Origin: Synechococcus sp. A15-62
GTDB taxonomy: Bacteria > Cyanobacteriota > Cyanobacteriia > PCC-6307 > Cyanobiaceae
Length of the DNA: 64,000 nt
Direction: 5' to 3'
Assembly: GCF_014280075.1 (NCBI RefSeq)
Contig: NZ_CP047950.1
Coordinates: 62,001-126,000 of the forward strand
Shown in pieces: positions 1 to 64,000 of this stretch (within the stretch, counting starts at the first letter, position 1; every line of letters begins with the position of its first letter). A program made the position numbers and the translations under genes. Below the pieces are notes generated by a model. The model was given only the letters and a program-made list of their open reading frames with translations, was not told the DNA's origin and did no database searches.

Positions 1-294
1 CGCCAGACCAGCGGTGACCGACCCTCCCGGAGAGTTGATGTAGATCTGAATGTCCTTTTCGGGATCCTCGGCTTCGAGGAACAGCATCTGCGCCACCAGG
101 GCATCAGCAACGGCGTCATCCACGCCGGTGCCGAGGAAGATGATCCGCTCCCGCAGCAAGCGGGAATAGATGTCGAAGGCGCGGTCGCCGCGACCGGACT
201 GTTCCACAACCGTGGGCAGAGGCCCCGGCGCCGAGACGGGCATGGCGGCCCGCCAGCGGTTCTGGATGGGGTGGTGACTGCGGGCGTCGATCAC
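1..294 (-). CDS. clpP: ATP-dependent Clp protease proteolytic subunit (3' part outside window)
   Basis: Serine protease subunit of the Clp complex, which degrades unfolded and tagged proteins in the cytoplasm with a ClpX or ClpC ATPase. Only the N-terminal 98 residues are in the window. They contain the family segment [18 protein letters not shown], the stretch that forms the oligomer and ATPase-docking face, and end at [13 protein letters not shown], just before the catalytic Ser. I chose the GTG at 294 (MIDARSHHP) because the reading continues in family-like sequence upstream of the internal ATG at 243. It lies directly downstream of tig on the same strand, the usual tig-clpP-clpX arrangement, so co-transcription is likely. 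The catalytic triad cannot be checked. Confidence 0.93.
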
Positions 295-337
295 GCGATC
301 GGTCTGCGGTGAAGTTGGGCCAATCTATGGGCGTTGC

Positions 338-1747
338 TCAGTCCTTGGCGTCCGCCTTGGACTTGCTCTTGGCCGCGGCCTTCTTGGCGGCGGGCTTTTT
401 CTTGGCTTCAGCCTTGCTGTCGTCAGCTGCCGGCGCCTTCTCGGTGAGGGTGCTGTTCTCCTCGAGCCAGCCCATCAGACGGTCCTGCATCAGGTCATCC
501 ATTACGGCCTGACGCAGGCGCTCGGGATCGATCTTGGCGTCGGCGGAGAGCTCTTTTTTCACCTCCTTGATCTTGGCGTCCACATCCTTGTCGTCGAGCT
601 TGATGTCCTCCGCTTCCGCCAGGGCGGTGAGGGCAAAACTGCGGCGCAAACGCTCTTCGGCCTCGGGGCGTGAGTTCTGCATCAGGTTGCGCACCAGGTC
701 GGGAGTGAACAGCGACTTCACATCCATGCCCTGCTGGGCGAACTGAGCTGCGGTCTGCTCCAGCAGGTTGCGGCTTTCCTGTTGGATCAGGGCTTCGGGC
801 AGCTCCACCTCCAGCTGCTCCACCAGGGCGGCGACGAGGGCATCGCGGCGGTTGCTGGTCTGACGGCGTTCGGCGTCGTCCTTCAGCCGCTGCTCCAGAT
901 CTTTGCGCAGGTCCGCCAGGGTCTCCTGTTCGCTGGCCTGCTTGGCGAATTCGTCATCCAGCTCGGGCAGTTCGCGGGTCTTGAGGTCCTTCAATTCGAT
1001 CTCGAAGGCGGCCTTGCGTCCGCGGGCGTCCTCCTTCGGGTAGTCGTCAGGGAACTGGCACTCCACGGTTTTGGTCTCGCCGACCTTCATGCCGATGACC
1101 CCTTCGATAAAGCCTGGGATCATCCGGCCGTTTTCCAGGTCCACATCCATCGAATCGGCGCTGCCGCCCTCGATCTCGCTGCCGTCATCGCTGTAGGTGC
1201 CTTTGAAGCCGAGCACAGCGATGTCGCCGTTCTTGGCGGCACGACCCTCCACCGGAACGACCGTGGCCATCTGCTTGCGGGAGTCCTCAAGCATCGTGTC
1301 GACCCGTGAGGCGTCATAGGCGACGGTTTCGAATTCCGCCTTCAGGCCCTTGGTGGTTTTCAGCTTCGGCGTCGGGGCGACGTCGGCTTCCAGGGTGAAG
1401 GTGAGTTCCTTGCCGGGCTCAAAGCTCTCCAGCAGGCCTTCGAAACCACTGCTCAGATCAGGCTGACTGATCGGTTCCAGCGATTCCTGCTTGATGGCGT
1501 CACGCCAGGCGTTATCGATCAGCTTTTCCAGAGCTGTGGCTTTGATCCGCACGCCTCCCAGCTGTTGCACCAGCACCGTGCGCGGCACCTTGCCCTTGCG
1601 GAAGCCCGGCAGGTTGATGCTGCGGCTCAGGCTGGTGATGGCGTCTTCGTAGCTCGTCTTGCAGCGCTCCCCAGGAACGGTCACCGTCACCGCCAGGCGG
1701 CTGCTGGGGCGGGCTTCGGTGGTCACCTTCAGGGCTGCAGCGCTCAT
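338..1747 (-). CDS. tig: Trigger factor, ribosome-associated chaperone / peptidyl-prolyl isomerase
   Basis: Ribosome-bound chaperone that meets nascent chains at the exit tunnel. The 469-residue protein has the N-terminal ribosome-binding domain with the signature region [14 protein letters not shown] (L23-docking loop), a central FKBP-type PPIase domain ([12 protein letters not shown] ... [10 protein letters not shown]), and a helical C-terminal substrate domain. The last 30 or so residues are a Lys/Ala-rich tail, common in picocyanobacterial homologues. The start is the ATG at 1747 ([14 protein letters not shown]). A longer reading to 1783 adds 12 non-family residues and is less likely. It is upstream of clpP on the same strand and divergent from asd, sharing a 157-bp intergenic region. 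Confidence 0.96.
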
Positions 1748-1904
1748 GGGGGAAGGGAAAGGGCAGCCAAGCACTTTATGCAACGGGTGAATTCAGGCTG
1801 GATCGGTAAGCTGAGCGCGTCGCTAGGTCGGCATCACGTTCTCTACGCAGTGATGTCGGATTCGAGAAACGACGGGTTTTCGTTCAGATCGTCCACTCCA
1901 CCGC

Positions 1905-2927
1905 TTGTCTTCGACCCTTCCCAATCGCCCTCTCAACGTTGCAGTTCTCGGTGCCAGCGGTGCTGTTGGTCAGGAACTGTTGCTGCTTCTTGAAGAGCGC
2001 CGTTTCCCCGTTGGCGAGCTGAAGCTGCTGGCGTCGGCCCGTTCGGCTGGCCAGACCCAAACCTGGAACGGCCGCACCCTCACGGTGGAAGAGGTATCTG
2101 CTCAATCCTTTGACGGGGTCGATCTGGTGCTGGCGTCGGCCGGTGGTTCTGTCTCGAAGCAGTGGCGCGAGGCGATCACCGCCGCCGGTGCGGTGATGGT
2201 GGATAACTCCAGTGCCTTCCGGATGGAGGATGGTGTGCCGCTGGTGGTGCCTGAGGTCAATCCCGATGCGGCCTTCGCCCACAAGGGCGTGATCGCCAAT
2301 CCGAATTGCACAACCATCCTGCTCACCCTGGCTTTGGCTCCTTTGGCGGCCAAGCGGGCGATGCGCCGGGTGGTGGTGAGCACCTACCAATCCGCCAGTG
2401 GTGCCGGTGCCCGGGCCATGGAGGAGCTGAAAAACCTTTCGCAGACGGTGCTGGATGGCGGCACTCCGAAAGGAGAGGTGCTTCCCTATTCCCTGGCGTT
2501 CAACCTCTTTCTGCACAACTCTCCCCTGCAGGCCAACAGCTATTGCGAGGAGGAGATGAAAATGGTTAACGAGACCCGCAAGATCATGGGTCTGCCGGAT
2601 CTGCGCTTCACCGCCACCTGCGTGCGGGTGCCCGTGCTGCGGGCCCATTCCGAAGCGGTGAACATCGAGTTCGAGTCCCCCTTCCCGGTTGATGAGGCAC
2701 GTGAGCTGCTCGCGGATGCACCTGGTGTGGAGTTGATTGACGATCCGGCGTCGAACCGTTTCCCGATGCCGACGGATGTGACCGGTCGCGACCAGGTGGC
2801 GATCGGGCGGATCCGGCAGGACATCAGTGATGCCAATGCTCTGGAACTCTGGCTGTGTGGGGACCAAATCCGCAAGGGAGCGGCGCTTAATGCTGTTCAG
2901 ATCGCTGAACTGTTGATTCAGAAGTGA
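1905..2927 (+). CDS. asd: Aspartate-semialdehyde dehydrogenase
   Basis: Reduces aspartyl phosphate to aspartate semialdehyde with NADPH, the branch point to lysine, threonine and methionine. The 340-residue protein has the Rossmann motif GASGAVG at residues 16-22 and the catalytic Cys in NPNC (about residue 135). The active-site His and Arg region of the family is also present ([16 protein letters not shown]). The start is a TTG at 1905: no in-frame ATG or GTG lies upstream before noncoding-looking sequence, and family similarity begins within a few codons. The stop overlaps the dapA start by one base (TGATG), so the two consecutive lysine-pathway steps are translationally coupled. lysC, which supplies its substrate, is about 4 kb away on the other strand. 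Confidence 0.96.
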
Positions 2928-3835
2928 TGACCCAGGCCGCCACCCTCTCGCCAACGCCTTTCGGTCGTGTTGTCACCGCGATGGTGACCCCCTTTGATGC
3001 CAGTGGTGCTGTAGATCTCAGCGTTGCCGCAAACCTGGCACGGCACCTCGTGGATCAGGGCTCCGATGGATTGCTGGTGTGCGGCACCACCGGTGAATCG
3101 CCGACCCTCAGCTGGGACGAGCAGTTGCAGCTGCTGCAGGCAGTGCGTGATGCCGTTGGCAGCGAGGCCAAGGTGTTGGCGGGCACCGGCAGCAATTCCA
3201 CAGCTGAAGCGGTGGAGGCCACCAAGGAAGCGGCGGCGGCAGGCGCGGATGGAGCTCTCGTTGTTGTTCCTTACTACAACAAGCCTCCCCAGGAGGGTCT
3301 GGAGGCCCATTTCCGGGCCATTGCTGAGGCGGCTCCTGAGCTGCCGTTGATGCTCTACAACATCCCCGGCCGCACCGGCTGCAGCATCGCCCCGGCCACG
3401 GTGGCCCGGCTGATGGACTGCCCCAACGTTGTGAGTTTCAAGGCCGCCAGCGGCACCACTGAAGAGGTCACGGCGCTGCGGCTGGCCTGTGGTCCGCAGT
3501 TGGCGATCTACAGCGGTGACGACGGCCTCACCCTGCCGATGCTTGCGGTGGGTGCCGTGGGCGTGGTGAGTGTGGGCAGCCATGTGGCGGGCCCTGAGAT
3601 CCGCGCCATGATCGAGGCCTATCTGAACGGCGATGGTGCCTCCGCACTCGCCCTGCACGACGCGTTGATTCCCCTGTTCAAGGCTCTGTTCGCCACCACC
3701 AATCCGATTCCCGTCAAGGCTGCCCTGGAACTCAATGGCTGGTCTGTCGGTGCACCCCGTCCGCCCCTGTGCTCACTTTCTGACGACATGAAACGCTCGC
3801 TTTCCAACGCCATGGCCGCCCTCCGTCAGACCTAG
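2927..3835 (+). CDS. dapA: 4-hydroxy-tetrahydrodipicolinate synthase
   Basis: Condenses pyruvate with aspartate semialdehyde, the first committed step to diaminopimelate and lysine. The 302-residue TIM barrel shows GTTGESPT (residues 53-60), the Tyr-containing YNIPGR (144-149) and the Schiff-base Lys in SFKAASG (Lys172). Length and motif order are normal for the family. The ATG at 2927 overlaps the asd stop. A GTG one codon earlier (2924) is also possible but lies inside asd. It forms an operon with asd, and its product is needed for both lysine and peptidoglycan. Confidence 0.96.
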
Positions 3836-3887
3836 CTCGGTCCGGCTTATCGGCTTACGCAACCCGTTCTTTTACACATCGTTTTTC

Positions 3888-5459
3888 ATGGCCAACAACG
3901 CGCGATCCAGCAAGGGTCAGGAGCCCTGCCTTCGGGTGATCCCCCTGGGTGGTCTGCACGAGATCGGCAAGAACACCTGTGTTTTCGAGTACGGCGATGA
4001 CCTGATGCTGGTGGATGCCGGTCTGGCCTTCCCCAGCGACGGCATGCACGGGGTGAATGTGGTGCTCCCCGACACCAGCTTCCTGCGCGAGAACCAGAAG
4101 CGGATCCGCGGCATGATCGTCACCCATGGTCATGAAGACCACATCGGTGGCATCGCTCATCACCTCAAGCACTTCAACATTCCGGTGATCTACGGGCCGC
4201 GGCTGGCCCTCTCGATGCTCACCGGCAAGATGGATGAGGCCGGTGTCCGCGACCGCACCACCCTGCAGACCGTCGGTCCGCGCGATGTGGTGAAGGTGGG
4301 TCAGCACTTCTCCGTGGAGTTCATCCGCAACACCCACTCGATGGCCGACAGCTTCTCGCTGGCCATCTCCACACCGGTGGGAACCGTGATCTTCACGGGA
4401 GACTTCAAGTTCGACCACACCCCGGTCGACGGCGAAAACTTCGACATGGCCCGTCTCGCCCACCACGGTGATAAGGGCGTCCTGTGTCTGTTCAGTGATT
4501 CCACCAATTCCGAGGTTCCTGGCTTCTGCCCGCCGGAACGCTCGGTGTTCCCCAACCTGGATCGCCACATCGCCAATGCCGAAGGGCGGGTGATCGTCAC
4601 CACCTTCGCCAGCTCGATTCATCGCGTGTCGATGATTCTGGAGCTGGCCCTGAAAAACGGCCGCAAGGTGGGGCTTCTGGGCCGCTCGATGCTCAATGTG
4701 ATCGCCAAGGCGCGGGAACTGGGCTACATGCGCGCGCCGGATGAACTGTTTGTGCCGATCAAGCAGATCAACGATGTGCCCGATCGCGAAACCCTGCTGC
4801 TGATGACCGGCAGCCAGGGTGAGCCGCTGGCCGCCCTGAGCCGCATCTCCCGTGGTGAGCATCCCCAGGTGAAGGTGAAGACCACCGACACGATCATCTT
4901 CTCGGCTAGCCCGATCCCGGGAAACACGATTTCTGTGGTCAACACCATCGACAAGCTGATGATGCTGGGCGCCAAGGTCGTTTACGGCAAGGGCGAAGGC
5001 ATCCACGTCTCCGGCCATGGCTTCCAGGAAGACCAGAAACTGATGCTGGCCCTCACCCGGCCCAAGTTCTTTGTGCCGGTGCACGGTGAGCACCGGATGC
5101 TGGTGCAGCACTCCCGCACCGGCCATTCGATGGGGGTCCCTGTCGACAACACCCTGATCATCGACAACGGCGATGTGGTGGAGCTCACCGCGGATTCGAT
5201 TCGCAAGGGCAATGCGGTGAAGGCAGGCATCGAGCTGCTGGATCAATCCCGCAATGGCATCGTCGATGCCCGTGTGCTGAAGGAACGTCAGCAACTGGCC
5301 GAAGACGGCGTGGTGACGATCCTCGCCGCCATCAGCACCGATGGTGCCATGGTGGCTCCGCCGCGGGTGAACCTGCGGGGTGTGGTCACCACAGCTGATG
5401 CCCGCAAGATGTCGTTGTGGGTGGAGCGTGAAATCAAGTGGGTGCTTGAGAACCGCTGA
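3888..5459 (+). CDS. rnj: Ribonuclease J, ended early by an in-frame TGA
   Basis: Metallo-beta-lactamase/beta-CASP ribonuclease with 5'-3' exo- and endonuclease activity, used in cyanobacteria with RNase E for mRNA decay. The 523 readable residues hold the zinc motif HGHEDH (80-85), further metal ligands in the MBL core, the beta-CASP region (SGHGFQEDQ, PVHGEH) and the linker into the C-terminal domain. The frame then meets TGA at 5457-5459, where homologues are expected to carry Trp (...ENR-W-KQL...). The same frame stays open with family-like sequence to 5927. The intact gene would encode 679 residues. The catalytic core survives. What is lost is the C-terminal domain and a basic, Gly-rich tail. 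This may be a real nonsense mutation or a base-calling error (TGG to TGA). Confidence 0.9.
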   Translation: MANNARSSKGQEPCLRVIPLGGLHEIGKNTCVFEYGDDLMLVDAGLAFPSDGMHGVNVVLPDTSFLRENQKRIRGMIVTHGHEDHIGGIAHHLKHFNIPVIYGPRLALSMLTGKMDEAGVRDRTTLQTVGPRDVVKVGQHFSVEFIRNTHSMADSFSLAISTPVGTVIFTGDFKFDHTPVDGENFDMARLAHHGDKGVLCLFSDSTNSEVPGFCPPERSVFPNLDRHIANAEGRVIVTTFASSIHRVSMILELALKNGRKVGLLGRSMLNVIAKARELGYMRAPDELFVPIKQINDVPDRETLLLMTGSQGEPLAALSRISRGEHPQVKVKTTDTIIFSASPIPGNTISVVNTIDKLMMLGAKVVYGKGEGIHVSGHGFQEDQKLMLALTRPKFFVPVHGEHRMLVQHSRTGHSMGVPVDNTLIIDNGDVVELTADSIRKGNAVKAGIELLDQSRNGIVDARVLKERQQLAEDGVVTILAAISTDGAMVAPPRVNLRGVVTTADARKMSLWVEREIKWVLENR

Positions 5460-5927
5460 AAGCAGCTCTGCCGCAACACCGGTGGCAAGGCACCCGAGGT
5501 GGACTGGATGGGTGTGCAGCGCGAAGTGGAGGTGGGCCTTGGCCGCCGGATGCGCCGTGAACTTCAGGTGGAGCCGCTAATTCTCTGTCTGGTGCAGCCG
5601 GCACCAGGTGGCACACCGGTTTACAAGGGCCGTGCTGATGCTGAGCCCGATGACCGTCCGGCTCCCCGCGGTCGCGGTGGTCGTGGCGGTGGCTCTCCCT
5701 ATGGCCGTCGCAACGGTGGTGGCGGTGGAACCCCCGCTCCGGTGCGCAACAACCAGGGCAACGGCCGTTCTGGTTCGGCAACACCGGCTCCCGTCCGCGC
5801 TGCTGCTGCGACCGCCGTGGTGGAGAAAGTCGCCCCCCAACCGGTTGTCGAAAAGGCAGCCCCAGCTTCTCCGGAGCCGGACATGCCTGCAGGCCGCACC
5901 CGTCGTCGTCGTTCAGCGGCCAGCTGA
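5460..5927 (+). pseudogene. rnj: C-terminal remainder of RNase J beyond the in-frame stop
   Basis: These 155 codons continue in the same frame as the RNase J gene after its TGA. They begin KQLCRNTGGKAPEVDWMG, pass through the RNase J C-terminal dimerisation-type segment (VEVGLGRRMRRELQVEPLI), then a low-complexity Gly/Arg/Pro/Ala tail ending in RTRRRRSAAS. The absence of frameshifts or further stops says the region has been under selection until very recently, or that the upstream stop is an error. An internal ATG at 5499 could in principle restart translation, but no Shine-Dalgarno is evident. The last 15 bases overlap the convergent gene ending at 5913. Confidence 0.75.
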
Positions 5928-6806
5928 TCGGGCGAAGACCCCTTTGATCCTGTTGATCAGCCCCATCGGCTCCACGGAGTCGGTGGGGCTTTTGATGTCG
6001 GGCTGGAGTTGAACGCGGAGCCATGAGTTCTCCAAAAGCTTTGTGGCCGCAGGCTCCTGGTTTGCGGGCTCGACGGCGTCGAGGGATGGCTTTTCTTCGC
6101 TGAGTGCTTGTTCCTGGTTCGCGATCTCGAGCTCGACGTCTGAATTGACTTCCGGGGTAAGCGTTGGATCTGGGCTTGGGCTCGGGGTGATTGTCTCGGC
6201 GTTGTCTTCGCTTGATTCCTCTGTTGTGGGGTTGATCTCCAGGTCTGCGACCTTGATTTCGGAATTGGCTGCTGGAGTCACCATTGTCTCCGGGTTTCGC
6301 ACAGGAGACGGAGTGAGAGAGGGATCCGCAGTCGGCATGGGCCGGGGCTCCTCATCACTGGACAACCACGGCATCGCGGTGACCACATCAGCCGGTGCTG
6401 GCCTGGCTTGACCGGGATCCGTGCTCAGGAAGGGATCTTTGAGCAGGTCTGGAATGGCGCCAGTGGTTATGGGCGTCGTACCTGCTCCGCTGGCGATGTC
6501 CTTTGCTCGGCAGCGCTCCAGCCCCTGTTCCGCCAGGGCGGCGATGGTGGCGTCCACATCACCCTCAAGCACCCGTTCGTAGGCGGCGGCGGCTTGCTCC
6601 GGTTGCTGGAGACCATGCAGTTGGATGTGACCCAAAAGCAGCGACACCACCGCCCGCCAGCCCAAGACCAGGCTGGGGTCGTGGTCGTTCGAGGCGCTTT
6701 GGAGTTGATCCCACAACGCTGAGGCGATGGCATGGGCCTCGGCGTACTCCCCGAGGCCATAGGCCCGTTCTGCGGCTTGGTAGTGCTGCTCGAAATCGGC
6801 GTCCAC
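5913..6806 (-). CDS. Hypothetical protein, TPR-like N-terminus with acidic Pro/Ser/Thr-rich tail
   Basis: I do not recognise a specific family. The 297-residue protein begins with a helical stretch of about 115 residues having TPR-like spacing (YQAAERAYGLGEYAEAHAIA ... LEGDVDATIAALAEQGLERC). This is followed by about 130 residues rich in Pro, Ser, Thr, Glu and Asp (probably disordered) and a short basic C-terminus (LINRIKGVFARSAGR) that may be amphipathic. The start is a GTG at 6806. There is no signal peptide or membrane span. It is convergent with RNase J and lies 33 bp downstream of lysC on the same strand, so it may be the last gene of a holA-lysC unit. Confidence 0.75.
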   Translation of the reverse strand: MDADFEQHYQAAERAYGLGEYAEAHAIASALWDQLQSASNDHDPSLVLGWRAVVSLLLGHIQLHGLQQPEQAAAAYERVLEGDVDATIAALAEQGLERCRAKDIASGAGTTPITTGAIPDLLKDPFLSTDPGQARPAPADVVTAMPWLSSDEEPRPMPTADPSLTPSPVRNPETMVTPAANSEIKVADLEINPTTEESSEDNAETITPSPSPDPTLTPEVNSDVELEIANQEQALSEEKPSLDAVEPANQEPAATKLLENSWLRVQLQPDIKSPTDSVEPMGLINRIKGVFARSAGR

Positions 6807-6839
6807 GCGTTGGGGGGCCAGTCCCCCCGTTGTAGACCG

Positions 6840-8645
6840 TTAGTCGGGGTCGTGCGGTGAAGCGGTGCCTTGGGCGGTGTGACGCTCTTCACCTCCTAGT
6901 CCGAATCCGGTGTGCACCACCTGGAGCGCCTTGACGCCAGCATCTTCGGCCACCACACAGCTGGTTCTGATTTCGCTGGTGGCGATCAGGCCGATGTTGA
7001 TGCCCGCATCCGCCAGGGCACGGAACATGCGCCCCGCCGTCCCTGGCGTTGCCGGCATCCCCGCCCCCACAGCACTCACCCGGGCAATGGCCTCACCATC
7101 CTCCAGAGCGGCACCGGGCCACTGGGCCAGCAGGGGTGCCAGGGCTACATCGGCGCGAGCGCGGTCGTCCTTGCGCAAGATGAAGGTGATGTCCCGCGAT
7201 CCGTCGCTGTGTTGCCGTTCCGATTGAACGATCGCGTCGAGGCTGATGCTGTTGTCCGCCAGGGCTGAACACAGCGCCGCTGCGGTGCCGGGTCGATCGG
7301 GCACGTGGCGAACACTCAGTTGCACCTGGTCGCGGTCAAGGGCGACGCCGCGCACTTCCGGCTCCCCGTTGCCGTTGTCGGTGGGATTGATGCGGATTTG
7401 CGAGTCCTCCAGGGCGAAGGCCTCTTGCACGGCTTGAACCGCTTTGCTGCCGGCGCCGGAGTCAATCACGCAGCTCACCTTCACTTCACTGGTGGCGATC
7501 AGGCGGAGGTTGATGCCCTGCTGACACAGGCAGTTGAACAGGCTGGCGGCAATGCCAGGACGCCCCATGATTCCGGCCCCGCTGATGCTGAGCTTCGTCA
7601 GCCCTGCTTCGGACGCCAGATCGCCGCCCAGTTGATCCAGCACCTTCTGGCTCTCAATGCGGGCTAGCTCGAGATCCGCTTCCGCCACCGTGAAGGTGAT
7701 GTCGTTGCTGCTGCCCTCATGGGTGGCCTGAATGATCAGGTCAACATTGATTCCGGCCTCGGAGAGGGCTTCAAACAGTCGTGCGGCAATCCCAGGCTGA
7801 TCAGGAATCTGGGAGAGGGCGAGCACGGCCTGTCCGTCCACTTCCTCCATCCCATCCACGGGACTGCCGAGTTCCAGGCCACTGCTGCTGATCGGGCGGG
7901 CTGAACGGCTGGTGATTCGGGTGCCGGGGGCATCGCTCCAACTGGAACGCACCACAAGGTTCACGCCGTAGTTGCGGGCGATCTCGACGGCCCTGGGATG
8001 CAGCACGGAGGCCCCAAGGCTGGCGAGTTCCAGCATTTCGTCGCAGCTGATCGTCTCCATCAGCTGGGTATCGGACACCTTGCGCGGATCGGTGCTGAGC
8101 ACACCCGGAACGTCGGTGTAGATCTCGCATGCATCGGCACCCAGGGCCGCCGCCAGGGCGACAGCGGAGGTGTCGGAGCCCCCACGCCCCAGGGTGGTGA
8201 TTTCGTTGAGGCCATCGCTGCTGGTGCTGGTGCCCTGGAATCCGGCGACCACCACCACCTGGCCAGCCGCAAGACGGTTGCGGATTCGGTCGGTGCGAAT
8301 CCCAAGGATCCGGGCTCGGCCATGGGTGGATTCCGTGGCGATGCCCACCTGTGGACCAGTCATCGATGTCGCACTGACCCCCTGGGCGTTCAAGGCCATC
8401 GCCAGCAAGGCGATCGACACCTGTTCGCCACTGGCCAACAGCATGTCCATCTCCCGCTGGGTGGGGGCAGAAGTGATGGCGTTGGCCAGACCCGTTAATT
8501 CATCGGTGGTGTGGCCCATGGCGGAGACCACCACAACCACGTCGTGCCCCTCCTCACGGCAACGTCCGATCCGATCAGCCACCGCCTTGATGCGTTCCAC
8601 GCTGCCGACGGAGGTGCCCCCGAATTTCTGCACCAGGAGGGCCAT
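6840..8645 (-). CDS. lysC: Aspartate kinase with four ACT domains
   Basis: Phosphorylates aspartate to start the aspartate-family pathway. The 601-residue protein has the N-terminal amino-acid-kinase domain (KFGGTSVG at residues 6-13, GRGGSDTSA, TDVPGVLSTDPR). An unusually long C-terminal half follows, with two consecutive ACT pairs: the segments starting near VLALSQIPDQPGIAAR and VQLSVRHVPDRPGTAA are clearly duplicated, as are the partner segments ending in SEVKVSCVI and SEIRTSCVV. This duplicated regulatory arrangement is known for cyanobacterial aspartokinases and implies feedback control by lysine and/or threonine. I start at the ATG at 8645 (MALLVQKFGG). Upstream in-frame sequence is the shadow of holA. 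Confidence 0.95.
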   Translation of the reverse strand: MALLVQKFGGTSVGSVERIKAVADRIGRCREEGHDVVVVVSAMGHTTDELTGLANAITSAPTQREMDMLLASGEQVSIALLAMALNAQGVSATSMTGPQVGIATESTHGRARILGIRTDRIRNRLAAGQVVVVAGFQGTSTSSDGLNEITTLGRGGSDTSAVALAAALGADACEIYTDVPGVLSTDPRKVSDTQLMETISCDEMLELASLGASVLHPRAVEIARNYGVNLVVRSSWSDAPGTRITSRSARPISSSGLELGSPVDGMEEVDGQAVLALSQIPDQPGIAARLFEALSEAGINVDLIIQATHEGSSNDITFTVAEADLELARIESQKVLDQLGGDLASEAGLTKLSISGAGIMGRPGIAASLFNCLCQQGINLRLIATSEVKVSCVIDSGAGSKAVQAVQEAFALEDSQIRINPTDNGNGEPEVRGVALDRDQVQLSVRHVPDRPGTAAALCSALADNSISLDAIVQSERQHSDGSRDITFILRKDDRARADVALAPLLAQWPGAALEDGEAIARVSAVGAGMPATPGTAGRMFRALADAGINIGLIATSEIRTSCVVAEDAGVKALQVVHTGFGLGGEERHTAQGTASPHDPD

Positions 8646-8692
8646 GGGCCGGGCTTCAGCAACGCTGGATTTTCTCACCTGGCCGGTAGTGA

Positions 8693-9658
8693 TCAGCCCA
8701 GCAGGCCGTCGCGGAAGGCATCGCCAGGTTGGGCGCCGCGTTTCAGCCGTGCCTCCACCTCCAGTAGACGGCCGAGTAGCGAGAGGAAGCGTTTGGGCGG
8801 GCGGCCCTGCAGCTGCTTGCGCATCACGTAGATGCGTTTGGGGTTGCCGATTCCAGCGGCTTTGGCGATCACGGCCACATCCCGTTCCCCCTGCTGTTCC
8901 AGCAGGCTCACCCAGAGCCAGCCTCGGATCTGACCGGTGAGGGTGGCCACGATGCGCAGAGCTGGTTCCCCTGCTTCGATCAGGGCATCCCAACGGGCGA
9001 TCGCTTCGCCGGGGTTGCCTTCCAGCAGGGCATCGCCCACGGCCAGGGCGTTGGTGGAGCGTCCCCCCACCAGCTCCTGCACCCGTGCAGCGGAAATGCT
9101 GGTGTCCTGAAGGGAGAGTTTGCGCAATTCCGATTCCAGCCGGGCGCTGTCGGTGCCGATGGCCTCTACCAGGGCATCGATGGCATCCGGCTCAACCTTC
9201 AGGGCCAGGGCCTCGGCCGTGCGTTGCACCAGCTGGCGCTGGCCGTTGCTATCCCAGGCCGCTGGCAGCGGGAAGCTCTGCTCCTGATCGATCCCGCTTT
9301 TGATCCGCTTCTGCAGGCTTTTTGTGGTGCGCAGGCGACCATCGGGTTTGGCCGGGTTCACCAGCACCAGGTGGCTGCTGTCCGGGATGAGCTCGAGGGC
9401 GGCCTCAAACCGGTCGGCCAGCTCGCCTGGGCAGCCATTGCAGAACGGACTGCGCTGCAACAGCACCAGCCGTTCGCCAGTGGCGAAGGGAGGGGTACGG
9501 GCCTCCTCGAGGGCCTGCAGGGCCTGACCAGCGTCCGCCCCATCCAGGCGGCTGAGGTTGAGGCTGCTCCAGCTGGGGTCGACAACCTGGCCGATCAGGG
9601 CATCGATGGCCCGATCCCGCGCAGCGGCGTCATCACCCCAGAGCAGATGGATCGGCAT
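8693..9658 (-). CDS. holA: DNA polymerase III delta subunit
   Basis: Clamp-loader subunit that opens the sliding clamp during replication. The 321-residue protein begins MPIHLLWGDDAAARDRAI, the N-terminal AAA-like fold that lacks a functional P-loop as is normal for delta. It continues with the family helical segments (ESELRKLSLQD ... ALAVGDALLEGNPGEAI ... LTGQIRGWLWVSLL). It overlaps nothing downstream and lies 47 bp upstream of lysC on the same strand. Its start codon is only 6 bp from the start of cobH on the opposite strand, so both promoters must lie within or across the neighbouring coding sequence. Confidence 0.93.
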   Translation of the reverse strand: MPIHLLWGDDAAARDRAIDALIGQVVDPSWSSLNLSRLDGADAGQALQALEEARTPPFATGERLVLLQRSPFCNGCPGELADRFEAALELIPDSSHLVLVNPAKPDGRLRTTKSLQKRIKSGIDQEQSFPLPAAWDSNGQRQLVQRTAEALALKVEPDAIDALVEAIGTDSARLESELRKLSLQDTSISAARVQELVGGRSTNALAVGDALLEGNPGEAIARWDALIEAGEPALRIVATLTGQIRGWLWVSLLEQQGERDVAVIAKAAGIGNPKRIYVMRKQLQGRPPKRFLSLLGRLLEVEARLKRGAQPGDAFRDGLLG

Positions 9659-9664
9659 GGGTTG

Positions 9665-10315
9665 ATGATGGCGTGGATGGCCCAGGACCACCCGATCTTC
9701 ACCGAAAGCATCCGGCGGATCCGGGCGGCTCTGGGGGACACGGGCCTGCCGCCGCTGCAACAGCAGGTGCTGGAACGGCTGGTGCACAGCAGCGGCGATC
9801 TTTCGTTGGGAACACTGCTGCGGTTCAGTGAGGGGGCCTGTGAGCAGGGTTTGGCAGCGCTGAAGCAGGGAGCGCCGATCCTGACGGACACCTCGATGGC
9901 GGCGGCGGCGGTGGCCCCGATGGCCCAACGCACTCTGGGCACTGCCGTGCACACGGTGTTGGAGTGGGCACCTGACGCGGCACCGGCGGGTTCAACGCGT
10001 ACGGCGGCGGGCATGCAGCGGGCCTGGCGCGCGCTCGCGGCGGCGTCACCGGCTCCGGTGGTGCTGATCGGCAGTGCGCCGACCGCCCTTGAGGTGCTGT
10101 TGCAGCAGGTGGCCGCCGGTGCTCCAGCCCCCAGCTTGGTGATCGGCATGCCGGTGGGGTTTGTGGGGGTATCGGAAAGCAAGAAGCATTTGGCGGCCAG
10201 CGGTTTGCCCCAGATCCGTTTGGAGAGCAGCAGGGGTGGAGCTGGTCTGGTGGCCGCGGCGGTTAATGCTCTGCTGCGCGCTGCTGCAGCACCAGCTCCC
10301 CTCCCTTCCAGCTGA
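9665..10315 (+). CDS. cobH: Precorrin-8X methylmutase
   Basis: Moves the C-11 methyl group to C-12 to form hydrogenobyrinate/cobyrinate in corrin (cobamide) biosynthesis. The 216-residue protein starts around MMAWMAQDHPIFTESIRRIR and contains the family segments GAPILTDTSM, the catalytic-His context VHSSGD and the C-terminal VIGMPVGFVGVSESK. The size is normal. Starts at 9665, 9668 and 9677 are all possible; I use the first. It diverges from holA and its 3' end overlaps tilS by 53 bp in convergent orientation. Marine Synechococcus make pseudocobalamin, so other cob genes are expected elsewhere. Confidence 0.93.
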   Translation: MMAWMAQDHPIFTESIRRIRAALGDTGLPPLQQQVLERLVHSSGDLSLGTLLRFSEGACEQGLAALKQGAPILTDTSMAAAAVAPMAQRTLGTAVHTVLEWAPDAAPAGSTRTAAGMQRAWRALAAASPAPVVLIGSAPTALEVLLQQVAAGAPAPSLVIGMPVGFVGVSESKKHLAASGLPQIRLESSRGGAGLVAAAVNALLRAAAAPAPLPSS

Positions 10316-11267
10316 GTTGCCAGCCCCCGGCAAGATCGGCTGCACCGCCGGGGGCACCGTTGTCCAGTCGCCGGCTGAGTTCGTCCAGTTGGCTGGCCGG
10401 CAGAGCTGGTACCCCCTGCTGCTGTAGCCACTGCGCCAGCAACAGGCGGCGGCTGGCTGGGCTCAACGCTCCCAGGCCGCGGCGGTCCAGGCCAGCCGGG
10501 GTTTGCAGAACCCCCAGAGCCATCCGGCTGAGTTCCGTCTGACTGTCCCGCACCTGGGACACCCGTTCGGCCAGATCGCTCATCCGCTGCGTGCTGCCTG
10601 GGTGCAACGCCTCCAGCACCGGCAGCACCTCCTTGCGAATTCGGTTGCGGGCGAACGCGGGGGATTGGTTGCTGGGGTCCTCCCAGATCGGCAGCGCCAG
10701 CTCCCGGCAGATCTGGAGGGTGTCCTCGCGCTGGAGGTGCAGCAGTGGCCGGCGCAGCTGGGGGCCTTCCGGGCTGAGGGGGCGAACGCTGGGCAGGGCT
10801 GCAAGGCCAGCCAGATCGCTGCCGCGGGCCAGCTGCAGCAGCATCGTTTCGGCCCGGTCGCTGGCGGTGTGGCCCGTCACCACATCGGCGCCTGCTTGGC
10901 GGCCCCGTCGTGCCAGCAGTTCGTAACGCCACTGCCGAGCCTTGGCTTCGCTGGGCACCTCTCCCGGCGCTGCCTGGTCGACCTGCAGGGGGAGTTGGCG
11001 CTGCTCGCACCAGCTGCTCAGTTCCGCGGCGATTCGGCTGGAGTCGTCGTGCCAGCCGTGATCGCCATGCCAAAGGCTCAGGCCCCAGCCATGCAAGGGC
11101 GCCAGTTCCTGCAGCAACGCCAGCAGGGCCATGGAGTCCTGTCCGCCCGACACCGCCAGCAGCAAGGAGCTGCCCTGGGGCAGCAGCTGCGGCTGCATCA
11201 GCAGGCGCCGGTGCAGGCGGTCATGCCATGACGTCCAGCCCAAGAAAGAAGGGTGTGTTTCCCCCAC
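10263..11267 (-). CDS. tilS: tRNA(Ile)-lysidine synthetase
   Basis: Converts C34 of the CAU-anticodon tRNA-Ile to lysidine with ATP and lysine, so that it reads AUA. The 334-residue protein has the N-type PP-loop motif SGGQDS at residues 40-45, the His-rich LSLWHGDHGW segment, GHTASDRAETMLLQLARGSDLAGLAAL-type core sequence and RNRIRKEVLPVLE. The start is a GTG at 11267 (MGETHPSFLGW). It is codirectional with holA and lysC but separated from them by cobH. The stop lies within the 3' end of cobH. Confidence 0.94.
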   Translation of the reverse strand: MGETHPSFLGWTSWHDRLHRRLLMQPQLLPQGSSLLLAVSGGQDSMALLALLQELAPLHGWGLSLWHGDHGWHDDSSRIAAELSSWCEQRQLPLQVDQAAPGEVPSEAKARQWRYELLARRGRQAGADVVTGHTASDRAETMLLQLARGSDLAGLAALPSVRPLSPEGPQLRRPLLHLQREDTLQICRELALPIWEDPSNQSPAFARNRIRKEVLPVLEALHPGSTQRMSDLAERVSQVRDSQTELSRMALGVLQTPAGLDRRGLGALSPASRRLLLAQWLQQQGVPALPASQLDELSRRLDNGAPGGAADLAGGWQLSWKGGELVLQQRAAEH

Positions 11268-11302
11268 GGTGTGAGAATCAGGGCACCGCTGTCCAGTCCC
11301 CC

Positions 11303-12061
11303 ATGACCCGTCTTCAGCAGCTGCCCGCTTCCCTGCAGCGCAGCCTTGAGCAGCGCTCTGCGCTCAAGGTGATCGCTGGCCTGATGAATTTCGATGCCGC
11401 CAGTGTGGAGCGGGTCGCCCGTGCAGCCGGGCGTGGCGGTGCTGATCTGATCGACGTGGCCTGTGATCCCGCCCTGGTGCGTCTGGCGATCGAGGCCTCC
11501 GGTGGCGTGCCCGTGTGCGTGTCGTCGGTGGAGCCTGAGCAGTTCCCTGCGGCGGTGGAAGCCGGTGCACTGATGGTGGAGATCGGCAACTACGACGCCT
11601 TCTACCTCCAGGGCCGGATCTTTGATGCGGCTGAGGTGCTTGAGCTCACCCGTCGCACCCGTCAACTGCTGCCCAACGTGGTGTTGAGCGTCACCGTGCC
11701 CCACGTGTTGCCGATGGATGAGCAGGAGCAGCTGGCTATCGATCTGGTGGCCGCCGGTGCCGATCTGATCCAGACCGAGGGCGGTACCAGTGCCAAGCCC
11801 TTCAGTGCTGGCCACCTGGGCCTGATTGAGAAGGCTGCCCCCACCCTGGCGGCGGCCCACAGCATCAGCCGCGCCGTCGATGTGCCGGTTCTGTGTGCTT
11901 CGGGTCTGTCGGCGGTGACGCTGCCGATGGCCATCGCTGCCGGTGCGGCCGGCGTGGGCGTCGGTTCAGCAGTGAACCGCCTGCAGGATGAGCTGGCGAT
12001 GGTGGCCGTTGTTCGTGGTCTGCGTGATGCCCTCGGCAGCGCTGTCGCGACCCGCGTCTGA
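11303..12061 (+). CDS. ycf23: Ycf23-family protein (DUF561), TIM-barrel-like
   Basis: Conserved protein of cyanobacteria and red-algal plastids, with no established reaction. The 252-residue sequence shows the family core ALKVIAGLMNFDAASVERV, GGADLIDVACDPALV, VCVSSVEPEQ and the C-terminal phosphate-binding-like LCASGLSAVTLPMAIAAGAAGVGVGS, which resembles a TIM-barrel nucleotide or phosphate site. The start is the ATG at 11303; upstream in-frame sequence is the tilS antisense shadow. It diverges from tilS across only 35 bp and precedes psbZ on the same strand. Confidence 0.88.
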   Translation: MTRLQQLPASLQRSLEQRSALKVIAGLMNFDAASVERVARAAGRGGADLIDVACDPALVRLAIEASGGVPVCVSSVEPEQFPAAVEAGALMVEIGNYDAFYLQGRIFDAAEVLELTRRTRQLLPNVVLSVTVPHVLPMDEQEQLAIDLVAAGADLIQTEGGTSAKPFSAGHLGLIEKAAPTLAAAHSISRAVDVPVLCASGLSAVTLPMAIAAGAAGVGVGSAVNRLQDELAMVAVVRGLRDALGSAVATRV

Positions 12062-12067
12062 ACCTGA

Positions 12068-12092
12068 ATCTCCGCTGAGCGGAGGCCTCTTC
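12068..12092 (+). terminator. Weak hairpin after ycf23
   Basis: A perfect 6-bp stem, CTCCGC with a TGA loop and GCGGAG (12070-12084), lies 9 bases after the ycf23 stop. It is followed by a pyrimidine-rich CCTCTTCCCCTT rather than a clean T run. It could end ycf23 transcription before psbZ, but the missing U tract makes this uncertain. Confidence 0.35.
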
Positions 12093-12174
12093 CCCTTCAT
12101 GGTGTGAAGAGTGCTCCGCTCGCTCGCGGGAGCAACAGCTCTCGTGTGAAAATCGACCCCTGACTTCCAGTTCC

Positions 12175-12363
12175 ATGCAGTTCATCAACACGCTGACCGT
12201 TCTGGCCCTGGTGGTGGCATCGTTTGCCTTGATCGTTGCTGTGCCTGTGCTGTATGCCTCAAGCGAGGACAGCGGTCGCTCCAACCGTCTGATCCTGCTG
12301 GGCAGTGCTGTTTGGGTGGCTCTGGTGCTGCTGAACTGGGGTGTGAGCTTCTTCGTCGTCTGA
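12175..12363 (+). CDS. psbZ: Photosystem II protein Z
   Basis: Small thylakoid membrane subunit of photosystem II (formerly Ycf9) at the core periphery, involved in core-antenna interaction. The 62 residues form two membrane helices (LTVLALVVASFALIVAVPV and LILLGSAVWVALVLLNW) joined by a short polar loop with SSEDSGRSNR. This is the exact size and topology of PsbZ. It sits 64 bp before ribH and after ycf23 on the same strand. A purine-poor leader of about 110 bp precedes it. Confidence 0.96.
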   Translation: MQFINTLTVLALVVASFALIVAVPVLYASSEDSGRSNRLILLGSAVWVALVLLNWGVSFFVV

Positions 12364-12427
12364 GCTCAGGCCTCAGCAGCAACCTGGGGGGTGCCACGAT
12401 GGCTGAGATTCAGTCGGCACCTTCCCA

Positions 12428-12910
12428 ATGGCCACGTTCGAAGGACGTTTCTCTGACGCAGCCGGGCTGCGCGTCGGTATCGTCGTGGCCCGTTTCAATG
12501 ATCTGGTCACCGCCAAGCTGCTGAGTGGCTGTCTCGACTGCCTCAAGCGCCACGGCGTGGATGTGTCGGAAACCAGCTCCCAGCTGGACGTGGCCTGGGT
12601 GCCGGGCTCGTTCGAACTGCCGATCGTGGCCCAGCAGATGGCCCGCTCCGGTCAGTACCAGGTGCTGATCACCCTGGGGGCGGTGATCCGCGGCGACACG
12701 CCCCATTTCGATGTGGTGGTGGCGGAGGCCAGCAAGGGCATTGCAGCTGTGGCGCGCGACACGTCCGTGCCCGTGATCTTCGGCGTGTTGACCACCGACA
12801 CGATGCAGCAGGCGCTGGAGCGGGCGGGCATCAAGAGCAATCTTGGCTGGAGCTACGGGTTGGAAGCCCTGGAGATGGGCAGCCTGATGCGGGCCTTGCC
12901 GTCAGCTTGA
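12428..12910 (+). CDS. ribH: 6,7-dimethyl-8-ribityllumazine synthase
   Basis: Penultimate step of riboflavin synthesis: condenses the ribityl-diaminouracil intermediate with dihydroxybutanone phosphate in an icosahedral or pentameric shell. The 160-residue protein has the substrate-site segments [27 protein letters not shown] (with the catalytic His) and [19 protein letters not shown]. The length is normal for the family. The start is the ATG at 12428. The stop lies 4 bp from that of convergent mutS. Confidence 0.97.
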
Positions 12911-12914
12911 GGCT

Positions 12915-15620
12915 TCAGGCCGCCAACTGATCCAGCACCTGCCGGGCCCGTTGCACCACGGGCTTGGGAACGCCGGCGAGGCGTGCCGCTTCGATGCCGT
13001 AGCTGCGGCTGGCACCGCCGGCCTGCACCTGATGGAGGAAAACCAGATCCTCCCCGGTTTCCTCCACCAGCACCTGGAAGTTGGCCACGTTGTCGCGTTC
13101 GGCGGCCAGGTTGTTCAGCTCGTGATAGTGGGTGGCGAATACTGTGCGGCTGCCCAGGTCGCCGGCCAGGTGCTCGCTCACGGCCCAGGCGATCGAGAGG
13201 CCATCGAAGGTGGCGGTGCCCCGCCCGATCTCATCGAGCAGCACAAGCGAACGATCGCTGGCGTGGTGAAGGATGTTGGCGGTTTCGGCCATCTCCACCA
13301 TGAAGGTGGACTGGCCGGCGGCCAGATCATCCACAGCACCCACCCGGGTGAAGATCCGATCGGCGATCCCGACCGTGGCGGAGCGGGCCGGCACCCAGCT
13401 GCCGATCTGCGCCATCAATTGGATCAGACCGATCTGGCGCAGATAGCAGCTTTTGCCGCTGGCGTTGGGGCCTGTGAGCACCACCAGATCGGTGCCATCG
13501 CCCAGATGCACGTCATTGGGGGTGAAGGCGGTTTCCACCAGCCGTTGCTCCACCACGGGATGGCGGCTGGCCTCCAGCTGCAGCCCCCGGCCGTTGGTGA
13601 TGGTGGGTGCGCAGTAGCCACCGCTGGCGGCCACATCGGCCAGACCGGTGAGGGCATCGAGGGCGGCAACAGCGCGGGCGGCTTGGCGGATCGGGGCGGC
13701 CATGGCCCCCACCTGCTCGCGCAGCTGGCAGAACAGCTCGTATTCCCGCTGGCAGGCCCGGGCCCGCAGCTGGAAGATGCGGCCCTCCCGCTCCTTGAGA
13801 TCCGGGGTGATGAAGCGTTCTTCGTTGGCCAGGGTCTGGCGCCGGATCCAGTGGTCCGGCACGGCGGTGGCCTTGGCTTTGCTCACCGCCAGGAAGTAGC
13901 CGAAGGTGCGGTGGTGCTGCAGCTTCAAGGTGCTGATGCCACTGCGTTGGCGCTCCTGCTGCTCCTGGTGGCTTAGCCAGGCGTCCTGATCGTCCAGCTG
14001 GTTGCGCAGCCCATCCAGCAGCGGGTCGACGCCGTCATGGATCAGGTCGCCTTCTGAGAGGGAGAGCGGTGGGGCCTCCACCAGGCGGTGGCGAATTGTC
14101 CGGGCCAGCTCCGCCAGGGCTGGATCGGGGCTGAGCAGCTGCTGTAACCACTCCGGTCCCGCGCTGATCGCAGAGTCCAGCCGGGCGGTGAGTTGGGGCA
14201 ACCGTTCCAGGCCATCGGCGATGGCCACCAGATCACGGGCACCGGCATGGCCCGCTCCGGCCCGGCCGGCCAGCCGTTCCAGGTCGCCCATCGGCCGCAG
14301 CAGCTGGCGGATCGCCAGCCGCAGGCTGCGTTCACCCACCAGGCTGCTCACTAGATCCTGGCGCTGCTGAATGGCCTGGTGGTCCATCAACGGTGCTTCC
14401 AGCCAGCGGCGCAGGCAACGGCCGCCCATGGCGGTGAGGGTGCGATCGATCGCCCAGAGCAACGATCCCTGCAACTGGTTGTCCCGCTGGGTGGCGGTGA
14501 GCTCGAGGTTGCGGCGGGTCTGAGCATCCAGCACCAGGGCATCGCCGCGGTGCACGATTGTTGGTACCTCCAGGGGAATGCGGCTGTCCTCCTCCAGGGG
14601 TTGGGTGTCTTGCAGGTAGCGCAGCAGGCCACCGAGGGCTTGCAGGGCCAGGGGGTGCTCCGGCAGGCCGAGGCCATCGAGGCTGCTGAGGCCGTAGTGC
14701 TGCTGCAGGGTGTGCTCCGCCTCCGCTGGGCTGAAGGGGGTGCTGGCCATCGGCGTGAGCCGCAGCCGTTCGGGACACCAGGCCGGCCGCTCAGCATCGA
14801 GGGCGGCCGCCCAGAGCAGTTCGGAGGCCTCCTGCTGGGCCAGCTGCTGGTGCAAGGCGCTGCTGTCTTCCCGTTGCATCACCTGCACCTCGCCGGTGCT
14901 CACATCGGCGCTGGCCAGGCCCCAGCGCAGCGGTTGTTTTCCCTGGGCCGGCTCCACCACCACAGCCGCCAGCCAGTTGTTGCGGCGGGCGCTGAGCATG
15001 CCCTCCTCCAACACGGTGCCGGGGGTCAGCACCCGGGTGATGTCCCGCTTGAGTAGGGCACCCTTGGTGGGGGTGGTTTCCAGTTGATCGCAAAGGGCCA
15101 CGCTGTAGCCCTGCTTGATCAGTTCGGCGCAGTAGCGCTCGGCGGCGTGGTGAGGGATGCCCGCCATCGGTACCCGCCCGATCGCCTTGCCACCTTCCTT
15201 GCCGGTGAGGGTGAGCTCCAGCACCCGGGAGAGTTCGATGGCATCTTCGAAGAAGCACTCGAAGAAGTCGCCCAGGCGGTAGAGCAGCACCCGTTCTGGA
15301 TGGGCCGCTTTGAGCTCCACGTAGTGGCGCAGCATCGGTGTGAGCTGCAGCGGGTCGAGCTGGCTGTGGTGGGCCCAGGCCGGTTCGTCGCTGCTGGGTT
15401 CTGAATGGTTTGCAGCCGGGGATTCGCTGCTGACCTCGCTTGACGTGGTCTGGCGCGTTCGGGGCCGGGCAGCGGCATCGGCTCCGAGTTCGTCGTCGCT
15501 GAGGTCGTGGCTGGCGGCCTCAGGTTCGCCGGTGGGTGCAGTCGGTGCGGCCGGCTCAGGTGCCCCGAACAGATTGCCCTGCAGGGCGTCGTCAGGGGAC
15601 TGGGACGCGGACCGGGGCAT
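12915..15620 (-). CDS. mutS: DNA mismatch repair protein MutS
   Basis: Recognises base mismatches and small loops and couples ATP hydrolysis to repair. The 901-residue protein carries an extra Pro/Ala/Glu-rich N-terminal extension of about 85 residues. The mismatch-binding domain follows with the Phe-X-Glu wedge in [13 protein letters not shown], then connector, lever and clamp regions, and the C-terminal ATPase with Walker A GPNASGKS (about residue 715), Walker [12 protein letters not shown] and the conserved ATHYHEL. The start is the ATG at 15620 ([11 protein letters not shown]). A GNAT gene lies 52 bp upstream on the same strand. Confidence 0.96.
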
Positions 15621-15672
15621 CGGCTGATCTGACGGATCCGGATCGTACCGGGCCTGACCGGATTGAGATGCC

Positions 15673-16128
15673 TCAGCGGCGCAGCACCATCAGTTGCTGG
15701 GGATTTGCATCCTGGAAGCCCAGCTGCCGGTAGAAACCGGCACTCTTGGTGGTCATCAGATACACCCGTTCCACGCCCACCACCGGCGGGTTGTGCAGCA
15801 GTTCTTCGATCACCCGGCGGCCGAGGCCGTGGCCCTGCAGATCGCCGGCCACCACGATGTCCCAGAGCACGGCTCGGCTGAAGCCATCGGAGGTGGCCCG
15901 GCCGAAGCCCACCAGCCGCTTGCCGCGCCAGAGGCTCACCACGGCATCGCTACCGGCCAGCAACCTCCGCAGCTGAGCAAAGCTGCGGCCGCGGGCCCAG
16001 AAGGCGTGGCGATCGAACAGCCGTTGCAGCTTGAGCAGGGCCCGACTGGGGCGCAGATCCGGCCCGAGGCCCAGCCAACGCAGGCCGGGGGCACCGGGGG
16101 CATGGTGAACCAGCCGGATCGGGGTCAC
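15673..16128 (-). CDS. GNAT family N-acetyltransferase
   Basis: Acyl-CoA-dependent acetyltransferase of unknown substrate. The 151-residue protein shows the acetyl-CoA loop [20 protein letters not shown] (Q/R-x-x-G-x-G/A type) and the C-terminal [17 protein letters not shown], typical of the GNAT fold. The N-terminal 60 residues are basic and family-specific. It is codirectional with mutS (52 bp) and divergent from uvrB (71 bp between starts). Nothing in the context fixes the substrate; a role next to two DNA repair genes is coincidence unless shown otherwise. Confidence 0.85.
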
Positions 16129-16199
16129 GGGTTGGGGAGCCGCAGCACTTCATCTTGCTCCCCGGCGATAATTGACGGCCGCCGTCTGGCCCCGCACCC

Positions 16200-18239
<2,040 letters not shown>

Positions 18240-18330
18240 AATTCACGGTGGGAACCCTTGGCAATTGACCATTGGTCCCTCCGTAAGGCAGAGTCTCCAA
18301 GTCGTCAGGGACACGCCCGCGTCGACACTT

Positions 18331-18402
18331 GCGGATGTAGCTCAGTGGTAGAGCATCTCCTTGCCAAGGAGAGGGTCGAGAGTTCGAATCTCTTCATCCG
18401 CT
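18331..18402 (+). tRNA. trnG: tRNA-Gly, anticodon GCC
   Basis: A 72-nt cloverleaf: acceptor GCGGATG pairs with CATCCGC, the D arm is GCTC-AGTGGTA-GAGC, the anticodon arm is TCTCC-TTGCCAA-GGAGA with anticodon GCC, and the T arm is AGAGTTCGAATCTCT containing TTCGAAT. The discriminator is T, usual for bacterial tRNA-Gly. CCA is not encoded. It sits between uvrB and secA, 91 bp after the uvrB stop. Confidence 0.97.
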
Positions 18403-18480
18403 TGATTCAGAACCCAGTCCAGAAGGGCCTTCTGCGAGTGAGCCTCCATTAGGCTGCACCCGATTCGGTTGCCGTTTTCC

Positions 18481-21285
18481 ATGCTCAAGCTCCTGCTGGG
18501 TGATCCCAATGCCCGCAAGCTGAAGCGTTACCAGCCGATCGTTTCGGATATCCAGCTGCTTGAAGAGGAGATCGCTCCGCTCTCCGACGATGAGTTGCGT
18601 GGCAAAACCGCTGCCTTCCAGGAGCGTTTGGCCAATGCCGGCAGTCTGGCGAACCAGCGGCCGATCCTCGACGAGATCCTGCCTGAGGCCTTCGCTGTTG
18701 TTCGTGAAGCCGGCAAGCGGGTGCTGGGCATGCGTCATTTCGATGTCCAGCTGATTGGCGGCATGGTGCTGCATGAAGGCCAGATCGCCGAGATGAAAAC
18801 TGGCGAAGGCAAAACACTGGTTGCCACCCTTCCGAGTTATCTCAACGCCCTCACTGGTCGTGGCGTGCACGTCGTGACGGTGAACGATTACCTGGCCCGC
18901 CGTGATGCCGAGTGGATGGGCCAGGTGCATCGCTTTCTCGGTTTATCCGTGGGCCTGATCCAGCAGGACATGCGCCCCGAGGAACGCCGGCGCAACTACA
19001 ACTGCGATATCACCTATGCCACCAACTCGGAGCTGGGCTTCGATTACCTGCGCGACAACATGGCCGCCGATATCTCGGAGGTGGTGCAGCGGGAGTTCCA
19101 GTACTGCGTGATCGATGAGGTGGATTCGATCCTGATCGATGAAGCCCGCACCCCTCTGATTATTTCCGGCCAGGTGGAACGGCCCCAGGAGAAGTACCAG
19201 CAGGCGGCCGAAGTGGCCAATGCCCTGGCTCGCGCCGCTGAGTTGGGCAAAGACGGTATCGATCCTGAAGGTGATTACGAGGTGGATGAAAAGCAGCGCA
19301 GCTGCACCCTCACCGATGAAGGCTTCGCCAAAGCCGAGCAGATGCTTGGGGTGGCGGATCTGTTCAACCCTCAGGACCCTTGGGCTCACTACATCACCAA
19401 CGCCCTCAAGGCCAAGGAGCTGTTCGTCAAGGATGTGAACTACATCGTGCGCGACGGCGAAGCGGTGATCGTGGATGAGTTCACCGGTCGGGTGATGCCT
19501 GGCCGCCGTTGGAGTGACGGCCAGCACCAAGCCATCGAGGCCAAGGAGGCCCTGCCGATCCAACCGGAAACGCAGACTCTCGCTTCGATCACGTATCAGA
19601 ACTTTTTCCTGCTCTATCCGCGCTTGGCCGGCATGACCGGCACGGCAAAAACGGAAGAGGTCGAATTCGAGAAGACCTACAAACTCGAAACCACAATCGT
19701 CCCCACCAACCGGGTCCGGGCGCGTCAGGACTGGGCCGATCAGGTCTACAAAACTGAGGCTGCCAAATGGCGCGCTGTGGCCAATGAAACAGCAGAGATT
19801 CACAAGAACGGACGGCCGGTGCTGGTGGGCACCACCTCGGTGGAGAAAAGCGAACTGCTGAGTTCGCTGCTGGCGGAGCAGGAGATCCCCCACAACCTGC
19901 TCAACGCCAAGCCGGAGAACGTGGAGCGCGAATCGGAGATCGTGGCCCAGGCGGGTCGGGCTGGCGCCGTGACCATCGCCACCAACATGGCGGGCCGTGG
20001 CACTGACATCATTCTTGGCGGCAACAGCGACTACATGGCCCGCTTGAAGTTGCGGGAGGTGCTGCTGGGCCGTCTTGTGAAGCCGGAGGAAGATCACAAG
20101 CCGCCCGTGCCTTTGCAGCGCAATGCTCCGGGCGGGTTCGCTGATGCTGCGGCGCCTTCGCTGCCCCGCAGCGGTGAGAGCCTCTATCCCTGCCCCCTCA
20201 CTGATGACACCGATCAAGCCCTCGGCCAGCTGGCGCGTGATCTGGTCAAGGCCTGGGGCGACCGTGCCCTCACGGTGATTGAGCTGGAGGAGCGCATCGC
20301 CACTGCTGCGGAGAAAGCTCCCACTGAGGATCCCCAGATTCAGGCGTTGCGCGAGGCGATCGCCCGGGTGAAGGGTGAATACGACGCCGTGGTGAAGCAG
20401 GAGGAAAGCCGCGTTCGCGAGGCCGGTGGCCTGCATGTGATCGGCACTGAACGACATGAGTCCCGCCGTGTCGATAACCAACTGCGTGGCCGTGCCGGCC
20501 GCCAGGGCGACCCCGGTTCCACTCGCTTCTTCCTCTCTTTAGGAGACAACCTGCTGCGGATCTTTGGCGGTGACCGTGTTGCCGGTTTGATGAATGCCTT
20601 CCGCGTGGAGGAGGACATGCCGATTGAGTCCGGCATGCTCACCCGCTCGCTGGAGGGAGCCCAGAAGAAGGTGGAGACCTACTACTACGACATCCGCAAG
20701 CAGGTGTTCGAGTACGACGAGGTGATGAACAACCAGCGGCGAGCGGTGTATTCCGAACGCCGGCGGGTGCTGGATGGCCGCGCCCTCAAGAAGCAGGTGA
20801 TCGGCTATGGCGAACGCACCATGGGCGAAATCGTGGAGGCCTATGTGAATCCTGATCTTCCGCCGGAGGAATGGGATCTGGGCCAGCTGGTGGGCAAGGT
20901 GAAGGAATTCATCTATCTGCTGGAAGATCTCACCCCTGAGCAGGTGCAGGGCCTTGGCATGGAGGAACTCAAGGCCTTTCTGCAGGAGCAACTGCGCAAC
21001 GCCTACGACCTCAAGGAAGGCCAGATCGAACAGCAACGTCCGGGGCTGATGCGGGAGGCCGAGCGTTTCTTCATCCTTCAGCAGATCGATACCCTCTGGC
21101 GGGAGCACCTTCAGGCGATGGATGCCCTGCGTGAATCGGTGGGTCTGCGTGGCTACGGTCAGAAAGACCCTCTCATTGAATACAAAAACGAGGGGTACGA
21201 CATGTTCCTTGAAATGATGACCAACATGCGTCGCAATGTCATTTATTCCATGTTCATGTTCCAGCCTCAAGCTCCTAAAAATTAG
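18481..21285 (+). CDS. secA: Preprotein translocase ATPase SecA
   Basis: Motor that drives preproteins through SecYEG at the plasma and thylakoid membranes. The 934-residue protein has Walker A MKTGEGKT (105-112), the preprotein cross-linking domain, Walker [22 protein letters not shown]2 ([16 protein letters not shown]), [10 protein letters not shown], and the helical scaffold and wing domains. A picocyanobacterial insertion of roughly 70 residues with [14 protein letters not shown] lies in NBD2. The C-terminal zinc-binding Cys tail of E. coli SecA is absent; the protein ends QPQAPKN. The start is the ATG at 18481 ([19 protein letters not shown]); an in-frame TTG 12 bases earlier is less likely. 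Confidence 0.97.
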
Positions 21286-21631
21286 TCTTTATGATTCAGG
21301 GCAAACGCGCTGCTCTAGGGAATTTTTAATCAATATTTCCTTAGTTATTGTTGGCTATCGTGAATCTTTGCCGACTAAATTCACTGCATTTGTTTGATTT
21401 TATAGGGTCGTGCAATATGCTTTTGCTTATCAAGAGAACAAGCCTGATCTTGCTTGCTTCTAATGCTGCAAGTGAGATTGTTCTTGAGATTAGCCCTGAA
21501 TGTTGACTTGTTTTTGCGCAGTGTGTTTCAGGACTTCCTGACGGCAAGGCTCGCCCTGGAGGATCAATATGAATTTTCTGGGTCAAAAGTATTGGCCGTA
21601 GAATTAATTAAATCGGCCAGCTGTGAGCACT
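21286..21631. other. AT-rich gene-poor gap between secA and cysE
   Basis: This 346-bp stretch is visibly richer in A and T than all the genes around it (for example GAATTTTTAATCAATATTTCC near 21321). It lies between the 3' ends of convergent secA and cysE. Two short open frames of 61 and 81 codons cross it on opposite strands, but neither resembles a known protein or has a plausible ribosome site. I see no clear terminator hairpin, tRNA-like fold or repeat. It may hold an unannotated small RNA, a decayed gene, or an old insertion site. Confidence 0.5.
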
Positions 21632-22378
21632 TTATCTAGTGCTATCTCCCAGGAATTCCAAGATTTCTCGGTCTTTGAGATTCTGGGCTTCACCAGAGCA
21701 TTCTTCAAGGAGCTGCCGACCGGCCGCCACCTCCTGTAGGCAGCGTTTGAGGTTCATCACCGTGTTCTCAAGCTGATCGATCCGTTCCATCAAGTTGCGG
21801 ATCACGTTTGCCTCCGCATCCGGAAGGGCCGAATGGGCAAGGGGATTGATCCGTACACCGCTCTGGTGGATCACCCTTCCGGGGATGCCCACCACCGTGC
21901 AGTCGCTCTCCACATCGCGGACCACCACGGATCCAGCGCCAATGCGGGTGTTGGTCCCGATCGTGATTGCACCCAACACCTTGGCGCCTGCACCCACCAC
22001 CACATTCTCCGCCAGGGTTGGGTGGCGCTTGCCGTGTTCCTTGCCTGTGCCTCCCAGGGTGACGCCTTGATACAGCAGGCAACGGTGGCCGATTTCGGCG
22101 GTCTCGCCGATCACCACCCCCATGCCATGGTCAATGAACACGCTGTGTCCGATCCGGGCGCCGGGGTGGATCTCGATGCCGGTGAGGGCGCGGCTGACTT
22201 GGCTGAGGCAGCGGGCAGCCAGCTTCAGGGGCAGACGGCAGGTCCAGAGGCGATGGCTAATTCGGTGCAGGCTGATCGCCTGGAAGCCGGGATAGCAGCA
22301 CACAATCTCCAACCAGCCACGAGCAGCCGGATCACGCTCGCGAATGATCGCGAGGTCGGCACGGATGTGATCAAACAT
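21632..22378 (-). CDS. cysE: Serine O-acetyltransferase
   Basis: Makes O-acetylserine from serine and acetyl-CoA, the carbon acceptor for sulfide in cysteine synthesis. The 248-residue protein has the N-terminal helical domain (RADLAIIRERDPAARGWLEIV) and the left-handed beta-helix with hexapeptide repeats (IEIHPGARIGHSVFIDHGMG, VTLGGTGKEHGKRHPTL). A C-terminal coiled extension with IRNLMERIDQLENTVMNLK follows. The start is the ATG at 22378 (MFDHIRADL), and the PlmA-like gene ends 10 bp upstream on the same strand, so the two are likely co-transcribed. Confidence 0.94.
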   Translation of the reverse strand: MFDHIRADLAIIRERDPAARGWLEIVCCYPGFQAISLHRISHRLWTCRLPLKLAARCLSQVSRALTGIEIHPGARIGHSVFIDHGMGVVIGETAEIGHRCLLYQGVTLGGTGKEHGKRHPTLAENVVVGAGAKVLGAITIGTNTRIGAGSVVVRDVESDCTVVGIPGRVIHQSGVRINPLAHSALPDAEANVIRNLMERIDQLENTVMNLKRCLQEVAAGRQLLEECSGEAQNLKDREILEFLGDSTR

Positions 22379-22388
22379 CGCAGGAGAA

Positions 22389-23390
22389 TTAGCTGGCGGC
22401 GGCCGGAATTTGCAGACCAATCTCCTTACGGAGCAAATCGATCGTATCGGTGCTGAGGTAGCTCTCGGCGCAATGCACCTGGGGCATGCGCATCAGCTGG
22501 GAGCGATTCTGGCGCAGGCTCTGTTCCACCAGGGGAAGGCTGGGTCGATCGCAGAGCACGTGGCTTGAGGCCCGTAAAAGGGCCAGCAGGCGGCTGCCCA
22601 CATCCGGTGTGGCGGTCATCAGCAGCAATTCATTGCCACGCATTGAGTGGAGAATCACTTCCGCGGCCCGCAAAATGCCGGGGCTGATGCTCACCAGGCC
22701 CACGCAGCTGCCGGGGCGCAGTTCCTTGAGCATGGCCAGTTCCTGGCGGAAGTCGTTGAGGTCAACCGCCACGGCCCGGACGCTGTGTTTCTTGGCCAGC
22801 TCCTCCACTGGTTGGAGGAAATAACGGCTGGTCACCACGGTGCCATTGCTGGAATTCTCCAGCACGCTTTCTAGTTCCTCCAGCGGCACCACTTCCACCG
22901 GTACATCCAGGCAGGGTTCCAATTCCTCTGCGATCAGCATCGAGGCGCCGATGTCTTCCCGGGGTGTGCTGACCAGCACGCGGGCGCCGCAACGCAGCCG
23001 CCAGTCGATCTCACGGGTCAGTAATTCGCGGGTTTGCTGCAGGGTGCATCCTGCATTGAGCAGGCCATCCACGCACTTGCGCACTTCCCGGTCGAGGTCG
23101 GTGACGCCCCGGTTGCGGATGTGCGGAGGCGTTTTGATTTCCCTGGGTTTCTGCTGGTCGCGCACGTAGATGCCAGAGCCGGCCATGGCCTCCACCACGC
23201 CATCGGTTTCCAGTTGGCGGTACACCTTGCTGATCGTGTTGCGGTGCAACCCCGTTTGCATGGCCAACTGGCGGGTGCTCGGCAAGCGATGTCCCGGCGG
23301 GTAATGCCGCGCTGCGATGGCAAAACAGATCTGGTTGTAGAGCTGCGTCGATGCCGGAATGTCACTTTCCTGTTGGATATGGAATCGCAC
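22389..23390 (-). CDS. plmA: GntR-family transcriptional regulator, PlmA type
   Basis: Regulator with an N-terminal GntR winged helix (residues about 10-80: STQLYNQICFAIAARHYPPG, LPSTRQLAMQTGLHRNTISKVYRQLETDG). Its roughly 240-residue effector or oligomerisation half is not of the FadR or UTRA type. Length (333) and the N-terminal sequence MRFHIQQESDIPASTQL agree with my recollection of PlmA. PlmA is a cyanobacteria-specific GntR protein linked to plasmid maintenance, photosystem stoichiometry and the PII-PipX nitrogen network. The symbol is an inference from memory; the GntR assignment is firm. The start is a GTG at 23390. It lies 10 bp before cysE and diverges from the dienelactone hydrolase gene. 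Confidence 0.8.
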   Translation of the reverse strand: MRFHIQQESDIPASTQLYNQICFAIAARHYPPGHRLPSTRQLAMQTGLHRNTISKVYRQLETDGVVEAMAGSGIYVRDQQKPREIKTPPHIRNRGVTDLDREVRKCVDGLLNAGCTLQQTRELLTREIDWRLRCGARVLVSTPREDIGASMLIAEELEPCLDVPVEVVPLEELESVLENSSNGTVVTSRYFLQPVEELAKKHSVRAVAVDLNDFRQELAMLKELRPGSCVGLVSISPGILRAAEVILHSMRGNELLLMTATPDVGSRLLALLRASSHVLCDRPSLPLVEQSLRQNRSQLMRMPQVHCAESYLSTDTIDLLRKEIGLQIPAAAS

Positions 23391-23469
23391 GCCGGTGGGA
23401 CAGGTCTGAATGCGGCCACCATACGGACCGATTCCTTTGGTGACAATTGCCTGTGTGTCCTATGCAGTT

Positions 23470-24237
23470 ATGGAAACTTCTGAGTCCTCCCGGGGCGTCT
23501 GGGTTGCAGTTCGGAATGGCTCGGTTTGCTTGCGTTGCTGGTGGGCAGAACCGCAACGTAGTGCGAACGATATTGTCTCAAATTTGTCTCTAGAACGTGT
23601 ATATATCGTGCTACCTGAGGTGTTCGGTGTGAATGGTTGGGTTCGCAGCGTGGCCGATCGCCTGGCCGCCCATGGCCATCCGGCCCTGGCGGTGCCTTTG
23701 TTTGCCCGCACGGGTCCCAATCTTGAGTTGGCCTATGAACCGTCTGATTTAGCTGAAGGGCGGCGGCACAAGGACGCCACCACCAGTGAGCAGATCCTTG
23801 CTGATGTTGCTGCGGCCGTGGCCTGGTTGCGGGCCCAATACCCCGAAGCTGCCATCCATGTGGTGGGCTTCTGCTTCGGTGGGCATGCTGCCTTTTTGGC
23901 GGCGACGTTGCCCGGGGTTGAGCATGCCTTTGATTTTTACGGCGCAGGCGTGAGCCGGATGCGGCCCGGTGGAGGTGAGCCGTCCTTAAGTCTGTTGCCC
24001 AACATCGAAGCGCGGCTCACCTGTGTGTTCGGAACGGCCGATCCCTTAATCCCTGCTGAGGATCGCGAAACGATTGGAGCCGCCCTGCGCAAAGTCGATC
24101 CCGCCGGCCAGCGTTTGCGTTCTCTGGCGTATGCCGACGCCGACCATGGCTTCATGTGTGAAGCCCGCAGCAGCTTCAATCCCCAGGCCTCAGCCCAGGG
24201 ATGGAGCCTGCTGCTTGGTGACGACCCAAGGATTTAG
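23470..24237 (+). CDS. Dienelactone hydrolase family protein
   Basis: Alpha/beta hydrolase of the dienelactone hydrolase family (cytoplasmic). The 255-residue protein has the Glu-containing LPEVFGVN segment, the Cys nucleophile in VGFCFGGHA, the Asp in GTADPLIP and the His in ADADHGF, so a complete Cys-Asp-His triad is visible. The true substrate in cyanobacteria is unknown. I start at the ATG at 23470 (METSESSRG); a longer reading to 23410 is possible. It is divergent from the PlmA-like gene, with an 80-bp gap, and overlaps the convergent infC stop by 4 bp. Confidence 0.88.
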
Positions 24238-24887
24238 CCCTGGGGGCTTGCCACCTTGGCCGCGGTGGGCCTGGGTGGCGCGGGGATGGTGCGCACGGCC
24301 TTATTGGCGGCCTGTTCCTTTTCCTCTTTCTTCACCAGCGGCGTTTTGCGCGGGGTGAGGAACATAATCATGTTGCGACCCTCCCGCTTGGGGGCCTGCT
24401 GGATTTCGGCCTTTTCCTCGAGATCCTTGGCCATGCGCCGTAGCAGGGTTTCCGCCAGCGCGGTGTGCTGAATCTCGCGGCCACGGAAGATCACGGTGCA
24501 CTTCACCTTGTCGCCCGCCTTGAGGAAGCGCTGGGCCTGACCGATCCGCACGTCGTAGTCGTGCTGATCGATCTTGTAGCGCATCTTGACCTCCTTGACT
24601 TCGGTCTGGTGCGACTTCTTCTTGGCCTCTTTGGCTTTCTTTTCCTGTTCGAACTTGAACTTGCCGTAGTCCATGATCCGGCAGACCGGCGGGTCGGCCT
24701 TCTCGCTCACCAGCACCAGATCCAGTTCCCGGTCGCGGGCCACATCCAGGGCTTCTTCGCGGCTGATCACGCCTAACTGAGCGCCGTCTGAGTCGACCAC
24801 CCGCAACTGGGGGTAGTTGATCCGGTCGTTGATGTTGGGCAGCTCCCGAACCGGGGCACGACGGTCAAAACGGGGACGTGGGGGCAT
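24234..24887 (-). CDS. infC: Translation initiation factor IF-3
   Basis: Binds the 30S subunit, prevents 50S joining and checks the initiator codon. The 217-residue protein has the N-domain ([28 protein letters not shown]), the basic linker ([20 protein letters not shown]) and the C-domain ([25 protein letters not shown]). A low-complexity Pro/Ala/Lys tail of about 35 residues follows. It is 57 bp downstream of miaA on the same strand. No attenuator or atypical ATT or ATC start is seen; the start here is ATG at 24887. Confidence 0.97.
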
Positions 24888-24944
24888 TCAGGTGGTGACA
24901 GGGACAGGTGCAGACAACTTCGCTGAATACAACGTCTGCATCCT

Positions 24945-25844
24945 TCACCTTAGATGTTGCTCGATCAACGTCATCGCATCCGTCAGGGTTGCCTGGTCGG
25001 GCAGCCAGTGGGGGTTGTGCTGACGCCGGAACCAGGTGCGTTGGCGTTTGGCGAACTGACGGGTGCGTTGGCTGGTGATTCGCACCGCTTCTGTTGTGGT
25101 CAGGCTGCCGCCGATCACCTGCAGCGCTTCGCCGTAGCCGATGGTCTGCAGTAGCGGCAGGTCAGCGCCGTAGCGCTCGCTCAGGAGCCGGGTCTCGTCC
25201 ACCAAACCATCGCGGTAAAGCTGCTCGGTGCGTTGCTGGATGCGCTGGCGCAGGTTGGCCGGGTTGAGGCCCAGTTCCAGCACGTTCCAGGGCGGAGGTG
25301 TGGCTGTGGCCTGGCGGCTCATCGGTTGACCGGAGGCGTAGAGCACCTCCAGGGCGCGTTGGGTGCGCACCGCATCGGCAGGGGCGATTTTGGCGGCGGC
25401 CTCGGGGTCGGCGGCCTGCAGCAGGGGGTGGCAGATCTGCTGCCCCAGGGCCGTGAGTTGCTCGCGAAGTTGTGGCTGGGGTGCCACGGCCGGAGGCTGA
25501 AGGCCACTGGTGAGGGCCTTGAGATAGAGGCCGCTGCCTCCTACCAGCAACGCCACGCCCCGCTGCTCTAGAGCAGCGTTGATGCAAGGGGTGGCGATCG
25601 CCTGAAATTCCTGCAGCGTGATCGGTTGATCGGGCGTGCGCAGGTCCAGCAGATGGTGCGGCACCCGCGCCTGCTGCTCCGCCGTTGGCTTGGCGGTGCC
25701 CAGATCCATCTCCTTGTAGAGCTGGCGGGAATCCACGTTGATCACCGGCAGATCCAGCCGTTCGGCGATGTCCAACGCCAGGGCGGTCTTGCCGCTGGCT
25801 GTGGGCCCGAGCAGGGTGATCACCAGGGGGTTGGAGCTGGTCAA
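24945..25844 (-). CDS. miaA: tRNA dimethylallyltransferase
   Basis: Adds dimethylallyl to A37 of tRNAs that read codons starting with U. The 299-residue protein shows the P-loop GPTASGKT (13-20), the family block [19 protein letters not shown] with substrate-binding residues, [14 protein letters not shown] and the C-terminal [12 protein letters not shown] that contacts tRNA. The start is a TTG at 25844 ([13 protein letters not shown]); no in-frame ATG or GTG is close upstream. It is divergent from gyrB over 152 bp and upstream of infC. Confidence 0.95.
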
Positions 25845-25922
25845 AGGGGTGAGGGGGTGCAGCCCGGCTTGGAATGGGCGCTGAGAGGCCTCTGCAAGCC
25901 TCTATAGACAGCCGGTGGTAGA

Positions 25923-25950
25923 TTGACATTGTCAGGTCGAGGTTTAGAGC
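25923..25950 (+). promoter_or_regulatory. Possible promoter upstream of gyrB
   Basis: A consensus -35 box TTGACA at 25923-25928 is followed after 16 bases by TAGAGC (25945-25950), which matches -10 only partly. The placement gives a 5' leader of about 40 bases before the gyrB start at 25997. Many promoters of this group have a good -10 and poor -35; the reverse here lowers confidence. Confidence 0.35.
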
Positions 25951-25996
25951 CGTTGCGCCCGCCCATGACCCGGTTTCCTGGCTTGAGACTTTCTGA

Positions 25997-27963
<1,967 letters not shown>

Positions 27964-27964
<1 letters not shown>

Positions 27965-28299
27965 TGACGGCTGTTCGTTCAGGGACTGTTTCGACGAGCA
28001 GTGTTCTGCGGTGGAGTTGGCTGCTGGGGGTGGCGTTAATTGCTCCGGCTGCCCTGCCTGCGGGAGGTGCTGATCGGCGTCAACCGCAGCCACGTCGCCG
28101 TGTGTCCTCCGGCCAACTGCACATCGCCACCGATCAGCCTCTCCGGCTCAGTCCGCTGGCGGTGGCTCCTCGGTTGAGCACCCTCAAGGCGGGCTCATCC
28201 CTGCGCCTGTTGCGCCGTTGGTCGACCGCCGATGGCCAGGATTGGTTGCACGTGCAGACGCTCTCGGGAGATCAACGTCGTGGCTGGCTCCGCGCCTGA
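27964..28299 (+). CDS. Small secreted SH3-like domain protein
   Basis: A 111-residue protein with a signal-like N-terminus (basic start, then [20 protein letters not shown]). A single small beta-rich region follows, with bacterial SH3 spacing ([27 protein letters not shown] ... [19 protein letters not shown]). SH3b-type domains often bind cell-wall peptides; function here is unknown. The ATG at 27964 overlaps the gyrB stop by one base. The 3' end overlaps the first crcB gene by 20 bp, so gyrB, this gene and the crcB pair form a tightly coupled run. Confidence 0.75.
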
Positions 28300-28660
28300 G
28301 GCGGTTTTGGTGGGTCTTGGGGCGATCCCCGGGGCCTGGCTGCGCCTGAAGGTGGTGAACCATTTTCAACCCATGGTGCCGAAAAAGCACTGGGGCACTT
28401 TCGTTGTGAATGTGGTGGCCTGTTTTGCTCTGGGTCTGGTGCTGGCGCTGAATGAAACCTGCACCGCCAGTACAGGCATTGCTCTGCTGATGGGGGTGGG
28501 ATTTTTCGGCAGCCTCAGCACCTTTTCCACCTTTGCGGTGGAGCTGCTGAACGAGCTGCGGGCTGGCCAGGCGATCACTGCTGTGGTGCTGGCGCTGGCC
28601 TCGATCGGGGCGGGTTTGCTGGCCTCTGCTTTGGGTTACGGATTGGGGACCCATGCCTGA
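28280..28660 (+). CDS. crcB: Fluoride channel subunit CrcB (first of tandem pair)
   Basis: Fluc-type fluoride exporter subunit in the plasma membrane. The 126-residue protein has four membrane spans and the family motifs in degenerate form: [13 protein letters not shown] (usual GGxxGAxxRY), NVVACFALG (usual NxxGxFxxG) and [15 protein letters not shown] with the fluoride-path Phe box and Thr. I start at the GTG at 28280 because family similarity begins just after it. It overlaps the preceding SH3-like gene by 20 bp and the following crcB by 8 bp. Tandem divergent crcB genes usually form an antiparallel heterodimer. Confidence 0.9.
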
Positions 28661-29051
28661 GACCAAACCAATCCTGCAACTGGAACTGCAGGAGTTGCTG
28701 CTTGTTGGCGTGGGCGCTGTTCCCGGAGCGCTGCTGCGCTGGCAATTGGCCCTTCGTCTGGGGGACCAGAACCTGCTGGTGAATGTTCTTGGGGCTGCCT
28801 TCTTGGGCTTGCTGGCGGGGCTCCCAGTTGCCCCACGGCGACAGTTGCTGCTGGGCATTGGCTTCTGCGGTTCGCTCACCACCTTCAGCAGCTGGATGCT
28901 GGCGGCCATGAAGCATCTGAGTTCCGGTGACTGGGCCGCCGCATTGGGCTTGATTGCGCTGACCCTCGGGCTGGGGCTGGGTGCCGCAGCCCTGGGGTTC
29001 AGCCTGGGGCGACGGCTCAAGCCGCCAGCGCCGCCTCAATCGCCGACTTGA
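28653..29051 (+). CDS. crcB: Fluoride channel subunit CrcB (second of tandem pair)
   Basis: Partner of the preceding CrcB, 132 residues with four membrane spans. Motifs are [28 protein letters not shown] and [15 protein letters not shown], closer to consensus than in the first copy. The ATG at 28653 lies inside the end of the upstream crcB (8 bp overlap), consistent with equal-stoichiometry synthesis of a heterodimer. The 3' end overlaps convergent gpx by 35 bp. No fluoride riboswitch is visible: the space upstream is filled by coding sequence back to gyrB. Confidence 0.92.
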
Positions 29052-29490
29052 GGTCTTCGGGGGTGACGCCGCTCTTGAAGCGGGCGATCACGGTGCCGTC
29101 CTTGCCCACCAGGAATTTCTCGAAGTTCCACTCCACATCACCGGCGGGATCCATCTGGTTGAGGGTCGTGTAAGGCTCGGTGGTGCTCCCCTTGGCGTGC
29201 ACTTTCTCGAACAGTTCGAAGTCAGTGCCGTAGGTGGTGGAGCAGAAACTCTTGATCTCGTCGAGGGTGCCGGGCTCCTGGGCGCCGAAGTCGTTGCAAG
29301 GGAAACCCAGCACTGCCAGGCCCGTGGCGGCGTAGGCCTCGTTCAGAGCCTGCAAACCCGCGTATTGCTTGGTGAAGCCACAGCGGCTGGCCACGTTCAC
29401 GATCAGCAGCACCTTGCCGGCGTAGTCGCCCAGGGATTTGCTGCTGCCGTCAGGGGTGGTGACAGAGACGGCGCTGACGCTGATCGCCAT
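29017..29490 (-). CDS. gpx: Glutathione peroxidase family protein (Cys type)
   Basis: Thiol peroxidase, reducing hydroperoxides with glutathione, thioredoxin or, in cyanobacteria, often NADPH-linked donors. The 157-residue protein has the peroxidatic Cys37 in NVASRCGFTKQY, the resolving Cys in GFPCNDFGAQEPG with the catalytic Gln, and Trp-Asn in VEWNFEKFLVG. It is a Cys enzyme, not Sec. The start is the ATG at 29490 (MAISVSAVSV). It is convergent with crcB and divergent from mgtE (72 bp). Confidence 0.93.
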   Translation of the reverse strand: MAISVSAVSVTTPDGSSKSLGDYAGKVLLIVNVASRCGFTKQYAGLQALNEAYAATGLAVLGFPCNDFGAQEPGTLDEIKSFCSTTYGTDFELFEKVHAKGSTTEPYTTLNQMDPAGDVEWNFEKFLVGKDGTVIARFKSGVTPEDLKSAIEAALAA

Positions 29491-29562
29491 GGAGAAACAG
29501 GGATGGAGCGCAGAGGTTAACCGGCTCCAACGGCCATACACTGGGCTCCCGGCCGGAGGGGC

Positions 29563-31023
29563 ATGACGGAGGCATCGGGGCTGAGCAGTGCTGGCGTGAG
29601 CGTGGAACCCGACTTGCTAGCCGAAGCGGTTTCCCAGGAACTCGCCGCGATGCTTCAGGCGGGCAATTACGACGCCGTGAAACTGCTGCTGGAACCGGTG
29701 CAGCCGGTGGACATCGCCGAGGCGATCGGCAGTCTTCCGGCCAATCTGCAGGCGATTGCCTTTCGCCTGCTCAGCAAGGATGAAGCCATCAGTGTTTACG
29801 AATACCTCGACACCGCCACGCAGCAAAGCCTGCTGAGCCTGCTGCGCTCTGGCGAGATGCGGGAGGTGATGGAGGAGATGTCGCCGGATGATCGCGCCCG
29901 ATTGTTCGAGGAGTTGCCGGCCAAGGTGGTGCGGCAGCTGTTGAGCGAGCTCAGCCCGGATGAACGCAAGGTGACCGCTGAGTTGCTGGGCTACCGCTCC
30001 GAAACGGCCGGTCGTTTGATGACGACCGAATACATCGCGTTCAAGGAAAACCAAACCGCCGCAGTGGCGCTGGAGATCGTGCGGCGCCGTGCTCGCGACA
30101 CCGAGACGATTTATTCCCTCTACGTGACGGACGCCGAGCGACGCCTCACCGGCATCCTCTCGCTGCGGGATCTGGTCACAGCAGACCCCCAGGCCCGCAT
30201 TGGCGATGTGATGACGGAGGAGGTGCTCAGTGTCAGCACTGACACGGATCAGGAGAAGGTGGCCCGCACGATTCAGCGCTACGACTTCCTCGCCGTTCCC
30301 GTGGTGGATCTGGAGCAGCGTCTCGTGGGCATCGTCACGGTGGATGACGTGATCGACGTGATTGAGCAGGAGGCCACCCGTGATCTCTACGCGGCCGGCG
30401 CGGTGCAGGCCGGCGATGACGATGACTACTTCAGCAGCAATCTGTTCACCGTCGCTCGCCGCCGTGTGGTGTGGCTGGCGGTGCTTGTGCTGGCCAGCTT
30501 TTTCACCTCAGAGGTGATCGCCGCCAATGAAGATGTGCTGCAGCGGGTGGTCTTGCTGGCGGCGTTCATCCCCTTGCTCGGTGGCACTGGCGGCAACGTG
30601 GGGGCCCAGAGTTCCACGGTGGTGATCCGTGGTTTGAGCACCCAGAGCATTTCCAGTCTTGGCCCCCTGCGGGCGATTGGCCGAGAAGCCATGGCGGGGG
30701 CGTTGCTGGGGTTGTTGATGATGCTTTTGGTGGTTCCCTTCGCCTGGTGGCGCGGCGAAAGCGCACTGGTGGGCCTCTCGGTGGGGATGAGCCTGCTCGC
30801 GATCACCACCCTGGCGGCTACGGCCGGTGCAGCGTTCCCACTGCTGTTTGACCGCATGGGTCTGGATCCTGCGTTGATGTCCACACCCTTCATCACCACC
30901 TGCACGGACGTGGCGGGAACGCTGATCTACCTGAAGACGGCGGGGTGGCTGCTGATCCACCTGCCGCAGCTGGTGCAAGCCGCAGGTATTTCTACCCATT
31001 TCTTTGTTTTCGGGGTTTTCTGA
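29563..31023 (+). CDS. mgtE: Magnesium transporter MgtE
   Basis: Mg2+-gated channel or transporter in the plasma membrane. The 486-residue protein has the N-terminal superhelical domain (residues about 25-150, LLEPVQPVDIAEAIGSLP ... LSELSPDERK). Two CBS domains follow (GYRSETAGRLMTTEYIAF; VMTEEVLSVSTDTDQEKV), then a connecting helix and five membrane spans including the pore segment PLLGGTGGNVGAQSSTVVIRG. All are typical. A good Shine-Dalgarno-like GGAGGGG precedes the ATG at 29563. No M-box leader is seen in the 72-bp upstream gap. A sigma factor follows 54 bp downstream. Confidence 0.95.
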   Translation: MTEASGLSSAGVSVEPDLLAEAVSQELAAMLQAGNYDAVKLLLEPVQPVDIAEAIGSLPANLQAIAFRLLSKDEAISVYEYLDTATQQSLLSLLRSGEMREVMEEMSPDDRARLFEELPAKVVRQLLSELSPDERKVTAELLGYRSETAGRLMTTEYIAFKENQTAAVALEIVRRRARDTETIYSLYVTDAERRLTGILSLRDLVTADPQARIGDVMTEEVLSVSTDTDQEKVARTIQRYDFLAVPVVDLEQRLVGIVTVDDVIDVIEQEATRDLYAAGAVQAGDDDDYFSSNLFTVARRRVVWLAVLVLASFFTSEVIAANEDVLQRVVLLAAFIPLLGGTGGNVGAQSSTVVIRGLSTQSISSLGPLRAIGREAMAGALLGLLMMLLVVPFAWWRGESALVGLSVGMSLLAITTLAATAGAAFPLLFDRMGLDPALMSTPFITTCTDVAGTLIYLKTAGWLLIHLPQLVQAAGISTHFFVFGVF

Positions 31024-31077
31024 GAGTCTGTTTACGTTTCTTAGGAGTACTCTTCACATAACTCAAAGAAGCGCCCC

Positions 31078-32085
31078 ATGGCTCCGGCTGCGACCGCTGC
31101 TTCCAAGCCCAAAACCGCTGCCAAAGCTGCGAAAACCGTCACGGCAGACGTCGATCTGGTTCGTTCTTATTTACGAGACATCGGCCGTGTTCCCCTGCTG
31201 ACTCACGAGCAGGAAATCACCCTGGGTCGCCAGGTGCAGGAACTGATGGATCTGGAATCGCTCGAGTCTGAGCTGGAGAGCAAGGCTGGTGAAAAGCCCA
31301 GTCGTGACCAGCTGGCCAAAGCGTCAGGTCTGTCCTCGATGCAGCTCAAGCGCAAGCTGCAGCACGGCCGTCGCGCCAAGGAGCGGATGGTGGCGGCCAA
31401 CCTCCGGCTTGTGGTGAGCGTGGCCAAGAAGTACACCAAGCGGAACATGGAACTCCTGGATCTCATCCAGGAAGGAACTATTGGTTTGGTGCGAGGGGTG
31501 GAGAAGTTTGATCCCACCCGCGGTTACAAATTTTCCACCTATGCCTACTGGTGGATTCGTCAGGGCATCACACGGGCCATTGCTGAGAAGAGCCGCACGA
31601 TTCGGCTGCCCATTCACATCACGGAGATGCTGAACAAGCTCAAGAAGGGTCAACGGGAGTTGAGCCAGGAGCTGGGACGCACCCCCACGGTGACCGAGTT
31701 GGCCGAGTTCGTTGAGCTGCCGGAAGACGATGTCAAAGATCTGATGTGCCGTGCTCGTCAGCCCGTCAGCCTTGAGATGAAGGTGGGTGATGGTGATGAC
31801 ACCGAGCTGCTGGAGCTGCTCTCCGGCGATGGCGATCTGCCCAGCGATCAGGTGGAAGAGGATTGCTTGAAGGGTGATCTGCGCAGTCTCCTGGGACAGC
31901 TGCCTCATCTGCAGGAGCAGGTGCTGCGGATGCGCTACGGCATGGATGGTGAAGATCCGATGAGCCTTACGGGCATCGGCCGGATCCTGGGGATGAGCCG
32001 CGACCGTGTTCGCAACCTCGAGCGTGATGGTTTGGCCGGCCTGCGCCGGGTCAGTGATCAGGTGGAGGCTTACGTCGCCTGCTGA
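31078..32085 (+). CDS. Group 2 RNA polymerase sigma-70 factor
   Basis: Alternative primary-like sigma factor. The 335-residue protein has region 1.2 (DLVRSYLRDIGRVPLLTHEQE), region 2 (RMVAANLRLVVSVAKKY, GLVRGVEKFDPTRGYKFSTYAYWWIRQ with the -10 melting aromatics), region 3 and region 4.2 (LTGIGRILGMSRDRVRNLERDGLAGLRR). It lacks the long 1.1 acidic domain of housekeeping RpoD, which fits the cyanobacterial group 2 factors. The N-terminus is an Ala/Lys-rich tail. The specific member (SigB/C/D/E type) cannot be decided. The 3' end overlaps the convergent hydrolase gene by 16 bp. Confidence 0.92.
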   Translation: MAPAATAASKPKTAAKAAKTVTADVDLVRSYLRDIGRVPLLTHEQEITLGRQVQELMDLESLESELESKAGEKPSRDQLAKASGLSSMQLKRKLQHGRRAKERMVAANLRLVVSVAKKYTKRNMELLDLIQEGTIGLVRGVEKFDPTRGYKFSTYAYWWIRQGITRAIAEKSRTIRLPIHITEMLNKLKKGQRELSQELGRTPTVTELAEFVELPEDDVKDLMCRARQPVSLEMKVGDGDDTELLELLSGDGDLPSDQVEEDCLKGDLRSLLGQLPHLQEQVLRMRYGMDGEDPMSLTGIGRILGMSRDRVRNLERDGLAGLRRVSDQVEAYVAC

Positions 32086-32990
32086 ATTGATTTCTTGTTG
32101 ATCAGCATTTGAAGCACCGGATTGACCTGATCCGGTGCTTCGTCGTGAGGACAGTGGCCTGCGTTTGGAATCACTGAGAGGGATTCAACGCAGTTCAATG
32201 TCCGGGCCCAGCGCTCGGCTTCAGTAATTGGCTCCCAGGGATCCTGCTCACCCCAGATCAGATCCACAGGGGTCGACATCTCTGCCATCAACCGTGGGGC
32301 GAGATGGTCGTCGAACAGGTTGATGAATCCGCGGAAAGCCTCGGCGGCACCTTCGCGTTGAGTTGGTTGAAACAGCAGATCCACCAAGTCCTCATCGATG
32401 TTGGCGCCACTGGGATAGGCCTGCTTCAACACGCTGCGGATCACCCCAGAACGTGCCGCATTGCGGAACAGTGCGGTGCTGAGCCAGCGCTGCCGCACCA
32501 TTGTTTTCAGCAGTGGCCGGATCCAGGCCATCCAAGCCGGTTGTGTGGCCAGTTGCTTGTCGTCCATCAAGCGCTGGGCGCAGTCGATCAGCACCACGCC
32601 GCGGCAGTTCTCGCCCAATAGCTGAGCGGCACGGAGGGCGACAACTCCGCCGATCGAGTTGCCCACCAGTCGAACCGGCCGTTGCACCACCGCAGCGCAG
32701 AAGTCAGCCACCTGCTGGCCCCAGAGGTCGAAGCCGTAATGAACGGCATCCGCTGAAACGGGTTCATCCTTCAAGCGAGCCCGAGGCTGATCGCTGCGCC
32801 CGAAGCCGAGCAGATCGATGGCGTAGGTGGGCAGCAGTTCGGCCAGCACTGGCTGGTTGAAGCGCCAGTGGTTGGTGTTGGCCCCGAAGCCATGAATCAA
32901 CAGCACGGCCTCTTCGGCATTGGGGTCGCCCATCAGGCTCCAACCGATTGATCGCTCGTTCCAGCTCCAGAGGTTGTTGCTCGGGCTCAC
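32070..32990 (-). CDS. Alpha/beta-fold hydrolase
   Basis: A 306-residue alpha/beta hydrolase of unknown substrate. It shows the oxyanion region LLIHGFGANTNHWRFN, DLLGFGRSDQP, the nucleophile elbow VGNSIGGVVAL (Ser), Asp in WGEQDPWEP and His in NAGHCPHDE, so the triad is complete. The sequence is of the marine-cyanobacterial type that starts with LWSW...SIGWSLMG before the core. I use the GTG at 32990; a GTG at 33032 would add 14 residues. It is divergent from mutY. Confidence 0.88.
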   Translation of the reverse strand: MSPSNNLWSWNERSIGWSLMGDPNAEEAVLLIHGFGANTNHWRFNQPVLAELLPTYAIDLLGFGRSDQPRARLKDEPVSADAVHYGFDLWGQQVADFCAAVVQRPVRLVGNSIGGVVALRAAQLLGENCRGVVLIDCAQRLMDDKQLATQPAWMAWIRPLLKTMVRQRWLSTALFRNAARSGVIRSVLKQAYPSGANIDEDLVDLLFQPTQREGAAEAFRGFINLFDDHLAPRLMAEMSTPVDLIWGEQDPWEPITEAERWARTLNCVESLSVIPNAGHCPHDEAPDQVNPVLQMLINKKSIQQAT

Positions 32991-33089
32991 GCCTTGGCTT
33001 GCTGCGCCAGTGCATCCTGGCGAGCGAAGCACTTGGATGGACGGTCGTTGCTCGGACCCTGCTCTGACACCAATCGTGAACCTTTGGAC

Positions 33090-34211
33090 GTGTTGACCGA
33101 GGCCGATGCTGCTGTTCTGGCGACAGCCTTGCTGGCTTGGTGGGAGCGCCATGGCCGCGGCGGAATCCCCTGGAAGCTGTTACCTGGTGGCGCGCGTCCT
33201 GCGCCGGAGCAGGAGCTCGACCCTTACGGCATCTGGATTGCCGAGGTGATGCTGCAGCAGACCCAGTTAGCCGTTGCGCTCCCCTATTGGACGCGTTGGA
33301 TGGCGGCGTTTCCCTCTGTCGAGGCCCTGGCCGCGGCGTCTCTGGACGAGGTGCGGTTCAAGTGGCAGGGACTCGGTTACTACTCGCGAGTTCGCCGGCT
33401 GCATGAGGCGGCGCAGCTGCTGGTTGGTGGGTCTTGGCCCCGCAGCTTGGAGGAGTGGATGGCGTTGCCGGGCATCGGTCGCACCACCGCCGGCAGCATC
33501 CTCTCCAGTGCCTTCAATCTTCGGCTGCCGATCCTGGATGGCAACGTCAAACGGGTGCTGGCGCGCTTGATGGTCCATCCACGCCCGCCAGCTCGCGACG
33601 ATGCCCTGTTCTGGAGCTGGAGCGAGGCCCTGCTTGATCCGCTGCGGCCACGGGACACCAATCAGGCCTTGATGGATCTGGGGGCCACGCTTTGCACTCC
33701 CCGCCAGCCGGACTGCCCCCGCTGCCCCTGGCACTCCCACTGCGCTGCTTACGCTGCCGGCGACCCCCGCCGCTGGCCCGTGACCGACGCCCCCAAGCCC
33801 CTGCCCTTTCAGGTCATCGGTGTGGGGGTCGTGCTCAATGCGGCGGGGGAGGTGTTGATTGACCAGCGCCTGGAAGAAGGCCTGTTGGGGGGAATGTGGG
33901 AGTTTCCTGGCGGCAAGCAGGAGCAGGGCGAAACGATCGAAACCTGCATCGCCCGTGAGCTCAAGGAGGAACTCGGCATTGCGGTGACGGTTGGCGATGA
34001 ATTGATCACCGTTGATCACTCTTACAGCCACAAGAAGCTGCGCTTTGTGGTGCATCTCTGCGACTGGGCCTCAGGCGAGCCGAAGCCCCTCGCCAGTCAG
34101 CAGGTGCGTTGGGTGCGCCCGGATGACCTGGGGAATTACGCCTTCCCAGCTGCCAATGCTCGGATCATTGAGGCGTTGCTTGGCAGCTTGCAAAGCTCAG
34201 CCCACCCTTAG
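33090..34211 (+). CDS. mutY: A/G-specific adenine glycosylase with Nudix domain
   Basis: Removes adenine mispaired with 8-oxoguanine. The 373-residue protein has the HhH-GPD glycosylase domain (IWIAEVMLQQTQ with the catalytic Glu, LPGIGRTTAGSI hairpin, ILDGNVKRV with the catalytic Asp). The four-Cys iron-sulfur loop is CTPRQPDCPRCPWHSHC. A C-terminal Nudix-like domain that reads 8-oxoG contains a full Nudix box (GGKQEQGETIETCIARELKEELG). The start is uncertain: I take the GTG at 33090; TTG codons at 33084 and 33093 are alternatives, and the reading open further upstream lies over the hydrolase gene. Confidence 0.93.
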   Translation: MLTEADAAVLATALLAWWERHGRGGIPWKLLPGGARPAPEQELDPYGIWIAEVMLQQTQLAVALPYWTRWMAAFPSVEALAAASLDEVRFKWQGLGYYSRVRRLHEAAQLLVGGSWPRSLEEWMALPGIGRTTAGSILSSAFNLRLPILDGNVKRVLARLMVHPRPPARDDALFWSWSEALLDPLRPRDTNQALMDLGATLCTPRQPDCPRCPWHSHCAAYAAGDPRRWPVTDAPKPLPFQVIGVGVVLNAAGEVLIDQRLEEGLLGGMWEFPGGKQEQGETIETCIARELKEELGIAVTVGDELITVDHSYSHKKLRFVVHLCDWASGEPKPLASQQVRWVRPDDLGNYAFPAANARIIEALLGSLQSSAHP

Positions 34212-34232
34212 GGAAGGTTCTGATCCGGTGGG

Positions 34233-35189
34233 ATGGCGCTTGGTTCCGTTGTCGTCTGCTTCGGTGAAGCCCTGCTCGATCGGCTTGGGCCGCTTGGAGG
34301 TGATCCGGCGGTAGATCGGCCGGTGGACGACCGTCTGGGAGGAGCGCCAGCGAATGTGGCCTGTGGCTTGGCCCGCTTGGGGACCCCTGTGGCCTTTGCC
34401 GGTCGCTTGGGGCAGGACGCCATCGGCGAGGCCTTTGCCAGCTTGTTTGCAGAGCGTGGTGTCGACACCACGCTCCTGCAGCGGGATGCTGTGCGTCCCA
34501 GTCGCATCGTGCTCGTCTGTCGTTCGCTGGAGGGTGAACGGCAGTTTCAAGGTTTTGCTGGGGATGAAGGGGCTGGCTTCGCGGATCAGGCTCTGGAGCC
34601 GGTTGCGTTGCCTCAGGCCCGATGGTTGCTGATTGGCACCCTTCCGTTGGCAACCCCAACGTCGGCTGAGGCTTTGTTGTCGGCCGTGCGCCAGGCCTGG
34701 AGCCAAGGAATGGCAGTTGCCCTCGACGTGAACTGGCGCCCCACGTTCTGGGATCCGGTCGCGGATCCGGTCGCTGGACCCGATCCCAAGGCGCTCGCGG
34801 CCATCAAGTCGTTGCTTCAGCAGGCGGCTCTGATCAAGTTGGCTCGTGAGGAAGCTCTTTGGTTCTTCAACACCGACGATCCCGGTTCAATTCAGCAGGC
34901 CTTGCCCCAGCGCCCCGATGTGGTGGTCACCGATGGAGCGGCCCCGGTGCGCTGGCAATTGGGTGACGAATCAGGGCAGCAGGCTGCGTTTCAGCCCCCC
35001 AGCGTCGTTGACACCACCGGTGCCGGTGATGCCTTCACGGCCGGTCTGTTGCACCGGTGGGCCGCCGCTCCCCAGGAGCGCGTCCGTTTTGCGGCCGCCT
35101 GTGGTGCCCTGGTCTGTGGCGGTGCCGGTGGCATTGATCCCCAGCCCACGCAGGCTCAGGTGGAGGCCTTTCTGGGAAGGGTGAGCTGA
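34233..35189 (+). CDS. PfkB-family carbohydrate kinase (fructokinase-like)
   Basis: Ribokinase/PfkB-fold sugar kinase. The 318-residue protein has the N-terminal CFGEALLD, the substrate-binding GGAPANVACGLARLG, and the C-terminal signature DTTGAGDAFTAGLLH with the catalytic Asp and anion hole. The sequence is closest in feel to fructokinases (GEALLDRLG and the GGAPAN motif), but the exact sugar is not proved. It follows mutY by 21 bp on the same strand and overlaps convergent tsaE by 34 bp. Confidence 0.88.
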   Translation: MALGSVVVCFGEALLDRLGPLGGDPAVDRPVDDRLGGAPANVACGLARLGTPVAFAGRLGQDAIGEAFASLFAERGVDTTLLQRDAVRPSRIVLVCRSLEGERQFQGFAGDEGAGFADQALEPVALPQARWLLIGTLPLATPTSAEALLSAVRQAWSQGMAVALDVNWRPTFWDPVADPVAGPDPKALAAIKSLLQQAALIKLAREEALWFFNTDDPGSIQQALPQRPDVVVTDGAAPVRWQLGDESGQQAAFQPPSVVDTTGAGDAFTAGLLHRWAAAPQERVRFAAACGALVCGGAGGIDPQPTQAQVEAFLGRVS

Positions 35190-35653
35190 GCCAGTCGCCC
35201 TTCGTCTTGATGGTGTAGCTCCAGGTGCCAGGCCTCGGCCAGATCGAGCCCCAGCCGTTCCGGCCACTCCACCGCCATCAACGCCCCCGCCGCGCGCGCC
35301 TCTTCTTCTTCCTGAAGAAACAGCTCATCTGCGGAGGTCGGCTGTTCCAGCCGATAGAGATCAAGGTGCACCAGCTGCGGTTCTCCTTGGGGGTAGTGCT
35401 GGGCCAGAGCAAAGGTGGGGCTGGTGATCGGTTCGCTGATTCCAAGTCCCTCGGCGAGGCCCTGCACCAGCGATGTTTTACCGGCCCCCAGAGGGCCACT
35501 CAGCAGCAGAATCGCGCTGTCTGGAAGTTCGCGAGCAAGGGATCGGCCTAGGGCTCTTGTCGTCTCAAGGGTCTCAAGAGCCCAGACATGCCTTGTAGAG
35601 TCCGGCTCAAGCGAGCCCGAAGCCTCGGCGTCTCTGCAGAGATTCAACTCCAC
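35156..35653 (-). CDS. tsaE: tRNA threonylcarbamoyladenosine biosynthesis ATPase TsaE
   Basis: ATPase that resets the TsaBD complex in t6A37 synthesis. The core shows Walker [20 protein letters not shown], the switch-like [17 protein letters not shown] with the conserved Asp-Tyr-Arg, and a C-terminal VEWPERLG. The start is unclear: the family core begins near residue 22 of the form given here (GTG at 35653). ATGs at 35671 and 35680 would extend it into the ahcY start region, where the palindrome CCATGG gives an ATG on each strand. Confidence 0.88.
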
Positions 35654-35678
35654 GTTTGTTTCAGGGAGCATTAAAACC

Positions 35679-37109
<1,431 letters not shown>

Positions 37110-37143
37110 TCACGATCCTGCGGATCGGAATCTGATTCTCACG

Positions 37144-37190
37144 GCCCCATGGAAGACTTGCGCGATCAAGCGCAGTCTCCATGGGGCTTT
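37144..37190 (+). terminator. Long hairpin after ahcY overlapping the DedA start codon
   Basis: A near-perfect inverted repeat: GCCCCATGGA (37144-37153) pairs with TCCATGGGGC (37178-37187). It is continued inward by GACT/AGTC and GCGC/GCGC around a 6-base loop, with two single-base bulges. It is followed by TTTCTG, a short U tract. It looks like the intrinsic terminator of ahcY, but its 3' arm contains the ATG (37181-37183) used by the next gene, so it may also control DedA translation. Confidence 0.6.
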
Positions 37191-37840
37191 CTGATCTGAT
37201 CACACAGCTGCCGGAGTTGATCGGCCAGGCGGTGGAGGCGAACCAGTGGCTGGGTTACACCGCGATCTTCGCGGCGATGTTTCTTGAGAATCTGTTCCCG
37301 CCGATTCCATCCGAGCTGATCATGCCCCTCGGGGGCTTTTACGTGCAGCAGGGTCAGCTAGATCTGGTGCCCGTGGTGCTGGCCGGTTTGCTGGGCACGG
37401 TACTCGGTGCCCTGCCCTGGTACGGGATCGGACGGTTGATCAACGAGGAGCGGATCGAAGCTTGGTTGCAACGCCATGGTCGCTGGATTGGCATCAGTGC
37501 CGATGAGTTGGCCCGCAGCCGCCGCTGGTTCAGCCGCTACGGCACCGCCCTGGTGTTCTGGGGGCGATTGGTGCCTGGCATTCGTACGCTGATCTCTGTC
37601 CCCGCGGGCATTGAAATAATGCCGATGGCGCCGTTCCTGGTCTGGACCACCGCCGGCAGCCTGATCTGGACTGCCCTGCTCACCGTGGCCGGCATGGTTC
37701 TCGGAGAGGGCTATAGCAATGTTGAGATCTGGATTGACCCTGTTTCCAAGGCGGTGAAGGTGTTGCTGGTGGTAGCGGTGCTGGCGGGCACGATTTGGTT
37801 GGGTCTGCGCATCTGGCGCCGGCGTCAGTCGTCTGATTGA
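37181..37840 (+). CDS. DedA family membrane protein
   Basis: Polytopic inner-membrane protein of the DedA/SNARE-associated (VTT) family; members act as proton-dependent transporters or lipid flippases, with the substrate here unknown. The 219-residue protein shows the family motif YTAIFAAMFLENLFPPIPSELIMPLGGFY, FSRYGTALVFWGRLVPGIRTLISVPAGI and about five hydrophobic segments. The ATG at 37181 sits in the 3' arm of a strong hairpin; later GTG starts (such as VEANQWLGY, near 37232) cannot be excluded. It is convergent with ssb. Confidence 0.9.
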   Translation: MGLSDLITQLPELIGQAVEANQWLGYTAIFAAMFLENLFPPIPSELIMPLGGFYVQQGQLDLVPVVLAGLLGTVLGALPWYGIGRLINEERIEAWLQRHGRWIGISADELARSRRWFSRYGTALVFWGRLVPGIRTLISVPAGIEIMPMAPFLVWTTAGSLIWTALLTVAGMVLGEGYSNVEIWIDPVSKAVKVLLVVAVLAGTIWLGLRIWRRRQSSD

Positions 37841-37874
37841 TCGCCGGCGCGGGAGATTCCCCGAGGCAGATGTT

Positions 37875-38252
37875 TCAGAAGGGAATGTCCTCATCGGAGG
37901 CCTGGCCGCTAAAGCTTCCGGCGGCCTCCTGGTTGTCGCGTTTGGATCCGAGCAGTTCGAGCCGATCCACACGGACCACGGGCTTGCTGCGCTCTTCGCC
38001 GCTGGCGCGGTCGGTCCAGCGGTCCAGCTTGAAGCTGCCGATGATGCCGAGCAGGGAACCCTTCTTCACGTAGTCCGCGGCGACCTGGGCCTGCTTGCCC
38101 CAGATCTCAAGGTTGAACCAGTCGGGTTCGTCATCACGGCTGCGACGGTTCACCGCCATGGTGAGGTTGGCCACCATGCTGCCGGACTCGAAGTAACGCA
38201 CTTCGGGATCGCGGCCGGCACGGCCGACGAGGGTGACGGAATTAACGCCCAT
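37875..38252 (-). CDS. ssb: Single-stranded DNA-binding protein
   Basis: Coats single-stranded DNA in replication and repair. The 125-residue protein has the OB-fold (GVNSVTLVGRAGRDPEVRYFESG, VNRRSRDDEPDWFNLEIWGKQAQVAADYVKKGSLLGIIGS), a short linker and the conserved acidic tip DEDIPF that recruits partners. It is at the short end for SSB. I choose the ATG at 38252 because AGGAG lies 11 bases before it; the ATG at 38282 is possible. It is divergent from mreB. Confidence 0.93.
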   Translation of the reverse strand: MGVNSVTLVGRAGRDPEVRYFESGSMVANLTMAVNRRSRDDEPDWFNLEIWGKQAQVAADYVKKGSLLGIIGSFKLDRWTDRASGEERSKPVVRVDRLELLGSKRDNQEAAGSFSGQASDEDIPF

Positions 38253-38394
38253 AGACAATTCATCTCCTGAATTTGGATTCATGATGCGGCACCGGTTGGG
38301 TGACTGCTTTTAAGGAGTTCCACCCAAGCCGCTGGGTGTAACAGGCAACGGCTGATAACGCCCCTATGATCCGGCGGTCTTGACTGCGGTGTCT

Positions 38395-39447
38395 GTGTTC
38401 TTCCGTCGTTTCCAGCTGTCGCGCGACATCGGCATCGACCTGGGCACCGCTAATACCCTGATCTACGTTTCAGGACGCGGCATTGTTCTGCAAGAGCCCT
38501 CCGTGGTGGCTCTAGACCTCGAGCGTGGTACCACCATGGCCGTAGGAGATGAAGCCAAGTTGATGCTTGGCCGCACCCCCGGAAACATCCGGGCCGTCCG
38601 CCCGTTACGCGACGGGGTGATTGCCGATTTCGATGCCGCTGAGCAGATGCTTAAAACCTTCATCACCAAGGGAAATGAAGGCCGCGGCATCATGGCTCCT
38701 CGCCTCGTGGTCGGCATTCCCAGTGGTGTAACCGGTGTGGAGCGCCGCGCCGTACGCGAAGCCGGCATGGCTGGGGCTCGCGAGGTTCACCTGATTGATG
38801 AGCCGGTGGCAGCCGCCATCGGTGCTGGTCTTCCGGTCACCGAGCCCGTTGGAACGATGATTGTCGATATCGGCGGCGGCACCACTGAGGTGGCGGTGTT
38901 GAGCCTGGGCGGAACGGTGCTGAGTGAATCCGTACGTGTTGCTGGCGATGAGATCAGTGACTCCATTGGCGTTTACTTGAAAAAGGTGCACAACATGGTC
39001 GTCGGCGAGCGCACGGCCGAGGAGATCAAGATCCGCATCGGCTCCGCCTTCCCCGACGACGAGTTTGATCAGCAGTCGATGGATGTGCGTGGCTTGCATC
39101 TGCTCTCCGGTTTGCCCCGCACGATCAACCTCAAGGCCGGTGACCTGCGCGAAGCGATTGCCGAGCCGCTCAATGTGATTGTCGAAGCGGTGAAGCGCAC
39201 GCTGGAGCGCACGCCCCCTGAGCTGGCAGCCGACATCGTTGACCGTGGCATCATGCTGGCCGGTGGTGGTGCATTGGTGCGGGGCATCAGCGACCTGATC
39301 AGCCATGAGACCGGCATCTTTGTCCACATCGCAGAAGACCCTCTCCTCTGTGTGGTGAACGGTTGCGGTCAAGTGCTGGAGGACTGGAAACGTCTGCAGC
39401 GAGTGGTCGATACCCCGGAATTCGTCCGAACTGCGGCAGGCGTCTGA
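38395..39447 (+). CDS. mreB: Rod-shape-determining actin homologue MreB
   Basis: Bacterial actin that guides lateral wall synthesis under the membrane. The 350-residue protein has phosphate-1 loop DIGIDLGTANTLIY, phosphate-2 loop TMIVDIGGGTTEVAVLS and the adenosine motif IMLAGGGALVRG. I choose the GTG at 38395 (MFFRRFQLSRD); a TTG at 38380 and a GTG at 38389 are alternatives. It heads mreB-mreC-mreD, with mreC 4 bp downstream. Confidence 0.95.
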   Translation: MFFRRFQLSRDIGIDLGTANTLIYVSGRGIVLQEPSVVALDLERGTTMAVGDEAKLMLGRTPGNIRAVRPLRDGVIADFDAAEQMLKTFITKGNEGRGIMAPRLVVGIPSGVTGVERRAVREAGMAGAREVHLIDEPVAAAIGAGLPVTEPVGTMIVDIGGGTTEVAVLSLGGTVLSESVRVAGDEISDSIGVYLKKVHNMVVGERTAEEIKIRIGSAFPDDEFDQQSMDVRGLHLLSGLPRTINLKAGDLREAIAEPLNVIVEAVKRTLERTPPELAADIVDRGIMLAGGGALVRGISDLISHETGIFVHIAEDPLLCVVNGCGQVLEDWKRLQRVVDTPEFVRTAAGV

Positions 39448-39451
39448 AGCG

Positions 39452-40198
39452 ATGGCCCCGACGCTCCGTCCCGGCAAGAGCCGCTGGCGCGGACTGGGGC
39501 AACTCACCCCTTGGCTGCTGCTTGTGGCCGGGCTGCTGATGGTTCGTCTGAGCAAGGGGGCTGGTTTCACCGATGCCTATGCCCTGCTCAGCCGACCGTT
39601 CTGGCCTGGGCCTGCCCAGAGGGAATGGGTGACCGCCGCGGCCGATCTGGAGGAGCGCTCTCGCCTGAAGCTGTTGGAAGACGACAACCGTCGTCTGCGT
39701 GGACTGTTGGAGCTCCAGCAACATGGGGTTGCTGATGGGGAGGTGTCAGCTGCTGTGATCTCCCGCTCGTCGCGGGGCTGGTGGCAGCAACTGCAGCTGG
39801 GCAAGGGCTCGCTGCAGGGCATCGGTCAGGGCGATGCGGTTCTGGGTCCAGGTGGTCTGGTGGGGCGTATCGCCAGCGTGACCCCGGCGACGGCGCGGGT
39901 GAAATTGCTCACCGCCCCGGGCCATGAGATTGGTGTGTGGCTGCCCCGCAGCCGCCGCCACGGATTGCTGGTGGGCCGGGGCAGCAGTCGCCTCTCGCTC
40001 CGCTTCATCGACAAGGATCCCGACGTGCGTCCGGGGGATCTCGTCGCCACGTCTCCTGCTAGCACCCTGTTGCCCCCCAACGTGCCGGTGGGGGTGATCC
40101 AGGTGGTGGATGAGCAGGCAGTTCCCGCCCCCACGGCGGTGGTGCAGTTGATCGCTGCACCGGAGGCGATCGATTGGGTGCAGGTGCAGACCCGTTGA
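39452..40198 (+). CDS. mreC: Rod-shape-determining protein MreC
   Basis: Bitopic periplasmic scaffold that links MreB to wall synthases. The 248-residue protein has one N-terminal membrane span (LTPWLLLVAGLLMVRLS), a coiled-coil stretch (DLEERSRLKLLEDDNRRLRGLLELQQ) and two beta-barrel subdomains (VISRSSRGWWQQLQLGKGSLQGIGQGDAVLGPGGLVGRI). The start is the ATG at 39452, 4 bp after mreB. The mreD start lies 14 bp after its stop. Confidence 0.93.
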   Translation: MAPTLRPGKSRWRGLGQLTPWLLLVAGLLMVRLSKGAGFTDAYALLSRPFWPGPAQREWVTAAADLEERSRLKLLEDDNRRLRGLLELQQHGVADGEVSAAVISRSSRGWWQQLQLGKGSLQGIGQGDAVLGPGGLVGRIASVTPATARVKLLTAPGHEIGVWLPRSRRHGLLVGRGSSRLSLRFIDKDPDVRPGDLVATSPASTLLPPNVPVGVIQVVDEQAVPAPTAVVQLIAAPEAIDWVQVQTR

Positions 40199-40212
40199 GA
40201 TCAACCTCTGAC

Positions 40213-40722
40213 ATGCCTCGACTGCACCGACAACCGATTTGCGTGGCCTCGGCTTTGGTGGTGCCGTTTCTGGCCCTGGCGTCGCCGCCATGGTTGGCCA
40301 TTGATGGGGTCGGTCCTGCCTGGGCTGTGCTCTGGCTGTTGCCCTGGGCGCTTGTGGATGGTCCGGTCTCGGGCGCCTTGGCGGGTGTGGCTTTAGGGCT
40401 GGTGCTGGATGGTCTCAACCTCGCTGGTTTGAGTCAGGTGCCGGCGCTGCTGCTGTTGGGCTGGTGGTGGGGACGGCTGGGGCGGCGCGCAGCACCGATT
40501 CAACGCAGCCTGAATCTGGGCTTGTTGGCCTGGCTTGGCTCCCTGGGGCTTGGTTTGTCGTTGATCCTGCAGCTCTGGTGGCGTCAAGGCGGAGCCTTGG
40601 ATCCCCTCACCCAGAGCTGGGGTCTGCAGACCCTGTGGTGTGAGGCCCTGATCACGGGTTTGCTGGCGCCGCTATTGGTGTCGTTGCAGTTGCTGCTTTG
40701 GCGAAGGAGGGTCTCCTCATGA
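40213..40722 (+). CDS. mreD: Rod-shape-determining protein MreD
   Basis: Membrane component of the elongasome, 169 residues with about five hydrophobic spans (CVASALVVPFLALAS, AVLWLLPWALVDGP, LLAWLGSLGLGLSLILQLWW, ALITGLLAPLLVSLQLLLW). Sequence conservation of the family is low, so position directly after mreC carries much of the assignment. The start is the ATG at 40213. Its stop overlaps the ATG of the following lipoprotein gene (ATGA). Confidence 0.85.
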   Translation: MPRLHRQPICVASALVVPFLALASPPWLAIDGVGPAWAVLWLLPWALVDGPVSGALAGVALGLVLDGLNLAGLSQVPALLLLGWWWGRLGRRAAPIQRSLNLGLLAWLGSLGLGLSLILQLWWRQGGALDPLTQSWGLQTLWCEALITGLLAPLLVSLQLLLWRRRVSS

Positions 40723-42026
40723 GCCTCAACCGTCGGGATCTGCTGCTGGGGGCAGCGGCCTTCGGGCTGGCGGCCTGCGCTCCCAGGAACCCACGGAGCA
40801 GGGCATTGGATTTGTGGACCCTGCAATTGGCCCCCAAGTTCAACCCTTATTTCGCGGATGTTCTGGGGGTATGGAGCCGTCTCCATCCGGGCGCACCTGT
40901 GCGCTGGACGGATCTGCCCTGGGGGTCCGTGGAACGCAAGTTGCTGGCTGCGGTGTTTGCCCGCACGGCCCCGGATGTGGTGAACCTCAATCCGCCCTTC
41001 GCGGCCAATCTGGCCAGCAAAGGTGGCCTGGCCGACTTGACCCCGCTGCTGCCGGCTGACGCCGCTGGTCGCTATCTGCCCTCGGTGTGGCAGGCCTGTC
41101 GTGACCCCGATGCCGGGCAGATCGCTGTGCCCTGGTATCTCACGGTGCGGCTGAGTCTGGTGAATCGGGCGCTGTTGGATCAAGCCGGAATTGCAGCACC
41201 GCCCAGCCGTTGGGATCAGGTCCCGGCCTTCGCCCATCGCATCCGAGAGCGCACGGGCCGTTACGGGCTGTTCCTCACCACCGTGCCGGATGACTCCGCC
41301 GAGCTCCTCGAAACCCTGGTGCAGATGGGGGTGACCCTGCTGGATTCCCAACGCCGGGCCGCCTTCGACAGCCCGGCGGGGCGCCGGGCCTTCCGTTTCT
41401 GGAGTGATCTCTACCGCGAGGGGTTTTTGCCTCGGGAGGTGGTGAGTCAGGGGCAACGCCGGGCGATCGAGTTGTTCCAGAGCGGTGATCTGGCCCTGGC
41501 GGCCACGGGGGCGGAGTTTCTGCGCAGCATCCAAACCAATGCGCCTGGGGTGGCAGCGGTGACGGAGCCCCATCCCCCGCTGACCGGTGCAGATGGCACG
41601 GCCAATGTGGCGTTGATGACGTTGGCGGTGCCGCGTCAGAGCCAGCGCGCCCAAGAAGCCGTGGATTTTGCGCTGTTCCTGACCAATGCTGATCAACAGG
41701 CCCGCTTCGCTGCGGAGGCCCGGGTCTTGCCGTCGTCGCTGGAGGCCTTGGCCCGGGTGCGGCGTGAATTGGAGCAGCAGGTTCCTGCCACCGATGCGGA
41801 GCGTCAGATTCGCCAGGCTCGATTGCTCTCGGCCAGCACGTTGGATCGGGCCCGGGTGTTGGTGCCGGCGATGCCGGGGATCAAGCGCCTGCAGAAGATC
41901 CTTTACACCCAGATGCAGCGGGCGATGTTGGCCCAGGTCAGCCCTGAACAAGCCCTTGCAGCCGCGGCGTTGGAATGGAACCGATATGCCCGTTCGCGAT
42001 GGCCTGAGGTCGCCGGCAATTCTTAA
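40719..42026 (+). CDS. Extracellular solute-binding lipoprotein, sugar-ABC type
   Basis: Family 1 (MalE-like) solute-binding protein, 435 residues. It starts with a Tat/Sec-like, Arg-Arg-containing signal and a lipobox (LNRRDLLLGAAAFGLAACA), so it should be a membrane-anchored lipoprotein. Two lobes follow (PDVVNLNPPFAANLASKGGLADLTPLL; IAVPWYLTVRLSLVNRALL; MTLAVPRQSQRAQEAVDFALFL). Substrate is unknown; glycerol-type osmolytes or sugars are plausible. It is translationally coupled to mreD by a 4-bp ATGA overlap, and no permease or ATPase genes are adjacent. A long C-terminal helical part after residue 350 is notable. Confidence 0.87.
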   Translation: MSLNRRDLLLGAAAFGLAACAPRNPRSRALDLWTLQLAPKFNPYFADVLGVWSRLHPGAPVRWTDLPWGSVERKLLAAVFARTAPDVVNLNPPFAANLASKGGLADLTPLLPADAAGRYLPSVWQACRDPDAGQIAVPWYLTVRLSLVNRALLDQAGIAAPPSRWDQVPAFAHRIRERTGRYGLFLTTVPDDSAELLETLVQMGVTLLDSQRRAAFDSPAGRRAFRFWSDLYREGFLPREVVSQGQRRAIELFQSGDLALAATGAEFLRSIQTNAPGVAAVTEPHPPLTGADGTANVALMTLAVPRQSQRAQEAVDFALFLTNADQQARFAAEARVLPSSLEALARVRRELEQQVPATDAERQIRQARLLSASTLDRARVLVPAMPGIKRLQKILYTQMQRAMLAQVSPEQALAAAALEWNRYARSRWPEVAGNS

Positions 42027-42118
42027 AATAATCGGTAAACAGGCTGCGCGCCAGGGTGTTTGCGTCGATGTCCAGACCCTGACCAGTAAGGTTGCTGCTC
42101 GTTAAGGGTTTGATTCGG

Positions 42119-42880
42119 ATGACGGGCGACCTGCCCTCACAACCGAAAGCGACCGTTCTTGTCGTTGATGACGAGGCTGCAGTCCGGCGCGTTTTGGTGA
42201 TGCGCCTGCAGCTGTCGGGCTACCGCGTCATCTGTGCTGAGGATGGTGAACAAGCCCTGGAAATGTTCCACAACGAGTCTCCCGATCTGGTGGTACTCGA
42301 TGTGATGCTGCCCAAGCTCGATGGCTTTGCCGTGTGCCGCCGCCTGCGGGCTGAATCCTGCGTGCCGATCATTTTCCTCTCCGCGGTTGAAGCCATCTCC
42401 GAGCGGGTGGCTGGCCTTGATCTGGGCGCCGACGACTACTTGCCCAAGCCCTTTAGCCCCAAGGAGCTCGAGGCACGCATCGCCACGATTCTGCGCAGGG
42501 TGGGCCGGGGTAATGCTGTTGTCGAAAGCCGCGAATTGCCCACTGGGCAAGGCGTTTTGCGGCTCGGAGATTTGGTGGTGGACACCAACCGACGCCAGGT
42601 GACGCGGGGTTCAGAGCGCATCAACCTCACCTACACGGAGTTCAGCCTGCTGGAGTTGCTGTTCCGCGATCCCGGCCATGTCGTGCCCCGAGCCGAAATT
42701 CTTGAGCAACTCTGGGGTTATCCCCCCCGCCGTGCAGCCGATCTGCGCGTGGTGGATGTCTATGTGGCGCGTCTGCGCGGAAAACTGGAGCCTGACCCCC
42801 GGAATCCCGAGCTGATTCTCACGGTGCGGGGCATTGGTTATGCCTCCCAGCGCATGGGCGAGGCCTCCGCTGCCGGTTGA
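42119..42880 (+). CDS. rpaB: OmpR-family response regulator, RpaB/Ycf27 type
   Basis: Two-component response regulator, 253 residues. The receiver domain has the acidic pocket VVDDE, the phosphorylated Asp in LVVLDVMLPKLDG, and Lys in DYLPKPFSPKELEARI. The DNA-binding winged helix is of OmpR type (TYTEFSLLELLFRDPGHVVPRAEILEQLWGY ... RVVDVYVARLRGKLEPDPRNPELILTVRGIGY). KPFSPKELEARI and the DPRNPELILT ending are strongly like RpaB/Ycf27, the light-stress regulator acting with NblS; the symbol is an inference. The start is the ATG at 42119. It is monocistronic or linked to lysS (44 bp). Confidence 0.8.
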   Translation: MTGDLPSQPKATVLVVDDEAAVRRVLVMRLQLSGYRVICAEDGEQALEMFHNESPDLVVLDVMLPKLDGFAVCRRLRAESCVPIIFLSAVEAISERVAGLDLGADDYLPKPFSPKELEARIATILRRVGRGNAVVESRELPTGQGVLRLGDLVVDTNRRQVTRGSERINLTYTEFSLLELLFRDPGHVVPRAEILEQLWGYPPRRAADLRVVDVYVARLRGKLEPDPRNPELILTVRGIGYASQRMGEASAAG

Positions 42881-42924
42881 TCAACCCGCGGGCGGGCAGG
42901 ATGGCGCCCGACTGACCTGCTGCT

Positions 42925-44433
42925 GTGTCTGAGCTGCGCGACACCCGTCTTGAAAAGGCCAAGACTTTGAAAGAGCTGGGGCAGGGTCCCTACGCCCTCA
43001 CCTTCAGCCCCAGCCACCGCATGGCTGAGCTGCAGGAGACCCATGCCGATCTGCCCAAGGGGGAAGAGCGGGACGTCAGCATTTCCGTGGCGGGGCGGGT
43101 GATGACCCGCCGTGTGATGGGAAAGTTGGCCTTTTTCACTCTGGCCGATGAGACGGGCTCCATCCAGCTGTTCCTGGAGAAGGCGGGGCTGGAGGCCCAG
43201 CAAGAGGGCTGGTTCAAACAGATCACCTCATTGGTGGACAGTGGCGACTGGCTTGGGGTGAGCGGCACCCTGCGTCGCACCGACCGTGGTGAACTGTCGG
43301 TGAAAGTGAGCGACTGGCGCATGCTCACCAAGGCGCTGCAGCCCCTTCCCGACAAGTGGCATGGATTGGCCGACGTTGAGAAGCGCTACCGCCAGCGTTA
43401 CCTGGATCTGGTTGTGTCTCCCGACAGCCGGGAGACGTTCCGGCGCCGGGCCCGCCTGGTGAGCGGCATTCGCCGCTGGCTCGATCAGCGTGATTTTCTC
43501 GAGATCGAGACCCCTGTGCTGCAAAGCGAACCCGGTGGCGCTGACGCGCGACCGTTCGAGACCCATCACAACGCCCTCGACCTGCCCCTCACCCTGCGGA
43601 TTGCCACTGAGTTGCACCTCAAGCGCCTGGTGGTGGGCGGCTTTGAGCGGGTGTATGAGCTGGGCCGGATCTTCCGCAATGAAGGGGTCAGCACCCGCCA
43701 CAACCCCGAGTTCACCTCGGTGGAGATCTATCAGGCCTACAGCGACTACATCGGGATGATGGAGCTCACCGAGCAGATGGTCAGCGCGGTGTGTGAAGAG
43801 GTCTGCGGCACGACCACCATCACCTACCAGGGCACCGAGATCGATCTGGCACCGCCTTGGCGGCGCGCCACGATGCACGAGCTCGTGCAGGACGCGACGG
43901 GGCTTGATTTCAATGGCTTCAGCACGCGGGAAGAGGCGGCCGCGGCGATGACCGCCAAGGGTCTGCATGCACCTGAACTGGCCGACTCGGTGGGCCGTCT
44001 GCTCAATGAAGCCTTTGAGCAAGCGGTGGAGACGACCCTGATTCAGCCCACCTTCGTCACCGATTACCCGGTGGAGATTTCGCCCCTGGCCCGGCCCCAT
44101 CGCAGCAAGCCAGGCCTGGTGGAGCGCTTTGAGTTGTTCATCGTCGGCCGCGAGCACGCCAATGCCTTCAGTGAGCTCACCGATCCTGTGGATCAACGCC
44201 AGCGCCTCGAGGCCCAGCAGGCGCGCAAGGCGGCGGGCGACCTGGAAGCGCAGGGGTTGGACGAGGATTTCGTCATGGCCCTGGAGGTGGGCATGCCCCC
44301 CACGGCAGGTCTGGGGATCGGCATCGACCGGCTGGTGATGCTGCTTACCGACAGCCCTTCGATTCGGGATGTGATCGCCTTCCCGCTGTTGCGGCCGGAG
44401 TCCCGCAAGGGAGAACCACCCTCAGTGGAATAA
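42925..44433 (+). CDS. lysS: Lysyl-tRNA synthetase, class II
   Basis: Charges tRNA-Lys. The 502-residue protein has the N-terminal OB anticodon domain ([29 protein letters not shown]), class II motif 1, motif 2 ([20 protein letters not shown]) and motif 3 ([14 protein letters not shown]). The start is a GTG at 42925 ([19 protein letters not shown]). The stop TAA is followed by the small gene at 44461. Confidence 0.96.
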
Positions 44434-44460
44434 TGGGAGGAGTGGCATGGTCCTATCCCC

Positions 44461-44724
44461 ATGAGTGGAGAACGCGTCGGGTTTCGCTTCAAGCACGCTG
44501 ATGCCGTGGTCAAGCGGAATCCCCAGGGCCGTTCCCGCCGGGGATGGGTTATGGAGCCGGTGGAGCAGACCACCAGCCGTGGCACCAAAATGCCTGCTTA
44601 CCGCATCCGCTGGCGCGACAGTGAGCGGCCGGAGATCGTGCTTCAGCACATGCTGATCGCTGATCCGGATCCCACACCTCCGCCCGAAGGTGTGAGCCTC
44701 GAGCCTCCGGCCCCCAAGGCCTGA
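44461..44724 (+). CDS. Conserved hypothetical small basic protein
   Basis: I do not recognise a named family. The 87-residue protein begins MSGERVGFRFKHADAVVKRN, has a basic middle (PQGRSRRGWV ... MPAYRIRWRDSERPEIVLQHMLI) that could be a small beta domain, and a Pro-rich acidic tail. It lacks a signal peptide or membrane span. It is 27 bp after lysS on the same strand, and its stop is one base from that of the convergent gene ending at 44726. Confidence 0.75.
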   Translation: MSGERVGFRFKHADAVVKRNPQGRSRRGWVMEPVEQTTSRGTKMPAYRIRWRDSERPEIVLQHMLIADPDPTPPPEGVSLEPPAPKA

Positions 44725-44725
44725 T

Positions 44726-45205
44726 CTACCTCAGCCCAGCGTCGCGGCGCAGCTGTTCCAGCTCCTGTTCCGCTTCAAACAACGCCCAGTCCTTCTCGAG
44801 TGTTGAGGGGCTGGGCGTTTTCTGTTGCTGCTGAAGTTCTTTCAGCAGTCGCTCCACCTCGTTGAAGCGGCGTCCAAGATCCTCCAGGTCGGCCCAGAGG
44901 GCACGTCCCTGGTTCATCAGGCTGGTGAGATGTTGTTCAGCTCGTCCGGCCAGATCGGCTGCGCCGGCCTCCTTGGCGCGGTCTACCCGGCTGCGCCAGG
45001 CCCGCACGTCCTCTGCCAGTCGCAGCAGCTGTTGGCGTTGCTGCTTCGCTTCGCCTTGCAGTTGTTGGCGTTGCCGTTGCAGGGCGCCAGCTCGGTCCTT
45101 CAGGTGTTGCTCGCTGAACAGCTGGTCCTGAACGGGGTTGTTGCGCAGAAAGGCGGAGAGCCTGGCGTCCAGCTCCCGTTCCAACTGCTCCAGCCAGCTG
45201 CTCAT
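44726..45205 (-). CDS. Coiled-coil protein of the ergothioneine cluster (hercynine metabolism protein type)
   Basis: A 159-residue, almost wholly helical protein rich in Gln, Leu, Arg and Glu, with heptad-like spacing through most of its length (QRQRQQLQGEAKQQRQQLL, HLTSLMNQGRALWADLEDL, FNEVERLLKELQQQQ). It ends in FEAEQELEQLRRDAGLR. No catalytic motif is visible. It is the last gene of egtB-egtD-small gene-this gene, with a 4-bp ATGA overlap to the gene before it. My memory is that cyanobacterial genes in exactly this place are named hercynine metabolism protein on context alone. The function is unknown. Confidence 0.8.
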   Translation of the reverse strand: MSSWLEQLERELDARLSAFLRNNPVQDQLFSEQHLKDRAGALQRQRQQLQGEAKQQRQQLLRLAEDVRAWRSRVDRAKEAGAADLAGRAEQHLTSLMNQGRALWADLEDLGRRFNEVERLLKELQQQQKTPSPSTLEKDWALFEAEQELEQLRRDAGLR

Positions 45206-45435
45206 GCCTCGTCTGGGGTGGTGATCACCGGTTTTTCGATTTCTTTTTCCAGGGGCTCGATTGCGGCTGTTTTGGAGTTGAGGATCATCTGGGTGAGCTG
45301 CGCCGCTTTCACCTCGCCCACCTCACCTTCCAATTCCCCCAGGCGATCAAAGGCCGCCATGTACACCGCCTCAAGGTCTTGGATCAGCCGCTCACGCTGT
45401 TGTCTGATTGCCTGACGCCGTTCGTCTGATTTCAT
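45202..45435 (-). CDS. Small helical protein of the ergothioneine cluster (hercynine metabolism small protein type)
   Basis: A 77-residue soluble protein predicted to be two helices: RRQAIRQQRERLIQDLEAVY and LGELEGEVGEVKAAQLTQMI, then a Pro/Thr tail. It lies 33 bp after egtD and overlaps the next gene by 4 bp. Known in cyanobacterial egtBD clusters by context only; no biochemical role is established to my knowledge. A heteromeric partner of the coiled-coil protein downstream is one possibility, from the shared helical composition and coupling. Confidence 0.8.
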   Translation of the reverse strand: MKSDERRQAIRQQRERLIQDLEAVYMAAFDRLGELEGEVGEVKAAQLTQMILNSKTAAIEPLEKEIEKPVITTPDEA

Positions 45436-45468
45436 GCCGCCATGAGCCCCTGGGCTCCATCTGCGGGA

Positions 45469-46418
45469 TCAGTCTGCCGGCAAAAGCAGATGCAGAGCCA
45501 TTTGCTGGTGCGGATCCTCCCAGCGGCGCTCAATCCGCCATCCGGCATGGTTCGCGAGGTCTGCTGCAGCTTCTGGGGAGTATTTGACGCTGTGTTCGGT
45601 GATCCAGGCGTCGTTTTTCTTGAAGGCCCAGGGTTCGCCGGCCAGATGCACGGTTTGATCCTGCGTGCTTACCAGAGCCATTTCGATCCTCTGCTGCTGC
45701 TCTTGCCAGCGGGCCCGGTAGCGGAACTGCGCGGGATCGGCATCGCCCTGGAGGTCGCGGTTCAGCCGCTGCAGCAGGTTGAGGGCGAAGGCGGCTGAGA
45801 AGCCGGCAGTGTCGTCGTAGGCGGCTTCCATCAGGGCCTGTTCCCGAGGTTGATCAAGCCCCAGCAGCAGAGGGCCTCCAGCCAGCAGCTGGCGGGCATT
45901 GCGGAGGAAGGCCACGGCGTCCTCCGGGGTGAAGTTGCCCAGGGAGCTGCCGGGGAAAAAGCCGATGCGGCGCTGTCTGTCCAGGGCGGGATGCGCCGGC
46001 AGCTCGTTCAGTTGGGTGTGGTCACAGCAGATCCCCACCATGGCGGTGTTGGGGTGCCGGACTGCGAGGCCGGAGAGGGCCTCCTCCAGGGCACTGAGGC
46101 TGATGTCCAGCGCGGCGAAGACGCTGCTGCCGAGGGCTGTGAGCAGCGGATCCACCTTGCGGGCATTGCCGATGCCGAATTCCACCACCATTCCAGGGCC
46201 TGTGGCGGCGGCGATGGCGTCAGCGTGCAGCTCCAGCAGGGCGATCTCCCGGTTGGTGAGTGTGTATTCCGGTTGCTTGCAGATCTCGGCGAACAGCCGG
46301 GATCCCTCGGCGTCGTAAAGCAGCCAGGCCGGTAGCTGCCGAGGGCTGCGCTTCAAGCCGTCCTGCACCAGCTGCTGCAGATCTGCTGGCGATGGATGGA
46401 GGTTGATCAGGCTGATGC

Positions 46419-46422
<4 letters not shown>
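45469..46422 (-). CDS. egtD: L-histidine N-alpha-methyltransferase EgtD
   Basis: Trimethylates histidine to hercynine with three SAM, the first step of ergothioneine synthesis. The 317-residue protein has the family N-terminus (YDAEGSRLFAEICKQPEYTLTNRE), SAM motif VVEFGIGNARKV, the histidine-site FFPGSSLGNFTPEDA with the conserved Asn, and the C-terminal ITEHSVKYS whose Glu and Ser contact the imidazole in known EgtD. The ATG at 46422 overlaps the egtB stop (ATGA). Confidence 0.93.
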
Positions 46423-47579
<1,157 letters not shown>

Positions 47580-47647
47580 TCTCCTGCGGACCTTAGGGGG
47601 TGCTGTAAACCATCGGTACCATCAGCCCATCAATATGGCTGATTCCC

Positions 47648-49276
47648 TTGAGCGGTCCCGGCACAGTGCTGGTGGAGCGTTACCGCCTGGAGGAGCGTCT
47701 GAGCGGGCCAGACCCGTTGCGGGGATCTCTCTGGCGCGCGGTGGATGTGATGGCCGGTGATTTGCCTGTGGCCATGCGCCAGTTGCAGCTCCCTGCCGCC
47801 AAGGCCCGTTTCAAGGGAGTCTGGCCGCAGTTGCAGTCGTTGCTGCATCCTCAGCTGCCCCGTTGCCGTGAGCTGTTGGAGGTCGATGGGGACCTCTGGC
47901 TCCTTCGCGACTGGCAGGACGGCGTCTCCTACGACGACCTGCTGCGTCAAAAGCGCTTCAGGGCTGCGGATGTGTTGACGCTGCTGCGCCAGATCCTGCC
48001 GGTTCTGGAGTTGTTGCATGGCGGCGGGCTGGTGCACGGCGACGTGAATCCTCGCCACCTGATGAGCCGTCGCAGTGATGGCCTGCCAGTGCTCCTGGAC
48101 GGTGGCCGGCTGCAGCGGCAGGGTGCCACTGAGAAGACTGAAGGCTGGGGGGACCTGCATGACTTGGGTCACACCGCCCTGATGTTGCTCAGCGGGTCGG
48201 CAAGCCATGAGGAGGGCTGGCCCGAGGGCCTGGAGTTGGACTCGGGATTCCGTCAGGTGCTTGAGCGCCTGCTCTCGGACCAGCCGGAGCACTCTTTTGG
48301 GCAGGCTTCTGAAGTGCTGCAGGCCTTGGAGTCGGTTGTGTTGCCCGCGTCCGAGCCGGACCCGGATCTCACTGTTGCACCGCGAGCCAGACGGGCGAGG
48401 GACCGCGAGCAAGGCGCTGAGGGTCGCCTCTGGCCTGTTGTGGGAGCGCTTGCCCTGTCGGCGTTGGTGGGTTCCGCCATCGGCTGGTTCGTGCTGAAGC
48501 GCACCTCACCAGCAGCCCCTGCCCTTGATCGTGTGGTTCAGCAGCCAGCTGTCAGCGTGCCGTCGGCTGAGTTGGATCAACGCCAGCAATTGTTCAGCCG
48601 GCTTCGGGCTCTTCAGGTAAATCGCGGCTGGTTTCTTCAGCTGGTGGATGCCAGCCAACGCAGCGCGCGGTCGCTGGAAGACGGGGCGATACGAGGGGTT
48701 TGGACTGATCTGGCAGAGGAATGGCTGCCCCGGATTGAGCAGTTGCCTCCGACGATCCGGGGCCGATTGGGCCGTTTAAGTAATGGGGACTGGGAGCAGC
48801 CGCGTGTTGCGCTTGTGCAACAGGGCATTCATCCGAACGTGGTGGAACAGCTGGTAAGTGCTGGCTCCAAGGCGCTGCTGCCGGAGTTCATGCAGGGCCG
48901 CAAACCTGCTGAACCCTTTCGGCAGCTCTGGATTGCGGCGGCGATGCAGAGCCTTGATGGTGTCGAGATCGTGCGGCTCAAGACGCGCCCCCAGGAACCC
49001 ATCAACACGTCCCTGCGTATTCCTGCCGGTGGCGTGCGTTTGGTGCTGGTGGAGGTGCCGGAAGGTGATGTGCTGGCTTTGGGCATCGACGGCACACCGT
49101 TCATGCAAATGCTGGTGTTCGGTTCCAACGGGCAGGTGGTGGTGGAGCGCGGCCCGCTGCGGGTGGTTCGGATTGCTGCGGAGGCGGGCTCGCCGCTGCA
49201 GGTGTTGGTCACCAACGAGGGGGTCTCCTCCAGTGCATTCACAGTGTCCTGCCAGGCCGATCCAATCGATCAGTAG
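47648..49276 (+). CDS. Protein-kinase-like membrane protein, probably a pseudokinase
   Basis: A 542-residue protein with an N-terminal Ser/Thr-kinase-like domain (residues about 10-220), one membrane span ([23 protein letters not shown], about 258-280) and a mainly helical then beta-rich extracytoplasmic region. Kinase motifs are degenerate: the ATP-site Lys is Arg44 (VAMR), the catalytic loop reads HGDVNPRH (Asp132 kept, the usual Lys and Asn replaced by Asn134 and His137), and the DFG is DGG (Asp151). The start TTG at 47648 is a choice; an in-frame GTG occurs 18 bases later. The stop overlaps convergent smpB by 7 bp. Confidence 0.8.
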
Positions 49277-49770
49277 CGCTCCATCGCTGCTTTCACGTCC
49301 TTCTTGGATTGCTTTTCCTTTTCGGCGGCGCGCTTGTCGTGCAACTTGCGCCCTTTGCCCAGTCCGATGGTGAGCTTGATCCAGGACCCCTTGAGGTGAA
49401 TGTTGAGGGGGATCAGTGTCAGGCCTTTCTGATCCACCAGGCCGCGCAGCTTGTCGATCTCACGGCGATGGGCCAGCAGTTTGCGGGTGCGCAGCGGGTC
49501 GTGGTTGAAGTAACTGCCGGCGTGGGTATGGGGTGAGATGTGCACGTTGTGCAACTGCAGCTCCCCATTGCGGATCAGGCAGAAGCCATCCCGCAGGTTG
49601 GCCTTGCCGTTGCGGATCGACTTCACCTCGGTGCCCACCAGCTCGATGCCGGTTTCGAGGGTTTCGAGGATTTCGTACTGGTGCCGTGCCTGCCGGTTGT
49701 CCGCCAGCATGCGAATGGCGGCGGCACGTGCCGCGGCTGCGGCTGCTTTTTTCGCTCCTCCCTTGGCCAT
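49270..49770 (-). CDS. smpB: SsrA-binding protein SmpB
   Basis: Binds tmRNA and delivers it to stalled ribosomes. The 166-residue protein has an Ala-rich N-terminal extension ([18 protein letters not shown]), the core ([53 protein letters not shown]), and the basic C-tail ([17 protein letters not shown]) that mimics the codon-anticodon helix. I start at the ATG at 49770; sequence upstream is the ruvB 5' shadow. The ssrA gene is not in the window. Confidence 0.95.
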
Positions 49771-49820
49771 GGCTGCGGCTGCGTCTTCCGACCCTATCCA
49801 GGTCTGGGTACCCTGCCCGC

Positions 49821-50867
49821 ATGGCGATTGTCTCCTCCAGCTCCGGTCGCAAACCACCACGCCGCCCTGAAGCGCTGGTGGACCCCCAGCCGGCACCTGA
49901 AGAGGTGGTGAGTCGGCCGGAAGACAAGCTTCGGCCCCAGCACCTGGACGACTACATCGGCCAGAGCGAGCTCAAGCAGGTGCTGGGCATTGCGGTGAAA
50001 GCGGCCCTGGGTCGTGGGGATGCCCTGGATCATGTGCTGCTCTATGGCCCGCCGGGTTTGGGCAAAACCACCATGGCCATGGTGTTGGCCCAAGAAATGG
50101 GGGTGCAGTGCAAGGTCACCAGTGCACCGGCCTTGGAACGCCCGCGCGACATCGTCGGGTTGTTGGTCAACCTGCAGCCCCGTGATCTGCTGTTCATTGA
50201 CGAGATTCATCGCCTGAGCCGGGTGGCGGAGGAGCTGCTCTATCCAGCAATGGAAGACCGTCGCCTCGATCTCACCGTGGGCAAGGGCAGCACCGCGCGC
50301 ACCCGTTCCCTCGACCTGCCGCCCTTCACCCTCGTGGGGGCGACCACTCGCGCCGGATCGCTGAGCTCCCCGCTGCGGGACCGGTTTGGCCTGATCCAGC
50401 GGTTGGAGTTTTATGGCCATGACGACCTGGAAGCGATCGTCGAGCGCACCGCCCGGCTGATCGGGGTGACCCTCACACCGCAGGCCCGCAGCAGCATTGC
50501 AGCCTCCTGCCGCGGTACGCCCAGGATTGCCAACCGCCTGCTGCGCCGGGTTCGGGATGTGGCCAGCGTGCGTGGCGGTAGCGGTGGCGCCATTGATCAG
50601 GCCCTTGTTGGAGAGGCCCTGAGCCTGCACCGCGTTGATCATCGGGGCCTCGATGCCAGCGATCGGCGTTTGCTGCAGTTGCTGATCGATCACCATGGTG
50701 GTGGCCCGGTGGGTCTGGAGACTCTGGCGGCGGCCCTTGGCGACGACCCCGTCACCCTGGAGACCGTGGTGGAACCGTTTTTGCTGCAACAGGGGTTGCT
50801 GATGCGCACCCCCCGCGGTCGGATGGTCACGGACGCGGCCCGCAGCCATCTGGCGGAGGCGGCATGA
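49821..50867 (+). CDS. ruvB: Holliday junction branch-migration ATPase RuvB
   Basis: Hexameric AAA+ motor of RuvABC. The 348-residue protein has Walker [11 protein letters not shown], Walker [11 protein letters not shown], the sensor [19 protein letters not shown] and the winged-helix C-domain ([41 protein letters not shown]). The start is the ATG at 49821, 50 bp from the smpB start. The stop overlaps the next gene's ATG (ATGA). Confidence 0.96.
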
Positions 50868-51628
50868 ACCGATTTCTCGTCCTGTTGATGAGTCTGGTGC
50901 TGGCCCTGCCGGTACAGGCCCTGGATCTTCAGGGGCTCTACGAGCAGGCGCTGACGGCAAGCCGTCAGGGGGATTTTGTGGAGGCGCTGCCCCTGTGGGA
51001 CCGCTTTCTGGAGCAGGCTCCAGAGGATGCAGCAGCACTGAGCAACCGCGGCAATGTGCGTCTGGCCCTTGGGGATGCGTCTGGGGCAATCGACGACCAG
51101 AGCGCTTCGATGGCTCTGGCGCCAGAGGAAAGTGATCCGCACCTGAATCGCGGCACGGCGGAGGAAGCCCTTCAGGACTGGTCCGCTGCGGCTGAGGACT
51201 ATCTCTGGATCCTGGAGCGCGATCCGCAGGATGCCTCGGCCCTCTACAACCTCGCCAATGTGCGCGGCTCGCAAGGCGACTGGCCTGAGGCGCGTGAGCT
51301 ATACGGCCAGGCTGCCCTCGCCCGCCCCGGCTTCGCCATGGCCCGTTCCAGCGAGGCCCTCGCGGCCTGGCAGGCAGGAGATCTCGATTGGGCGGAGGCG
51401 GAATTGCGCAAACTGATTCGCCGCTATCCCTTGTTCGCTGACGCACGGGCAGCCCTCAGCGGCTTGCTCTGGCGTGAAGGATCCAGTGGTGAAGCCGAAA
51501 GTCACTGGGCCGCGGCGGCCGGACTGGATCAGCGTTACCGCCAGGCTGACTGGCTGCAGCAGGTGCGCCGTTGGCCACCGCAGCCGACGGCGGACCTGAT
51601 GGCGTTCCTGGCCTTGGAGGCGTCCTGA
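50864..51628 (+). CDS. Secreted or periplasmic TPR protein
   Basis: A 254-residue protein with a clear signal peptide ([18 protein letters not shown]) and then five or so tetratricopeptide repeats ([75 protein letters not shown]). TPR proteins act as protein-interaction scaffolds; the partner is unknown. It is translationally coupled to ruvB (ATGA) and one base before the M20 gene. This gene is unrelated in sequence to the long repeat gene at the window end. Confidence 0.85.
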
Positions 51629-51629
51629 G

Positions 51630-52811
51630 ATGACTCAAGTCCAGGACCTCTCCGATCGACTCAGCCGTGAGCTGCCTGAGCTGCTGGAGCTGCGCCGGCA
51701 TCTGCATGCCCACCCCGAACTCAGCGGCGAGGAACACCAAACGGCTGCCCTGGTCGCCGGTGAACTACGTCAGCTGGGTTGGCGCGTGCGCGAGGGGGTT
51801 GGCCGTACGGGGGTGGTGGCCGAATTGGGGCCTGATCACGGCCCCACCGTGGGCTTGCGGGTGGATATGGATGCCCTACCCGTAGAGGAGCGCACCGGGC
51901 TGAGTTATGCCTCCACCCGGCAGGGTCTGATGCACGCCTGTGGCCACGACTTGCACACCTGCACAGGCCTTGGGGTGGCGCGGTTGCTGGCCCAGGAGCC
52001 GTCTTTGACAGCCCGGGTGCGCTTGCTGTTTCAACCCGCAGAAGAGTTGGCCCAGGGCGCCGTGTGGATGCGGGACGCGGGGGCGGTGGAGGGCCTCGAT
52101 GCCTTGTATGGGCTCCATGTCGTGCCGAATCTGCCTGTGGGCACGGTGGGTATCCGCAGGGGCTGTCTCACCGCGGCGGCCGGAGAGCTGGAGATCCTGG
52201 TGCAGGGAGAAGGTGGCCATGGTGCCCGTCCCCATCAGTCGGTGGATGCGGTTTGGCTGGCGGCTCGGGTGATCACAGAGCTTCAGCAGACCATCGCCCG
52301 TCGCTTGGACGCCTTACAGCCGGTGGTGATCAGTTTCGGCAAGGTGGAGGGCGGTCGCGCCTTCAACGTGATTGCCGATCAGGTGCGTTTGCTGGGCACG
52401 GTGCGCTGTCTGGATCTGCAGCAGCACGCTCAGTTGCCAGCCTGGATTGATGAGACGGTGCAGGGAATCTGTGCCAGTGGAGGGGGTACGGCTGTGGTGA
52501 ATTACCGCTGCATTGCACCACCGGTGCACAACGACCCGCAGCTCACGACCTTGCTCGAACGCTGCGCGGTGGAGTGTCTGGGGCGAGACAAGGTGCTGCC
52601 GGTGGAGCAACCTTCCCTGGGGGCGGAAGACTTTGCCGAGCTGCTGCGGGATGTGCCGGGAATGATGGTGCGGCTGGGCGTGGCTGGGCCCGAGGGGTGT
52701 GCGCCGCTGCACAACGGAGCGTTCTCACTGGAGGAAGACGCTCTCGGTGTTGGCATTGCGATTCTCACGGCCACCGTGCTGGCGTGGATCACGGAGAACA
52801 CCTCGGCATGA
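51630..52811 (+). CDS. M20-family metallopeptidase / N-acyl amino acid amidohydrolase
   Basis: HipO/ArgE-like zinc amidohydrolase, 393 residues. It shows RRHLHAHPELSGEE, RVDMDALPVEE, the metal ligands in MHACGHDLHT, EE in QPAEELAQGA, GLHV and the dimerisation domain (EGGHGARPHQSVDAV), with the last ligand in GAEDFAELL/HNGAFSL. Likely substrates are acylated or indole-type amino acids; not determinable. It is codirectional with the TPR gene (1-bp gap) and overlaps the small gene after it by 4 bp. Confidence 0.9.
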   Translation: MTQVQDLSDRLSRELPELLELRRHLHAHPELSGEEHQTAALVAGELRQLGWRVREGVGRTGVVAELGPDHGPTVGLRVDMDALPVEERTGLSYASTRQGLMHACGHDLHTCTGLGVARLLAQEPSLTARVRLLFQPAEELAQGAVWMRDAGAVEGLDALYGLHVVPNLPVGTVGIRRGCLTAAAGELEILVQGEGGHGARPHQSVDAVWLAARVITELQQTIARRLDALQPVVISFGKVEGGRAFNVIADQVRLLGTVRCLDLQQHAQLPAWIDETVQGICASGGGTAVVNYRCIAPPVHNDPQLTTLLERCAVECLGRDKVLPVEQPSLGAEDFAELLRDVPGMMVRLGVAGPEGCAPLHNGAFSLEEDALGVGIAILTATVLAWITENTSA

Positions 52812-53035
52812 ACCAACGTCGTGCGGTGATTTGGGTTTCCCTCGGGGCTCCGTTCCTGATCTTGCTCGCGTTGTTGGCCACAAACCAGCGCCAGGGCAAG
52901 GACCGGGTGCAGGTGCTGCCTGCCGTGCTTGTGGGTTCGGGTCTGATCATCAGCAGCGCTCTCGGTCGGCAGCGCCGCCGCGCCAGGCTGTTGGCCGATC
53001 TTCAACGGGCGCGCACCCCCGGCAGCAACCCATGA
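52808..53035 (+). CDS. Small two-span membrane protein, hypothetical
   Basis: A 75-residue protein with two hydrophobic segments (VIWVSLGAPFLILLALLATN and VLPAVLVGSGLIISSALG) and a very basic C-terminus (RQRRRARLLADLQRARTPG), suggesting both termini in the cytoplasm. I do not recognise a named family with certainty. The ATG overlaps the M20 stop and its own stop overlaps the next ATG (both ATGA), so it belongs to a tightly coupled run. Confidence 0.75.
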   Translation: MNQRRAVIWVSLGAPFLILLALLATNQRQGKDRVQVLPAVLVGSGLIISSALGRQRRRARLLADLQRARTPGSNP

Positions 53036-53646
53036 GTGAGACCGATCCGCAACGTCCTGATCTTGAGGTGGTCCGCCAGGCCATTGCCAGTGGTGATCCG
53101 GTGAAGGCGATGCCGGCGATCACGCAGCTTCGTCATTGCTCTGACGCTGAGGCGGTGCCGTTGCTGGTGCTGGGCACGGAGCAGAAGCCCTTTCTGGTGC
53201 GTTCCTTGAGCTGCAGTGGTCTGGGCTATAAGCGCACCGAACAGGGTTGGGCTGTGCTGAGTGCGTTGATCGCAGCCGATGAAGACCCCAATGTTCGAGC
53301 TGAGGCAGCCAATGCTTTGGCCAGCTACGGGGTGGAGCGGGCCTGGCCTTTGCTGCGTTCGGCCTTTGAAGCCGATGCCGCCTGGTTGGTGCGTTGCAGC
53401 ATCCTGTCCGCCCTGGCAGAACAGCCGGAGATCGATCTCACCTGGCTGCTGGAGCTGGCCACCATGGCCATCGCTGATGCTGATGCCATCGTGCGGGTCA
53501 GTGGAGCCGAGATCCTCAGTCGGATCGTCCGGGAAGCCGCCAATGCCTCCATCGGGGCCAAGGCCCGAGGTCTGTTGCAATCCCTGCAGCAGGATTGCGA
53601 TCACCGGGTGGTCGCTGCCGTGCTCAATGGGTTGCAAGCCAGCTGA
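53032..53646 (+). CDS. HEAT-repeat protein (phycobilin-lyase-like)
   Basis: A 204-residue helical protein with HEAT/PBS-lyase-like repeats (LRHCSDAEAVPLLVLG, ALIAADEDPNVRAEAANALASYG, MAIADADAIVRVSGAEILSRIV). Similar repeats occur in the phycobilin lyases CpcE and CpcF and in NblB, but also in many unrelated proteins, so no specific role is claimed. There is no signal peptide. The start is the ATG at 53032 overlapping the small gene. It lies just upstream of the TPP riboswitch. Confidence 0.85.
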   Translation: MSETDPQRPDLEVVRQAIASGDPVKAMPAITQLRHCSDAEAVPLLVLGTEQKPFLVRSLSCSGLGYKRTEQGWAVLSALIAADEDPNVRAEAANALASYGVERAWPLLRSAFEADAAWLVRCSILSALAEQPEIDLTWLLELATMAIADADAIVRVSGAEILSRIVREAANASIGAKARGLLQSLQQDCDHRVVAAVLNGLQAS

Positions 53647-53658
53647 ATGGGTCTTTGA

Positions 53659-55233
<1,575 letters not shown>

Positions 55234-55259
55234 TTGCGATGTCTGAATTCATTTGTTGG

Positions 55260-55289
55260 CCCGGCGTCCGTTAGGACGTCGGGTTTTTT
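55260..55289 (+). terminator. Intrinsic terminator of thiC
   Basis: CCCGGCGTCC (55260-55269), loop GTTA, GGACGTCGGG (55274-55283), with one G-U pair, followed by six Ts. It lies 26 bases after the thiC stop. Confidence 0.9.
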
Positions 55290-55315
55290 GTATGAGGCCA
55301 TTGGTGTGTGGCATT

Positions 55316-55343
55316 AAAAAAGACCCCCTGCCGAAGCAGGAGG
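55316..55343 (-). terminator. Intrinsic terminator of tkt
   Basis: On the minus strand CCTGC-TTCG-GCAGG with two further GC pairs outside a mismatch (plus-strand 55324-55343) is followed by six Ts (plus-strand A at 55316-55321). It is 25 bases downstream of the tkt stop and close to, but separate from, the opposing thiC terminator. Confidence 0.8.
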
Positions 55344-55368
55344 CCTTGGTGTTGCACTGATCTGGCGA

Positions 55369-57378
<2,010 letters not shown>

Positions 57379-57432
57379 GGTGTTAAGAGGAAAAGTTGGA
57401 GCGATTTTGACGCACGGCCTGAGCGCGAAGGC

Positions 57433-58680
57433 TCAGCTGGCGCGTTTGAAGGCCAGGCAGACGTTGTGGCCGCCGAAGCCGAAGGAGTTGGACAGCACGG
57501 TTCCCAGTGTCTGATCCCGCGCCTGATTGGGCACGACATCCAGATCACAGTCGGGATCCCGGGTGGTGTGGTTGATCGTGGGGGGCACGACGCCGTGTTG
57601 CAGCGCCAGCACGCAGGCCACGGCCTCGATGCCGCCGGAGCCACCCAGCAGGTGGCCGGTCATCGATTTAGTGGAGCTCACCGGAATCTGCAGCGCCCGA
57701 TCACCCAGGGCGCTTTTGATCGCCGAGGTTTCGTTCTTGTCGTTCGCCGGTGTGCTGGTGCCGTGGGCGTTGACGTAGTCGATCTCGGAGGGATCAATGC
57801 CGCCATCGGCCAGGGCCAGGCGCATCGCCTCCGCACCACCGACGCCGCCCGGCGTGGGTGAGGTGATGTGGTGGGCATCGCAGGTCATGCCGTAACCCAC
57901 CACTTCGCCGAGGATTGTGGCGCCACGGGCCTGGGCGTGCTCGAGGGTTTCGAGCACCAGCACGCCGGCGCCCTCTCCGATCACAAAGCCATCCCGCTCT
58001 TTATCGAACGGACGGCTGGCCGTGGCCGGATCGTCGTTGCGGAATGAGAGGGCTTTGGCGCTGGCGAAGCCGGCCACCCCCAGAGGAGTGATCGCTGATT
58101 CGGCTCCACCGCACACCATCGCGTCGGCGTTGCCCAGCTGCAGCAACCGGAAGGCATCGCCAACGGCATTGGAACCGGCAGCACAGGCAGTGGCCACCGC
58201 GGAGCTGGGGCCTTTGGTGCCCAGGGCAATGGCGGCGAGGCCAGTGGCCATGTTTGGGATCATCATCGGCACCGTGAACGGGCTGACGCGTCCGGGGCCT
58301 TTGCCCTCCAACACGTGGGCCTGCGTCTCCATCGTTAGGAGACCGCCGACGCCGGAGCCGATGATCGTGCCGATCCGATCCGCATTTGCGTCGTTGATTT
58401 CAAGGCCGGCATGGGCCACAGCCTGTTTGGCTGCCACCACGCCGAACTTGCAGAACCGATCCCAGCGCTTGGCTTCCTTCGGTTCGATGAAGCCGGACGG
58501 ATCGAAATCCTTCACCTCCGCCGCAAAGCGGCAGGCGTGTGCGGATGCATCGAACAGGGTGATGGCGTCCACTCCGTTGCTGCCGGAGGTGAGGCCGTTC
58601 CAGTAGTCCTGAACCGTGTTGCCGATCGGTGTGACCGCGCCGAGGCCGGTGATGACGACGCGATGGAGACCATCCACCAT
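57433..58680 (-). CDS. fabF: Beta-ketoacyl-ACP synthase II
   Basis: Condensing enzyme of fatty-acid elongation. The 415-residue protein has the Cys-His-His triad contexts: ATACAAGSNAVG (Cys), NAHGTSTPAND (His) and TKSMTGHLLGGSG (His with upstream Lys), plus GIGSGVGGL-like IGSGVGGLLTME. The start is the ATG at 58680 (MVDGLHRVVITG), 8 bp after acpP. Confidence 0.97.
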   Translation of the reverse strand: MVDGLHRVVITGLGAVTPIGNTVQDYWNGLTSGSNGVDAITLFDASAHACRFAAEVKDFDPSGFIEPKEAKRWDRFCKFGVVAAKQAVAHAGLEINDANADRIGTIIGSGVGGLLTMETQAHVLEGKGPGRVSPFTVPMMIPNMATGLAAIALGTKGPSSAVATACAAGSNAVGDAFRLLQLGNADAMVCGGAESAITPLGVAGFASAKALSFRNDDPATASRPFDKERDGFVIGEGAGVLVLETLEHAQARGATILGEVVGYGMTCDAHHITSPTPGGVGGAEAMRLALADGGIDPSEIDYVNAHGTSTPANDKNETSAIKSALGDRALQIPVSSTKSMTGHLLGGSGGIEAVACVLALQHGVVPPTINHTTRDPDCDLDVVPNQARDQTLGTVLSNSFGFGGHNVCLAFKRAS

Positions 58681-58688
58681 TGCGTTGC

Positions 58689-59322
<634 letters not shown>

Positions 59323-59348
59323 TTTGCCCCGTTTCACCTCATAAGCTC

Positions 59349-59374
59349 AGCCCGGCTTCAGCCGGGCTTTTTTT
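59349..59374 (+). terminator. Intrinsic terminator of psaC, ending 2 bases before glmS
   Basis: AGCCCGGC (59349-59356), TTCA loop, GCCGGGCT (59361-59368) and a run of seven Ts to 59374. It is 26 bases after the psaC stop. The next ATG, that of glmS, is at 59377, so a terminated transcript ends exactly where the next gene begins. Confidence 0.9.
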
Positions 59375-59376
59375 GT

Positions 59377-61266
59377 ATGTGCGGAATCGTCGCCCTGGTG
59401 GGCTCCCGAGAAGCGGCGCCTCAGCTCCTGGAGGGCTTGCGGCAGCTGGAGTACCGCGGTTACGACTCCGCTGGGATCGCCACGGTGGCTGCTCAGGGGC
59501 AGTTGACTTGCCTGCGGGCTGAGGGCAAGCTACGTAACCTCACCGCTCGTTTTGAAGCACAAGGCGCGCCGGGGCAATGCGGCATTGGCCACACCCGCTG
59601 GGCCACCCATGGGAAGCCGGAAGAGCGCAACGCCCACCCGCACCGCAGCAGCGATGGTGCAGTGGCAGTGGTGCAGAACGGGATTATTGAGAACCATCGG
59701 ACTCTGCGGGAGCAGCTGGAGGCTGCAGGGGTGGAGTTCCAGTCGGACACCGACACCGAGGTGATTCCGCATCTATTTGCAGCGGAACTGCAGCAGTTGC
59801 AAGCCGCGGGCGGCACCGCAGGTGGTGCGTTGTTGCTCCAAGCCCTGCAGCGGGTGCTGCCCCAGCTGCAGGGGGCCTACGCCCTGGCCGTGATCTGGGA
59901 TCAGGCGCCGGGGGCGCTGGTGGTGGCCCGCAAGGCTGCACCCCTGTTGATCGGCTTGGGGGAAGGGGAATTCCTCTGTGCCAGCGACACGCCGGCCCTG
60001 GCGGGCTTTACCCGCACGATCCTGCCGATGGAGGACGGCGAGGTGGCCTTGCTCTCACCCCTCGGCGTTGAGCTTTATGACGCAGTCGGTGCCCGTCAGC
60101 AACGCATGCCCACCCAGCTCAGCGGTGTGGATCACGTGGCCGACAAGCGGGAGTTCCGTCACTTCATGCTCAAGGAAATCCATGAGCAACCGGAGACCGC
60201 AGAGTTGTGGGTGGCGCGCCATCTGCCTCAGGGACTGCCGCCGGAGCAGCCGGTGGCTCTGCCGTTGGACGATGCGTTTTACGCCGGCATTGAGCGGATT
60301 CAGATCCTGGCCTGCGGCACAAGCCGCCATGCCGCGATGGTTGGGGCCTACCTGCTGGAGCAGTTCGCCGGCCTTCCCACATCGGTGCACTACGCCAGTG
60401 AGTTCCGCTATGCGCCGCCGCCGCTCGCCCCTCATACCATCACGATTGGTGTGACCCAGTCGGGTGAGACGGCCGACACCCTGGCCGCCCTGGCGATGGA
60501 GGCAGAGCGACGTCTGGCCTATGGGGATCCAGCCTTTGCTCCCCGGCAGCTGGGGGTGACCAACCGTCCGGAAAGTTCCCTCTCGCGTCAGGTGCCCCAC
60601 ATCCTCGACATCGGGGCCGGAATCGAAGTGGGCGTGGCGGCCACCAAGACCTTCCTCGGTCAGCTGCTGGCCTTCTATGGCCTGGCGATGGCCTTTGCAG
60701 CCCGCCGTGGTGCTCGCCCCACAGCGGAGATCAAGGCTCTGGCGGACGAACTGCGCGGTCTGCCTCAGCAGTTGCGCCAGTTGGTGGATCTGCACGACCA
60801 GCGCTCTGAAGCCCTGGCTCCTCGCTTTGCCGACACCCAGGATGTGATTTTCCTGGGGCGGGGAATCAACTACCCGATCGCCCTGGAGGGAGCGTTGAAG
60901 CTCAAGGAAATCAGCTACATCCACGCCGAGGGCTACCCGGCCGGTGAGATGAAGCATGGTCCGATCGCCCTGCTCGATTCCCGGGTGCCGGTGGTTTCGA
61001 TCGCGGTGCCCGGTTTGGTGTTTGAGAAGGTGCTCAGCAATGCCCAGGAAGCCAAGGCTCGCGACGCTCAGCTGATCGGTGTGGCGCCCCAGGGGCCGGA
61101 CACTGATCTGTTTGATGAACTGTTGCCGGTTCCTTCGGTGAGCGAGTGGATCAGCCCCCTGCTCACCGTGGTTCCCATGCAGTTGCTGAGCTATCACATC
61201 GCCGCCCATCGCGGCCTGGATGTGGATCAACCCCGCAACCTGGCCAAGAGCGTCACGGTGGAGTGA
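59377..61266 (+). CDS. glmS: Glutamine-fructose-6-phosphate aminotransferase
   Basis: Makes glucosamine-6-phosphate for peptidoglycan and surface glycans. The 629-residue protein has the N-terminal Cys of the glutaminase (MCGIVALVGS), GHTRWATHG, NGIIENH, and two SIS isomerase domains (ILACGTSRHAAMVG; IFLGRGINYPIALEGALKLKEISYIHAEGYPAGEMKHGPIAL-type core), ending LAKSVTVE. The mature start after Met removal exposes Cys, so the ATG at 59377 is fixed by the fold. No glmS ribozyme fits in the 54 bp upstream. An internal or upstream promoter is needed. Confidence 0.96.
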   Translation: MCGIVALVGSREAAPQLLEGLRQLEYRGYDSAGIATVAAQGQLTCLRAEGKLRNLTARFEAQGAPGQCGIGHTRWATHGKPEERNAHPHRSSDGAVAVVQNGIIENHRTLREQLEAAGVEFQSDTDTEVIPHLFAAELQQLQAAGGTAGGALLLQALQRVLPQLQGAYALAVIWDQAPGALVVARKAAPLLIGLGEGEFLCASDTPALAGFTRTILPMEDGEVALLSPLGVELYDAVGARQQRMPTQLSGVDHVADKREFRHFMLKEIHEQPETAELWVARHLPQGLPPEQPVALPLDDAFYAGIERIQILACGTSRHAAMVGAYLLEQFAGLPTSVHYASEFRYAPPPLAPHTITIGVTQSGETADTLAALAMEAERRLAYGDPAFAPRQLGVTNRPESSLSRQVPHILDIGAGIEVGVAATKTFLGQLLAFYGLAMAFAARRGARPTAEIKALADELRGLPQQLRQLVDLHDQRSEALAPRFADTQDVIFLGRGINYPIALEGALKLKEISYIHAEGYPAGEMKHGPIALLDSRVPVVSIAVPGLVFEKVLSNAQEAKARDAQLIGVAPQGPDTDLFDELLPVPSVSEWISPLLTVVPMQLLSYHIAAHRGLDVDQPRNLAKSVTVE

Positions 61267-61269
61267 GCC

Positions 61270-61560
61270 TCATCTGGCATTCATGCTCAGATCACTATGG
61301 CTGAGGTCGCTACGGCCGTAGCGGTCCTGGAAGCGGACGATGTTGTCTTCACCGAGGTACTCGCCGTCCTGCACTTCAATTAGTTCCACGGCTATCTGGC
61401 CGGGGTGGGACAGGAGGTGGTTGCCGCCATCGGGATGTAGGTGCTCTGCTTGTCCCCAACAGTTTCGCCTTTCCTGATCGTTAGTAGATGGCTTATACAG
61501 CCAGGGCTTGAGAGGAGTTTCACGTAATCTTCTACGACGCTGATCTCGCCGTTGCTGATG
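61270..61560 (-). pseudogene. Decayed mannose-phosphate isomerase/guanylyltransferase-type cupin
   Basis: A remnant of the C-terminal cupin of the ManC / type II mannose-6-phosphate isomerase family. The frame ending at 61270 reads HPGQIAVELIEVQDGEYLGEDNIVRF then DRYGR, which matches the family's ending. The preceding conserved QSTYIP is in a different minus-strand frame (around 61428-61446). The two parts are therefore joined by a frameshift, and the usual residues between a PW-x-Y segment near 61495 and QSTYIP are missing. It implies a former sugar-nucleotide gene next to glmS. Confidence 0.6.
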
Positions 61561-64000
61561 TCTTCTACTGTGCGTATACAAATACTGAATAGCTGCCAGG
61601 CACTAGGTATCGAGTTGCGTTACCTACACCTTGCTGAGGAAGAAGAAGATGTGTTGACAGCCCTTCTGCAGGATGCAATTGATTTGCGAGCCCAGGGCCA
61701 GGCTGATCGTTCGCTTGCATTGCTGGATGCAGCTGTTGAGTTTGGAGTGAGGAGCGGGTTGGTAGATGACAACCGCGCATGGGCTTTAGTGGGTCTGGGT
61801 CGGCGTTCAGAAGCGATTGGACTTTGGAATGAGTTGCTGGTTCACCAAGAGGAAGGTCTGCGGACCCAGGCGCAAGACAATTTGAGGCTGCTAGCTGCGG
61901 AGCTCAGCAATCAGCTGAAGCAACTGGCTGAAGCGGCTGGGGAGAGCCTGGTCGAATTCGAGGGAAGAGAGTTCAGTGCGCTGTCTGAACTAGAGCAGCC
62001 TCTAGTGGAAGCATCGATTCGCTTACGCAGCGGAGGAAATAACGAATTGTCGCTGCAACTGCTGGATGCAGCTGTTGAGTTTGGAGTGAGGAGCGGGTTG
62101 GTAGATGACAACCGCGCATGGTCTTTAGTGGGTCTGGGTCGGCGTTCAGAAGCGATTGGACTTTGGAATGAGTTGCTGGTTCACCAAGAGGAAGGTCTGC
62201 GGACCCAGGCGCAAGACAATTTGAGGCTGCAAACTGCGGCTTTAGTGGGTCTGGGTCGGCGTTCAGAAGCGATTGGACTTTGGAATGAGTTGCTGGTTCA
62301 CCAAGAGGAAGGTCTGCGGACCCAGGCGCAAGACAATTTGAGGCTGCTAGCTGCGGAGCTCAGCAATCAGCTGAAGCAACTGGCTGAAGCGGCTGGGGAG
62401 AGCCTGGTCGAATTCGAGGGAAGAGAGTTCAGTGCGCTGTCTGAACTAGAGCAGCCTCTAGTGGAAGCATCGATTCGCTTACGCAGCGGAGGAAATAACG
62501 AATTGTCGCTGCAACTGCTGGATGCAGCTGTTGAGTTTGGAGTGAGGAGCGGGTTGGTAGATGACAACCGCGCATGGTCTTTAGTGGGTCTGGGTCGGCG
62601 TTCAGAAGCGATTGGACTTTGGAATGAGTTGCTGGTTCACCAAGAGGAAGGTCTGCGGACCCAGGCGCAAGACAATTTGAGGCTGCAAACTGCGGCTTTA
62701 GTGGGTCTGGGTCGGCGTTCAGAAGCGATTGGACTTTGGAATGAGTTGCTGGTTCACCAAGAGGAAGGTCTGCGGACCCAGGCGCAAGACAATTTGAGGC
62801 TGCTAGCTGCGGAGCTCAGCAATCAGCTGAAGCAACTGGCTGAAGCGGCTGGGGAGAGCCTGGTCGAATTCGAGGGAAGAGAGTTCAGTGCGCTGTCTGA
62901 ACTAGAGCAGCCTCTAGTGGAAGCATCGATTCGCTTACGCAGCGGAGGAAATAACGAATTGTCGCTGCAACTGCTGGATGCAGCTGTTGAGTTTGGAGTG
63001 AGGAGCGGGTTGGTAGATGACAACCGCGCATGGTCTTTAGTGGGTCTGGGTCGGCGTTCAGAAGCGATTGGACTTTGGAATGAGTTGCTGGTTCACCAAG
63101 AGGAAGGTCTGCGGACCCAGGCGCAAGACAATTTGAGGCTGCAAACTGCGGCTTTAGTGGGTCTGGGTCGGCGTTCAGAAGCGATTGGACTTTGGAATGA
63201 GTTGCTGGTTCACCAAGAGGAAGGTCTGCGGACCCAGGCGCAAGACAATTTGAGGCTGCTAGCTGCGGAGCTCAGCAATCAGCTGAAGCAACTGGCTGAA
63301 GCGGCTGGGGAGAGCCTGGTCGAATTCGAGGGAAGAGAGTTCAGTGCGCTGTCTGAACTAGAGCAGCCTCTAGTGGAAGCATCGATTCGCTTACGCAGCG
63401 GAGGAAATAACGAATTGTCGCTGCAACTGCTGGATGCAGCTGTTGAGTTTGGAGTGAGGAGCGGGTTGGTAGATGACAACCGCGCATGGTCTTTAGTGGG
63501 TCTGGGTCGGCGTTCAGAAGCGATTGGACTTTGGAATGAGTTGCTGGTTCACCAAGAGGAAGGTCTGCGGACCCAGGCGCAAGACAATTTGAGGCTGCAA
63601 ACTGCGGCTTTAGTGGGTCTGGGTCGGCGTTCAGAAGCGATTGGACTTTGGAATGAGTTGCTGGTTCACCAAGAGGAAGGTCTGCGGACCCAGGCGCAAG
63701 ACAATTTGAGGCTGCTAGCTGCGGAGCTCAGCAATCAGCTGAAGCAACTGGCTGAAGCGGCTGGGGAGAGCCTGGTCGAATTCGAGGGAAGAGAGTTCAG
63801 TGCGCTGTCTGAACTAGAGCAGCCTCTAGTGGAAGCATCGATTCGCTTACGCAGCGGAGGAAATAACGAATTGTCGCTGCAACTGCTGGATGCAGCTGTT
63901 GAGTTTGGAGTGAGGAGCGGGTTGGTAGATGACAACCGCGCATGGTCTTTAGTGGGTCTGGGTCGGCGTTCAGAAGCGATTGGACTTTGGAATGAGTTGC
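61558..64000 (+). CDS. Giant tandem-repeat TPR-like protein (3' end outside window)
   Basis: An open frame from an ATG at 61558 (MSSTVRIQILNSCQALGIEL) that runs off the window after 814 codons with no stop. A unique N-terminus of about 54 residues is followed by helical, TPR-like repeats: RSLALLDAAVEFGVRSGLVD, ALVGLGRRSEAIGLWNELLV and a linker with LKQLAEAAGESLVEFEGREF. From 62060 the coding sequence is a head-to-tail array of 152-residue (456-bp) units that I read as identical. The usual role of such repeats is protein binding; family members near polysaccharide genes often carry a C-terminal glycosyl- or sulfotransferase, but none is in view. The region is AT-richer than the core genes. The full length is unknown. 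Confidence 0.85.
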   Translation, partial: MSSTVRIQILNSCQALGIELRYLHLAEEEEDVLTALLQDAIDLRAQGQADRSLALLDAAVEFGVRSGLVDDNRAWALVGLGRRSEAIGLWNELLVHQEEGLRTQAQDNLRLLAAELSNQLKQLAEAAGESLVEFEGREFSALSELEQPLVEASIRLRSGGNNELSLQLLDAAVEFGVRSGLVDDNRAWSLVGLGRRSEAIGLWNELLVHQEEGLRTQAQDNLRLQTAALVGLGRRSEAIGLWNELLVHQEEGLRTQAQDNLRLLAAELSNQLKQLAEAAGESLVEFEGREFSALSELEQPLVEASIRLRSGGNNELSLQLLDAAVEFGVRSGLVDDNRAWSLVGLGRRSEAIGLWNELLVHQEEGLRTQAQDNLRLQTAALVGLGRRSEAIGLWNELLVHQEEGLRTQAQDNLRLLAAELSNQLKQLAEAAGESLVEFEGREFSALSELEQPLVEASIRLRSGGNNELSLQLLDAAVEFGVRSGLVDDNRAWSLVGLGRRSEAIGLWNELLVHQEEGLRTQAQDNLRLQTAALVGLGRRSEAIGLWNELLVHQEEGLRTQAQDNLRLLAAELSNQLKQLAEAAGESLVEFEGREFSALSELEQPLVEASIRLRSGGNNELSLQLLDAAVEFGVRSGLVDDNRAWSLVGLGRRSEAIGLWNELLVHQEEGLRTQAQDNLRLQTAALVGLGRRSEAIGLWNELLVHQEEGLRTQAQDNLRLLAAELSNQLKQLAEAAGESLVEFEGREFSALSELEQPLVEASIRLRSGGNNELSLQLLDAAVEFGVRSGLVDDNRAWSLVGLGRRSEAIGLWNEL
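61721..62059 (+). repeat. First, shorter repeat unit (339 bp, 113 codons)
   Basis: This unit matches the 456-bp units that follow except that it lacks the internal 117-bp duplication. It also differs at single bases, such as TGGGCT versus TGGTCT, changing Ala to Ser at the start of the ALVGLG block. It is the likely ancestral form. Confidence 0.85.
62060..64000 (+). repeat. Tandem array of 456-bp units (four complete plus a partial)
   Basis: Units begin at 62060, 62516, 62972, 63428 and 63884, the last cut by the window. By eye they are identical in sequence. Each contains a nested direct duplication of 117 bp (39 codons; copies start near 62123 and 62240 in the first unit). 456 and 117 are both multiples of three, so the reading frame is kept. 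Confidence 0.93.

Follow-up and report, generated by a model that had tools for sequence, protein, structure and literature searches.

The analysed window comprises 64,000 nucleotides, corresponding to bases 62001-126000 of the single-contig genome (2,294,140 bases) of Synechococcus sp. A15-62 (G000; other genomes carry similar G numbers), and the coordinates below follow the window numbering unless a locus (L number) is given. A TPR-like repeat gene containing an array of 456-bp units runs across the right end of the window and is followed, on the opposite strand, by a coiled-coil gene (Table 1). The TPR-like gene is enclosed by a glmS-like gene and rimM, within a ~33-kb region that carries sulfotransferase and glycosyltransferase domains; gene names used for this setting, such as rimM and channel, are partly based on reading of the sequences.

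Table 1. Features at the repeat gene and in the surrounding island of Synechococcus sp. A15-62
Feature	Position	Strand	Remarks
glmS-like gene flanking the island	59377..61266	+	ORF of 629 aa, named from reading the sequence
manC-like 3'-end remnant, island edge	61303..61464	-	Protein match at genome 123303-123437
TPR-like repeat gene	ATG 61558 or TTG 61552 to stop 65263-65265	+	Frame closed beyond the window
First, partial unit, without inner duplicate	61721..61891	+	Matches the array at a 339-bp lag
456-bp tandem array	61782..64000, on to 64879 past the window	+	4.9 copies in the window, 6.79 in total
First internal 117-bp duplication	62123..62347	+	108/117 bp exact
Coiled-coil gene, conserved C-terminal motif	L022:5529-6767 (window ~66528-67766, past the window)	-	126-bp repeats
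Two gmd-manC pairs, same island	L023:4257-6964 and L088:4280-6987		95.7% identical over 2,708 bp
Decayed single TPR unit	L023:7271-7388		Directly before the middle manC copy (upstream side), with 70% identity to the array unit

The earlier note had described a giant TPR-like gene, possibly for a binding or surface-exposed protein, whose frame leaves the window. The frame does continue past position 64000, but it is not open-ended; since it closes at 65265, the product has 1,235 aa (from the ATG) or 1,237 aa (from the TTG), and 'giant' was not borne out. The ATG is preferred by eye as the likelier start, because it predicts an N-terminus similar to the one in the G086 relative. The TPR-like nature of the protein, on the other hand, was supported by a Pfam TPR_2 score of 56 bits, where the cut-off is 27; the relative in G002 scored 27.6 bits, both values being sums over weak repeats, and that in G016 scored 17.8 bits, under the cut-off. 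The AlphaFold model is all-helical but weak (mean pLDDT 62.8 and pTM 0.27; two sequences), and the top Foldseek matches include TPR solenoids, e.g. O-GlcNAc transferase (OGT), at low TM-scores (0.14-0.21 to the query). Designed PPR proteins were the best profile matches among solved structures and were taken as a shared solenoid signal only. Matches of the repeat proteins to NCBIfam, far under the cut-offs, were rejected as repeat-inflated, as were odd Pfam matches to CaiF_GrlA, which just passes its cut-off, and CENP-F, which is far below it.

The in-frame 456-bp units reported by the earlier note were confirmed, as was the lack of base differences between them. Tandem Repeats Finder detected the part of the array inside the window with a period of 456 bp and 100% matches, and lagged comparison in the surrounding genome extended the array to 3,098 bp in total, with 0 mismatches over 2,642 consecutive positions compared with their partners 456 bp further on and 0 of 456 variable columns over six full copies. 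Chance is no explanation for this array, because the program, at its threshold, reported just one further array in the 64-kb window, 48 bp long. If the assembled copies are real, the dS within the array is less than about 0.0077 (star tree). Copies without differences therefore support recent amplification or homogenisation, as the earlier note had proposed.

A feature missed by the earlier note is that the 456-bp unit is itself composite, consisting of a 339-bp unit and a 117-bp internal duplication of part of that unit (152 residues = 113 + 39). The first, partial unit matches the array over 62 and 108 bp with one mismatch in between, and a C-terminal cap distinct from the units follows the last of them. 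Most simply, a 339-bp unit would have arisen first, the internal 117-bp duplication would have followed, and the composite would then have been multiplied. In the structural model, we read the 39-residue duplicate as one probable extra helical hairpin.

Relatives of the TPR-like gene

Matches to the TPR-like protein were found in 9 of 34 genomes of the same genus, and profile matches at E 1e-8 in 20 of 400 genomes of the family, A15-62 being included in both counts. G002, a genome of the same genus, contains its own 339-bp unit, which is identical over 583 lagged positions (~2.7 copies, about 922 bp). The units of G002 and A15-62 are alike at 276 of 339 nt (81%; dN 0.092, dS 0.76), and the C-terminal caps at 292 of 399 nt (dN 0.257, dS 0.67). 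The low dN/dS of the unit (about 0.12) favours a translated, constrained protein. Because the units are identical within each array (0 differences among those of A15-62, a value that depends on the assembly), only 81% alike between the arrays, and joined to related caps, the two arrays were homogenised or re-amplified separately after the species split, with the cap common to both. Diverged units are present in G016 (Synechococcus sp. AG-679-D13), as would be seen in an unexpanded form of the gene. This strain provided the single relative among 236 stretches of genome contigs that matched a sequence pattern, and none of the 164 matching stretches of viral contigs encoded a relative.

The repeat reading took in 17 of 18 matches, which represent 15 genomes among the 20 positive ones; the match at 13629 in G111, a 20-aa misread, was left out, as were G030, G033, G015, G011, and G216. 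Four of the 17 ORFs contain 300-nt stretches whose identity to a later copy is 93% or more, at lags of 456 (A15-62), 339 (G002), 378 (G251), and 705 (G168, at 93%), and G251 and G168 belong to other genera than A15-62. The whole TPR-like array of G251 contains 6.4 copies at 92%. Judged from these sequences, the occurrence of near-identical arrays in the TPR-like family is not dependent on the A15-62 genome alone.

The convergent coiled-coil gene

The coiled-coil gene downstream of the TPR-like gene of A15-62 is also repetitive, with 4.9 copies of its unit at 97%. Ten of the 20 TPR-positive genomes have TPR-like and coil genes tail to tail within 1.5 kb of each other, but eight of these ten pairs supplied the coil profile, which leaves G003 and G182 as the independent finds. 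The profile search detected no coil neighbour in the other ten TPR-positive genomes, among which the TPR-like gene of G205 is located at a contig edge and G030 has a coil match 10 kb away. Coil matches are commoner in the family than TPR-like matches, being found in 52 of 400 genomes at E 1e-5.

The coil units are 42 (A15-62), 49 (G002), 77 (G168), and 42 aa (G251) long, all of which are whole heptads. The coil array of G168 (L094:7915-11664) comprises 13 full copies of 231 bp that vary in a single column, whose states occur in the order TGTTGGTTGGTTT; we read this block order as indicating that several units were probably copied together, which is a mark of unequal exchange. The TPR-like gene beside this array is less regular. 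Variable-column counts for the coil arrays of G251 and A15-62 were not used, the last copy being out of register in both. No co-variation in length between the TPR-like and coil genes was seen at six loci compared by eye, with no statistic. The coil proteins of G251 (L101:3769-4713) and G086 (L099:5923-6819) appear, by eye, to have a hydrophobic start, unlike those of A15-62 and G002. In open-licence PMC papers, we found neither a description of this convergent pair of expandable genes nor a match to the coil motif.

Assembly and copy number

The earlier note had raised the possibility of an assembly artefact, and this was sharpened, not settled, by the numbering of the contig. The Synechococcus genomes of PMC7522525 are numbered from 174 bp before dnaN and were sequenced as Illumina paired-end plus mate-pair (4-10 kb) libraries or as 250-bp shotgun reads, with closure by manual finishing; three KORDI strains, sequenced by 454, are the exceptions. 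Among 15 contig starts examined, dnaN lies at base 174 in A15-62 and likewise in G013, G021, G023, and G024, at 247 in G001, and at 231 in G002; one start contains only part of dnaN, and seven showed no match. Because its numbering follows the rule of that set, the A15-62 genome probably belongs to it and is hence Illumina-only. Since single copies within a perfect 3.1-kb array cannot be verified with short reads, the exact copy number and the perfect identity are provisional and may be finishing products.

In its strongest form, this explanation holds that the gene and the repeat are real but that finishing largely created the perfect identity and the count of 6.8 copies, by collapsing units that differed in number, or slightly in sequence, into one repeated consensus. 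In addition to the dnaN position, it draws on PMC4559175, a pipeline paper that calls collapsed repeats a problem, and on PMC9704523, in which short reads are said to fail to resolve such repeats. Against it, an array of 3.1 kb is short enough to be spanned by mate pairs of 4-10 kb, which could have checked, and bounded, its length; G002, in which dnaN lies at 231 and not 174, also contains identical units over about 922 bp; and the coil array of G168 retains a single-base difference in ordered blocks, which argues that arrays of this family are not in general pasted consensus. We regard a finishing product of this extent as a minority possibility.

Glycan island and proposed role

Sulfotransferase and glycosyltransferase domains were found in the scanned neighbours at four of five loci (A15-62, G003, G086, and G251), whereas the scanned neighbour in G168 showed no Pfam family, and G018 and G111 carry units of the TPR-like family in fusion with GT2 domains. 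The gene does not occupy one fixed locus, a possibility that was rejected on gene order: it is located between glmS and the full manC copies in A15-62, at the end of the series glmS, manC, rimM, and channel in G002, and likewise after the channel gene in G003. The manC remnant at the island edge of A15-62 is a third copy of manC, 76% identical in DNA sequence to each of the two full copies across 160 bp.

These neighbours and the GT2 fusions favour a role in glycan assembly, and the reading that we prefer, with a little better than even confidence, is that the gene encodes a TPR-like alpha-solenoid of a surface-glycan island that has been lengthened between its own repeats. Unequal recombination or slippage between the repeats would have enlarged the gene, with the 339-bp unit gaining its internal duplication before the composite was multiplied. 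The product would be a cytoplasmic scaffold that, perhaps together with the coil partner, organises the glycosyltransferases and sulfotransferases of the island, and the number of repeats would set both the length of the scaffold and its count of binding sites.

A neutral origin, in which recombination adds and removes repeats in an island gene that the cell can do without and the resulting length serves no function, would account for the patchy occurrence of the family, for the decayed unit elsewhere in the island, and for unit lengths that differ in every lineage. It fits poorly with the low dN/dS of the unit, with frames that stay open throughout the arrays, and with the whole heptads of the coil units in the four arrays measured, and we consider it a minority possibility. 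Surface exposure, which the earlier note had suggested, found no support, since no signal peptide or anchor was seen by eye in the full TPR-like protein sequence and two relatives are fused to glycosyltransferase domains. A length-variable, surface-exposed stalk of the Periscope kind thus appears highly improbable. The A15-62 protein does resemble Periscope Proteins, as described in PMC9704523, in that its tandem units exceed 50 residues, show very high identity in their DNA and are expected to vary in number via homologous recombination, but its repeats are of the TPR type and, unlike those proteins, it shows no sign of surface export by eye.

Some components of the preferred reading have precedents. 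Recently amplified TPR arrays with identical central repeats have been described in cyanobacteria, e.g. Calothrix sp. 336/3 (PMC5074805), and PMC9218822 mentions the continuous amplification of coiled coils and TPR solenoids as general. As in Calothrix, TPR-type units with identical central copies have been amplified separately in each relative; unlike those arrays, which grow by single hairpins, the A15-62 array multiplies a composite 152-residue unit and has a glycan island as its setting, where the neighbouring coiled-coil gene is also growing. High-identity TPR arrays of cyanobacteria are thus already in print, and the new part, for which no description was found, is the conserved pair of expandable genes.

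A more specific reading, in which the pair is an adjustable ruler for surface sugar chains, would have the alpha-solenoid hold the glycan enzymes and the coiled coil change length in whole heptads; in both genes, recombination among nearly identical tandem copies would do the re-tuning. PMC11231755 describes coiled coils that act as rulers in O-polysaccharide assembly (WbdD, WbbB, and ORF7-O4, the last with a TPR-like bundle), and the A15-62 locus resembles them in having a glycan-locus coiled coil whose length could matter, although TPR and coil are here separate convergent genes. Evidence against the ruler comes from domain searches: the four coil proteins scanned (A15-62, G168, G251, and G086) contain no Pfam domain of a WbdD-type terminating enzyme. 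Searches bearing on ABC-transporter-dependent glycan export count against it less clearly: no Wzt_C match was found in the A15-62 genome, and the two ABC2_membrane matches above the cut-off lie far from the island. A Wzz match in the same genome is under its cut-off. We regard the ruler as unlikely.

Surface glycans are thought to govern the encounters of marine Synechococcus with phages and grazers. The recurrence of expansion in the TPR-like gene and the adjoining coil gene hints at a length-adjustable protein pair, and a ruler, if true, would let a lineage alter its glycan chain length quickly. Such control of length would be missed or distorted by short-read genomes; for these cells, with their small genomes, a conserved pair growing in clean tandem units would provide a reversible means of controlling length.
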